From an uncultured Bacteroidales bacterium (GTDB lineage: Bacteria; Bacteroidota; Bacteroidia; Bacteroidales; UBA932): DNA of 43,444 nt. How positions within the stretch are numbered: the stretch's first letter is position 1; each line of letters opens with the position of its first letter. This document shows positions 1 through 43,444 of the stretch, piece after piece. The notes beneath the pieces were generated by a model, which saw only the letters and a program-made list of their open reading frames with translations, had not been told where the DNA came from and did no database searches. The position numbers and the translations under genes were made by a program. The stretch covers positions 1 to 43,444 of the forward strand of contig ONOQ01000038.1 in NCBI GenBank assembly GCA_900319485.1. Reading direction: 5' to 3'.

Positions 1-1
1 C

Positions 2-574
2 TGTGAGAGCTTCGGCGTAAAGTGCTACAACGTCCTCACCGGCTTCAAGTACATCGCAGAGATCCAGAAGCAGCAGGAAGGAAAGTCAGAGTTCATCTGC
101 GGCGGTGAAGAATCTTACGGCTTCAACCTTGGTTCCTTTGTCCGCGACAAATGCGCCCAGGTAGCAGGCTGCGCCGTTGCAGAATGCGCCGCTTGGGCCG
201 CAGAGCAGGGTCTCACCCTCTGGCAGCTTCTCCAGAAAGTGTACAAGGAATACGGCCTGTACGTAGAAAAGATGGTTTACATCGTGCGAAAGGGTAAGTC
301 CGGCGCAGAGGAAATCCAGAAGATCATGGCCGATTACCGCGCCTGCCCTCCCAAGGAAATCGCCGGCAGCCCTCTTGTGAAGGTCATCGACTACAATAAG
401 CCGGAAGAAACCGGTCTTCCTAAGAGCAACGTGCTTCAGTTCTACAATGCCGCAGGCGACGTTGTGACCGTACGTCCTTCAGGCACCGAGCCCAAGATCA
501 AGTTCTACTTTGGCGCCAAGGGTTCCGACGCCCCCGCCAAGATCGAGGCCCTCAAGGCTCAGTTCATAAGTTAA
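2..574 (+). CDS. Phosphoglucomutase/phosphomannomutase, C-terminal part (5' end outside window)
   Basis: This is the last 190 residues of an alpha-D-phosphohexomutase, which interconverts hexose 1- and 6-phosphates in the cytoplasm. The frame is open from the window edge, so the start lies upstream. Visible family signatures are GGEESYG, the sugar-binding loop of domain 3, and near the C-terminus VRPSGTEPKIKFY, the phosphate-binding loop of domain 4. The C-terminus looks complete and is followed directly by a terminator. The active-site serine and metal loops are outside the window, so glucose versus mannose specificity cannot be judged. Codon use matches the neighbours. Confidence 0.93.
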   Translation, partial: CESFGVKCYNVLTGFKYIAEIQKQQEGKSEFICGGEESYGFNLGSFVRDKCAQVAGCAVAECAAWAAEQGLTLWQLLQKVYKEYGLYVEKMVYIVRKGKSGAEEIQKIMADYRACPPKEIAGSPLVKVIDYNKPEETGLPKSNVLQFYNAAGDVVTVRPSGTEPKIKFYFGAKGSDAPAKIEALKAQFIS

Positions 575-593
575 GGCAGTTGCCACTTAATAG

Positions 594-623
594 AAAAAGT
601 CCGGATTCTTCCGGACTTTTTTT
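594..623 (+). terminator. Terminator after the phosphohexomutase gene
   Basis: The stem AGTCCGG (598-604) pairs with CCGGACT (611-617) around a six-base loop, followed by a run of T. The preceding run of A means it can also act on the minus strand, where tRNA-Ala reads toward it. Confidence 0.85.
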
Positions 624-624
624 G

Positions 625-697
625 TGGAGCATAGGGGATTCGAACCCCTGACCTATAGATTGCGAACCTATCGCTCTACCAACTGAGCTAATACCCC
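625..697 (-). tRNA. tRNA-Ala (anticodon CGC)
   Basis: A full cloverleaf folds on the minus strand: acceptor GGGGTAT/ATGCTCC, D-arm GCTC..GAGC, anticodon stem ATAGG/TCTAT with loop TTCGCAA, T-arm with GTTCGAATC, and discriminator A. The anticodon is CGC, which reads GCG. The acceptor stem carries a G3:U70 wobble pair, the classic alanine identity element, which independently supports Ala. CCA is not encoded. Confidence 0.93.
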
Positions 698-711
698 GCG
701 ATAAAGGACTG

Positions 712-742
712 CAAAATTACTCCATTTCCGGCAATTTTGCAA
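712..742 (-). promoter_or_regulatory. Bacteroidetes-type promoter of tRNA-Ala
   Basis: On the minus strand TAATTTTG (712-719) fits the -7 consensus TAnnTTTG and lies 14 bases before the tRNA. A TTG (740-742) is 20 bases further upstream, a weak match to the -33 TTTG. Confidence 0.6.
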
Positions 743-752
743 GTAGGAGCAC

Positions 753-788
753 AAAAAAACCAGCCGCGTTATGCGACTGGTGTTTTTT
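753..788 (-). terminator. Terminator of the histone H1-like gene
   Basis: On the minus strand ACCAGTCGC pairs with GCGGCTGGT (one G:T pair) around ATAAC, followed by seven T. It lies about 20 bases after the stop codon of the small gene at 804-956. Confidence 0.8.
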
Positions 789-803
789 AAGGAAGATCCA
801 GGA

Positions 804-956
804 TTAGATGCTGGCCTTGCGATATTCCTTACCGAGTTTCTCGAGGGCGAGGGTAGCCTTGCGAACGCGAGCGCGTGCAGCCTTGTTTTCCTTCTTGTCG
901 ATGTCCTTCTCGATAGCAGCGATCTGCTCCTTAATCTTTGCAATGATTGCGTCCAT
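804..956 (-). CDS. Small histone H1-like (Hc1-type) DNA-binding protein, 50 aa
   Basis: A 50-residue ORF starts MDAIIAKIKEQIAAIEKD and ends LALEKLGKEYRKASI. It is rich in Lys, Arg and Ala, with a predicted helical N-terminal half and the basic block RARVRKATLALEKLGKEYRK. This matches the short Bacteroidota histone H1-like proteins (Hc1 family), whose C-terminus typically reads RxRxxxLxLEKLxKEFRK. The family is thought to bind DNA or nucleoid without sequence specificity. The gene has its own terminator at 753-788. No TAnnTTTG box is visible upstream, so the promoter is unknown. An overlapping longer ORF in another frame is a shadow. The family assignment is by recalled resemblance, and the coding call is strong. 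Confidence 0.75.
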   Translation of the reverse strand: MDAIIAKIKEQIAAIEKDIDKKENKAARARVRKATLALEKLGKEYRKASI

Positions 957-1133
957 GATGTGTTGGTTTAGAGGTTAATAATTAATGTATTAATTGTATA
1001 AAGTTTGCCGGATAAATGTTTTCCGAGTGCTAATTTACTGAAAACAAACAATTTTCCAAACTTTTTTTACAAAAAAATGCATTAAAAACGCCTATGATGC
1101 CGATTTTTTGGCATTTTCCGCCACAAAAACCGC
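957..1133. other. Intergenic region, AT-rich
   Basis: This AT-rich spacer lies between the histone-like gene start and the gntR stop. A short inverted repeat, ATGCC..GGCAT around 1097-1115, may be a weak terminator for the gntR operon. No clear TAnnTTTG promoter is seen in either direction. Confidence 0.4.
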
Positions 1134-1475
1134 CTACTTGCCCTCAAAAATGGTGGAATCAAGTCCCAGCAGCCTCATACGCTGCAGGATGGCGGGGACG
1201 TCCTTTTCCAGAAACTCTTTCCTCTGAGCGGCCAGGACGGTGTCCCTGGCGTCATCGGCCACAAAGTATCCGATTCCCCTCTTGTTGAAGATGATTCCGT
1301 CGGCGGTAAGTTTCTCGTAGGAGCGCATCATCGTGTTGGGATTCACGCCTATATCGGCCCCGTATTCCCTGACGGAAGGGATCCTGTCCCCTCCCTTCAG
1401 TTCTCCTGACAGGATGCGGTCGGAGATGACGTCCGCAATCTGGAGGTATATTGGTTTATCAGTATTGAAGTTCAT
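1134..1475 (-). CDS. GntR-family transcriptional regulator (YtrA-like), 113 aa
   Basis: This is a short GntR regulator with an N-terminal winged helix and only a small C-terminal helical tail, as in the YtrA subfamily that controls ABC transporters. Visible motifs are PIYLQIADVISDRILSGEL, then DRIPSVREYG, then VNPNTMMRSYEKLTADGII and the wing KRGIGYFV. The start at 1475 (MNFNTDKPIYLQ) fits family members. An upstream in-frame start would overlap the preceding gene. It is the last gene of a minus-strand operon with an ABC ATPase and a membrane protein, nine bases after the latter, so it probably represses that transporter in response to an unknown signal, possibly a cell-envelope antibiotic. 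Confidence 0.9.
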   Translation of the reverse strand: MNFNTDKPIYLQIADVISDRILSGELKGGDRIPSVREYGADIGVNPNTMMRSYEKLTADGIIFNKRGIGYFVADDARDTVLAAQRKEFLEKDVPAILQRMRLLGLDSTIFEGK

Positions 1476-1483
1476 AGTCACTA

Positions 1484-2305
1484 TTAATGTTGAAGGGTTT
1501 TGATCCTGTGCCATACTCCCCATCCAAGGCCTACCGAGCAGAGGCATGAGAAGATGACGCCGCCATTGATAATGCCCTGGGTCCAGCGCACAAGGGTGTC
1601 TTCATCAATAAGGTCAAGGTCCAGGTTCTCGAAGATGGGAGGCATCACAAGACCCATAACAAGGGACAGTACGGTTGAGATCGCGAACAGGATTGCAAGG
1701 GCTCCCACAAGTTTGTTTCTCTTGAAGCATATTCCGCAAAGGAGGAAATAGAGGAAACTGCAGATGAAACTGGCGATGCTGGGAACAGTCATCGTGGACG
1801 GAGACAGTCTGAACGGAGACTCCGCATTGATCTGGGCCAGGCCTTCAATAAGTTTTATGTAGGCCGATGAAAAACTTGTCACAAGCGCTTTGCCGTAAGT
1901 GGGATCCACAAGGCTCAGGAAGCCGTCCAGAAGAAGGTATACGGCCATAAAGAGGAAGGGGATCACCACAATTGTGATAAGGAGCATGGACACGAATTTC
2001 TCTGCCCTGGAGGCGGGAAGCATAAGGTATGCGCTGCCCGCTTTCTTCTCCGTAAGATGGCCATAGGTGCGCACCTGATACAGTTCAAGTGCCATGAATG
2101 CCAGTGCGAACACCGCCACGCGGGCTTCGATTACCGGAGTGTGCCATTCCTGGGTGAACACCAGTGAGAACAGGAGCCACATCACATAGAAGATGGCGCT
2201 GGCGCCGCCGATGAGGATGGCCGCCTTGGAGTGATTGCGCCACATCTGGGTAAGGTCATATTTGAAATAGGTCCAGAACCTCTGGAAAGAAAAAGTCTCA
2301 GTCAT
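1484..2305 (-). CDS. ABC-transporter-associated membrane protein, 273 aa
   Basis: This integral membrane protein has about six hydrophobic segments, for example AAILIGGASAIFYVMWLLF, FLFMAVYLLLDGF and GVIFSCLCSVGLGWGVW. It has no strong named motif. Its N-terminus (MTETFSFQRFWTYFKYDL) and its position between an ABC ATPase and a YtrA-type GntR regulator point to the permease subunit of a YtrBCDEF-like or ABC-2-like exporter. It begins 12 bases after the ATPase stop codon, so it is translated from the same mRNA. The substrate is unknown. Confidence 0.75.
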   Translation of the reverse strand: MTETFSFQRFWTYFKYDLTQMWRNHSKAAILIGGASAIFYVMWLLFSLVFTQEWHTPVIEARVAVFALAFMALELYQVRTYGHLTEKKAGSAYLMLPASRAEKFVSMLLITIVVIPFLFMAVYLLLDGFLSLVDPTYGKALVTSFSSAYIKLIEGLAQINAESPFRLSPSTMTVPSIASFICSFLYFLLCGICFKRNKLVGALAILFAISTVLSLVMGLVMPPIFENLDLDLIDEDTLVRWTQGIINGGVIFSCLCSVGLGWGVWHRIKTLQH

Positions 2306-2317
2306 ATCCTTAATATA

Positions 2318-3145
2318 TTAGAGGTTGAACATTGCCTTGATGACGTCCTTGTGGGCGTGAACGGTGTTGAAGAAGGCTTCCACGTTTACCTTGCTTTCCT
2401 CTCCGGTTACATTTGGATACACCTGGATGCATCCGCCGGGAGTCTGTTCAAGGTAAAGGGCATCGGCCTTAAGTTCAGAGCCATAGTCAAAGAAGAGTTT
2501 AGCCGATATCTCCTCCATTGTAGCGTTCACCAGCACCTCCTGGTTGTCAAGGATGATGATGGGGTCAATGATATTCTCAAGGTCACGCACCTGATGGGTG
2601 GAGATGATAAGGGTGGAGTCTTCCGACGTGTACTTTGTGACGGCCTTCCTGAACTGCGCCTTGGAAGGGATGTCAAGGCCGTTGGTGGGCTCGTCCATAT
2701 AATAGTATTTGGCATTGCACGCCAGCGCGAAGGCAATCCATGTCTTCTTTAACTGACCGGCGGACATTGCGTCCATCCTTTGGTCGGCCGATACTTCAAG
2801 TTCGGAAAGGATGGTAAAGAACTTGTCAAGATCAAACTTTGGCCAGAACACGCCGTGCTCCTTTGCAAAACTCATGGCCTTGGCGTGGACGGGAGTAACT
2901 TCATCGGCCAGATAGAACTGGTCTGAAAGGAGAGAGGGTTCACGGTTAAACGGATTGCGTCCGTCGACTGTAATACTCCCCTCCAGGGGCTTCTTGAGGC
3001 CGCAGAGGAGAGTGAGAAGGGTGGTCTTGCCCACTCCGTTCTCTCCAAGAAGGCCGTAGATATTGCCCTCCGAGGCCTTCAGGGAGATGTTTTTCAGTAC
3101 CGACTTAGGTCCGTAGCTGAATCCGAGATTAGAAATTTGAATCAT
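2318..3145 (-). CDS. ABC transporter ATP-binding protein, 275 aa
   Basis: This is the ATP-hydrolysing subunit of an ABC exporter. It has Walker A GENGVGKT (residues 34-41), a degenerate signature MSAGQLKK, Walker B YYYMDEPTNGLD and the switch histidine in STHQ. The C-terminal 70 residues are accessory and resemble the DRA/YtrB-like group. The start at 3145 (MIQISNLGFSYG) is chosen because it fits the family and lies downstream of an exact promoter at 3179-3209. The longer in-frame ORF would begin inside that promoter. It is first in the operon with the membrane protein and GntR regulator. Confidence 0.92.
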   Translation of the reverse strand: MIQISNLGFSYGPKSVLKNISLKASEGNIYGLLGENGVGKTTLLTLLCGLKKPLEGSITVDGRNPFNREPSLLSDQFYLADEVTPVHAKAMSFAKEHGVFWPKFDLDKFFTILSELEVSADQRMDAMSAGQLKKTWIAFALACNAKYYYMDEPTNGLDIPSKAQFRKAVTKYTSEDSTLIISTHQVRDLENIIDPIIILDNQEVLVNATMEEISAKLFFDYGSELKADALYLEQTPGGCIQVYPNVTGEESKVNVEAFFNTVHAHKDVIKAMFNL

Positions 3146-3178
3146 ATCGTTTGCGTGTATTAGTTTATTAGTACACCG

Positions 3179-3209
3179 CAAAGGTACAAACAAATTTTTA
3201 ATCTCCAAA
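3179..3209 (-). promoter_or_regulatory. Exact Bacteroidetes promoter of the ABC-gntR operon
   Basis: On the minus strand TTTG (3206-3209), 19 bases, TACCTTTG (3179-3186). The -33 element overlaps the last codons of the neighbouring lipoprotein gene. The expected leader is about 27 bases. Confidence 0.85.
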
Positions 3210-3851
3210 TATTTTTTTCACTTTTTTTACTTTTTTACTTGAAAACATCCTCTGGGGGTTTGTGCCGGGCGCTCCCTGGGGCACATCCATACCAAGGATG
3301 GAGAACAACTGCTCCCAGTATAGGGGCATAGTGCCGTCCGGAGCAAGGAAGTTCATAGGCTCGCTGTCAAACACCTGCTCCCCCGCTGCTCCCAGATAAC
3401 TCAGTTGAACAAGTTCCGAGCAGTAAAGTTCCTCGTTGTCCGGGAGGAAACATTTGTCATAGCCTCGGCCACAGTAGGTTTTGGCGCGCTCCACGGCGGA
3501 ATCGGCATCAATTCCCTGCACCCTGCCGATAAAAAACTCCGGCAGGGAGCCGTCCCGGAGCGTAAAGTCCGTAAGGAAGGTGTCCAGCGGGTGGCGGTCC
3601 ACTCCGCGCTTTATGGTTGCGTCAATGATCCAGGTGCTGTCTCCCCTCACCTCCGCAATAGCGACGTGGATAATGTTAAGGCTGTCTTTTCCGGTTGAGG
3701 CCGATATTGCGGCGTCCATGGAATCGGCCTCTAGGCTGTAATCCATTGGGAGGCCGACAAATACAAGGTCTCCGTTACGGAGCGCTGCAGAAGGCTGGCG
3801 GCAAGAGAGCACGGCAACAAGCAGCAGAATAATCCCTAAATACTTTTTCAT
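3198..3851 (-). CDS. YiiX/YebB-like papain-fold (permuted NlpC/P60) lipoprotein, 217 aa
   Basis: The N-terminus MKKYLGIILLLVAVLSC is a lipoprotein signal with acylated Cys17. The mature part resembles the YiiX/YebB-like circularly permuted NlpC/P60 hydrolases: RNGDLVFVGLP (residues 25-35), a histidine at H62 (IIHVAIAEV) and a catalytic-type cysteine at C144 (EELYCSELVQLSY). In this fold the His precedes the Cys, as seen here. Members are proposed amidases of the cell envelope or of lipids, and the substrate is unknown. A near-consensus -7 box (CATCTTTG, 3856-3863) ends four bases before the ATG. The gene diverges from the hut operon, and its 3' end overlaps the ABC promoter. Confidence 0.85.
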   Translation of the reverse strand: MKKYLGIILLLVAVLSCRQPSAALRNGDLVFVGLPMDYSLEADSMDAAISASTGKDSLNIIHVAIAEVRGDSTWIIDATIKRGVDRHPLDTFLTDFTLRDGSLPEFFIGRVQGIDADSAVERAKTYCGRGYDKCFLPDNEELYCSELVQLSYLGAAGEQVFDSEPMNFLAPDGTMPLYWEQLFSILGMDVPQGAPGTNPQRMFSSKKVKKVKKIFGD

Positions 3852-3886
3852 ATTGCAAAGATGGCACTTTTATCCGAAAAAATGAC

Positions 3887-3894
3887 TATCTTTG
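3887..3894 (+). promoter_or_regulatory. -7 box of the hut operon
   Basis: TATCTTTG matches TAnnTTTG and lies 20 bases before the chosen ATG at 3915. No clear TTTG is found at the expected -33 distance, which may mean an activator is used. The box also argues against an upstream in-frame start at 3861. Confidence 0.55.
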
Positions 3895-3914
3895 AAGATA
3901 CTAAAACTAATGCA

Positions 3915-5564
3915 ATGAAAAAATTCATCGAATGCGTTCCCAATTACAGTGAAGGCAGGGATAAAACCATCATAGACGCCATTGTAGCGGCAATTTCGGC
4001 CGTGGAAGGCGTCAAGGTCCTGGACGTGGATCCGGGTGAAGCCACCAACCGCACCGTGGTTACTTTTGTGGGTGAGCCGGAGCCCGTGTGCGAAGCCGCA
4101 TTCCGCGGCGCCGCCAAGGCCAAGGAACTGATAGATATGACAAAGCATCACGGCGCCCACCCAAGAAGCGGCGCCACGGATGTCCTTCCCCTCATTCCCG
4201 TAGCCGGAATCACCCTTGAGGAATGCGCAGTCCTCGCCCGGAGCCTTGCAAAGAGGCTCTATGAGGAACTTGGCATCCCCTGCTACTGCTATGAGGCCGC
4301 AGCCTTTAAGCCGGAAAGAAAGAATCTTGCCGTCTGCCGTGAGGGAGAATATGAAGCCCTTAAGGAAAAGATGGCAGACGAATCCCGCAAGCCGGATTTC
4401 GGCGGCCCCTGGGACGCCGTGGCGGAGAGGGCCGGAGCCACAAACGTGGGCGCCCGGGGCTTCCTTGTGGCCGTAAACTTCAACCTCAACACCACCAGCA
4501 CCCGCCGCGCTATGGCAGTTGCCTTCGACGTCCGTGAAAAGGGCCGCAAGAACCCTTCCGGCGAAGGCTGGATTCCCGGCACCCTCAAGGGCACAAAGGC
4601 CATCGGCTGGTATATAGACGAATACGGAATCGCCCAGGTGTCAATGAACATCACGGACATAGACGTCACTCCCCTTCACATTGCCTTTGAGGAGGTAAGC
4701 GCCAAAGCCGCCGCCCGCGGCCTTCGCGTAACCGGCGCGGAGATAGTGGGCCTTGTACCAAAGCGCGTCCTCATTGAGGCGGGCCGATATTACCTTGAAA
4801 AGCAGCAGCGTTCCCTGGGAATATCTGAGCAGGAAATTGTGAAGATTGCCGTGAAGTCAATGTCCCTTGACGACCTTAAGCCCTTCAACCCCAAGGAGAA
4901 AGTAATTGAATACCTTATAGAAGATAAGAAGAAAGGCCTTGCCCAGATGACCGTTGAAGGCTTCACCCGTGAAACCGCATCGGAATCCCCCGCCCCCGGC
5001 GGCGGCTCAGTGAGCGCCGCAATGGGCGCCTTTGGGGCGGCACTTGCCACTATGGTAGCCAATCTATCATCCCACAAACGTGGCTGGGACGCCCGCTGGA
5101 AGGAGTTCAGTGACGTTGCGGAGGAAGGTCAGGCCCTCCTTGACCGTCTCCTCAGTCTCATTGATGAGGACACCGCAGCCTTCAACCGCATTATGGACTG
5201 CTTCTCTATGCCAAAGGGCACGGATGAGGAGAAGGCAGCAAGGGCGCAGGCCATTGAAGAGGCAACTCTCTTTGCCGCAAAAGTGCCGCTTGAGACTATG
5301 GAAACTGCCCTGAAGGCCCTTCCGCTGGCACTCCAGATGGCCCAAACCGGCAACCCCGCCAGCGCCTCGGATGCCGGCGTAGCGGCCCTTGCCGCAGTTG
5401 CAGGCATCCGTGGCGCCCGCCTCAACGTACGCATAAACGCCGCCTCTCTCAAGGACAAGGCATCGGCCCAGTCCCTCCTGGACCGCGCAGACGCTATTGA
5501 AGCGGAAGCCCTCCGTCTTGAAAAAGAAGTAATTGAAGAAGTTAACAACCACATAGAACTATGA
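3915..5564 (+). CDS. ftcD: Bifunctional glutamate formimidoyltransferase / formimidotetrahydrofolate cyclodeaminase, 549 aa
   Basis: This is the last step of histidine degradation. It moves the formimino group of N-formimino-L-glutamate to tetrahydrofolate and then releases ammonia to give 5,10-methenyl-THF. The transferase half starts KFIECVPNYSEGRD and includes HHGAHPRSGATDVLPLIPV near residues 79-97. The cyclodeaminase half begins near residue 344 (TVEGFTRETASESPAPGGGSVSA) and is a four-helix-bundle type domain. The fused order is that of mammalian FTCD and is common in Bacteroidota. The start at 3915 fits the family N-terminus and follows the -7 box. Its stop overlaps the hutU start (ATGA), so the two are translationally coupled. 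Confidence 0.97.
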   Translation: MKKFIECVPNYSEGRDKTIIDAIVAAISAVEGVKVLDVDPGEATNRTVVTFVGEPEPVCEAAFRGAAKAKELIDMTKHHGAHPRSGATDVLPLIPVAGITLEECAVLARSLAKRLYEELGIPCYCYEAAAFKPERKNLAVCREGEYEALKEKMADESRKPDFGGPWDAVAERAGATNVGARGFLVAVNFNLNTTSTRRAMAVAFDVREKGRKNPSGEGWIPGTLKGTKAIGWYIDEYGIAQVSMNITDIDVTPLHIAFEEVSAKAAARGLRVTGAEIVGLVPKRVLIEAGRYYLEKQQRSLGISEQEIVKIAVKSMSLDDLKPFNPKEKVIEYLIEDKKKGLAQMTVEGFTRETASESPAPGGGSVSAAMGAFGAALATMVANLSSHKRGWDARWKEFSDVAEEGQALLDRLLSLIDEDTAAFNRIMDCFSMPKGTDEEKAARAQAIEEATLFAAKVPLETMETALKALPLALQMAQTGNPASASDAGVAALAAVAGIRGARLNVRINAASLKDKASAQSLLDRADAIEAEALRLEKEVIEEVNNHIEL

Positions 5565-7552
5565 CCTTCAAAGAAGAGATTCTTCAGGGCATCCCGGCAA
5601 GTCTGCCGGAAGCAAAGCCCTACGACAAAGATATCAACCACGCTCCAAAGCGCAAGGACATCCTGAGCCAGGAAGAAAAGGTGCTGGCACTCAAAAACGC
5701 CCTCAGGTATTTCCCCGAGGCCCTTCACAAAGACCTTGCCCCGGAGTTCGCAAAGGAACTTAAGGATTATGGCCGCATCTATATGTACAGGTATCGGCCT
5801 TCCTATAAGATATACGCGCGCCCTATAGACGAGTACCCCGCCAAATCAAGGCAGGCGGCCGCCATCATGGCCATGATCCAGAACAACCTGGACGAGCGCG
5901 TTGCCCAGCACCCGCACGAACTAATCATCTACGGCGGCAACGGAGCCATCTTCCAGAACTGGGCCCAGTACCGCCTCACAATGCAGTACCTTGCCACAAT
6001 GACGGATGAGCAGACACTTGTCATGTACTCCGGCCATCCCCTTGGCCTTTTCCCCAGCCATAAGGACGCTCCTCGCGTTATTGTCACCAACGGTATGGTC
6101 ATCCCCAACTACTCCAAGCCGGACCATTGGGAAAAATTCAACGCTATGGGCGTGAGCCAGTACGGCCAGATGACCGCCGGATCCTATATGTACATTGGCC
6201 CCCAGGGCATTGTTCACGGCACCACCATCACCGTTATGAACGCTGCCAGAAAGCAGGGCGGCAGCCCGGCCGGGAAACTCTTCGTTACTGCGGGCCTCGG
6301 CGGAATGTCCGGCGCCCAGCCCAAGGCCGGAAACATAGCCGGGGTTGTAAGCGTCACCGCAGAAATCAACCCCAAGGCTGCACAGAAGCGCTTTGACCAG
6401 GGGTGGGTAGATGAACTCCACACAGACCTTGAAGAACTTATCGGCCGGATAAAAGAAGCCGTTGCGGCCAAAAAGCCCGTCTCCCTCGCTTACGTTGGAA
6501 ACGTAGTGGACCTTTGGGAGAAACTGGCCGATGAAGACATCCACGTGGACCTTGGCTCGGACCAGACCTCCCTCCACAACCCCTGGGCCGGCGGTTACTA
6601 CCCTGTAGGCTACTCCCTTGAAGAGTCAAAGAAGATGATGGCGGAGGACCCCGCCCGCTTCAAGGAAGCCGTCCAGGCATCACTCCGCCGCCACGTAGCC
6701 GCCATCAACCGCCTTGCCGCAAAGGGAATGTATTTCTTCGACTACGGCAACGCCTTCCTGCTTGAAAGTTCCCGCGCCGGGGCCGATGTCCTTAAGCCGG
6801 ACGGCTCCTTCCGCTACCCTTCCTACGTGCAGGACATTATGGGACCGCTGTACTTCGACTACGGCTTCGGCCCGTTCCGCTGGGTATGTATGAGCGAAAA
6901 ACCGGAAGACCTTGCCAAGTCAGACGAACTAGCCGTGAAGGTGCTATCTGAGATCGCAGCCAACTCCCCGGAAGAGATTGCCGGCCAGATGAGGGACAAC
7001 ATCCACTGGATTCAGGAAGCCGGACGCAACCACCTTGTGGTAGGCTCCCAGGCCCGTATCCTTTACGCGGACTGCGAGGGCCGCACCAAGATAGCGCTGG
7101 CATTCAACGATGCAATCCGCAAGGGTGAGATATCGGCCCCCATAGTCCTTGGCCGCGACCACCACGACGTCTCCGGCACGGACTCCCCCTTCCGCGAAAC
7201 CTCCAACATCTACGACGGTTCCCGCTTCACCGCCGATATGGCCGTACAGAACGTTATTGGTGACGGCTTCCGCGGCGCCACCTGGGTGTCCATCCATAAC
7301 GGCGGCGGCGTAGGCTGGGGTGAAGTGATAAACGGCGGCTTCGGAATGGTGATTGACGGTTCCGACGACAGCGCGCGCCACATTAAGGAAATGCTCTTCT
7401 GGGACGTCAACAACGGCATCGCCCGCCGCAGTTGGGCCCGTAACGCCCCCGCCCGCTTTGCCATTGAGCGTGAAATGGCCCGTACGCCGGAACTTAAGGT
7501 AACGCTCCCCAATGAGGCCGATGAAAACTTAATCAGAAAAACTTTAGACTAA
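5561..7552 (+). CDS. hutU: Urocanate hydratase, 663 aa (long type)
   Basis: Urocanase adds water to urocanate to form 4-imidazolone-5-propionate, with tightly bound NAD+. Conserved blocks include LIIYGGNGAIFQNWAQYRL, MYSGHPLGLFPS, GQMTAGSYMYIGPQGIVHG and TAGLGGMSGAQPKA. At 663 residues it is about 100 longer than the Pseudomonas and Bacillus enzymes and resembles the longer eukaryote-like form, with GFGPFRWVCMSEKPEDL in the region of the NAD-site cysteine. It overlaps ftcD by four bases and hutH by one base, which indicates a single polycistronic mRNA. Confidence 0.97.
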   Translation: MTFKEEILQGIPASLPEAKPYDKDINHAPKRKDILSQEEKVLALKNALRYFPEALHKDLAPEFAKELKDYGRIYMYRYRPSYKIYARPIDEYPAKSRQAAAIMAMIQNNLDERVAQHPHELIIYGGNGAIFQNWAQYRLTMQYLATMTDEQTLVMYSGHPLGLFPSHKDAPRVIVTNGMVIPNYSKPDHWEKFNAMGVSQYGQMTAGSYMYIGPQGIVHGTTITVMNAARKQGGSPAGKLFVTAGLGGMSGAQPKAGNIAGVVSVTAEINPKAAQKRFDQGWVDELHTDLEELIGRIKEAVAAKKPVSLAYVGNVVDLWEKLADEDIHVDLGSDQTSLHNPWAGGYYPVGYSLEESKKMMAEDPARFKEAVQASLRRHVAAINRLAAKGMYFFDYGNAFLLESSRAGADVLKPDGSFRYPSYVQDIMGPLYFDYGFGPFRWVCMSEKPEDLAKSDELAVKVLSEIAANSPEEIAGQMRDNIHWIQEAGRNHLVVGSQARILYADCEGRTKIALAFNDAIRKGEISAPIVLGRDHHDVSGTDSPFRETSNIYDGSRFTADMAVQNVIGDGFRGATWVSIHNGGGVGWGEVINGGFGMVIDGSDDSARHIKEMLFWDVNNGIARRSWARNAPARFAIEREMARTPELKVTLPNEADENLIRKTLD

Positions 7553-9036
7553 TGCACCAGATATCACACGCCCGTCTTACACTGGAAGACATCAAGGCAA
7601 TTATTGACAACGGAGAAAAACTCGTCCTCTCCAAGGAAGCGGTGGACGCAATCGTAAAGTGCCGGGAATACCTGGACCGGAAGATGGAAGACATCGGCCG
7701 GCCGGTTTACGGCATCACCACCGGATTCGGTTCCCTGTACAATGTGACCATCCCCAAGGAGGACCTCAGCCAACTGCAGCATAACCTGGTTATGTCCCAC
7801 GCCTGCGGCACCGGAGAGAAAGTGCGCCCGGAGATAGTGAAACTGATGCTCTTCCTCAAGGCCCAGTCACTGTCCTACGGTCATTCGGGAGCCCAACTTA
7901 TCACTGTCCAGAGGCTTGTGGATATGTTCAACGAGGACATCCTCCCGGTTGTGTACCAGCAGGGCTCACTTGGCGCCTCCGGAGACCTTGCTCCGCTTGC
8001 CCACCTGAGCCTTCCCCTCATCGGCCTTGGAGAAGTGCTTTACAAAGGACAGGTGCGCCAGGCCGCCGATGTATGGAATGAACTTGGCTGGGAGCCCATC
8101 ACCCTTCAGTCAAAGGAAGGCCTGGCGCTCCTAAACGGCACCCAGTTTATGAGCGCGCACGCCATCTGGAGTATTCTGAAGAGCATCCGCCTGTCAAAAT
8201 GGGCCGATATAATAGGCGCCATCTCCCTTGACGCCTACGACGGCCGCATTGAACCTTTCCTTCCGCTGACCCATCTTCTTCGCCCCCACACGGGCCAGAT
8301 CCTCACCGGAAAGAAGTTTATGGAACTCCTGGAAGGCAGCGAATTAATCCGCCGCACCAAGGTGCACGTCCAGGACCCTTACAGTTTCCGCTGCATCCCC
8401 CAGGTGCACGGCGCCGTTAAGGATAATATCCTGTATGTGAAGTCCGTGATTGAAAACGAGATCAACTCCGCCACGGACAACCCCAACATCTTCCCGGATG
8501 AGGATATGGTTATATCGGCCGGAAACTTCCACGGAGAACCCATTGCTATCCCAATGGACTCCCTGGCAATTGCGATGAGCGAACTTGCCAGCATCTCCGA
8601 GCGCCGCACCTTCCAACTCATTGACGGCGTCCGCGGCCTTCCCAAATACCTTGTGGCAGCGCCCGGCCTCAACAGCGGCTTTATGATTCCGCAGTACACC
8701 GCGGCTTCAATAGTGTCCCAGAACAAGGGCCTGTGCTGGCCGGCTTCCTGCGACTCTATTCCCTCCTCGCAGGGCCAGGAAGACCACGTGTCGATGGGTT
8801 CCAACGCCGCCACCAAACTTGTGAGAGTGGTGGACAACGTGGAAACCGTGCTGGGCATTGAACTGATGAACGCCGTCCAGGCCCTGGAGTTCCGCCGTCC
8901 GCTCCGCACCTCACCGCGCCTTGAGAAGATAATCGGGGACTACCGCAAGGTTGTGCCGTTCATCGACACGGACACCTATATGCATCCGCTCATAGTGAAA
9001 TCTGTGGAATTTTTAAGGAATGAGTCTTATCTATAA
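7552..9036 (+). CDS. hutH: Histidine ammonia-lyase, 494 aa
   Basis: This is the first step of histidine catabolism, elimination of ammonia to give trans-urocanate. The Ala142-Ser143-Gly144 triad in GSLGASGDLAPLAHLSL cyclises into the MIO electrophile. Other family blocks are YGITTGFGSLYN, the nearby QLQHNLVMSHACG, EGLALLNGTQ and SATDNPNIF. The length is normal. The start codon shares one base with the hutU stop (TAATG). The gene ends 17 bases inside hutI. Confidence 0.98.
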   Translation: MHQISHARLTLEDIKAIIDNGEKLVLSKEAVDAIVKCREYLDRKMEDIGRPVYGITTGFGSLYNVTIPKEDLSQLQHNLVMSHACGTGEKVRPEIVKLMLFLKAQSLSYGHSGAQLITVQRLVDMFNEDILPVVYQQGSLGASGDLAPLAHLSLPLIGLGEVLYKGQVRQAADVWNELGWEPITLQSKEGLALLNGTQFMSAHAIWSILKSIRLSKWADIIGAISLDAYDGRIEPFLPLTHLLRPHTGQILTGKKFMELLEGSELIRRTKVHVQDPYSFRCIPQVHGAVKDNILYVKSVIENEINSATDNPNIFPDEDMVISAGNFHGEPIAIPMDSLAIAMSELASISERRTFQLIDGVRGLPKYLVAAPGLNSGFMIPQYTAASIVSQNKGLCWPASCDSIPSSQGQEDHVSMGSNAATKLVRVVDNVETVLGIELMNAVQALEFRRPLRTSPRLEKIIGDYRKVVPFIDTDTYMHPLIVKSVEFLRNESYL

Positions 9037-10234
9037 CATAGGCATCCTTTCAGGAATCCAGCCTGAGGGCGTCCTTCGCGTGGAGGGCGCCGCCCAGGGC
9101 AAAACCGGTATCCTGGAGAACGCCTGGCTGAAGATTGAGGACGGCCGCATTGCCTGCTTTGGGCCGATGTCCACCTGCCCCGACAGTTCCGTCATGCCCG
9201 GCCCCGACCGGGCATCTCTTGACGCCTCCGGCGGTATGCTTATGCCGGGCTTTTGCGACAGCCACACCCACATTGTGTACGCCGGAAGCCGTGACTCCGA
9301 GTTCCTGGACAAGATAAACGGCCTCTCATATGAGGAGATTGCCGCCCGAGGCGGTGGAATCCTCAATTCGTCCGACCTACTTAACCGTACCCTGGAGGAT
9401 GACCTTTACCGCCAGTCAATGGTCCGCGTAAAGGAAATGATGGATAAAGGCACCGTGGCTATGGAAATAAAGAGCGGCTACGGCCTCAACCCGGATGCGG
9501 AGATGAAGATGCTGCGCGTCATCCGCCGGATAAGGGAAACTGTCCCTGCAGCGGTGAAATCCACCTTCCTGGGGGCACATGCAATCGGCCGCGGATACAG
9601 CCACAAGGCATACGTGCAGGCCGTTATTGATATGATTCCTGAGGCCGCAAAATGGGCCGATTTCATTGACGTTTTCTGCGACGAGGGCTTCTTTACGGTG
9701 GAAGACACTGACCGCATCCTCTCTGCCGCCAAGGGCCTTCTCACTCCCAAGATCCACGCCAACGAACTTGCCGTAAGCGGCGGCGTCCAGATTGGCGTGA
9801 AGCACGGAGCCCTTTCCGTAGACCATCTTGAGCGCACCACGGACGCTGAGATTGAGGCGCTCCGGGGATCGGCCACTATGCCCACTATGCTCCCGGGCTC
9901 GTCATTCTTCCTTGGACTTCCCTACGGCCGTGCCAAGGATTTCATCAAGGCGGGGCTCGGCGTAGCGCTGGCGTCGGACTACAACCCCGGCTCCTCCCCT
10001 TCCGGAGATATGCGCTTCGTCCTGGCCCAGGGCTGCATCAAGATGCGCCTCACGCCCGTCGAGGCCTTCAACGCCGTTACCCTCAACAGCGCCTACGCGA
10101 TGGGCCTGAGCGGGGACTACGGCTCCATCACCGTAGGCAAAAAAGCTGCGCTCATACTCACCGAGCCAGGCTGGGACCTTACAAAACTGGCATATCAGTA
10201 CCAAACACCGTATATCCGTAAAATTTTGGTGTAA
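9020..10234 (+). CDS. hutI: Imidazolonepropionase, 404 aa
   Basis: This is an amidohydrolase-fold metalloenzyme that opens the imidazolone ring to give N-formimino-L-glutamate, the substrate of the fused FTCD at the start of this operon. Metal-ligand motifs are visible: H82-x-H84 in FCDSHTHIVYAGSR, then GAHAIGRGY, KIHANEL and the late aspartate in ALASDYNPGSSP. The start overlaps the hutH 3' end by 17 bases. There is no hutG or hutF, as expected for the FTCD route. No terminator is visible between hutI and lysC. Confidence 0.97.
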   Translation: MSLIYNIGILSGIQPEGVLRVEGAAQGKTGILENAWLKIEDGRIACFGPMSTCPDSSVMPGPDRASLDASGGMLMPGFCDSHTHIVYAGSRDSEFLDKINGLSYEEIAARGGGILNSSDLLNRTLEDDLYRQSMVRVKEMMDKGTVAMEIKSGYGLNPDAEMKMLRVIRRIRETVPAAVKSTFLGAHAIGRGYSHKAYVQAVIDMIPEAAKWADFIDVFCDEGFFTVEDTDRILSAAKGLLTPKIHANELAVSGGVQIGVKHGALSVDHLERTTDAEIEALRGSATMPTMLPGSSFFLGLPYGRAKDFIKAGLGVALASDYNPGSSPSGDMRFVLAQGCIKMRLTPVEAFNAVTLNSAYAMGLSGDYGSITVGKKAALILTEPGWDLTKLAYQYQTPYIRKILV

Positions 10235-10251
10235 ATAATCCACATTATTAT

Positions 10252-10259
10252 TATCTTTG
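10252..10259 (+). promoter_or_regulatory. -7 box upstream of aspartate kinase
   Basis: TATCTTTG matches TAnnTTTG and lies 22 bases before the ATG. A TTTG at 10225-10228 is 23 bases upstream of the box, longer than the usual 19, so the -33 assignment is uncertain. Confidence 0.55.
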
Positions 10260-10281
10260 AGGGTTATAACAACCTTATAAG

Positions 10282-11517
10282 ATGATAGTTATGAAATTTG
10301 GCGGAACCTCGGTAGGGTCCGCAGCAAGGATTAAATCCGTCGCCGGAATCATCACGGAAGCCGGATGCAATCTGGTTGTTCTGTCGGCTATGTCCGGCAC
10401 AACCAACACCCTGGAAGAAATTGTCGCTTACCTGTACAACAGGAATGCCGACGGAGCGAAGGAAACCATCGCCCGGCTGGAGAGCAAATACCTGAAGACA
10501 ATCCAGGAACTCTTTTCAACTGAACAAGCCCGGAAACAATGCGAGGAGTATATCCGTAGCGTATTTGCGGGAATATCGGCCCTCACCCGCGAGTTGTTCG
10601 GGCAGGTGCAGGAAAAACTTGTACTTGCCCAGGGAGAGTTGCTCTCCACAAAGATGATGGAGTTGTACCTGAAAGAGCAGGGAGTTGACGTGCGGCTCAT
10701 CCCCGCCCTTGATTTTATGAGGTTGGACGCCCAGGGAGAACCGGACCAGGACTACATTCGGGAGAAGATAAAACCGCTGCTGGCCGCAAGTGCCCAATTA
10801 TATCTCACACAGGGTTACATCTGCCGTAATGCTCACGATGAAGTGGACAATCTTCTCAGGGGCGGCAGCGACTACACCGCCTCCCTGGTGGGAGCCAAGG
10901 ATACCGTCGCCGTAAGGCATCTGCACTTTGACGAGGCTGCTGAACTTGCTTATTTCGGCGCCAAGATCCTGCACCCCACCTGCATCCAACCTGCCAAATA
11001 CGCCAATATCCCCGTACGCTTGCTGAACACGATGGAACCATCGGCCCCGGGGACGCTCATAGACAACCGCCCGGATTACGGCACCATCAAGGCTGTAGCG
11101 GCCAAAGACAATATTGCAGTCATCAAAATAAAAAGTTCCAGGATGCTTCTGGCACACGGCTTCCTGCGTAAGGTTTTTGAAATCTTTGAAAGTTTCCGCA
11201 CATCCATCGACATGATCTGCACCTCGGAGGTGGGCGTATCCATGTCCATAGACAACACGCGTTTCCTCAATGAGATTGTGCACCATCTAAAGAAATATGG
11301 CACCGTAAGCGTAGACCTGGATATGTGCCTGGTGTGTGTAGTGGGAGATATGGACTGGGAAAATGTAGGCCTTGAGTCCCGCGTACTGGAAGCGATGAAG
11401 GACATTCCCGTCCGTATGGTGGGATATGGCGGAAGCACCTACAACATCTCAATGATAGTCAAGGAAGAAGATAAGGAAAGAGCCCTACAGTCGCTCAGCA
11501 AACAACTTTTCGCCTGA
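10282..11517 (+). CDS. lysC: Aspartate kinase, 411 aa
   Basis: This enzyme phosphorylates aspartate in the first step of the lysine, threonine, methionine and DAP pathway. The kinase N-terminus reads IVMKFGGTSVGSAARI and the nucleotide-site block is LLRGGSDYTASLVGA. The C-terminal 130 residues form two ACT-type regulatory domains (from about IAVIKIKSSRML onward). It is monofunctional, with no homoserine dehydrogenase domain. The stop shares a base with the lysA start (TGATG). Pairing with lysA suggests a dedicated DAP/lysine isozyme, probably lysine-inhibited, though that is inferred. Confidence 0.94.
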   Translation: MIVMKFGGTSVGSAARIKSVAGIITEAGCNLVVLSAMSGTTNTLEEIVAYLYNRNADGAKETIARLESKYLKTIQELFSTEQARKQCEEYIRSVFAGISALTRELFGQVQEKLVLAQGELLSTKMMELYLKEQGVDVRLIPALDFMRLDAQGEPDQDYIREKIKPLLAASAQLYLTQGYICRNAHDEVDNLLRGGSDYTASLVGAKDTVAVRHLHFDEAAELAYFGAKILHPTCIQPAKYANIPVRLLNTMEPSAPGTLIDNRPDYGTIKAVAAKDNIAVIKIKSSRMLLAHGFLRKVFEIFESFRTSIDMICTSEVGVSMSIDNTRFLNEIVHHLKKYGTVSVDLDMCLVCVVGDMDWENVGLESRVLEAMKDIPVRMVGYGGSTYNISMIVKEEDKERALQSLSKQLFA

Positions 11518-12665
11518 TGCTCAAAGCACATTACCCACTGGAGAGGTTCTCATCCATCCGGACGCCATTCTACTATTACGACATGGCCCTTCTCCGGGAA
11601 ACCCTGGAGGCGATACGTGCCCAGGTGGCAAATCGGCCCGCCTGGAAGGTCCACTATGCCGTCAAGGCCAACCATAATCCCGTCATTTTAAAGCAGATTG
11701 CAAGCGCCGGCCTTGGCGCCGACTGCGTGAGCGGAGGAGAGATTCAAGCTGCACTCGATGCCGGCTTTGCCCCTGAGAGCATAGTCTTTGCCGGGGTAGG
11801 GAAGGCCGATTGGGAGATTATCCTTGGCCTGAAGGCCGGTATAGGCCGATTCAATATCGAATCCACCGCCGAAATGCGCGTAATAGCCCAGATTGCGGCG
11901 GAGCGTGGAGTGGTTGCGCCCGTTAGCATCCGGGTAAACCCGGACATAGGCGCACATACACTGGCCGGAATTACCACCGGCCTGGCCGAGAACAAGTTCG
12001 GCATCTTTCACGGGCAGGTGGAAGAGGTAATCCGGGAAATCCTTTCACTTCCATCCCTGAGCTACTGCGGCCTTCATTTCCACATTGGCTCGCAAATCCT
12101 TGAGATGGAGGATTTTGCAGCACTCTGCAACAGGATAAACAGTATCTGCGAACAACTGGAAAATCGCCGCCTGCCGGTGGGTGATATCAATGTGGGCGGC
12201 GGCCTGGGCATAGAGTATGGCCACCCCAACCATCTCCCAATTGCCAATTTCCAGGCTTACTTCAATACCTTCAGCGAACTGCTTCCTCCCAGGTATCCCC
12301 TTCATTTTGAATTGGGACGAAGCATTGTCGCCTCCTGCGGTTCGCTCATAGCGAGGGTTCTGTACGTCAAGGAAGGCCTGGCAAAAAAGTTTGCCGTGCT
12401 TGATGCCGGAATGAACGACCTTCTGCGTCCCGCCCTTTACCACAGCATCCACCGGATAGAGAACCTCTCAAGCGATGGCAAGGAGACTATCTACGACGTA
12501 GTGGGGCCCGTTTGTGAGAGTTCAGACGTCTTCGGAAAAGGTATAGTCCTGAACGAATGCCATCGCGGTGACTTGATAGCAATCCGGTCGGCAGGCGCCT
12601 ATGGCGAGTCTATGGCCTCACAGTACAACTGCCGCCCTCTGGCCCGGTCCGTTTTCAGCGAATAA
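11517..12665 (+). CDS. lysA: Diaminopimelate decarboxylase, 382 aa
   Basis: This PLP enzyme with an alanine-racemase-like barrel decarboxylates meso-DAP to L-lysine. The Schiff-base lysine is K50 in HYAVKANHNP. Also visible are the phosphate-binding GGGLGIEYG, HFHIGSQI, the substrate-loop CESSDVFGKG and the C-terminal AGAYGESMASQYN. At 382 residues it is slightly shorter than typical LysA, in line with other Bacteroidales versions. It is translationally coupled to lysC by a one-base overlap. Confidence 0.95.
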   Translation: MLKAHYPLERFSSIRTPFYYYDMALLRETLEAIRAQVANRPAWKVHYAVKANHNPVILKQIASAGLGADCVSGGEIQAALDAGFAPESIVFAGVGKADWEIILGLKAGIGRFNIESTAEMRVIAQIAAERGVVAPVSIRVNPDIGAHTLAGITTGLAENKFGIFHGQVEEVIREILSLPSLSYCGLHFHIGSQILEMEDFAALCNRINSICEQLENRRLPVGDINVGGGLGIEYGHPNHLPIANFQAYFNTFSELLPPRYPLHFELGRSIVASCGSLIARVLYVKEGLAKKFAVLDAGMNDLLRPALYHSIHRIENLSSDGKETIYDVVGPVCESSDVFGKGIVLNECHRGDLIAIRSAGAYGESMASQYNCRPLARSVFSE

Positions 12666-12726
12666 CTGTAAATGGCGGATGGAGTTGATATGCGCGAACA
12701 TCACCCTAAAATAATGAAGAAAAATA

Positions 12727-12757
12727 TTTGCTATTTTATAAAAAAGTAGTACCTTTG
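12727..12757 (+). promoter_or_regulatory. Exact Bacteroidetes promoter of tRNA-Pro(AGG)
   Basis: TTTG (12727-12730), 19 bases, TACCTTTG (12750-12757), placed 14 bases before the tRNA. It is a perfect match to the primary-sigma consensus. Confidence 0.9.
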
Positions 12758-12771
12758 CAATCCCAAATCCT

Positions 12772-12844
12772 CTGGATGTAGCGCAGTTGGTAGCGCACCT
12801 GGTTAGGGACCAGGAGGTCGCTGGTTCAAGTCCAGTCATCCAGA
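12772..12844 (+). tRNA. tRNA-Pro with anticodon AGG
   Basis: The cloverleaf has acceptor CTGGATG/CATCCAG, D-arm GCGC..GCGC, anticodon stem CCTGG/CCAGG (perfect) with loop TTAGGGA, T-arm GCTGG..CCAGT and discriminator A73. The C1:G72 pair, A73 and G37 are the usual proline features. The anticodon reads AGG (codon CCU), with adenosine at position 34. This is uncommon in bacteria outside tRNA-Arg(ACG) and would need TadA-type conversion to inosine for wider reading. CCA is not encoded. Confidence 0.88.
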
Positions 12845-12847
12845 CAC

Positions 12848-12879
12848 AAAAATAGAGACGCAGTCGCGTCTCTATTTTT
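12848..12879 (+). terminator. Terminator after tRNA-Pro(AGG)
   Basis: The stem TAGAGACGC pairs with GCGTCTCTA around AGTC, flanked by five A and five T. It is strong and symmetrical, so it may act in both directions. Confidence 0.9.
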
Positions 12880-13066
12880 GTATCCGGATGACCAATATTT
12901 CATAATTATTGAAGGGGCTACGCCCCCTCAAACACCCCCATGTCGGCCTTCGGCCTCCGCAGCAATTATCACCGTAAAACTAGCAGAGATTTAGTTACCA
13001 TCTCCCCTCGGGGGAGGGCTTAGTCGGCCTTCGGCCTCCGATTTTTTTATTATCTTTGCAGTAATT
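12880..13066. repeat. Repeat-rich intergenic region before rluA
   Basis: This region holds two identical 18-base copies of GTCGGCCTTCGGCCTCCG at 12942-12959 and 13023-13040, each itself a GGCC-TTC-GGCC hairpin. It also holds a GGGGC-TAC-GCCCC hairpin near 12913-12927 and a CTCCCC-TC-GGGGAG hairpin near 13002-13016. No ORF is supported. It resembles the dispersed intergenic mini-repeats seen in Bacteroidales genomes. A -7 box, TATCTTTG (13051-13058), lies eight bases before the rluA ATG. Confidence 0.7.
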
Positions 13067-13768
13067 ATGAGCATATACAGGGAAATATCGGCCAAAGAGT
13101 ACGGGGACATAGAGGGAAGGATCCTTTATGAGGACAATCATCTTCTGATTTTCAACAAGCGCAGCGGGGAGATTGTGCAGGGAGACAAGACCGGGGACGA
13201 GCCTCTTTCTGAAACCCTCAAGGCTTTTATTGCCCAGAGGGACGGGAAACCGGGGCAGGTGTTTATGGGCGTTCCGCACAGGCTGGACAGGCCAGTGAGC
13301 GGAGTGTGTGTCTTCGCAAAAACCTCCAAGGCCCTGGAACGCCTGAACGATATGCTCCGAAAAGGAGAGATTCACAAGACCTACTGGGCGCTGACGGCAG
13401 AAAGGCCGCCGAAAGAGACGGACATCCTCACGGATTTCCTTACCCGCAATGAGTCCCAGAACAAGTCCTACGTCAGTAAAAACGGCAAGGAGGCGCGCCT
13501 CAAGTACACTCTCATCCAAAAGACAGACCGCTATTTCCTTCTGGAGATTGAACTCTACACGGGGCGTCACCACCAGATCCGCTGCCAACTCTCCCATATG
13601 GGCTGCCCCATCAAAGGAGACCTCAAATACGGGGCAAAACGCTCCAACCCCGACGGCGGGATAAGCCTTCTGGCCCGCCATATACAGTTCATCCACCCCG
13701 TCAAAAAGACGCAGGTGGATGTAACGGCTCCCGTTCCGGAATCCTGGAAAGGGATTGAAGAGGGGTAG
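13067..13768 (+). CDS. RluA-family RNA pseudouridine synthase, 233 aa
   Basis: This enzyme isomerises uridine to pseudouridine in rRNA or tRNA. The catalytic motif is PHRLDRPVSG with the aspartate at D74, followed by the family block YTGRHHQIRCQLSHMGCPI and IKGDLKYGA. There is no N-terminal S4 domain, so it belongs with the short RluA/TruC-like group. The exact target base cannot be told from sequence. The -7 box TATCTTTG ends eight bases before the ATG, so the mRNA is probably leaderless. It converges with the AraC gene on the other strand. Confidence 0.93.
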   Translation: MSIYREISAKEYGDIEGRILYEDNHLLIFNKRSGEIVQGDKTGDEPLSETLKAFIAQRDGKPGQVFMGVPHRLDRPVSGVCVFAKTSKALERLNDMLRKGEIHKTYWALTAERPPKETDILTDFLTRNESQNKSYVSKNGKEARLKYTLIQKTDRYFLLEIELYTGRHHQIRCQLSHMGCPIKGDLKYGAKRSNPDGGISLLARHIQFIHPVKKTQVDVTAPVPESWKGIEEG

Positions 13769-13787
13769 GCGGCCCGGCGGCCGGTTT

Positions 13788-14318
13788 TCATTTCAGTTTA
13801 TCCCGGTATTTCTTGCGTATCCTGGCGCACCAGATGCTTGGCGCTTCGCCCATCACGCTTCTGAAACTGTTCAGAAACGATGACTCGCTTCTGAATCCGG
13901 ATAGTTCGGCAAGGTCAATGATCCTTAGGCTCATATTGGCCCTGAACAGTTCCATCGCGTACATCACACGGTAATAGTTGACGTACGACCTGAAATTTTT
14001 ACCGGAAAACCGGTTGATGGTTTTACTCAGATAAGACCTGTTGGTGTACAGGGAATTGGCCAGGTCCTGGAGTTGGTAGTCAATCACCAGGAAAGGCCTC
14101 CTTTCAACCATAAACCTGCAACACCTGTCATAGAGGAATTGATCGGTCACCGTAAAGTCCTGGTCAGTGTTTGACGGGAACATGTTGTCCGCGTCGGGCC
14201 TGATGATATCCAGGGCCCGTATCTCGGCCTCCTTTCTGTACAGCCTTACAATCAGGTATATGGTCACGGCTATGACCAGTACAGAAAATGAAGCCAGAAC
14301 AATTACAAGATAGTTCAT
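13788..14318 (-). CDS. Membrane-anchored AraC-family helix-turn-helix protein, 176 aa
   Basis: The N-terminus has one transmembrane helix (residues 3-24, LVIVLASFSVLVIAVTIYLI) followed by RLYRKEAEIRA, which should face the cytoplasm. A short linker leads to an AraC-type double HTH from about residue 83 (QDLANSLYTNRSYLSKTINR ... LAELSGFRSESSFLNSFRSV). It looks like the C-terminal part of the Bacteroidota TPR-TM-AraC regulators without the sensor. It lies 62 bases after a YitT gene on the same strand with no visible promoter between them, so it may be the end of that operon. The signal and targets are unknown. Confidence 0.85.
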   Translation of the reverse strand: MNYLVIVLASFSVLVIAVTIYLIVRLYRKEAEIRALDIIRPDADNMFPSNTDQDFTVTDQFLYDRCCRFMVERRPFLVIDYQLQDLANSLYTNRSYLSKTINRFSGKNFRSYVNYYRVMYAMELFRANMSLRIIDLAELSGFRSESSFLNSFRSVMGEAPSIWCARIRKKYRDKLK

Positions 14319-14380
14319 TGGCGTTCACTCTGGACAGGCCGGCCGCCGGGAGGAAACCCCTTTTCTATGTCAATGAGCGT

Positions 14381-15358
14381 CTATTTCTTAATTGTATCGA
14401 ATCCCTTTCCATACACGCCGTTGACGGAACTGACGGAAAGGAATGCGTGAGAGTCTATCTGCCTGATATACCTCAGCAGGAGGTTGAGGTCAGTCTTCCT
14501 TGTGAGGACCATAAGCACCTTTGTGTCCTGCTTTGTGTACCAGCCCTTGCCGTCAAGGACCGTCACACCCCTGTGGAGATCCTGGGTGATTGCATCGGCA
14601 ATCTGGTCATATTTCTTGGACAGGATGAACAGTTGAACGCTCTGCTGGGAACCTGAAATGTACATATCCAGCACGTAACTGTTCACGGTCACAAGGATGA
14701 GACCGTAAAGAACCGTGGTTATCTTCTCCGCAAACGGCATCTTGAACATAACGGGGTTTCCCTCCGCGTCAAGCACCGCAAAGCCCGTCACGGGATCCAA
14801 CTGGGTCACGAATGAAGGAACCAGAAGGGATGAGCCGATGATAATGAAGTCCAGGAAGAGGATAACCTTTCCGGGCGACACGTTGTGGTACTTGGTCCAG
14901 ATGAGGGCGATGATGTCCGTGCCGCCGGTTGAACCGCCGTTTGATATGCTCATTCCTATGCCGATACCGGCCAGGAGGCCGCCCATAAGCACGCTGAGGA
15001 GTTTGCCGTTATCGATGGCCAGAGTCTTGATGATGGTGGCGGGGATAAAGCCCGGCAGGAACCTCAGGGCAATGGAAGCCAGGATGATGGCGTAGATGGT
15101 CTTTGCGCCGAAACCCATTCCAAGCACCAGCATAGCCGCTATTATGAGCACGGCATTGAGGATGAAATAGGTGTAACCCATCTGGATGGCGCCGTGCGTG
15201 GCGTACTGGATCATTGAACTTATACCGGAAACGCCCCCGCCGATGAGGTTGTTGGGAATAAGGAACAGTGACCACGCAGTGGTGTAGATAAGGATTCCCA
15301 GAGTGACCATAAGCCACTCCTTTACCTGGGTGAAGACGGATTTTTTGAGAATGGGCAT
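14381..15358 (-). CDS. YitT family membrane protein with DUF2179 domain (copy 1), 325 aa
   Basis: This is a multi-pass inner membrane protein of the YitT/DUF161 family with about five to six helices (GILIYTTAWSLFLIPNNLIGGG, then GYTYFILNAVLIIAAMLVLGM, then VLMGGLLAGIGIGMSISNGG with GSTGGTDIIALI). It ends in a cytoplasmic DUF2179 ferredoxin-like domain (roughly LHRGVTVLDGKGWYTKQDTK and following). The family is proposed to be transporters, with substrate unknown. It follows a paralogue by four bases and shares the same block order and the GSTGGTDI motif, so the pair is a tandem duplication that may act as a heteromer. Confidence 0.92.
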   Translation of the reverse strand: MPILKKSVFTQVKEWLMVTLGILIYTTAWSLFLIPNNLIGGGVSGISSMIQYATHGAIQMGYTYFILNAVLIIAAMLVLGMGFGAKTIYAIILASIALRFLPGFIPATIIKTLAIDNGKLLSVLMGGLLAGIGIGMSISNGGSTGGTDIIALIWTKYHNVSPGKVILFLDFIIIGSSLLVPSFVTQLDPVTGFAVLDAEGNPVMFKMPFAEKITTVLYGLILVTVNSYVLDMYISGSQQSVQLFILSKKYDQIADAITQDLHRGVTVLDGKGWYTKQDTKVLMVLTRKTDLNLLLRYIRQIDSHAFLSVSSVNGVYGKGFDTIKK

Positions 15359-15362
15359 AACG

Positions 15363-16280
15363 CTATTTTTTCTTCTTCTTTACGATACCTGTTTTCATCT
15401 GGTCAAAGCCCTCTCCGTAAACGTTGTTGGCGGGAACGACGGTCACGAACGCCTTGGAATCAATCTCCTTGACGGCCTTCACCAAAATAGGAAGTTCCGT
15501 ACGGCGGAGCATAACCATAAGCACCCGGCGGTCTTCCTGCGTGTACCAGCCAATGGCCTTCAGGGCCGTCACTCCCCTTTCCATATCCTGATTGATATAG
15601 TTTCCTATCTTTTCAAATTCATTGGAGAAGATGATGACCTGCACAGTGGACTCCTTACCCAGCATAATGAGATCCAGCACATATGCGCACACGCCCATAG
15701 TGATGTAGCCGTAGACAACGTCCGTGAAGCAGTGGCCGGGGACGAAGATAAGGAGGGTGATGACCACGAAATCGGCAAAAAGATAAAAACGGCCGATGGT
15801 GATGGGCCAGAACTTGTTCACGATTAGCGCAAGGATGTCCGTGCCGCCGGTTGAGCCGCCCCTCAGGATGATAAGGGCAAGGCCGATGGCTTCAAGGAGA
15901 CCGCCGATGATTGGCACCAGGATGCCGTCTCCAACATACAGCGGCTGGCCTTCCACGGACCAGAGGAACTGCATACTCTCATCTCCCAGCAGGCGGAAAA
16001 GCGCCGTGGAAAGGAGTATGGCGTAAATGGTCCTTATGCCGAAACTCTGCCCCAGGATAATCCAGGCCAGGATAAGCAGGAGCACGTTTATCCCAAAGTA
16101 CCAGATGTCCACGGATATGCCCGTGACCATTGACAGCAGGGCCGATGCGCCGGTGAGACCGCCGTCTATCATATTGTTGGGAAGAAGGAAACTCTGCCAG
16201 GCCATCACAAAGAGCACCACGCCTATTGTAATGACTATGTAGTCGAATATCCCGATAAGTATCTTTTTCTTCCTGTCCAT
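15363..16280 (-). CDS. YitT family membrane protein with DUF2179 domain (copy 2), 305 aa
   Basis: This is a paralogue of the next gene downstream: the same helices (VLFVMAWQSFLLPNNMIDGG, WYFGINVLLLILAWIILG), the same RGGSTGGTDILAL loop and a C-terminal DUF2179 domain (ERGVTALKAIGWYTQEDRR). I chose the start at 16280 (MDRKKKILIG), four bases after leuS. An in-frame start at 16301 would overlap leuS and add seven residues. It is co-transcribed with leuS and copy 1. Function beyond the family assignment is unknown. Confidence 0.9.
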   Translation of the reverse strand: MDRKKKILIGIFDYIVITIGVVLFVMAWQSFLLPNNMIDGGLTGASALLSMVTGISVDIWYFGINVLLLILAWIILGQSFGIRTIYAILLSTALFRLLGDESMQFLWSVEGQPLYVGDGILVPIIGGLLEAIGLALIILRGGSTGGTDILALIVNKFWPITIGRFYLFADFVVITLLIFVPGHCFTDVVYGYITMGVCAYVLDLIMLGKESTVQVIIFSNEFEKIGNYINQDMERGVTALKAIGWYTQEDRRVLMVMLRRTELPILVKAVKEIDSKAFVTVVPANNVYGEGFDQMKTGIVKKKKK

Positions 16281-16284
16281 CCCG

Positions 16285-19044
16285 CTATTTCTTAAGAACA
16301 ACGTTTACAATGCGTCCGGGCACCACGATCACCTTTGCGATGGCCATATCTCCAACGTATTTGGGAGTGGACTCGTGGCCCCTCACAAGAGCCTCCACCT
16401 CTGCGGGCGATGCCGACGAGGGTGCGTCGATGAAGAACCTGGTCTTGCCGTTGAAGGAGATGGGATACTTCACCGAAGAATCTGCGGCAAGGGATTCGTC
16501 GTACTCCGGGAAGGAGGCGTACACCACGGAAGTCTCATTGCCCAGTTGATGCCACAGTTCCTCCGCGATATGCGGCGCAAACGGGCTAAGGACAATGGTG
16601 AGCGGCTCCAGGATGGCCCTCTTGGAGCAGTTTCCAAGTTCATTCAGGGCAATCATAAAGGCCGATATTGTGGTATTGTATGAGAAATTCTCAATGTCCT
16701 CACGGGCCTTGCCGATGAGTTTATGAAGGGCCTTTAGTTCATCCTTTGTGGGCTCTTCATCCGTCACCAGCCATTTCTCCCTGTCCCAGAACAGCCTCCA
16801 GAACTTCTTGAGGAAGCGGTTCACCCCGTCAATGCCCTTGGTATCCCAGGGCTTCGCCTGCTCGATGGGACCAAGGAACATCTCATAGAGACGGAGGGTA
16901 TCGGCCCCGTATGTGTCGCAGATCTTGTCAGGATTAACCACGTTGTACATACTCTTGGACATCTTTTCAATTGCCCAGCCGCAGATGTACTCCCCGTTCT
17001 CCAGTTCAAACTCAGCGTCCCTGTAATCCGGCCTCCACGCGCGGAAAGCATCTATATCCAGGCGGTCGTTGTACACGATGTTAACGTCCACGTGCACAGG
17101 GATGGTCTGGTACTTGTCCTTCAGGCCGGCCGATACGAACTTATTGGTGCCGGGAATCATATACACAAAGTTGGACCTGCCCTGGATCATACCCTGATTG
17201 ATGAGTTTGCGGAAAGGCTCGTCCTCGCACACATATCCAAGGTCAAAGAGGAACTTGTTCCAGAAACGGCTGTAGATAAGGTGGCCGGTAGCGTGCTCAG
17301 TGCCGCCAACATAGAGGTCTACGCTTCTCCAGTAGTCGTTTGCCCTGTGGCTCACAAGTTCTTCCGCGTTGCGGGGATCCATATAGCGAAGATAGTATGC
17401 GCTGGAGCCCGCGAAGCCCGGCATAGTGCTGGTCTCAAGCGGATATCCCTTGTAGGTCCAGTCCTTTGCGCGCGCAAGCGGCGGCTGGCCGTCTTCTGTG
17501 GGCTTGTATTGGTCAATCTCCGGAAGCGTGAGAGGAAGGTCCTCAAACGGCACCGGAGTGGGAATTCCGTCCTTGTAGTAGATGGGGAAAGGCTCTCCCC
17601 AGTAGCGCTGGCGGGAGAATATGGCGTCACGGATGCGGAAATTCACCTTCCTGTGGCCGATTCCGTGTTTCTCAACGTAATCAATTGCGGCGGGAATGGC
17701 CTCCTTCACGGTAAGTCCGTTCAGGAAACCGCTGTTGCACATGATTCCCTCCTTGGCGTCAAGGCTCTGCTCGGAGACATCGGCCCCTTCAATGAGAGGG
17801 ATGATGGGAAGGCCGAACTTCTTTGCGAAGGCGTAGTCGCGGCTGTCGTGGGCCGGAACCGCCATAATGGCGCCGGTGCCATAGCCTGCAAGCACGTATT
17901 CCGATATCCACACCGGGACCTTGTCCCCGGTGAGAGGATTGATGCCATATGAGCCGGAGAACACGCCCGTAACAGCCTTTGCGGCCATACGCTCACGTTC
18001 CGTCTTCTTCTTAACCTGCTCAAGATATGCCTCAACGTTGGCTTTCTCTGAGGCCGATGTGAGTTTTTCCACCCACTCGCTTTCCGGGGCGAGGACCATA
18101 AAGGTCACGCCAAACACGGTATCGGCCCTGGTGGTGAAGATTGTGACATTGTGCTCCACTCCGTCGCAGGACACCTTGAACACCATTTCCGCGCCCTCGC
18201 TGCGGCCAATCCAGTTACGCTGCATCTCCTTGAGGGATTCCGTCCAGTCAAGCCTCTCCAGACCGTCCAGGAGGCGTGCGGCATATGCGCTCACGCGAAG
18301 TTGCCACTGGGTCATCTTCTTCTGGAAGACGGGATGACCGCCCCTCTCGGAGAATCCGTCCTTTACTTCGTCGTTGGCAAGGACGGTTCCAAGGGCCGGG
18401 CACCAGTTGACCGTGCTCTCCCCCTGATATGCAATGCGGTAACGCATAAGGGCGTCTGACTTCTCTTTCTCCGAGAAAGCCTTCCACTCGTCTGCGCTGA
18501 AAGCGGGGCCTTCGGAGCAGGCGGCGTCAACTGCTGCGGAACCGCCCTTTTCAAATGCGGCCACAAGGTCCTCTATGGGGCGGGCCTTCTGGACGGAGTT
18601 GTCGTACCAGGAGCCGAACATCTTGAGGAATGCCCACTGCGTCCACTTGTAATAATCCGGGTCTGAAGTCCTGAATTCACGGTCCCAGTCAAAGGAGAAG
18701 CCAATCCTGTCCAACTGCTGCCTGTACCGCGCCACGTTGTCGTGGGTGGTCTTTTCCGGGTGCTGGCCGGTCTGGATGGCGTATTGCTCGGCGGGAAGGC
18801 CGAATGCGTCATACCCCATAGGGTGAAGGACGTTGAAGCCGCAGAGCCTCTTGTAACGGGCAAAAATATCGCTGGCAATATAGCCTAGAGGGTGCCCCAC
18901 GTGAAGGCCCGCGCCGCTGGGGTACGGGAACATATCCAGCACGTAATACTTGGGTTTATCGGCCGATACTTCCGCCTTGTAAGTCTTCTCAAGAGCCCAA
19001 CGCTCCTGCCATTTCTTCTCTATTTCCTGAAAATTATAGTCCAT
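16285..19044 (-). CDS. leuS: Leucyl-tRNA synthetase, 919 aa
   Basis: This class Ia synthetase charges tRNA-Leu. Visible are the HIGH-type block [16 protein letters not shown], the KMSKS loop EKMSKSMYN, and the CP1 editing domain with [18 protein letters not shown] and [17 protein letters not shown]. The insert after the N-terminal catalytic region (around the [18 protein letters not shown] block) is typical of Bacteroidota LeuRS. The length is normal for the group. It starts three bases after the M28-TonB gene and is followed four bases later by a YitT gene, so it lies in the middle of a long operon. Confidence 0.98.
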
Positions 19045-19047
19045 CTC

Positions 19048-20394
19048 CTATTTGATAGTTTTTCCGTTTATTCCAAATTTTCCCTTGTCCTTCTGCAGTT
19101 TGAAATCCACCGCCACGGTGAGGGCCACCCTCACCTTCTTGCCCTGGTGACGGCCCGGCCTCCACTTTGGAGACGCGCTCACAACCCTTACCGCTTCGTC
19201 GTCCAGGGAGGTATGGACGCCGCGGGAAACCCTTACGTCCGTCACCTTGCCTGTTTCGTCTATTATGAAATCTACCAGTACGCGGCCGTGAATGCCGTTT
19301 TCAACTGCGTAGGAAGGATATTTCAAGTATTGATACACCCACTTTTCCATAAAGGTGCGGGGATCCGGGGAATTCAGGAACATAGGCTTTACGTCTGCGT
19401 CGGCGTAAGCGACGACGCCCGGCCTGGAAGGCGCGGAAGAAGTCACGGAATCGTTCCTGAAAAGCGGCCTGGGGCCGTTGCAGAGGGCCGAGACGTAACT
19501 GTAGATATACTCCAGTTCCTTCTCCATCCCTTCAAAGTCTATTATGTCAAAGGTGTCGCGGCTGGTTCCGTGCTCCAGATACCTTCCGGTTGTGAAAAGC
19601 GCGCTGGGAATCTCCCTGTCATAGAAGGCTACATAGTCTCCGGGGTAAGGAGCCTGCGGCGCCAGGGCTGCCCTTGCGGGGAGAAGTTCTCCCTGGAGGG
19701 CGTCGGCGATGGAATTTAGGTCCGCGTTACCTGATGTGAAAAGGAGAAGGTTCTCAGCGCCCGTTCCCAGCATATCCAGGTTAATCATCGCGTCTATATT
19801 GCCTGCATCCTTGAAAGAGCGGTTGAGGAAGTACCAGGCCCCGGCAAAGGTATTGGCCGATGCCCCGAATCCCACAAAAAGGACGCTCCTTCTCACAAGT
19901 GAGCGTGAGTATGAGAGTTTGCGGGCAAGTTCCAGCATCATGGCCAGGCCGGATGCGTTTCCGTTTGCGCCATAGTATATCCTTCTCACCTTCTCTCCGT
20001 CTATGGTAACAAAGTCGCTGCCAAGGTTGTCAAGGCGGGCGCCCACAACTATGTAACGGTCATTGAGGGATTTGTCCCAGCCCTGGAGGAATCCAAGGAC
20101 GTTTCTGGACCTGACGGTATCCTCCCCCGCCGCCACGCTGAAACCGTTTCCGGCGGTAAGGACGTCTATATCGTACTCGCGGAGTTTTTCCTCCACGTAT
20201 CTTGCGGCCTCCTCCTCGCCTTCTGTTCCGGCTTTCCGGCCTTCCAGAGCGGCCGACGACAGCATCCCCACGTGCTCCTTGAAGGCCCTCACTGTTTCTG
20301 AGTCGTTGAGGTCCTCCACGGACACGCGGTACTGGGCAAAGGCCGTGGCCGATACCAGGATAAGCGCTAAGGCAAGAATACGTTGTTTTATCAT
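19048..20394 (-). CDS. Secreted M28-peptidase-like protein with C-terminal TonB domain, catalytic residues lost, 448 aa
   Basis: A signal peptide (first 20 residues, ending AFA-QYR) is followed by an M28 aminopeptidase fold (about 35-300) and a TonB C-terminal domain (about 350-435: KWVYQYLKYPSYAVENGIHG, RVLVDFIIDETGKVTDVRVS, WRPGRHQGKKV). Key M28 zinc residues are changed. The usual GAHLD is GARLD (H to R at 120), the usual GADDNASG is GANGNASG (D to G at 145), and the catalytic Glu-Glu is Ser179-Ala180. Asp207 in INLDMLG remains. It is therefore probably a pseudo-peptidase that binds rather than cuts. It has no transmembrane helix apart from the signal. It overlaps the SPOR gene by four bases and precedes leuS by three. 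Confidence 0.85.
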   Translation of the reverse strand: MIKQRILALALILVSATAFAQYRVSVEDLNDSETVRAFKEHVGMLSSAALEGRKAGTEGEEEAARYVEEKLREYDIDVLTAGNGFSVAAGEDTVRSRNVLGFLQGWDKSLNDRYIVVGARLDNLGSDFVTIDGEKVRRIYYGANGNASGLAMMLELARKLSYSRSLVRRSVLFVGFGASANTFAGAWYFLNRSFKDAGNIDAMINLDMLGTGAENLLLFTSGNADLNSIADALQGELLPARAALAPQAPYPGDYVAFYDREIPSALFTTGRYLEHGTSRDTFDIIDFEGMEKELEYIYSYVSALCNGPRPLFRNDSVTSSAPSRPGVVAYADADVKPMFLNSPDPRTFMEKWVYQYLKYPSYAVENGIHGRVLVDFIIDETGKVTDVRVSRGVHTSLDDEAVRVVSASPKWRPGRHQGKKVRVALTVAVDFKLQKDKGKFGINGKTIK

Positions 20395-20918
20395 TCGTTA
20401 ACCAAAATCCAGCCGTCTTCCGGGCAAATACCCTTGCCGCGCAACTGCTTCAGGGTTTTCACAGTCTCGTCCAGACTTTCGGAGGGACATACAGCCACCG
20501 CCTGGAGTCCGTTTCTGAAACTGATGATGGAAGCGGTGTAACCGGCATCGTTGCAGGCCGCGAGTTTACGCTCCGCGTATGCCCTGTTCCTGAAGGCACC
20601 CACTACGATTGAGTACTTCGCTTCCAGTTTTGTAGTGTAAAGCCCGCCAAGTTTGGCGGGATTCACAATTGTTCCCCTTGCCTGGGAGAGTGAATCAATA
20701 AGATGGGCTTCAAGTGCGGCAAGGGAGTCTGCCATAGCCGCCTGGACCCTTTTCATTGAATCGATACGGGCCTGGTGACGGGCTTCCTCCAGCCTCATCT
20801 GCTCCTGACGGATTTCTTCTACCTTGGCGGCCGTGGGGCGTCCGGCAAGCGTACGCACAAAGTCACAGCCCTGGAAAGTGGCGGCGCAAAGAGCCAGCAG
20901 TATGATATACTTTCTCAT
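20391..20918 (-). CDS. SPOR-domain lipoprotein with coiled coil, 175 aa
   Basis: A lipoprotein signal ends at Cys18 (LCAATFQGC). Residues about 33-75 are strongly charged and helical, a likely coiled coil (VEEIRQEQMRLEEARHQARI). The C-terminal 75 residues fit a SPOR domain, which binds denuded peptidoglycan glycans (YSIVVGAFRNRAYAERKLAA ... GWILVNE). It probably acts in the periplasm at septal or envelope peptidoglycan. It is first in the operon with the M28-TonB gene and leuS. The mRNA leader carries an AGCCCC-TAC-GGGGCT hairpin (20934-20948), and a -7 box, TAATTTTG, lies at 20968-20975. Confidence 0.85.
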   Translation of the reverse strand: MRKYIILLALCAATFQGCDFVRTLAGRPTAAKVEEIRQEQMRLEEARHQARIDSMKRVQAAMADSLAALEAHLIDSLSQARGTIVNPAKLGGLYTTKLEAKYSIVVGAFRNRAYAERKLAACNDAGYTASIISFRNGLQAVAVCPSESLDETVKTLKQLRGKGICPEDGWILVNE

Positions 20919-20933
20919 AACAAGAGTTTTTAG

Positions 20934-20975
20934 AGCCCCTACGGGGCTACAGAATCTCCTAATTCTGCAAAATTA
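20934..20975 (-). promoter_or_regulatory. Promoter box and leader hairpin of the SPOR-M28-leuS operon
   Basis: On the minus strand TAATTTTG (20968-20975) matches TAnnTTTG, with no good TTTG at -33. Downstream in the leader, AGCCCC pairs with GGGGCT around GTA (20934-20948). The hairpin resembles the GGGGC-TAC-GCCCC repeat near 12913. Confidence 0.5.
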
Positions 20976-20998
20976 ATCATTTTTCCAAAAATATAAAC

Positions 20999-21006
20999 TA
21001 TATTTG
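20999..21006 (+). promoter_or_regulatory. -7 box of phoH, seven bases before ATG
   Basis: TATATTTG matches TAnnTTTG exactly and is followed by only seven bases before the phoH start codon, so the transcript would begin at or next to the ATG. Confidence 0.65.
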
Positions 21007-21013
21007 TGTCTGT

Positions 21014-21973
21014 ATGAAGAAAACCATCCATCTGGAAGCAATGGACCCCCTTGAAATATTCGGGGCCCAGAACAAGATACTTACGGAATTCTGCTCCTAC
21101 TTCCCCCACCTCAAGGTGACGGCAAGGGGCACGGAACTTATTCTTGAAGGCCGTGAATCGGACATAGCGGAATTCAACATCCGCTTTGCGGAACTGGTGG
21201 AAAAACGCCACCACAAGATGAACCTCACGGTCTATGACGTGGAAGACATCTTCAGCGGCGCCGGACGGGATGAGCAGCATCACAGGCCCACGTCTGATGC
21301 CATAATTGTCCACGGAACGGACGGAAAGCCCATCCGCGCCCGAAACAAAACCCAGCAGGACCTTATATCGGCCTATTTTGAGAATGACCTTATCTTTGCC
21401 GTGGGCCCTGCCGGCACCGGTAAAACCTATATGGCCATAGCGCTGGCCGTGCGTGCCCTCAAGAACCGTGAGATCAAGCGCATCATCCTCACCCGCCCCG
21501 CAGTGGAGGCCGGAGAGCGCCTTGGATTTCTCCCCGGAGACCTCAAGGACAAACTGGATCCCTATCTCCAGCCCCTGTATGACGCCCTTTCGGATATGAT
21601 CCCTTCCCGCCGTCTCCACGAATTTATGGAAGACGGCACCATCCAGATTGCCCCCTTGGCATATATGAGAGGCCGCACCCTGGACAAAGCCTGCGTCATC
21701 CTGGACGAGGCCCAGAACACCAATCTGGGGCAACTTAAGATGTTCCTCACCCGTATGGGGACAAGCGCCAAATTCATAGTCACCGGAGACGCCACCCAGA
21801 TAGACCTCCCCCGCCGTGAAGACAGCGGCCTCCTTGCCGGCATCCGCCTGCTTGAAGGCATCAAGGGCATAGCCACCATCCGCTTCACAAATGAGGATAT
21901 AGTCCGTCACCCCCTTGTGACAAAGATAGTAAAAGCCTTCGACCAAAAGGCCGAAGGCTCATCTGAAGAATAA
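21014..21973 (+). CDS. phoH: PhoH-family ATPase, 319 aa
   Basis: This is a cytoplasmic P-loop NTPase of the PhoH/YbeZ type, linked to RNA metabolism and ribosome maturation. An N-terminal KH-like region (1-75) precedes Walker A GPAGTGKT near residue 130, then RIILTRPAVEAGERLGFLPG and the Walker B-like CVILDEAQN, and TGDATQIDLP. The length is normal. The start follows a -7 box by seven bases. Its usual partner gene ybeY is not adjacent. The gene converges with a TPR gene. Confidence 0.95.
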   Translation: MKKTIHLEAMDPLEIFGAQNKILTEFCSYFPHLKVTARGTELILEGRESDIAEFNIRFAELVEKRHHKMNLTVYDVEDIFSGAGRDEQHHRPTSDAIIVHGTDGKPIRARNKTQQDLISAYFENDLIFAVGPAGTGKTYMAIALAVRALKNREIKRIILTRPAVEAGERLGFLPGDLKDKLDPYLQPLYDALSDMIPSRRLHEFMEDGTIQIAPLAYMRGRTLDKACVILDEAQNTNLGQLKMFLTRMGTSAKFIVTGDATQIDLPRREDSGLLAGIRLLEGIKGIATIRFTNEDIVRHPLVTKIVKAFDQKAEGSSEE

Positions 21974-21992
21974 TTCTCTGAATCAGAGATTA
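21972..21992. terminator. Short hairpin between convergent phoH and TPR genes
   Basis: CTCTG (21976-21980) pairs with CAGAG (21984-21988), flanked by AT-rich bases. With only 19 bases between the stop codons this may serve both transcripts, but the T-run is interrupted. Confidence 0.4.
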
Positions 21993-23309
21993 TTATTTAC
22001 TGCTGTTGCTCTCTGCGAACTCCTTGTAGAAGTCGCTCTTTGCCTTGTAGTCGTTGGAACTGTTGGAGAGCTGATAGTAGGCGCGGCGGAGATACTCTGC
22101 GCAGGCCACCTTGTAATCCATCTCGGGACTCTCGTTGAAGCACTTCTCAAGGGGCTCGATGCACTTTGCGACTGCCTCGTCCCTGTTCTTGATTATTGCA
22201 TCGTACTCACGCTGGGGAGCGGTGAGAGGGAGTTCGTCGGCGGCTACCTGGAACTCAACGGCACGCTCGTACCACATCTTACCCCAGGCATACAGGCCAT
22301 AGTGATAGGTGGGATCTTTCTCGATGGCGGTGCGGAAAGCCTTCTCTGCTTCGTCGTAGCGCTTCATCTCTGAAAGGATATTGCCCTCTACGCCATATAT
22401 GGAGGCGTTGTTGGGGTCATTCTCCTTTGCCTTGTCAAGCAGGGAAAGGACGTAGTTGGGGTCCTCGTTGTTGGCCTCTGCGTAATTGATAAGGCCGATG
22501 ATGATAGCCTGGTTCTCAGGATACTTTGCGAAGCCTTCCTCAAGGATTTCCTTCTGCTTTGCGGGGAGTTTCAGGGCGCCGTATACGTCTGCGATGCGGG
22601 CGTGTACGTCTCCGTTGTCACCGTAGTTGTGATCAAGGCAGATCTGATAGTACTTGAGGGCGGTGTCATAATCCTCCACCTGCACTGCAGTGAGTGCGGC
22701 GTTGAAGGCGGAATCGTCTCCGGGAGCGGTGCAGGGAGCCATATAGGCTACGTCTGCTGCGCCCTTGAAGAGTTTGCTGGCCTTTGCCATATCACCGAGG
22801 GTGTAGGCGCTGTAGGCGGCGGCATTGTAGTGATTCACGATCTCCGTGAGTTTGTCGTTGACATCCTTTTCCTTTGCGCCGAGTTCGAAGGACTTTGCAT
22901 AAGCCTTTGCGGCCTCCATAAGAAGGTCTCCCTCAACTGAAGGCTTGGTCACCACCGTAAATTCAAGTTGACCGCCGGCGTTGAAGTAAACGTCCATATG
23001 GGAGTAGGTAAGTTTGTTGTACTGGGCGCCGTTTACGGTAACCACTTCCTCGGCGGTGGGTTTCTCCTTGGACATAAGGTCCCAGGTGGCCCTGTCAACG
23101 CCGGGAGCCACGGCCGATGTGGGGTTGGTGTAGGCGGTGAGATAAGCCTTGCCAAGGTTTACCCAAGTGGCGGCCTTTGCGGCTTTCTTTGCATCCTGGC
23201 TGGCAGCGACGGCCTTATCGACGGCCTTCTGCATATCAGCGTCTGACTTCTGTGCGAACGCAACCTGCATTGAGCAGGCCAGTGCGAGTGCGAATAAAAG
23301 CTTTTTCAT
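21993..23309 (-). CDS. Periplasmic tetratricopeptide-repeat protein, 438 aa
   Basis: The signal peptide (MKKLLFALALACSMQVAFAQ) is followed by an Ala/Lys-rich helical stretch and then TPR units in roughly residues 130-400, for example YNAAAYSAYTLGDMAKASKL, DTALKYYQICLDHNYGDNGD and RYDEAEKAFRTAIEKDPTYH. No enzyme motif is seen, so it is probably a scaffold or interaction protein. It follows gyrA by 22 bases with no promoter between them. As I recall, this gyrA-TPR arrangement is common in Bacteroidales. The role is unknown. Confidence 0.88.
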   Translation of the reverse strand: MKKLLFALALACSMQVAFAQKSDADMQKAVDKAVAASQDAKKAAKAATWVNLGKAYLTAYTNPTSAVAPGVDRATWDLMSKEKPTAEEVVTVNGAQYNKLTYSHMDVYFNAGGQLEFTVVTKPSVEGDLLMEAAKAYAKSFELGAKEKDVNDKLTEIVNHYNAAAYSAYTLGDMAKASKLFKGAADVAYMAPCTAPGDDSAFNAALTAVQVEDYDTALKYYQICLDHNYGDNGDVHARIADVYGALKLPAKQKEILEEGFAKYPENQAIIIGLINYAEANNEDPNYVLSLLDKAKENDPNNASIYGVEGNILSEMKRYDEAEKAFRTAIEKDPTYHYGLYAWGKMWYERAVEFQVAADELPLTAPQREYDAIIKNRDEAVAKCIEPLEKCFNESPEMDYKVACAEYLRRAYYQLSNSSNDYKAKSDFYKEFAESNSSK

Positions 23310-23331
23310 AATTATCTTGAGTTAAACATTT

Positions 23332-25869
23332 TTACACTTCTTCGGGGGTGCCTTCCGCTGCCTGGGATTCCTCTTCCTCGCTGTGGGCGACTACGGAAAT
23401 GGCGGCAATGGCGTCTCCTTCCTTGATATTGATGAGCTTCACGCCCTGAGTGGCACGTCCGGCAACACGTATTGTGCTGACAGGCATTCTGATTGTAAGA
23501 CCGCTGCGGCAGATAATCATAAGGTCATCTTCATCCGTGACATTCTTGATTGCTACAAGTTTGCCGGTCTTTTCCGTGATGTTGAGGGTCCTCACACCCT
23601 TTGCTCCACGGGCGGTCTGGCGGTAGTCCATAGGATCCGAGCGCTTGCCGAATCCGTTCTCAGACACAGCCAGGACCTGATGTTTTGCGGCGTCATCGGC
23701 CTCAGGATCCTGACTTACCACGCCAACCACAAAGTCTCCTTCATCAAGATTGATGCCACGGACGCCGGTGGACGTGCGGCCGAGGGGCCTTGCCTCAGTT
23801 TCGTCGAACCTTACGCACCGTCCGCCGTTGGCCGCGATCATGATGTTGCAGCGGCCGTTGGTCAGGATTGCCTCAAGGAGTTCGTCGTCTTCGCGGATGT
23901 TGATGGCGTTGACGCCGTTGGTGCGGGGACGGGAATAAGCCTCAAGGGAAGTCTTCTTCACTACGCCCTGACGGGTGACCATCATAATGTAGTTGTTGTT
24001 GATGAATTCCTCGTCCTTGAGAGTCTTCACGTTGAGGTATGCGCGGACTGCGTCGTCCGGTTCTATCATAAGGATGTTCTGGATGGCGCGGCCCTTTGAT
24101 GTGCGCGTGCCTTCCGGAATCTCATATACCTTGAGCCAGTAGCACCTTCCCTTCTGGGTGAAGAGGAGCATGGTGCTATGGGTGTTTGCGATATAGATGT
24201 GCTCAATGAAGTCTTCGTCACGGGTGGCGCTTCCCTTCATTCCCACGCCTCCGCGGTTCTGGGTGCGGAATTCAGTGAGAGGGGTGCGCTTGATGTAACC
24301 AAGGTGGGAGATTGTGATAACCTGGTCTTCATCGGCATAGAAGTCCTCCGGATTGAATTCATCCTCCGCCATGGTAATTTCCGTGCGGCGGGGATCTCCG
24401 TAGCGGGCCTTGAGGTCCTGGGTCTCTTCCTTGATAACGCCGAACTGGAGTTCTACTGAACCCAGGATGGCCTGGCAGTGCTCGATGAACTTCATAAGGT
24501 CATCGTACTCGTTCTGGAGTTTCTCACGCTCCAAGCCAACCAGTTGACGAAGACGCATTTCCACGATGGCGCCGGCCTGGGCTTCGGAGAACTGATAGCG
24601 GTCCATAAGCATCTGCTTGGCTTCGTCGATGCTCTTGGTCTCATAGCGGATGATGTGGACAATCTCATCTATGATGTCCATGGCCTTCAGGAGGCCTTCC
24701 AGGATGTGGGCGCGTTTCTGGGCCTTGTCAAGTTCGAACTTTGTGCGGCGCACCACAACCTCATGGCGGAATTCCACAAACTGGCCGATGATTTCCTTAA
24801 GACTGAGGGTACGGGGACGTCCCTTCACAAGGGCCACGTTATTGAAGGAGAAACTGCTCTGGAGGGGGCTGTACTTGAACAGCATATTGAGGACCACGCC
24901 GGAGTTGGTGCCCTGCTTGAGGCGGATCACCACGCGGGTTTCTCCGCGGGAACTTTCGTCGTTGATGTAGGAGATGCCCTCAACCTTCTTTTCATCGGCC
25001 AGTTGGGCAATCTTCTCTATCATCTCACGCTTGTTCACCATATAGGGGATTTCCGTGACCACGATGGTCTCACGGCCGTGCTCGTCAACCTCTATCTCAG
25101 TCTTTGAACGGATGACCACGCGCCCGCGGCCGGTTTCATAGGCTTCCTTGATGCCGGACTTACCCATTACTATACCGCCGGTGGGGAAATCCGGACCCTT
25201 GATGTACTGCATCAGTTCATCGGTGGTAATTTCCGGATTGTCAATGTATGCGCAGATTGCGTCGCAGCACTCTGAAAGGTTGTGGGGAGCCATATTTGTG
25301 GCCATACCCACGGCAATTCCGGAGGCTCCGTTAAGGAGCAGCAGCGGGGCCTTTGTGGGAAGGACGGTGGGTTCCTGAAGGGTGTCGTCGAAGTTCAGGG
25401 TCATGTCCACCGTGTCCTTGTCCATATCTCCAAGGACATCCTCCGCCATTTTCTGGAGTTTGGCTTCAGTGTAACGCATTGCGGCCGGAGAGTCTCCGTC
25501 CACGGAGCCGAAGTTGCCCTGGCCCTTCACAAGGGGGTAGCGCTGGTTCCAGTCCTGGCCCAGGCGCACCATTGCGTCATATACGCTGGAGTCTCCGTGA
25601 GGGTGGAACTTACCCATCACCTCACCTACTATACGGGCGCTCTTCTTGGTTTGGCCGCTGTAACTCAGGCCCATATTGTCCATACCGAAGAGCACGCGCC
25701 TCTGGACGGGTTTGAGGCCGTCCCTTGCATCCGGGAGGGCACGGGACACAATCACGGACATAGAGTAGTCTATGTACGCGGTGCGCATCTCGTGGTCTAT
25801 CTCTACCTGCTCAATGTAGCCGGTTCCTTCTACCTCCTCCAACGGATTTTTATCCTGGTTGTTATCCAT
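23332..25869 (-). CDS. gyrA: DNA gyrase subunit A, 845 aa
   Basis: This is the DNA-cleaving subunit of gyrase (type IIA topoisomerase). The active-site tyrosine is Y133 in AAMRYTEAKL. The quinolone-resistance region reads HPHGDSSVYDAM, with Ser94 and Asp98 at the positions of E. coli Ser83 and Asp87, so no classic resistance substitution is seen there. The C-terminal pinwheel repeats carry a GyrA-box-like QTARGAKG, which supports GyrA over ParC. The acidic tail EEEESQAAEGTPEEV is usual. The promoter TATATTTG is at 25907-25914, and the TPR gene lies downstream on the same mRNA. Confidence 0.97.
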   Translation of the reverse strand: MDNNQDKNPLEEVEGTGYIEQVEIDHEMRTAYIDYSMSVIVSRALPDARDGLKPVQRRVLFGMDNMGLSYSGQTKKSARIVGEVMGKFHPHGDSSVYDAMVRLGQDWNQRYPLVKGQGNFGSVDGDSPAAMRYTEAKLQKMAEDVLGDMDKDTVDMTLNFDDTLQEPTVLPTKAPLLLLNGASGIAVGMATNMAPHNLSECCDAICAYIDNPEITTDELMQYIKGPDFPTGGIVMGKSGIKEAYETGRGRVVIRSKTEIEVDEHGRETIVVTEIPYMVNKREMIEKIAQLADEKKVEGISYINDESSRGETRVVIRLKQGTNSGVVLNMLFKYSPLQSSFSFNNVALVKGRPRTLSLKEIIGQFVEFRHEVVVRRTKFELDKAQKRAHILEGLLKAMDIIDEIVHIIRYETKSIDEAKQMLMDRYQFSEAQAGAIVEMRLRQLVGLEREKLQNEYDDLMKFIEHCQAILGSVELQFGVIKEETQDLKARYGDPRRTEITMAEDEFNPEDFYADEDQVITISHLGYIKRTPLTEFRTQNRGGVGMKGSATRDEDFIEHIYIANTHSTMLLFTQKGRCYWLKVYEIPEGTRTSKGRAIQNILMIEPDDAVRAYLNVKTLKDEEFINNNYIMMVTRQGVVKKTSLEAYSRPRTNGVNAINIREDDELLEAILTNGRCNIMIAANGGRCVRFDETEARPLGRTSTGVRGINLDEGDFVVGVVSQDPEADDAAKHQVLAVSENGFGKRSDPMDYRQTARGAKGVRTLNITEKTGKLVAIKNVTDEDDLMIICRSGLTIRMPVSTIRVAGRATQGVKLINIKEGDAIAAISVVAHSEEEESQAAEGTPEEV

Positions 25870-25906
25870 ATTTTCCCTTATAACTTATATCTTTATTATA
25901 AACATA

Positions 25907-25941
25907 CAAATATAAGGAAAAATGTTGGAAAAACCTACAAA
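25907..25941 (-). promoter_or_regulatory. Promoter of gyrA
   Basis: On the minus strand TATATTTG (25907-25914) is a full -7 match. TTTG at 25938-25941 is 23 bases upstream, longer than the usual 19. The putative -33 overlaps the edge of the terminator of the preceding gene. Confidence 0.6.
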
Positions 25942-25962
25942 AAAGCCCGGAAATCCGGGCCT
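25939..25962 (-). terminator. Terminator of the LolA-like gene
   Basis: On the minus strand GCCCGG pairs with CCGGGC around ATTT, followed by six T. It sits ten bases after the stop codon. Confidence 0.88.
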
Positions 25963-25971
25963 TCAAAATGA

Positions 25972-26493
25972 TTATTTCACGTGGAGTATGTACTCCGTAG
26001 AAATGCCTCCGAATTCTTCAAGCGTAAGGCTTTGGATGAGGCCTGCCTTGTTGTACTCAAGGATAACTCCGGAATAGCCTTTGGGAGAGGCTTTCTTCAC
26101 TTTCAGTTCCACGTGCTTGCCGCCGTTTTTACCGGCCGATACAGTGCAGTCCGCGTCCATCTCCTTTGCAATCTTCTCATACTGGCCAAGGCAACTGTAG
26201 ATGAGGGCGTTGCGCTGAAGGGCTATGGTCTTGTTGGTCTTGGCATCTACATCGGCCTGCACGCCTTTCATATCCATACGGATGAAGTCTCCGTCTATGA
26301 TGAAGAAGTCTCCGTCCGGCTTGGTGTAAAGCATCGCGAGTTGGTCCGGAGCCGTGAAAGTGATTTCTCCTGCGCTCTTTATGGTTTTACCTGAGACCTT
26401 GAGGGTTTTTACCTGGTCGAATGTTCCGCTGAAATTCTGTGCTCCTGCGGAAATACCGCAAAGGAGCAGTACAAATGCTAGTATTTTTCTCAT
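25972..26493 (-). CDS. LolA-like outer-membrane lipoprotein carrier protein, 173 aa
   Basis: A signal peptide (MRKILAFVLLLCGISAGAQ) precedes a single LolA-type half-barrel: alternating strands such as KTIKSAGEITFTAPDQLAML, DFFIIDGDFIRMDM and VILEYNKAGLIQSLTLEEF. The family carries lipoproteins or other lipids across the periplasm. At 173 residues it is a little shorter than E. coli LolA, as is usual for Bacteroidota versions. It has its own terminator. Two candidate -7 boxes lie upstream (TAATTTTG at 26509-26516 and TACCTTTG at 26524-26531), so the gene diverges from the Clp gene within a compact shared control region. Confidence 0.8.
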   Translation of the reverse strand: MRKILAFVLLLCGISAGAQNFSGTFDQVKTLKVSGKTIKSAGEITFTAPDQLAMLYTKPDGDFFIIDGDFIRMDMKGVQADVDAKTNKTIALQRNALIYSCLGQYEKIAKEMDADCTVSAGKNGGKHVELKVKKASPKGYSGVILEYNKAGLIQSLTLEEFGGISTEYILHVK

Positions 26494-26551
26494 ATCTTGC
26501 TATCTTTGCAAAATTAATGCCTGCAAAGGTAAGCATTTTTTCAAATTTAAT
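26494..26551. promoter_or_regulatory. Divergent control region between lolA-like gene and clp gene
   Basis: Rightward: TATCTTTG (26501-26508), 43 bases before the Clp ATG. Leftward: TAATTTTG (26509-26516) and TACCTTTG (26524-26531). The rightward and first leftward boxes abut, so polymerases bound to them would probably compete. No TTTG at a -33 distance is clear for any of them. Confidence 0.5.
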
Positions 26552-28882
26552 ATGCAACTACAAGTTTCCGACGAACTGAACCTCGTCATCAAATACGCAC
26601 GCGAGGAAGCGATGCGAACCGGAAGTTACGGAATCGGCCCGGATCATCTGTTCCTTGGGCTCATCCGCCAGGAAGAGAACGCGGCTTTCCGTATCCTCCA
26701 GAACCTTGGCGTGGAGCCCGCAGAACTGAAGGCCTTCATAGACCAGCGAATCTTCACCAATGAGACCATCCCTTACGACCAGATAGACCATATCAACTTC
26801 TCCCGCCAGGCCCAGAACGTCCTGAGCATTACGGTGATGGAAGCCACAAGGCTCAAGAGTCCCAAGGCCGAAACCCACCATCTCCTGCTGGCCCTGTGCC
26901 GCACCACGGAGAGTTACGGGCAGGCTTATCTCCGCGCCCGGGGTATAGATTACGGAAGGCTCCTGGCCGTTATGGAGGACGAAGGCCTCCTGAAACCCCT
27001 GGACCAGCAGGGTAACGCAGACGGCAACACCCAGCCTTCCCAGGGCCCCGAGGAAGAACAGGACGAGAACAAGAAACTTGACATAGAGGAATTCGCCTAT
27101 GACCTCACCCGCGCCGCCATCGAGGGCAAACTTGACCCTGTGGTGGGCCGTGACGTGGAGATTTCCCGCGTAATCCAGATCCTCGGCCGCCGAAAGAAGA
27201 ATAACCCCATGCTCATCGGAGAGCCGGGCGTGGGGAAATCGGCCATAGTGGAAGGCATAGCCCAGAAGATAGCATCCGGTAACATATCGGCCGCGCTGGC
27301 AAAAAAGCGCATCCTGTCCCTTGACATAGCGTCCGTGGTTGCCGGCACAAAATACCGCGGAGACTTTGAAAAACGCCTCAAGACCATCATCAAGGAGGCA
27401 TCGGAGAACCCTGACATAATTCTCTTCATCGACGAGTTCCACACAATAGTGGGCGCAGGCGGCGCTTCCGGAAGCCTTGATGCCGCAAATATGCTCAAGC
27501 CCGCCCTTGCCCGCGGAGAATTCCAGTGCATAGGCGCCACCACCCTTGACGAGTTCACGAAGATCGTAGAGAAGGACGGCGCCCTTGACAGGCGTTTCCA
27601 GAAGATTGTGGTGGAGCCCACGGACGTGGAGCAGTCAATTGCAATTCTCCGCAACCTCAAGCCAAAGTACGAGGAATTCCACGGGATAACTTATGCCGAT
27701 GAAGCGGTGGAAGCCGCCGTACGCCTTACAAACCGCTATATAACGGATAAATCCCTCCCGGACAAGGCCATCGACGCAATGGATGAGGCCGGCTCCATGG
27801 TACGCCTCTCCCTTTCCAAGAAAAAGGGCGCGTCCGGAATAGTGGAGGTTGAAGACATTGCAACCGTGGTTTCCAAGATGACGGGAATCCCCGTCAATAA
27901 GGTGGCCGAATCAGAAGGCAACCGCCTTGTGAAGATGCGTGACCGCCTGAAGGAAAGGATAATCGGCCAGGACGAAGCCGTAGAAACCGTTGTGAAGGCA
28001 ATCCAGAGGGGCCGCGCCGGCCTCAAGGACCCTCACAGGCCCATTGGCACCTTCCTGTTCTTCGGCCCCACTGGCGTAGGTAAGACCCAACTTGCCAGGA
28101 CCCTTGCCGAGTATCTTTTTGACAGCGAGGAGAATATGGTGAGGATTGATATGAGCGAGTATATGGAGAAATTCAGCGTCTCCCGCCTTATTGGAGCGCC
28201 TCCGGGATACGTGGGCTATGAAGAAGGCGGCCAACTCTCTGAGCGCGTACGCCGCAAGCCCTACTGCGTGGTTCTTCTGGATGAGATTGAAAAGGCTCAC
28301 CCGGATATCTTCAACCTGCTCCTTCAGGTTATGGACGAAGGCCGTCTCACAGACAGTAACGGCCGTATGGTGGATTTCAAGAATACCATTGTCATTATGA
28401 CCTCCAACGTGGGAAGCCGTGAAATGGAGGAATACGGCAGCGGAATTGGCTTTGCAACCGCAGGAAAGAATGTGGTGGCCGACCGCAAATCCGTGGTGGA
28501 AAAGGCCGTGAAGAAGGCATTCCCGCCGGAATTCATAAACCGCGTAGACGCCCAGGTGTACTTCAACTCCCTTGACAAGGAAGCCATTGAGAAGATAATT
28601 GACATTGAACTCAAGGGGCTCAAGGCCAGGGTGCAGGAAGCCGGTTACAAACTCACCATAACCCCTACCGCCAAGAGATTCATTGCCGATGCAGGATATG
28701 ATCCCGCCTATGGCGCCCGTCCCCTCAGAAGAGCCGTGATGCGCTACGTGGAAGATCCCGTGTCAGAGTTTATCATTGCCGACCGCGCGCTTTCATCCCG
28801 TAAATCCGGCACTGAAGAACTCAAAGCCCTCAAACTCATCCTCTCGGACGACAAAGAGTCCACCACGGTAGTTCCCGCCTAA
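26552..28882 (+). CDS. clpC: ATP-dependent Clp protease ATP-binding subunit (ClpA/ClpC family), 776 aa
   Basis: This is a double AAA+ unfoldase that feeds substrates to ClpP. The N-domain repeats are at about 1-150 (YGIGPDHLFLGLIRQ, AETHHLLLALCR). The first AAA domain has Walker A GEPGVGKS near residue 223 and FIDEFH. The second has GPTGVGKT near 505 and VVLLDEIEKAHPD. An IGF tripeptide (GSGIGFATAG, near 630) matches the ClpP-docking loop. No UVR/M-domain insert is seen between the two AAA domains, so it is shorter than classical ClpC and architecturally ClpA-like. The gene symbol is tentative. The start at 26552 (MQLQVSDELN) fits the N-domain and follows the -7 box. Confidence 0.92.
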   Translation: MQLQVSDELNLVIKYAREEAMRTGSYGIGPDHLFLGLIRQEENAAFRILQNLGVEPAELKAFIDQRIFTNETIPYDQIDHINFSRQAQNVLSITVMEATRLKSPKAETHHLLLALCRTTESYGQAYLRARGIDYGRLLAVMEDEGLLKPLDQQGNADGNTQPSQGPEEEQDENKKLDIEEFAYDLTRAAIEGKLDPVVGRDVEISRVIQILGRRKKNNPMLIGEPGVGKSAIVEGIAQKIASGNISAALAKKRILSLDIASVVAGTKYRGDFEKRLKTIIKEASENPDIILFIDEFHTIVGAGGASGSLDAANMLKPALARGEFQCIGATTLDEFTKIVEKDGALDRRFQKIVVEPTDVEQSIAILRNLKPKYEEFHGITYADEAVEAAVRLTNRYITDKSLPDKAIDAMDEAGSMVRLSLSKKKGASGIVEVEDIATVVSKMTGIPVNKVAESEGNRLVKMRDRLKERIIGQDEAVETVVKAIQRGRAGLKDPHRPIGTFLFFGPTGVGKTQLARTLAEYLFDSEENMVRIDMSEYMEKFSVSRLIGAPPGYVGYEEGGQLSERVRRKPYCVVLLDEIEKAHPDIFNLLLQVMDEGRLTDSNGRMVDFKNTIVIMTSNVGSREMEEYGSGIGFATAGKNVVADRKSVVEKAVKKAFPPEFINRVDAQVYFNSLDKEAIEKIIDIELKGLKARVQEAGYKLTITPTAKRFIADAGYDPAYGARPLRRAVMRYVEDPVSEFIIADRALSSRKSGTEELKALKLILSDDKESTTVVPA

Positions 28883-29004
28883 AGAGCGATAGCGTCTTCC
28901 ATTTCCAGGCCAAGGTCCTTCATCAGGTCCTTCAGGGCCTGGAAATTTGTATCCGGAGAGATCACGTTTGAAAGAACGTCTGTGGAGTAGTCTGTGTTAC
29001 GCAT
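28879..29004 (-). CDS. Small ORF, 41 aa, function unknown
   Basis: This 41-residue ORF starts MRNTDYSTDVLSNVISPDTN and ends LMKDLGLEMEDAIAL. The second half is amphipathic and acidic. Codon use (CTG, AAG, GAC, GGC, CTT) resembles the real genes around it, which supports coding. It has no recognisable family. Its stop codon overlaps the Clp stop on the other strand. It lies about 30 bases downstream of a strong terminator, and the possible -7 box TATTTTTG (29031-29038) coincides with that terminator's T-run, so expression could depend on read-through. Longer in-frame starts run back through the terminator hairpin and were not used. Confidence 0.45.
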   Translation of the reverse strand: MRNTDYSTDVLSNVISPDTNFQALKDLMKDLGLEMEDAIAL

Positions 29005-29030
29005 AGCCTTTGTCTTTTTAATTTCTGATG

Positions 29031-29083
29031 CAAAAATAGTGTGGGCTTGCGCCAAACTACGGCACAAGCCCACATTTTTTTAC
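29031..29083. terminator. Bidirectional terminator between clp and nucleoside phosphorylase
   Basis: The nine-base perfect stem GTGGGCTTG/CAAGCCCAC has a 15-base loop that can extend it (CGCC..GGC). There is a T-run after it on the plus strand (29075-29082) and ATTTTTG after it on the minus strand. Confidence 0.85.
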
Positions 29084-29098
29084 TTTTTTTCAAAAAAA

Positions 29099-29902
29099 CT
29101 ACAAGGTAGACATACGGTCTACGCACAGTTCAACGAGTTTACGGATGGCCGGCTTGTAATCCGGGTTGGAACTCTGGAGATAGCGGTTTGCTATGATGCA
29201 GCACACGGTGCTGGCGTTGTGACCAAGATGTGCGGCAAGGCCGGCAAGCGGAGAACTCTCCATCTCGAAGTTAGTGATCTTATAGTCCTCACCTGCCTCC
29301 GAGAAGCGGAAACTCTCAATGTCCTCAAGCATATTGGGCATAGCCAGCGGAACGCGCACAACCCTGCCCTGAGGGCCGTAGAAGCCGGGGGCCGATATGG
29401 TCACGCCCTTTATGGTCACGTCCTTCATAAGGTCTATGATCTTGGGGGAAGCCTTCACGAAATAAGGGGAAGGAAGGGACGCAGGCCACCCCATATGCTT
29501 CTTGAAATCCGCCTCGACATCCAGCATGGAGATGGAATCCCGGCCTTCATACCAGTTCATTATACGGAGAATGTTCAGGGCCCTGTGGACGGGCTTCACC
29601 TCACGGGTTTCGAAATCCACGTTTGCAAGGGCGTCAAGTTCCGTCATCACAATGTCAATGTTGTCCGGGCCGATACCGTGGGAGAGCGCCGTGATGCGCT
29701 TTCCGTTGCGTTTGCCGGTGATTGAGACAAACTCCCGGGAAGCGTGACGGAACTCTATGTCCGTGAGGTACTCCCCTATCATATCCACGCGGGAGGGGTC
29801 TCCCACCATAATCACGTTATCGGCCAGTTCTTCAGGCTTGAGGTGAATGTGGAAAACGGAGCCGTCTCCGTTGATGATGAGTTCTGATTCCGGTATTCTC
29901 AT
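29099..29902 (-). CDS. Nucleoside phosphorylase (uridine phosphorylase-like) with internal in-frame deletion, 267 aa
   Basis: Family members cleave nucleosides with phosphate to give a base and ribose 1-phosphate. Visible blocks are VIMVGDPSRVDMIGEYL, ITALSHGIGPDNIDIVMTEL and KITNFEMESSPLAGLAAHLG. After LNILRI (residue 114) the sequence jumps to MNWYEGRDS. Relatives have about 28 more residues here, starting with the phosphate- and ribose-binding GTxGG/A loop and ending in a segment like GFDGLLNxY. The frame is kept. The residual Arg just before the junction remains. The protein is thus about 267 rather than about 290-295 residues and may be inactive, unless this is an assembly artefact. It has an exact promoter at 29923-29953. 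Confidence 0.88.
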   Translation of the reverse strand: MRIPESELIINGDGSVFHIHLKPEELADNVIMVGDPSRVDMIGEYLTDIEFRHASREFVSITGKRNGKRITALSHGIGPDNIDIVMTELDALANVDFETREVKPVHRALNILRIMNWYEGRDSISMLDVEADFKKHMGWPASLPSPYFVKASPKIIDLMKDVTIKGVTISAPGFYGPQGRVVRVPLAMPNMLEDIESFRFSEAGEDYKITNFEMESSPLAGLAAHLGHNASTVCCIIANRYLQSSNPDYKPAIRKLVELCVDRMSTL

Positions 29903-29922
29903 AAGGCGCTTTGTTTAATAGG

Positions 29923-29953
29923 CAAATATACGTTTTTTTGACTATATTTCAAA
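29923..29953 (-). promoter_or_regulatory. Exact Bacteroidetes promoter of the nucleoside phosphorylase gene
   Basis: On the minus strand TTTG (29950-29953), 19 bases, TATATTTG (29923-29930), then 20 bases to the ATG. The -33 element lies inside the 3' end of pncB. Confidence 0.88.
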
Positions 29954-31447
29954 CTCCTCTATCTCCTTCACCAGTTTGCCGATGATTGACATCTTGCAGT
30001 CGTAAAGGGCGTCGGAGATATCCACCTTGTAGTAGTGTGGATTGATGAGACGGCGCTCTGCGGGAGAGAAGTGATGGAGGTTGTCCTTGTAGAACTGCCT
30101 CTTCTGGAGAAGGCTGTAGTAAGGCGCTATGCGCTCCCCTGCCTTTATGGACTGGAGTTGGAGCGGACGGGCGTCGTAGGAACCTTCCTCGAAGGTCTTG
30201 GTCTTGAAGGAGTCGTATTCGTCACGGATAGTGATGGTCTTTCCCTGCTGGATTGCAAGGTCCATGGCGTCTCCGCGGAGGCAGGTGACATCGGCCTTGA
30301 AAACATAGCCGTCAAGGGAATTGCCCTTCTCCTTGTCCTGGGCCGATATTCTCCAGGTGATCTGAAAGCCGGGGTTGATGAGTTTTATCTTGTCCTCGGA
30401 GCGCTTGATGACGGGTTCGTCGTCCACCTGCACCAGTTTGTAAACGTTGCCGAAGCACGGGGCGGCTTTTGACGTTGCGATTGCGTCGCCAACGCCGTAA
30501 CTGTCTATGCGGGCGCCCTGGCGCTCAAGGTCCGTGATGAGGTATTCATCCAGGCCGTTGGTTGCAAATATCTTGCATTTTGTGAGGCCGTGCTGGTCCA
30601 GGATGCGCCTTACCTCCTGGGAAAGGTATGCAAGGTCTCCGCTGTCAAGGCGGATACCGTAACCGGGGGCGTAGGAATCGTCAATGCCGTTTTCCTTGAA
30701 GGAGCGAATGGCGTTCTTTACGCCGCAGCGGAGGGTGTCGTAGGTATCTATAAGGAGAATCAGGTTCTCTCCCCTGTGGGTGCGGATATAGTCGCAGAAA
30801 GCCTTGTGCTCCCCTTCCACGGTGCTGCCGTAGGAAGTGATGAAGCTGTGGGCCATGGTGCCTGTGGAAGGCACACCGTTAAAGGCTCCGGTCAGGATGT
30901 TGGAGGAACTTGCGCATCCGGCAATCTGGGCGGCCTTGCCGCCGTAAACTGCCGCCCAGGGACCGTGGGCGCGGCGTGAACCGAACTCACTTACGGGTTT
31001 ATCCGTGGAGCGGCATACACGTGAAGCCTTTGTAGCAACGGCCATCTGGTGATTGAGGATGCACAGCATGGGGGTTTCCAGCACCTGGGCCTCTATCATA
31101 GGGCCTACGACGGTGACTATTGGCTGGTTGGGGAATGCAATCTCTCCCTCCCTCATAGTGTACACGTCTCCGGTGAATTTCATTGTGCTGAGGTACTTAC
31201 GGAACTCCCTGTACTCTTCCCCGGGAAGGAACTTCTCATAGAACTCCTCCGGTTCAGTGCCAAGATGGAGGACCATCTCAATCACTTCCTCCGTGCCGCT
31301 CACTACGGCCCAGTTGTTATTCTCCGGGGCCTTGCGGTAGAAGAGGTTGAAAACTGCAATCTGGCCTTGCTTTCCGCATTCCAGATAGGACTTTCCCATA
31401 GTGTACTGGTACTTGTCGGAGACGTAGGCGTTGTTAATTACGTTCAT
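29942..31447 (-). CDS. pncB: Nicotinate phosphoribosyltransferase, 501 aa
   Basis: This enzyme joins nicotinate to PRPP, forming nicotinate mononucleotide in NAD salvage. Visible blocks are VSDKYQYTMGKSYLECG, FGSRRAHGPWAAVYGGKAA, FNGVPSTGTMAHSFI, LLIDTYDTL and GIRLDSGDLAYLS, all typical of the PncB fold. The start at 31447 (MNVINNAYVSDKYQ) is four bases after pncA. A longer in-frame start would overlap pncA. It works directly downstream of PncA: nicotinamide to nicotinate to NaMN. It ends the prfB-pncA-pncB operon. Confidence 0.95.
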   Translation of the reverse strand: MNVINNAYVSDKYQYTMGKSYLECGKQGQIAVFNLFYRKAPENNNWAVVSGTEEVIEMVLHLGTEPEEFYEKFLPGEEYREFRKYLSTMKFTGDVYTMREGEIAFPNQPIVTVVGPMIEAQVLETPMLCILNHQMAVATKASRVCRSTDKPVSEFGSRRAHGPWAAVYGGKAAQIAGCASSSNILTGAFNGVPSTGTMAHSFITSYGSTVEGEHKAFCDYIRTHRGENLILLIDTYDTLRCGVKNAIRSFKENGIDDSYAPGYGIRLDSGDLAYLSQEVRRILDQHGLTKCKIFATNGLDEYLITDLERQGARIDSYGVGDAIATSKAAPCFGNVYKLVQVDDEPVIKRSEDKIKLINPGFQITWRISAQDKEKGNSLDGYVFKADVTCLRGDAMDLAIQQGKTITIRDEYDSFKTKTFEEGSYDARPLQLQSIKAGERIAPYYSLLQKRQFYKDNLHHFSPAERRLINPHYYKVDISDALYDCKMSIIGKLVKEIEEFEI

Positions 31448-31451
31448 ATGG

Positions 31452-32006
31452 CTATGACACTCTGATTCCTTCATGTTTCATCTCCTCAATGGCCTTCACA
31501 TGGCCCTGGGCATCCACCCAGGCCAGGCAGTCTTTGAGAACCGTTACCTTGAAACCGTCCTTGAGGATGTCCTCTGCGGTATTTCTCACGCAGAACTCCG
31601 TAGCAATGCCGCATACAAGGACTTTTTCAATTTCCATAAGGCGCAGCACCTCTCCCATCGTTTGGCCGGCTTCATTGAGGCCCTCGTAGCCGCTGTACTG
31701 CTCCTGGGCCGGGTTTTCACCCTTGTAAAAGATAAGGCCTTCGTCATCGGCATAAGGTTCCAGATCCTTATGAATCTCAGCGCCGTGGGTGCCCTGCACG
31801 CAATGCGGCGGCCATGGACCGCCCTGGGCGGCAAATGAGCAGTGGTTGGCGGGATGATGGTCCCTTACGAAGATACGCGGGACGTCCGGGTGCTTCTGGA
31901 TGAATTCCAGGGTTTTTGCCACGGCTTCATCGGCCCCCTGGCAGGCCAGCGATCCGTCTATGAAATCGTAGAGCATGTCTACAATCACAAGTGCTGTGTC
32001 TTTCAT
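31452..32006 (-). CDS. pncA: Nicotinamidase (isochorismatase-like cysteine hydrolase), 184 aa
   Basis: This enzyme hydrolyses nicotinamide to nicotinate and ammonia. The catalytic triad is visible: Asp10 (IVDMLYDF), Lys95 (IFYKGENP) and Cys139 (GIATEFCV). Metal-binding residues are Asp49 and His51 in VRDHHPANHCSF. The size is slightly short for the family. Pairing with pncB four bases away makes nicotinamidase much more likely than another isochorismatase-type hydrolase. It starts nine bases after prfB ends. Confidence 0.94.
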   Translation of the reverse strand: MKDTALVIVDMLYDFIDGSLACQGADEAVAKTLEFIQKHPDVPRIFVRDHHPANHCSFAAQGGPWPPHCVQGTHGAEIHKDLEPYADDEGLIFYKGENPAQEQYSGYEGLNEAGQTMGEVLRLMEIEKVLVCGIATEFCVRNTAEDILKDGFKVTVLKDCLAWVDAQGHVKAIEEMKHEGIRVS

Positions 32007-32015
32007 ATATTGGTT

Positions 32016-33158
32016 TTAGTCAATGTCGTCCGGGTCCGTTACCGCCGAGCCCTTCCCCATCAGGAAGGTCTTCATGAACTCGTTCAGGTCTCCGTCAAGG
32101 ACGCCCTGGGTATCGGCAGTATTGTAGCCGGTGCGGAGGTCCTTTACAAGTTTGTAAGGGTGAAGGACGTAGTTGCGGATTTGGGATCCCCATTCTATGC
32201 GCTTTTTCTGGCCTTCAAGTTCCGCCTGCTTTTCCTGGCGCTTCTTGAGCTCAATGTCATAGAGGCGGGATTTGAGGATGAGGAGTGCCCTCTGGCGATT
32301 GTCCTGCTGGCTGCGGGTTTCAGTATTTTCCACCATTATGCCGGAGGGGATGTGTCTTACACGCACGCCGGTTTCCACCTTGTTCACGTTCTGGCCACCG
32401 TGGCCGCCGCTGCGGAAGGTGTCCCACTCAAGGTCTGAGGGGTTGATTTCTATGTTGATGCTGTCATCTACCAACGGATACACAAAGACGCTTGAAAATG
32501 TGGTCTGGCGCTTTCCCTGGGCGTTGAAGGGAGAGATGCGAACCAGGCGGTGGACGCCGTTTTCGGCCTTCAGATAGCCGTACGCGTAATCCCCTTCCAC
32601 CTCAATTGTGCAACTCTTGATACCGGCTTCTTCCCCTTCCAGAAGGGAGGTGACCGTCATCTTGTAGCCGTTGCGCTCTCCCCAGCGGAGGTACATTCTC
32701 ATAAGCATTGCGCTCCAGTCATTGGCCTCCGTGCCGCCGGCGCCTGAGTTGATGGTGAGGACAGCGCCAAGGTTGTCTCCTTCGCCCCCAAGCATATTCT
32801 TTAGTTCCAGGGCCTCTACGGCTTCCTGGGCTGCGGCGAAGGCGCTGGCCAGTTCCTTGGTTTCCGGCGTCTCCATGGCTTCTTCATCGGCCCCGGAAAT
32901 GCTGTCCTTGGCAAAATCGTACAGGACGTCAAGATCATCGGCCTGCTCACGGGCCTTGTCAAAGCCTGTGACCCAGGACTTTATGCCTGCGAGCTTCTTG
33001 AGAAAAGCCTCTGCCGCCTTAGGGTCGTTCCAAAAGTCCGCTGCCAAAGTTTCTTCCGTTTTGGCGGCCACTTCCCTGCGCTTTGCCGCTATCTCCAGGC
33101 AGCCCTCCAGTTTTTTCACCCGCTCCTGCAGGTCCCTTATCTGTTCCTGTGTAATCAT
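32016..33158 (-). CDS. prfB: Peptide chain release factor 2, 380 aa
   Basis: RF2 reads UGA and UAA stop codons. The anticodon-like tripeptide SPF (VRISPFNAQGKRQ) marks RF2 rather than RF1, and the catalytic GGQ is in SGGHGGQNVNKVETGVRV. The N-terminal region runs straight through the point where E. coli prfB has its programmed +1 frameshift (EGCLEIAAKRRE). There is no in-frame stop, so that autoregulation is absent. The start at 33158 follows the -7 box by six bases, and the longer ORF upstream is repeat DNA read as protein. An eight-copy motif array lies upstream. Confidence 0.96.
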   Translation of the reverse strand: MITQEQIRDLQERVKKLEGCLEIAAKRREVAAKTEETLAADFWNDPKAAEAFLKKLAGIKSWVTGFDKAREQADDLDVLYDFAKDSISGADEEAMETPETKELASAFAAAQEAVEALELKNMLGGEGDNLGAVLTINSGAGGTEANDWSAMLMRMYLRWGERNGYKMTVTSLLEGEEAGIKSCTIEVEGDYAYGYLKAENGVHRLVRISPFNAQGKRQTTFSSVFVYPLVDDSINIEINPSDLEWDTFRSGGHGGQNVNKVETGVRVRHIPSGIMVENTETRSQQDNRQRALLILKSRLYDIELKKRQEKQAELEGQKKRIEWGSQIRNYVLHPYKLVKDLRTGYNTADTQGVLDGDLNEFMKTFLMGKGSAVTDPDDID

Positions 33159-33164
33159 ATCGTA

Positions 33165-33172
33165 CAAATATA
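33165..33172 (-). promoter_or_regulatory. -7 box of prfB, six bases before ATG
   Basis: On the minus strand TATATTTG is followed by TACGAT and then ATG. No TTTG occurs at -33, where a T-rich stretch and the edge of the repeat array lie instead. Confidence 0.65.
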
Positions 33173-33203
33173 CTAAAAAAACTTGACGTAGCACACAGAG
33201 AGT

Positions 33204-33385
33204 GTCGCAGGTCCCGGGCCGAAGTGTCGCCGGTCTGCAAAAATGGCTCCACCTGCGACGCAAATCAGCCACAGGAGCCAAAAAGTGTCGCGGGTCCGGA
33301 CAAAAACGCAGACCTGCGACGTTGTGGCGGCTCACCTGCGACGGGAAACATCGGCACCTGCGACAAAAAAAGAGTGACCTGCGAC
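33204..33385. repeat. Iteron-like array of eight GTCGCAGGT-type motifs
   Basis: Nine-base motifs occur at 33204 (GTCGCAGGT), 33226 (GTCGCCGGT), 33251 (ACCTGCGAC), 33287 (GTCGCGGGT), 33312, 33334, 33356 and 33377 (all ACCTGCGAC). Start-to-start spacing is 22, 25, 36, 25, 22, 22 and 21 bases, about two helical turns. Opposed copies can pair into imperfect hairpins (33251 with 33226, and 33312 with 33287). The intervening sequences differ. I did not find the motif elsewhere in the window. Confidence 0.85.
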
Positions 33386-33397
33386 GGTCACTCTTTT
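33365..33397 (-). terminator. Terminator of the Ser-rich gene, built around an array motif
   Basis: AAAAGAGTGACC pairs with GGTCACTCTTTT (12 bp) around the loop TGCGAC, followed on the minus strand by seven T. The loop and inner stem form the last copy of the GTCGCAGGT array. Confidence 0.85.
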
Positions 33398-33415
33398 GAT
33401 TATGTGTGATAAACT

Positions 33416-34843
33416 CTAGCGGTAGATATCGTACTGGTTGTAGAGGGAACCGTACATCTGACCAAGGACTTCAAGGTAAGGCATACCGTCAAAGAGTGTG
33501 GTGCGATACACGGTGTTGTCTACCATATAGTACTCTACGCCGCCCATAACTATGATCTCATAGTCGTCGGGGAGTGAGGTTACCAGGGCGCCGGCAGGAG
33601 GTACGATTGTGGTGTAGGCTCCGGAAGCGCTGATGGTGTAGAAGACGCCGTCCTGATAGAAGTACTGGCTGTTGGCATAAGCGTAACTCTGTACCAGTCC
33701 CAGACGGTTTGCAAGTTCATATGCGGTAAGCGCTCTGTTGCTGTTGAGGGCATAGGAAGCGTTGTTTGCTATGATGCGGGCGTTCTGCTGGGCGATAATC
33801 AGGTTCTGGCGGGCAATTACGTTGTAGTAGTCAAAGGTGCGGGTGAAGGTGCGATATACGTCGCAGTAATACGCGAACCTGAGGCTGTGAAGGATTGCCC
33901 TGTTGATCGCTACCTCCAGGGGAGTTCCGAAAGGAGGACGGCAGACCACGTAGTAACCGCCATAGGGCCGATAATACACACCGTTGTAGTAGTAGTAATC
34001 GATTCCCCAATGACTGATGTGGCGCCACTGAGGCGGACGGTTGTGGATGCGGTATCCGTAGTAGTGAGGATGGTCTCCCCAGAAGTTTCCGGGACGGTCC
34101 CAGCCAAGCATATCACGCTGACGGGGCGCTACCCTGTACATATTGTGGGAGTTGTCCACACGCATATCGTCGTTGTAACGGTAGTTGAAGCCTGAATCCC
34201 TGTACACTTTGTCAGTGGAGCGGTTTTCTGCCACGGAACTGTCTCCGGAAAGGCCGGAACGGGTCACGTTGCTGGAAGCGCGTACTGCAGTGGAAGTGCT
34301 GGAGGAAGAACTGCTGCGGGTAGCCTGTCCTGAACTGCTGCTCCTCACGGAACCGTCGGAGGAGGAACTGCTGCTTCTCACGGTAGTTCCGGAAGCGCTG
34401 CTGCTGGAACGGGTACCTGAGGCACTTGATCCGCTGCTGGAAGAGCGGGTGACCTGCTGGCTGCTGCTGCCGGAGGTGCTTCTGGTTGTGCTAGAAGAAC
34501 CTGAAGTGGAGCGGGTTGCCTGCTGGCTGCTACCGCTGGAAGAGCGGGTGACCTGCTGGCTGCTGCTTCCTGAAGTGCTCCTTGTGGAAGAAGAACCGGA
34601 AGTTGAGCGGCTTACCTGCTGGCTGCCGGAGGAACTTGAACGGGACACGGTGGAAGCAGAACTGGAGCGGGTAGCTGAAGAGGAGCTTGACCGTGAAACG
34701 GAGGAACCTGAGCTTGAGCGGGTTGCCTGGGTAGAAGATGATCTTGTGCCGCTGGAAGAGCGGGTCTGGGCCATCATATCAGGTGCTGCGACGAGGGACA
34801 GAGCCATTAGCACCGTTGCGGCCATTGTCATTAAACGTCTCAT
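33416..34843 (-). CDS. Secreted Ser/Arg/Thr-repeat protein with DUF6515-like C-terminus, 475 aa
   Basis: A signal peptide (MRRLMTMAATVLMALSLVAA ... MAQ) leads into about 160 residues of low-complexity repeats built from RSTSGSSS, TRSSSGSS and QQVTRSSS units (34270-34760). The DNA is also repetitive there. The C-terminal half is Tyr-rich: a block with GIDYYYYNGVYYRPYGGYYV at about 280-300, then AYELANRLGLVQSYAYANSQ and YFYQDGVFYTISASG, ending LEVLGQMYGSLYNQYDIYR. This resembles DUF6515-type envelope proteins. It is likely periplasmic or surface-exposed, with the repeat as a flexible spacer. It follows namZ by 19 bases on the same strand. Confidence 0.82.
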   Translation of the reverse strand: MRRLMTMAATVLMALSLVAAPDMMAQTRSSSGTRSSSTQATRSSSGSSVSRSSSSSATRSSSASTVSRSSSSGSQQVSRSTSGSSSTRSTSGSSSQQVTRSSSGSSQQATRSTSGSSSTTRSTSGSSSQQVTRSSSSGSSASGTRSSSSASGTTVRSSSSSSDGSVRSSSSGQATRSSSSSSTSTAVRASSNVTRSGLSGDSSVAENRSTDKVYRDSGFNYRYNDDMRVDNSHNMYRVAPRQRDMLGWDRPGNFWGDHPHYYGYRIHNRPPQWRHISHWGIDYYYYNGVYYRPYGGYYVVCRPPFGTPLEVAINRAILHSLRFAYYCDVYRTFTRTFDYYNVIARQNLIIAQQNARIIANNASYALNSNRALTAYELANRLGLVQSYAYANSQYFYQDGVFYTISASGAYTTIVPPAGALVTSLPDDYEIIVMGGVEYYMVDNTVYRTTLFDGMPYLEVLGQMYGSLYNQYDIYR

Positions 34844-34862
34844 AGCATCAAATTTTTAAAAG

Positions 34863-36101
34863 TTAAAAGTATAAGTAATATTTTGCGGAAAGTGCTTTGA
34901 AGTCCTTGACGTCCCGGGTCCAGAAATCCAGGATATCGCTGACCTGGAAGCGCTCTCCGAAACCTGTTCTTACATAATCTGTACCAGAAATGATATCCAG
35001 CATCCTGGTGCTCTTCAGGGGCAGAGGATTCTTGTCCGGATAAAGTTCGTTAACCGCCTGCATCACATAGAATTGTATCAGTGTGACAGGGGCAAGTTCC
35101 CAGTCAGTGAAAAAGAACTGGACGCCGTGCACCAGCTTTCCCTGCTTGGAGCCGGCAAGGGGCTTGTAGTGGATTGTGCGGAATGCGGTTCCTGGAATGC
35201 GGTAGCTGTCCAGGCGGGCCTTCAGGGCGTCTGCGTCAATCCATTCTGCGGCAAACACCTCAAAGGGGATGGTGTATCCCACGCCTATCTGGAGATGGCC
35301 GAATTCTCCCGCTATGCCGGAAGCCGGATAGCAGAGGGCGCTCCTTGGCGAAGGGATGTTGGGCGAAGGCAGCACCCACGGAAGGCCGGTGTCTTCATAG
35401 CGCATCCAGCGGTGCCAGCCGCGCATAGGGACCACCTTGAGTTTGCATTTGACGGGCTCAAGGTTTCCTTTCTGGCCGCGGTTCATCCCCTCCTCATTGA
35501 TCATAAGGGCGACCTCGCCGGGGGTAAGGCCGTAGACAAACGGAATGGGATACTGGCTCACGAAGGAGAAGAATCCCTCCCTAACGTATGTCCCTTCAAC
35601 TTTTTTGCCTCCAAGGGGGTTGGGGCGGTCCAGCACCACAACCTCTATGCCGGCCTTGGCGCAGGCGCGCATCACAAGGCCGAGGGTGGAGATGAAGGTA
35701 TAGCAGCGGGTACCTACATCCTGGATGTCGTAGACCATAACGTCTATGCCTTTGAGCATTTCAGGGGTGGGCTCACGCGTGGGGCCGTATAGGGAATGCA
35801 CGGGAAGGCCGGTCTTAGGGTCCTTTCCGCCCTCAACGTGGTCTCCGGCATAGGCGTCTCCCCTCACACCGTGCTCAGGACCGTAAAGGGCCACAAGGTT
35901 CACCTCAGGGGCGTCAAAGAGGATGTCTATGGTGGAACGGAGGTCACGGGAAACGCCGCTGGGGTTTGTCACAAGGCCCACGCGCTTTCCCTGAAGCACG
36001 CGGAAGCCGTCCTGCTCCAGGACCTCTATGCCGGGGACAACCTGGGCGCTGAGGGCAAGTGACGAAAAGGCAATTATTATGGCCGATATTATCTTTTTCA
36101 T
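34863..36101 (-). CDS. namZ: Exo-beta-N-acetylmuramidase NamZ-like (DUF1343, GH171), 412 aa
   Basis: A signal peptide (MKKIISAIIIAFSSLALSAQ) precedes a DUF1343 protein. Conserved blocks are GKRVGLVTNPSGV, LYGPEHGVRGDAYAGDHV, SLYGPTREPTPEML, VYDIQDVGTRCYTFISTLG, LDRPNPLGG and TGLPWVLPSPNIPS. Characterised members remove MurNAc from the non-reducing ends of peptidoglycan fragments. It overlaps the murI stop by four bases, so a D-glutamate-making enzyme and a cell-wall recycling enzyme are translationally coupled. Confidence 0.93.
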   Translation of the reverse strand: MKKIISAIIIAFSSLALSAQVVPGIEVLEQDGFRVLQGKRVGLVTNPSGVSRDLRSTIDILFDAPEVNLVALYGPEHGVRGDAYAGDHVEGGKDPKTGLPVHSLYGPTREPTPEMLKGIDVMVYDIQDVGTRCYTFISTLGLVMRACAKAGIEVVVLDRPNPLGGKKVEGTYVREGFFSFVSQYPIPFVYGLTPGEVALMINEEGMNRGQKGNLEPVKCKLKVVPMRGWHRWMRYEDTGLPWVLPSPNIPSPRSALCYPASGIAGEFGHLQIGVGYTIPFEVFAAEWIDADALKARLDSYRIPGTAFRTIHYKPLAGSKQGKLVHGVQFFFTDWELAPVTLIQFYVMQAVNELYPDKNPLPLKSTRMLDIISGTDYVRTGFGERFQVSDILDFWTRDVKDFKALSAKYYLYF

Positions 36102-36847
36102 ATCAGTTCAAAAATACGGTTGAGGGGCTCCGTGCTTCCTGAAGCCTCCAGGATGATGGAGAAAGGGCCGATACCCGTAGGGACTCCACTGTCCTGCAAA
36201 ATCCGCAGCGTCTGGCGCGCGACTGCGGGAGCGGGATCTATGACCTGGACTCCGGGGCCGGAGAGACGCTCTATCACGGGCTTCAGGAAAGGATAATGGG
36301 TGCAGCCAAGGACAATGCGGTCTGCGCCTGCGTCAAGGAGGGGCTTCAGGGATGCCTTTACGGTATTTTCCGCTTCCGGGCCGTCCAGGACGCCGCGCTC
36401 CACAAGTTCCACGAATCCCTGCCCCACGTGCTCCACTATCTTTACGTCGCTTTCATAAAGGCCCCTTGTATTGAGGTACTTTGAGCCCTTGAGGGTGCCA
36501 GCGGTGGCAAGGACGCCTATAACGCCCGTTTCCGTGCCAAGGGCGGCAGGCTTTACGGCGGGTTCCATCCCCACAAACGGGACGTCGGGGTATTCTCTGC
36601 GGAGGGTGGCTATGGCCGCGGCGGTGGCGGTGTTGCAGGCCACTACTATTATATCGGCCTTCCAGTCAAGGAAACGCTCAGTTATGAAACGGGCCCTGCG
36701 CTGGATGTAGAGCGGGGATTTCTCTCCGTAGGGGCAATGGGAATTGTCGGCATAATAGCGGTACTGCTCCAGGGGAAGCAGTTTCACAAGCTCCCTGTAA
36801 ACTGAGAGCCCGCCGCTGCCGGAATCAAAAATGCCAATCCTTGCCAT
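36098..36847 (-). CDS. murI: Glutamate racemase, 249 aa
   Basis: This enzyme interconverts L- and D-glutamate for peptidoglycan. The two catalytic cysteines are C71 (VVACNTAT) and C182 (LGCTHYP). The N-terminal GIFDSGSGGLSVYREL holds the acidic and serine residues of the active site. The start at 36847 (MARIGIFDSG) is the family norm and sits seven bases after a -7 box (TATATTTG, 36855-36862). The in-frame ORF upstream begins inside that promoter. It is the first gene of murI-namZ and diverges from the DUF4922 gene. Confidence 0.96.
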   Translation of the reverse strand: MARIGIFDSGSGGLSVYRELVKLLPLEQYRYYADNSHCPYGEKSPLYIQRRARFITERFLDWKADIIVVACNTATAAAIATLRREYPDVPFVGMEPAVKPAALGTETGVIGVLATAGTLKGSKYLNTRGLYESDVKIVEHVGQGFVELVERGVLDGPEAENTVKASLKPLLDAGADRIVLGCTHYPFLKPVIERLSGPGVQVIDPAPAVARQTLRILQDSGVPTGIGPFSIILEASGSTEPLNRIFELI

Positions 36848-36854
36848 ATCCTTA

Positions 36855-36883
36855 CAAATATACAACTATTTTTGCTATATTTG
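36855..36883. promoter_or_regulatory. Back-to-back divergent -7 boxes of murI and the DUF4922 gene
   Basis: CAAATATA (36855-36862, a leftward TATATTTG) and TATATTTG (36876-36883, rightward) lie 13 bases apart. Each would place its -33 region over or beyond the other's -7. Both end 7-8 bases before the respective ATG. Confidence 0.75.
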
Positions 36884-36891
36884 TTACCCGT

Positions 36892-38445
36892 ATGGCTACG
36901 GATATCGATAAATTTGTTCACGACCAACTCTCCGTGTGGCCCGCGGTGGCGGCAAAGTACCGCGCGCTCAAGAGCACACGCACAAGGACGCTCCCCTTCG
37001 GCGGCATTCTGGTAACGCTGCAGTCCAATCCCGGACGGCTCCCAATCTTCGACCACGGCTGTCCCCTGTGTGAGGAGAACTATATGGAGCACCAGCACAC
37101 GCTCCCATTCGAGGGCCGAAAAGGCAGGAAATACAACATCCTTGTAAACCGCGCCCCCATCTTCCCCAACCATCTTGTCATAACCCGTGACGTCCACGTG
37201 CCCCAGACCATCTGGCACCGTTTCCCGGATATGCTGGACCTTGCCGCTTCGCTGGACGGTTATCTGGTGTTTTACAACAGCCCAAAAAGCGGAACCACCG
37301 TTCCCGGACACGCCCATTTCCAGGCCTGTCCCAAGGGCTATATGCCGCTGGAAAGGGCCGCAGAACGGCTTCTGAGGGAGGTGTCGGCAGGAAGGCCAAC
37401 TGAAGAGATGGAGTTTGTGGCATCCGTCCGTGACGCGCAGTTATACCATTATAAGAAATTCCATCGCGGCATCTTTATGCTCCGGGCCCTTACACCCAAA
37501 TCCATGGCAAAGATGTTCTATCGGCTCCTTGACTGCCTGAACCTTCTCACGGAAGACACCGAGCCCCGCTTCAACGCCCTGGCATACTGCAGCGAGGGAG
37601 AATACCGCGCCGTAGTCACCATAAGAAGCGCCAATTCAAAGCCGGGATGTTATTACGCCAAGGGAGAGAAGCACTTCTCAATTTCTCCGGGAGCGGCGGA
37701 GATGGCCGGCTTTGTGGTGGTCCCGGAACCGGAAGACTTTGACCGCCTGAGCGCGGATGTCCTTCAGGAAATATACAATGACGTAACGCTCAGCGAAGAA
37801 GACGAAAAACGCCTCCTGTGGCGTCTGGTGCGCACCCAGCCAAAGATTGAAGCGGGAATTGTCAGTCAGAAGGAGATACGCTTCGAGATAATCTCCGACG
37901 GCGCCGGCCCCCAGACCGTAAGTTACCGTGAAGGCAAAATAGATTATAACGGTATGCTCTACGACGAACTAGTCTTTGAGGCCGTTACAATATCCACCCT
38001 ATTTGCGGAACCTTCTTTTATAATCTATCGCCAGGACGGGCCGGAACGCTTTGCCGGCACTCTCAAATTCATCGTGGACGGCGGAAAGGTGTGCGCGGTG
38101 AACATAATCGGCGCGGAGGATTATCTTATGAGCGTAGTTTCAACTTCCGGCGCCGCTGACCTTAAGTCCCAGGCAGTCAGCACAAGGCGGTGGCTCCTCT
38201 CCCAGGTGGAGCGAAGGCACGCCCACAAGGCCGTCATAGGCGGTCCGGGGCTTGACAGCACGCCGTCGCTTGTGACCTGGCTGGAACATCGGCCCCAGGA
38301 AGAAGAAAAAAAGGCGGAGGAGACCCCCGCACATCTTCGCTTTGACGTATGCGCATCGGAGCACTGCCGCCCCTATTACGGTATCACTGACAAGGCCGAT
38401 GCAGCGGTCCGGGCCGCAATTGACGAAACCTGGGGGCAGTTATAG
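36892..38445 (+). CDS. DUF4922 HIT-like nucleotidyltransferase fused to a truncated SpoIID/LytB domain, 517 aa
   Basis: The N-terminal part (about 1-315) is a DUF4922/GalT-HIT-type domain with the motif H140-A-H142-F-Q144 in VPGHAHFQACPKGYMP, as in GDP-galactose phosphorylase-like enzymes. The C-terminal part (about 322-517) matches the start of a SpoIID/LytB peptidoglycan lytic transglycosylase domain (EDYLMSVVSTSGAADLKSQA, AVSTRRWLLSQVER, DVCASEHCRPYYGI). The catalytic Glu position of SpoIID (SEM) reads Ser419-Gly, and the domain stops at ETWGQL, well before its usual end. It is cytoplasmic by sequence, with no signal. It diverges from murI-namZ. Its stop overlaps the Nudix stop by six bases. 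Confidence 0.8.
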   Translation: MATDIDKFVHDQLSVWPAVAAKYRALKSTRTRTLPFGGILVTLQSNPGRLPIFDHGCPLCEENYMEHQHTLPFEGRKGRKYNILVNRAPIFPNHLVITRDVHVPQTIWHRFPDMLDLAASLDGYLVFYNSPKSGTTVPGHAHFQACPKGYMPLERAAERLLREVSAGRPTEEMEFVASVRDAQLYHYKKFHRGIFMLRALTPKSMAKMFYRLLDCLNLLTEDTEPRFNALAYCSEGEYRAVVTIRSANSKPGCYYAKGEKHFSISPGAAEMAGFVVVPEPEDFDRLSADVLQEIYNDVTLSEEDEKRLLWRLVRTQPKIEAGIVSQKEIRFEIISDGAGPQTVSYREGKIDYNGMLYDELVFEAVTISTLFAEPSFIIYRQDGPERFAGTLKFIVDGGKVCAVNIIGAEDYLMSVVSTSGAADLKSQAVSTRRWLLSQVERRHAHKAVIGGPGLDSTPSLVTWLEHRPQEEEKKAEETPAHLRFDVCASEHCRPYYGITDKADAAVRAAIDETWGQL

Positions 38446-39030
38446 CATTGCGAGGAGTGACTCTCCGTACCTTTTGAATTCGTGCTCAAGATTTGGCGTA
38501 AGCCTGTCTTTGCCAACGTTTTCCGCTATTTCGCGGACGGAATACCACCTGCCTTTGGAAACTTCCAGGCCGTTTGGGCTCAGGTCCGGATGCCCTACGT
38601 GGGCATACAGGAAGACCAGTTCCTTTTCAGTATCGCTTTCCCAGACATACGTTCCAAGTTGGACAGGGTTGAAGGCGGTGAGGCCAAGTTCTTCATCGGC
38701 CTCCCTGAAAAGGGCTTCCTCGGCGGTTTCTCCAAAACTAACGTGCCCGCCTACCGCCGTGTCCCAGTAGCCGGGATAGAGGTCCTTCACTATTGAACGC
38801 TTCTGGAGATAGATGCAGCCGTCACGGTCTATGAGATGAAGGTGCACCACAGGATGGAGGGGCTTGGCGCCGCTGTGGCACCAGTCTCTGGGGGCCTTGC
38901 CATACACAAGGCCGCTTGGCTCCACAATTGGGAGCATCTCCCCCTTGGGCTGGGGAAAAGGACCTGGATGGTCCACAGAAGGGCGCGGGTACAGGATTAC
39001 CGGACCGCCGGGATACACAAGGTCCGTCAT
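38440..39030 (-). CDS. Nudix hydrolase, 196 aa
   Basis: The Nudix box GGHVSFGETAEEALFREADE-ELGL spans about residues 94-117 and fits GX5EX7REUXEEXGU. The core begins near MLPIVEPSGLVYGKAPRD (residue 32), where most relatives start. The first 31 residues are a Pro/Gly-rich extension, so a start at 38937 is possible. I kept 39030 because it overlaps the transporter stop as ATGA, like other joints in this operon. The core resembles the IPP-isomerase-like Nudix group, and the substrate is unknown. It is the last gene of the four-gene minus operon. Confidence 0.9.
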   Translation of the reverse strand: MTDLVYPGGPVILYPRPSVDHPGPFPQPKGEMLPIVEPSGLVYGKAPRDWCHSGAKPLHPVVHLHLIDRDGCIYLQKRSIVKDLYPGYWDTAVGGHVSFGETAEEALFREADEELGLTAFNPVQLGTYVWESDTEKELVFLYAHVGHPDLSPNGLEVSKGRWYSVREIAENVGKDRLTPNLEHEFKRYGESLLAML

Positions 39031-40712
39031 CCTATGGCAATCAGAACAAGGAGTTGCGCCACCAGCACCCTCATAAACATAGAGAGAGGATATACAGTAG
39101 CGTAATTAACTGAAGCATAGTCGCTTCCGTACATACCCTGGGAGAAGGCCAGAACCGGCGGATTGGTGCAGGAACCGCTAATGAGACCGCAGATCTGGTA
39201 GAAGTTGAGTTTCCCCCAGACGCGGGCCACCACAAATGTGATGCACAGAGGGATTATGGTGATTGCGGCGCCGTAAAGGATCCACCAGTAACCTCCGCCC
39301 ACAATTGAAGACCAGAAGTTTGCGCCTGCGCCGATACCGACTGATGCAAGGAACAGCGATATGCCGATTTCCCTTATCATAAGGTTGGCGCTGGTGGTGG
39401 TGTAGGTAGTAATCTTATACTTGGGACCGAAGTGACCTAGCAGGATTGCGATGATGAGGGGACCTCCCGCAAGGCCCAGTTTTATGGCCTGGGGAATGCC
39501 GGGGAAGCGGATGGGAATGGAGCCGAAGATTATACCCACCACAATTCCAAGGAAGATGGGCACCAGATTGGGCTTGTTGAGGGCTGCGGCGGAGTTACCC
39601 ACCATTCCGGCAACCTGGTCAATGCTGGCCTGAGGGCCTACACAGAGAAGGCCGTCACCCATCTGGAGGTAGAGGGTGGGACGGGCTACAAGTTCAACGC
39701 CTGCGCGGATCACGCGGGTTACGCTCACGCCATAGGCGCTGCGTAGCCTGAGGTCCTTGAGGGTTTTTCCCGTAAGTTTGGAATTGGTGATGACAATACG
39801 CCTGGTAACCATCACGTGGTCCTTCTCACGCCACTCCTGGACGTGCATGGGAACCTCTTCTCCAAAGAGGATGCGGAGGCGGTCTACCTCTGCGTTGGTG
39901 GTCACTATAAGCACTTTATCGCCCTCATTGAGGACTGTATTCTCATCCGGAAGGAGGATCTCCTCCCCCTGCATGACGCGGGACACCACAAAGTCTCCGC
40001 CGAATTCCTTGAGAACGTCAAAGAGTTTCCGGCCGAAGATGGCGGGATTCTCAACGGCGACGTGCATACGGCGGGCGTGCTCGCCGGAATCCTCGGCCTC
40101 CTTAAGCACCTCCAGTTCCTTGTTATGGTCAATCTTGAAAACGGCCTTGAACACAAGGATGACGGCTATGACGCCAAGGACACCTATAGGATATGCCACT
40201 GCATAGGCCGATGCAAGTTTCTCCGATGCCACGCTGGCCGCCATGGCGGTGGTGCCGCCGGCGGTGGAAACGTCAATGAAAGTCTGCTGCGCGGCACCCA
40301 GGCCGGGAGTATTTGTCACAGCGCCGGACATTACGCCCACCATAGTGGTGAGCCCCTCTCCGGTAATGGCCGATATTGCCCAGGTGACCGCCACGGCAAG
40401 GAGGATGTTCATAACCGCAAGGAGGTTCATCTTGACGCCTCCGCTGCGGAAGGAGTGGAAAAAGCCGGGACCTACCTGAAGGCCTATGGAGAACACGAAG
40501 AGGATGAGACCGAACTCCTTCACGAAATGGAGGACGTTAAGATCGGCCTTGAAACCAAGATGGCCCATCAGGATGCCTGCAAACAGTATCCAGGTGGTGC
40601 CAAGTGAGATGCCTTTAACCTTGAACCGGCCAAGATAGAGGCCGATTCCTATCACGAACGCAAGGAGAAGTATAGTGTGGGCAATTCCCTGCCCGAAGAA
40701 AAGATCCTGCAT
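39027..40712 (-). CDS. AspT/YidE-family putative transporter with two RCK_C (TrkA_C) domains, 561 aa
   Basis: Two membrane halves of about five to six helices each (for example HTILLLAFVIGIGLYLGRF, VGIIFGSIPIRFPG and ISLFLASVGIGAGANFWSSI) flank two cytoplasmic TrkA_C regulatory domains (about 200-370). This is the AspT/YidE/YbjL antiporter architecture. Paired duplication motifs are GVMSGAVTNTPGLGAAQQ and GLISGSCTNPPVLAFSQ. E. coli YidE has no known substrate, and AspT exchanges aspartate and alanine. I chose the start at 40712 (MQDLFFGQG), which shares one base with the thioesterase stop (TGATG). A start at 40721 would add three residues. Confidence 0.92.
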   Translation of the reverse strand: MQDLFFGQGIAHTILLLAFVIGIGLYLGRFKVKGISLGTTWILFAGILMGHLGFKADLNVLHFVKEFGLILFVFSIGLQVGPGFFHSFRSGGVKMNLLAVMNILLAVAVTWAISAITGEGLTTMVGVMSGAVTNTPGLGAAQQTFIDVSTAGGTTAMAASVASEKLASAYAVAYPIGVLGVIAVILVFKAVFKIDHNKELEVLKEAEDSGEHARRMHVAVENPAIFGRKLFDVLKEFGGDFVVSRVMQGEEILLPDENTVLNEGDKVLIVTTNAEVDRLRILFGEEVPMHVQEWREKDHVMVTRRIVITNSKLTGKTLKDLRLRSAYGVSVTRVIRAGVELVARPTLYLQMGDGLLCVGPQASIDQVAGMVGNSAAALNKPNLVPIFLGIVVGIIFGSIPIRFPGIPQAIKLGLAGGPLIIAILLGHFGPKYKITTYTTTSANLMIREIGISLFLASVGIGAGANFWSSIVGGGYWWILYGAAITIIPLCITFVVARVWGKLNFYQICGLISGSCTNPPVLAFSQGMYGSDYASVNYATVYPLSMFMRVLVAQLLVLIAIG

Positions 40713-41455
40713 CAGAAGCACGCTTTAACAAGGAAACAGGTTCTGTCACCCACCTTCCCCTCAACGTACCAAGCGCCGCCTTCATTTTGGGCACAGAGAA
40801 GCACCTTGTCTCCGGGAAGAGTTTCCTTTACGAAATTTATATATAAGTCTTTAACCGGACTGTCCGTCACCTCTTTTGGGAGGCAGTCCATGGCCCACAC
40901 CACGTAACGGGAGTTGTTGGTGTGGCCGTTTATATCAAGGTCAGAGTATGACACCGTGCGCTCCACCGTCATTCCCGGCTCTCCCTTTGGAAGCACAATC
41001 TTCTGGACGGGCTCCGCGATGGCGTCATCCACCTTCATATCGGGGTCCAGGAGGTCCTTTAGGTCCTCCGGGCGCACCATACGGCGGGTGCGCTCATCAA
41101 TGACCACCCAGGAAGTGGTGGCCTTCACGCGGCTGCTTCCTGCGGCATCCTTCAGGTCAAAGTCCCTTAGGTAGAAAAGGCCGCTGGCACCCTTGTGCCA
41201 GGTGTAGAGAGTAACGTTTTCACGCCATTTGAGGGGCTCCTCAAAATGGATGTGCATCCTTGTGAGCACCCAGGCGGTATGGTGGACGTGGAGGGTGTCG
41301 TAGCCGAACCCCAGGTCATTTGCCGCCCAGTACGCTATCTCCTGGGCAAAATCCATAAACGCCGCGGGTTTGAGGTTTGCCCCGGCGTCAGTATCATAAC
41401 AAGGAATGCAGATGTCCTGACAGAATTTATACCCTTCCCTTCTAACCGGTGTCAT
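40712..41455 (-). CDS. Acyl-ACP thioesterase (FatA/FatB-like), 247 aa
   Basis: This double hot-dog thioesterase releases fatty acids from acyl carrier protein. The second hot-dog carries D174-x-N176-x-H178 in SDLDINGHTNNSRYV, a plant-type catalytic signature. The first half has LKPAAFMDFAQEIA and RMHIHFEEPLKWREN. The length is normal for bacterial homologues. It overlaps the HU-like gene upstream by four bases and the transporter downstream by one, so it is translationally coupled to both. A role in fatty-acid release or membrane-lipid turnover is inferred. Confidence 0.93.
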   Translation of the reverse strand: MTPVRREGYKFCQDICIPCYDTDAGANLKPAAFMDFAQEIAYWAANDLGFGYDTLHVHHTAWVLTRMHIHFEEPLKWRENVTLYTWHKGASGLFYLRDFDLKDAAGSSRVKATTSWVVIDERTRRMVRPEDLKDLLDPDMKVDDAIAEPVQKIVLPKGEPGMTVERTVSYSDLDINGHTNNSRYVVWAMDCLPKEVTDSPVKDLYINFVKETLPGDKVLLCAQNEGGAWYVEGKVGDRTCFLVKACF

Positions 41456-42297
41456 AGTTTTCCAGGATAAAGAATCTCCAGTTCTTCAGGAGTATAAAGG
41501 AACTGATCCAGCCACTGGGGGCACACCCTGCCCACAATAACCAGCGCCAGCACCGCAATCACAACGATGCCCAGAATAACCCAGAGGGTAATCTTAAGCC
41601 AATTGGACTTCTTCACCGGTTCAGGCTCCGGCTCTGGTTCTGCCTCCGGTTCAGGAGATTCCTCGACTTCGCTCGGAATGACAGGAGCGGGCTCGGGTTC
41701 CACCTCGTCATGCCCGACCTGATCGGGCATCTCCTCAGGCTCTACCACGGGTTCAGGCTCCGGTTCCGGTTCAAAGTCCTGAACTACCTCGGGGGCAACG
41801 TCCACGGGAGCATCGGCCTCAAGGATATTGGCAAGGCCTGCCACGGCGGCCTCAGTTTCCTCCGGCGTTTCCTCGTGGGTTTTGAGGGAGATGGGCTGCA
41901 GGCCGAAGCCGGCTGGATAGATGTCAAGGTCTTCATCGGCCACGAAGAAGAAATTGTTCTCTTTGGTGGCCCTGAGGCGGCCAAGGCCGGGGAAGATGAT
42001 GGTTTTCCTCACTTTGAGGACCTCCTTCATCTCCTGGAGGAACTCCACCAGGATACGGGTGGCGTCTGCCTCCGAGGCGTCTGGATTGGATTTGCGGTAG
42101 ATGTCCACAAGGAGGGTGTCATCTCCCTGCTTTGGGGAGAAGAAGAGCCTTCTGTAAGGCGGCAGAATGGTATAGCCGCGGTCTGTGAAACTTGCAGGAA
42201 CAATCTCCGTCACAAAACTTCCCAGCCCGGGAAGAGTCACGGAATCGTGGTCCAGGACCACTTCTTTGACCATTTTTGACAGAAGATCTATGTCCAT
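41452..42297 (-). CDS. HU-CCDC81-type DNA-binding-fold protein with Pro-Glu linker and one TM helix, 281 aa
   Basis: Residues 1-60 (DLLSKMVKEVVLDHDSVTLP, GLGSFVT) and 60-130 (FLQEMKEVLKVRKTIIFPGL, GRLRATKENNFF) look like the two HU-fold domains of Bacteroidota HU-CCDC81 proteins. A Pro/Glu-rich linker follows (about 165-235), then one transmembrane helix (LKITLWVILGIVVIAVLALV). A short tail follows, with no SPOR domain, which many relatives have. The linker contains two in-frame segments, MPDQVGHDE and VIPSEVEES, whose DNA looks like dispersed mini-repeats. It is first in an operon with the thioesterase, transporter and Nudix genes. A -7 box, TACCTTTG, is at 42324-42331. Confidence 0.82.
   Translation of the reverse strand: MDIDLLSKMVKEVVLDHDSVTLPGLGSFVTEIVPASFTDRGYTILPPYRRLFFSPKQGDDTLLVDIYRKSNPDASEADATRILVEFLQEMKEVLKVRKTIIFPGLGRLRATKENNFFFVADEDLDIYPAGFGLQPISLKTHEETPEETEAAVAGLANILEADAPVDVAPEVVQDFEPEPEPEPVVEPEEMPDQVGHDEVEPEPAPVIPSEVEESPEPEAEPEPEPEPVKKSNWLKITLWVILGIVVIAVLALVIVGRVCPQWLDQFLYTPEELEILYPGKL
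41654..41683. repeat. Dispersed-repeat-like mini-element inside coding sequence (A)
   Basis: The 30 bases ending TCGGAATGACA encode VIPSEVEES on the minus strand. The reverse complement begins TGTCATTCCGAGCGAAGTCG, which I recall as a common intergenic repeat in Bacteroidota and other genomes. It lies in the Pro-Glu linker and keeps the frame. Confidence 0.6.
41708..41735. repeat. Palindromic mini-element inside coding sequence (B)
   Basis: ATGCCCGA (41710-41717) pairs perfectly with TCGGGCAT (41723-41730) around CCTGA. It encodes MPDQVGHDE in the Pro-Glu linker and keeps the frame. The translation is unlike the flanking Glu-Pro repeats. Confidence 0.65.
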
Positions 42298-42323
42298 ACT
42301 GAAACCTTACCTCTTATAGACTA

Positions 42324-42331
42324 CAAAGGTA
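42324..42331 (-). promoter_or_regulatory. -7 box of the HU-thioesterase-transporter-Nudix operon
   Basis: On the minus strand TACCTTTG matches TAnnTTTG, 26 bases before the ATG at 42297. Upstream bases are T-rich without an exact TTTG at -33. Confidence 0.6.
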
Positions 42332-42387
42332 CAAAAAAACTCTCTAAGAAGGAAATAAAGATTTTTTTAAAATTTTTTCTCAATTAC

Positions 42388-42418
42388 TTTGCAGAATTCA
42401 AAAAAGATTGTACCTTTG
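42388..42418 (+). promoter_or_regulatory. Exact Bacteroidetes promoter of tRNA-Asn
   Basis: TTTG (42388-42391), 19 bases, TACCTTTG (42411-42418), then 26 bases to the tRNA 5' end. Confidence 0.9.
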
Positions 42419-42444
42419 CAATCCCGTTCCAGTAACGGATATCT

Positions 42445-42518
42445 TCCTCCTTAGCTCAGTTGGTTAGAGCATCTGACTGTTAATCAGAGGGTCGTTGGTT
42501 CAAGTCCAACAGGGGGAG
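42445..42518 (+). tRNA. tRNA-Asn (anticodon GTT)
   Basis: The acceptor TCCTCCT/AGGGGGA (one T:G pair), D-arm GCTC..GAGC, anticodon stem TCTGA/TCAGA with loop CTGTTAA, T-arm GTTGG..CCAAC and discriminator G73 give a standard tRNA-Asn. The anticodon GTT reads AAC and AAU. Confidence 0.95.
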
Positions 42519-42519
42519 C

Positions 42520-42550
42520 AAAAGCGCCGGCATTCTGTCGGCGCTTTTCT
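42520..42550 (+). terminator. Terminator after tRNA-Asn
   Basis: AAAAGCGCCG pairs with CGGCGCTTTT around GCATTCTGT, immediately after the tRNA. Confidence 0.88.
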
Positions 42551-42562
42551 TATATATGGTTT

Positions 42563-42619
42563 AGTCATCCCGACATACAAAAGGAGAGCCGCCTGGCTCT
42601 CCTTTTGGTCGGGATGACT
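42563..42619 (-). terminator. Terminator of tRNA-Pro(CGG) with flanking copy of the tRNA 3' end
   Basis: The core hairpin AAAAGGAGAGCC / GGCTCTCCTTTT (42579-42606, loop of four) is itself flanked by a 12-base inverted repeat. AGTCATCCCGAC at 42563-42574 is the reverse complement of the tRNA 3' end at 42608-42619. The tRNA 3' strand could therefore pair with the trailer instead of its own 5' acceptor strand. Confidence 0.8.
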
Positions 42620-42681
42620 CGACTCGAACGAGCGACCCCTACGTCCCGAACGTAGTGCGCTACCAACTGCGCTACATCCCG
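42609..42681 (-). tRNA. tRNA-Pro (anticodon CGG)
   Basis: The acceptor CGGGATG/CATCCCG, D-arm GCGC..GCGC, anticodon stem CTACG/CGTAG with loop TTCGGGA, T-arm GCTCG..CGAGT and discriminator A73 give tRNA-Pro. The C1:G72 pair and G37 are proline features. The anticodon CGG reads CCG. No promoter lies between it and rpsT. Confidence 0.95.
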
Positions 42682-42688
42682 CTTTAGA

Positions 42689-42717
42689 TGAAAAACAAGC
42701 TCTTAGGCGAGCTTGTT
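42689..42717 (-). terminator. Hairpin at the 3' end of rpsT
   Basis: On the minus strand AACAAGCTC pairs with GAGCTTGTT around GCCTAA, followed by only a short T-run. The hairpin includes the rpsT stop codon. It may be a weak terminator or a processing site before tRNA-Pro(CGG). Confidence 0.65.
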
Positions 42718-42957
42718 GATGTATACCTGAAGACCGCTCTTAAGGTTTGCAGCCTTGTTCTTGTGGATAACTCCAATCTTTGCAAGTTTATCAATCATTG
42801 CGTAGACCTTGGGAGCATTCTCCTGAGCTGCGGCCTTGTCAGTTATGTTACGGAGATCGCGGATAGCGTTCCTGGTTGTTTTTGCATAATACTTGTTATG
42901 CAGGCGGTGACGCTCACTCTGGCGGGCGGCACGCGCGGCGGATTTAGTGTTTGCCAT
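42703..42957 (-). CDS. rpsT: 30S ribosomal protein bS20, 84 aa
   Basis: This is a 16S rRNA-binding ribosomal protein of the small subunit. It is Lys/Arg/Ala-rich, three-helix type: [20 protein letters not shown], then [15 protein letters not shown], then [20 protein letters not shown] with the C-terminal [10 protein letters not shown]. The length is normal. It starts 22 bases after the 3' end of tRNA-Glu with no promoter between them. It is therefore most likely released from a tRNA-Glu-rpsT(-tRNA-Pro) transcript by tRNA processing. Confidence 0.97.
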
Positions 42958-42979
42958 TATTTTACTTTTTTATATTTGG

Positions 42980-43051
42980 TAGTGGGTAGGAGAATCGAAC
43001 TCCTATTGCGGGAATGAAAATCCCGAGTACTAACCGTTATACGAACCCACC
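42980..43051 (-). tRNA. tRNA-Glu (anticodon TTC)
   Basis: The acceptor GGTGGGT/ACCCACT, anticodon stem CGGGA/TCCCG with loop TTTTCAT, T-arm AGGAG..CTCCT and discriminator A give tRNA-Glu(TTC), which reads GAA and GAG. It is first in a transcript with rpsT. Confidence 0.94.
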
Positions 43052-43064
43052 AAACTTGGGACTG

Positions 43065-43095
43065 CAAAGGTAGTAAATATTTTTTTCCCTACAAA
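43065..43095 (-). promoter_or_regulatory. Exact Bacteroidetes promoter of tRNA-Glu and rpsT
   Basis: On the minus strand TTTG (43092-43095), 19 bases, TACCTTTG (43065-43072), 13 bases before the tRNA 5' end. Confidence 0.9.
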
Positions 43096-43135
43096 ATTAT
43101 TTCTTATCTTTTTTGGTCCCTTGTATCAACTTTTT

Positions 43136-43444
43136 TTACTTGACCGTAATTTCCAACGTAGCAATGTCTTTGTGTCCGCTCTCCGTTGTTATTTCGGCTT
43201 CAATTACGTGAGAACCGGCCGTGAGCGTGACAGATGGACCGGATACGGACGCACCGTCCAGAGTCCACTCAACTGAAGCGGCCACATACCCGTCCGGAAG
43301 TTCAAGCGCCAGCGGGAAACTCTGCCCGGCAGTATAGTTTCCTGCGTTGGAGATAACGGGATAATCCAGGCCGGCGGTCACCACACCGCTAACCTTGAAG
43401 GTAGCCTTGTCGCCGGAATAGCCAATCTCCGACAATGAAATGTC
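43136..43444 (-). CDS. C-terminal fragment of a secreted Ig-like/PKD-like domain protein (start outside window)
   Basis: The frame is open to the window edge, so at least 102 residues of the C-terminus are seen. The last 80 residues form an Ig-like or PKD-like beta-sandwich (LPDGYVAASVEWTLDGASVS, then GSHVIEAEITTESGHKDIAT, then LEITVK). Such tails are common in Bacteroidota surface and secreted proteins. No enzyme domain or sorting signal is visible in this part. Function is unknown. Confidence 0.7.
   Translation of the reverse strand, partial: DISLSEIGYSGDKATFKVSGVVTAGLDYPVISNAGNYTAGQSFPLALELPDGYVAASVEWTLDGASVSGPSVTLTAGSHVIEAEITTESGHKDIATLEITVK

Follow-up and report, generated by a model that had tools for sequence, protein, structure and literature searches.

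The array upstream of prfB

The question raised by this locus is why a phased array of nine-letter words lies directly upstream of prfB in an uncultured Bacteroidales genome, and whether it serves that gene. The window, i.e., the whole stretch of DNA analysed, is 43,444 nt long. The array's word matches that of a single-strand DNA transposase family in the same uncultured gut bacteria. The prfB array is read here, at a probability of about 0.84, as a single member of a dispersed family of REP/REPIN-like elements that are non-autonomous and have a divergent HUH/Y1 REP-associated tyrosine transposase (RAYT) as their partner. The features of the locus are listed below with the basis of each assignment.

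32016–33158, minus strand: prfB (peptide chain release factor 2), ATG at 33158, 380 aa (named from sequence)
33165–33172, minus strand: TATATTTG, candidate prfB promoter element, outside the array (sequence only)
33204–33212, plus strand: outer left half-site, exact GTCGCAGGT (word search)
33226–33320, plus strand: 95-bp core, REPIN-like double hairpin, > 25 < 36 > 25 < (architecture of 10 cores of the genome; ssDNA fold)
33226–33234, plus strand: core copy 1, GTCGCCGGT, one mismatch (mismatch word search)
33251–33259, minus strand: core copy 2, exact (word search)
33260–33286, plus strand: 27-nt core centre, gcaaatcagccacaggagccaaaaagt (alignment with 25 other cores)
33287–33295, plus strand: core copy 3, GTCGCGGGT, one mismatch (mismatch word search)
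33312–33320, minus strand: core copy 4, exact (word search)
33334–33342, minus strand: outer right half-site, exact (word search)
33356–33364, minus strand: outer right half-site, exact (word search)
33368–33397, minus strand: terminator of the Ser-rich gene, 12-bp stem (terminator scan and sequence)
33416–34843, minus strand: Ser-rich gene, 475 aa, 3' end toward the array (ORF list)

The preliminary description had counted eight motifs, six exact and two with one mismatch, and the word search agreed. All six exact words of the window were inside positions 33204–33385 (182 bases), at 33204+, 33251−, 33312−, 33334−, 33356−, and 33377−, and the one-mismatch copies started at 33226+ and 33287+. 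The start spacings were 22, 25, 36, 25, 22, 22, and 21 bp, as had been claimed. When the window was shuffled 100 times, the exact word occurred 0.35 times on average and at most twice. The eight copies were oriented > > < > < < < <, and the first seven were symmetrical about position 33273, save one extra copy on the right. The proposed placement on one helix face held as near two-turn spacing and not as strict one-face placement: 22 bp corresponds to 2.1 turns of B-DNA (arithmetic, 10.5 bp per turn), and the copies therefore drift by about 34 degrees per unit.

The eighth copy (33377–33385), which has the odd spacing of 21, was the loop of a terminator, as described earlier, and this terminator was the Ser-rich gene's own. 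The terminator scan placed it on the plus strand; the T run after the stem was read on the minus strand. The same terminator was found in two array-less relatives, G168 and G169, with the near-matching loops ACCTGCGAG and ACCTGCGGC. The eighth copy thus probably does not belong to the element, and the array was counted as seven element copies and one look-alike. The Bacteroidetes −7 promoter element has the consensus TAnnTTTG, which TATATTTG fits, making it a possible prfB promoter.

The Ser-rich gene contained internal tandem repeats with a period of 99 (34436–34626) in its RSSSG-rich part. A pncA homolog (74–81% identity) was located between prfB and the Ser-rich gene in G168, G169, and G176 (L183, L184, and L187), unlike in the window, where pncA was on the opposite side of prfB. 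Rfam gave two matches for window positions 32900–33700, both far below the gathering score and regarded as chance, and nothing useful was matched in PHROGs.

Dispersed copies in the genome

The genome of the window (G000; 2.5 Mb, 91 contigs) contained 98 exact words, compared with 18 for the reversed-word control. Regions with adjacent exact word pairs were taken for array reading. In the 11 arrays having at least three words, neighbours in >< orientation started 25 bp apart (20/20), those in <> orientation 36 bp apart (9/9), and those in the same direction mostly 22 bp apart (48/54), which gave the element design [>22]n >25< 36 >25< [22<]m. Ten of these arrays included the whole 95-bp core, AT-rich inside and with the 27-nt centre, and the eleventh (L042) was a half element; one more word pair (C43:35766) was outside any three-word array. 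The earlier suggestion of a dispersed repeat family was right in kind, with ten complete copies in this genome. By ORF inspection, the cores were intergenic with neighbours in varied orientation, and the unrelated genes beside the arrays were arranged in tandem, convergently, or divergently. Among 95 distinct outer units from four genomes, each column of the 9-mer was 83–100% conserved and the 13-nt spacer was mostly variable, a contrast that is partly built in, since the units were picked at no more than two mismatches in the 9-mer.

The 95-bp core folded as single-stranded DNA at −20.8 kcal/mol (z −3.9). For the nested long hairpin, the covariation score was reached by 0/500 shuffles, with the stem covariation stemming from one lineage, G019; the number of stem pairs changed on both sides was not above that in shuffles (125/500). 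Two separate small hairpins were also considered as the core structure and rejected, as covariation was absent. The core is a double-REP (REPIN-like) hairpin and the outer 9-mers are tandem half-sites: the ten cores and the fold give short palindromes that are dispersed, inverted in pairs, and able to form a hairpin, as in REP/REPIN elements, and GT[AG]G was not found at the palindrome foot.

Two other repeats were noticed. A palindromic stretch of about 85 bp with GGGATTACCGGTAATCCC inside (L043 2990–3110, contig C56 of G000) matched dozens of places in G168 and G169 and is another dispersed repeat; no copy was found in the window. In G026, from another family of the order, a 21-bp direct repeat with a CGCAGG-like core in a single orientation (L051 1976–2172) fitted the pair pattern, yet it looks like an unrelated repeat family and was not accepted as a member of the element.

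The proposed RAYT-like partner protein

The partner gene was on another contig of the same genome (C63:33057–34013, minus strand), and its product had a 99% relative in RUG722. This product had the HUH/Y1 fold with HxH and a catalytic Y (Y128) followed by N four residues later, as in RAYTs, and the fold was closest to 4er8 (Foldseek E 2.6e-3). P0001 alone matched neither the Y1_Tnp nor the RAYT model. The homologs matched Y1_Tnp (18/29) and REP_Tyr_transpos (12/29) at E up to 10, with best values of 1e-5 and 6.3e-5, respectively. A PDB sequence search with the RAYT profile returned two irrelevant matches at E up to 10.

The published class-2 signature has L, V, I, F, Y, or M as the u of HuH and Y---NP as the tyrosine motif (PMC6006769). 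This signature was not found in the 80 RAYTs compared. There, u was G, A, S, or C in 76 proteins (33 G, 15 A, 15 S, and 13 C), L or F in two, and unmatched in two, and the residue after Y---N was A in 75, T in three, V in two, and P in none. With a mostly small u and never Y---NP, the partner is related to RAYTs yet departs from the class-2 signature.

In G019, a small HRDC-domain protein (L047 3117–3533; Pfam HRDC 7e-16) was encoded in the interval from the array to the RAYT gene, and a different small ORF without family matches occupied this place in G000. Contig C57 of G000 (L198 1150–1480 and 2590–2900) carried a still more distant RAYT-like gene, the third (25% identity, one internal stop), flanked by repeats of about 52 bp holding inverted GGTGATGTGAC / GTCACACCACC, a second repeat design in this genome.

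Words beside RAYT genes

A word was defined as a 9-bp hairpin with AGGT at its end, no more than 900 bp from a RAYT gene and with arm starts 24–26 bp apart. Exact word hairpins were found near 52/80 RAYT loci, compared with 2/77 distant flanks and 0/80 shuffled flanks. When one mismatch was allowed, the word was present at 64/80 loci and 2/77 distant flanks, leaving 16/80 loci with no word. Without the AGGT requirement, 58 loci had an exact hairpin, and in 54 of these AGGT was still part of the top word; AGGT is at the loop side of NNNNNAGGT. Cognate copies flanked the RAYT gene, as REPs do. A word and two flanks at least 500 bp long were available at 57 loci; of these, 36 had at least two copies on both sides and 21 had fewer than two on one side. 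A RAYT paralog in G000, 45% identical, carried GGACCAGGT hairpins, and other RAYT clades had the 9-mers GGCGCAGGT and GGGCAAGGT.

Word distance followed protein distance (r 0.587, 64 loci, reached in 0/2000 permutations), and the 21 words needed 23 changes on the RAYT tree compared with a shuffled mean of 45.5, although a RAYT gene and its flanking arrays are in part inherited together, so this phylogenetic agreement is no proof of recognition. Among 151 genomes, pairs of three words occurred in 12, 14, and 18, some single matches being chance-like. Co-occurrence of a RAYT with its own word in 30 genomes, counted with the word matches adjoining the RAYT itself, was significant for word I (p 0.0086) and word III (p 0.0046) and not for word II (p 0.28). 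The RAYT of the word-I clade was missing from the RAYT list in 7 of the 12 word-I genomes, several of which are incomplete: G023, G063, G102, G105, G108, G137, and G141. The last had the most word-I pairs (29 + 17), and a close RAYT was absent in its incomplete assembly.

Arrays in related genomes

The prfB neighbourhood was examined in nine relatives. The most similar locus was that of G167 (isolate RUG722), with flanks 99% and 95% identical; its array was 105 bp shorter, and both breakpoints were within identical inverse words. No exact word was found at prfB, upstream side included, in G168, G169, G171, G173, G176, G019, G142, and G170. Near-matches beside prfB or the Ser-rich gene in these genomes were limited to the terminator loops of G168 and G169. 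These eight relatives were more distant or rearranged than G167, and prfB was turned round in G176 and G019. The array position upstream of prfB was thus not conserved, being shortened in one of nine relatives and lacking the array in eight.

Arrays flanking the RAYT gene were at common sites in G000, G167, G168, and G169, so some sites are old; the unit number differed among the four genomes, and spacer units were re-used or re-ordered around the gene. The L043 array was present in G169 and shorter in G167; in G168 it had disappeared, as had the greater part of the intergenic stretch. The left flank of L041 was different in each of the four genomes, so the array coincides with a rearrangement breakpoint. 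Both loci were considered as clean empty sites in G168 and rejected, L041 because its flank differs too and L043 because of the intergenic loss. Neither a target duplication nor an unambiguous pre-insertion site was found, and the two array-less G168 sites differed in their flanks. The relatives differed in array presence and in unit number, and no transposition event was observed; they show instability, not clean insertion.

Alternative explanations

An operator or enhancer array for prfB-pncA-pncB with a dedicated regulator, proposed earlier, would account for the near two-turn phasing and the location directly upstream of a possible prfB promoter. It fails on the loss or shortening of the array in the relatives, a refuting condition that had been set earlier, and on the same arrays beside unrelated genes in all orientations, and is highly improbable. 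Chance clustering, an ordinary tandem repeat, or a CRISPR array is hardly credible, as repetition is all that speaks for it. Six copies were reached in 0/100 shuffles of the window, and the mirrored architecture recurred in ten cores. Tandem Repeats Finder did not report the array, and its units are 9 bp long and mirrored, whereas CRISPR arrays consist of direct repeats of 24–48 bp with unique spacers (PMC3733652); the preliminary description had rightly set both aside.

The array may also be MITE-like, with a different, double-strand transposase that binds the 9-mers moving it and the RAYT as a passenger or insertion host. Mu/Tn7-type elements have subterminal transposase-binding sites, which the phased direct half-sites recall, and the seven word-I genomes without a listed RAYT of that clade agree with this view. 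This is quite unlikely, considering the matching hairpins near 64/80 RAYT loci, the words that follow RAYT phylogeny, and the ORF inspection, in which no other gene was common to the array-flanked loci of G000 and G019. A structural element selected for host benefit (terminator, RNA stabiliser, or nucleoid site), with the RAYT as its maintainer, is unlikely as well. The prfB array is very stable as RNA (−100.7 kcal/mol, z −6.3, terminator included), three arrays of the genome (L039, L041, and L046) abut or overlap an ORF 3' end, and some sites are common to relatives (those flanking the RAYT gene, and L043 in G169). Against this, arrays were lost or shortened at other orthologous sites, and spacers diverged while the 9-mer, by which the units were chosen, was kept.

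Proposed mechanism and its meaning

In the preferred reading, a REP/REPIN-like element with a RAYT partner, the RAYT would recognise the 9-mer as five specificity bases and the constant AGGT. It would act on the 95-bp core when this is single-stranded and folded into outer 13-bp and inner 11-bp stems, cleave it, and then rejoin it or copy it elsewhere. The outer 22-bp half-sites may serve as extra binding sites, whose number would rise and fall as units are duplicated in tandem and copies recombine with one another. The prfB copy lies in the gap that separates the terminator of the upstream gene from the prfB promoter region, and most likely plays no dedicated part in regulation. The protein-loading site suggested earlier does not stand as proposed and survives in a changed form: the likely binder is a RAYT-type transposase with a cognate word.

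A two-part RAYT, in a family specific to this lineage, is a tentative extension. A putative C-terminal domain (residues 160–319) resembling DnaA-box-binding domains might read the double-stranded NNNNN-AGGT word every two turns and the HUH domain process the folded single-stranded core, word and protein co-evolving. If so, the arrays would be iteron-like loading platforms and the words, about 20 of them, a natural recognition code. The findings as a whole bear on how RAYTs choose REPs and why RAYTs are kept. One bacterial group offers a RAYT series with 21 nearby words differing in five bases, so specificity is testable by domain and word swaps, and the arrays could report RAYT binding by footprint. 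The locus also cautions against annotating phased intergenic 9-mers in uncultured Bacteroidales as operators or origins.

Comparison with known systems

The closest likeness is to REPIN/REP elements and their RAYTs (TnpAREP) in Pseudomonas fluorescens SBW25 and E. coli, as described in PMC3116915 and PMC8266576. In both, short inverted pairs are dispersed and form hairpins, cognate copies adjoin the transposase gene, a single genome can carry several RAYTs with differing words, and the transposase has the HUH/Y1 fold. In those systems, GTAG precedes the palindrome and copies number in the hundreds, whereas here AGGT is at the loop side of the 9-bp stem, 22-bp half-sites extend outward in arrays, and ten complete copies were counted. 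TIRYT/TIRtron proteins are described as mostly RAYT subclass 2.1 with a C-terminal HTH/DnaA-like domain (PMC3733652, PMC6006769). They have the class-2 Y---NP and the constant part GGGGWSAS, compared with Y---NA, a small residue in HxH, and AGGT here, and phased half-site arrays are absent from those descriptions.

RAYT subclass 2.6 (group 5) shares the phylum, Bacteroidetes, and atypical flanking structures recurring in the genome. By its description (median 179 aa, NH[LIV]H, WQ, and YIH[QN]NP; PMC6006769), it is set apart from the RAYTs here, which are about 300–320 aa long, mostly with NH[GASC]H and YIPRNA, and lack the invariant W before Y. The BrickBuilt MITE of Porphyromonas gingivalis is likewise a dispersed intergenic Bacteroidales element with short-period repeats and inverted ends; it is set apart by its description as spacer-less 23-nt tandem repeats, and its abstract mentions no RAYT link (PMC4596501). 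In the titles and abstracts of the Bacteroidetes and Bacteroidales literature on RAYT/REP, mostly of papers available without subscription, the same architecture was not found. The array and its probable partner are best read as a variant of the REP/RAYT system, with prfB as a likely bystander.
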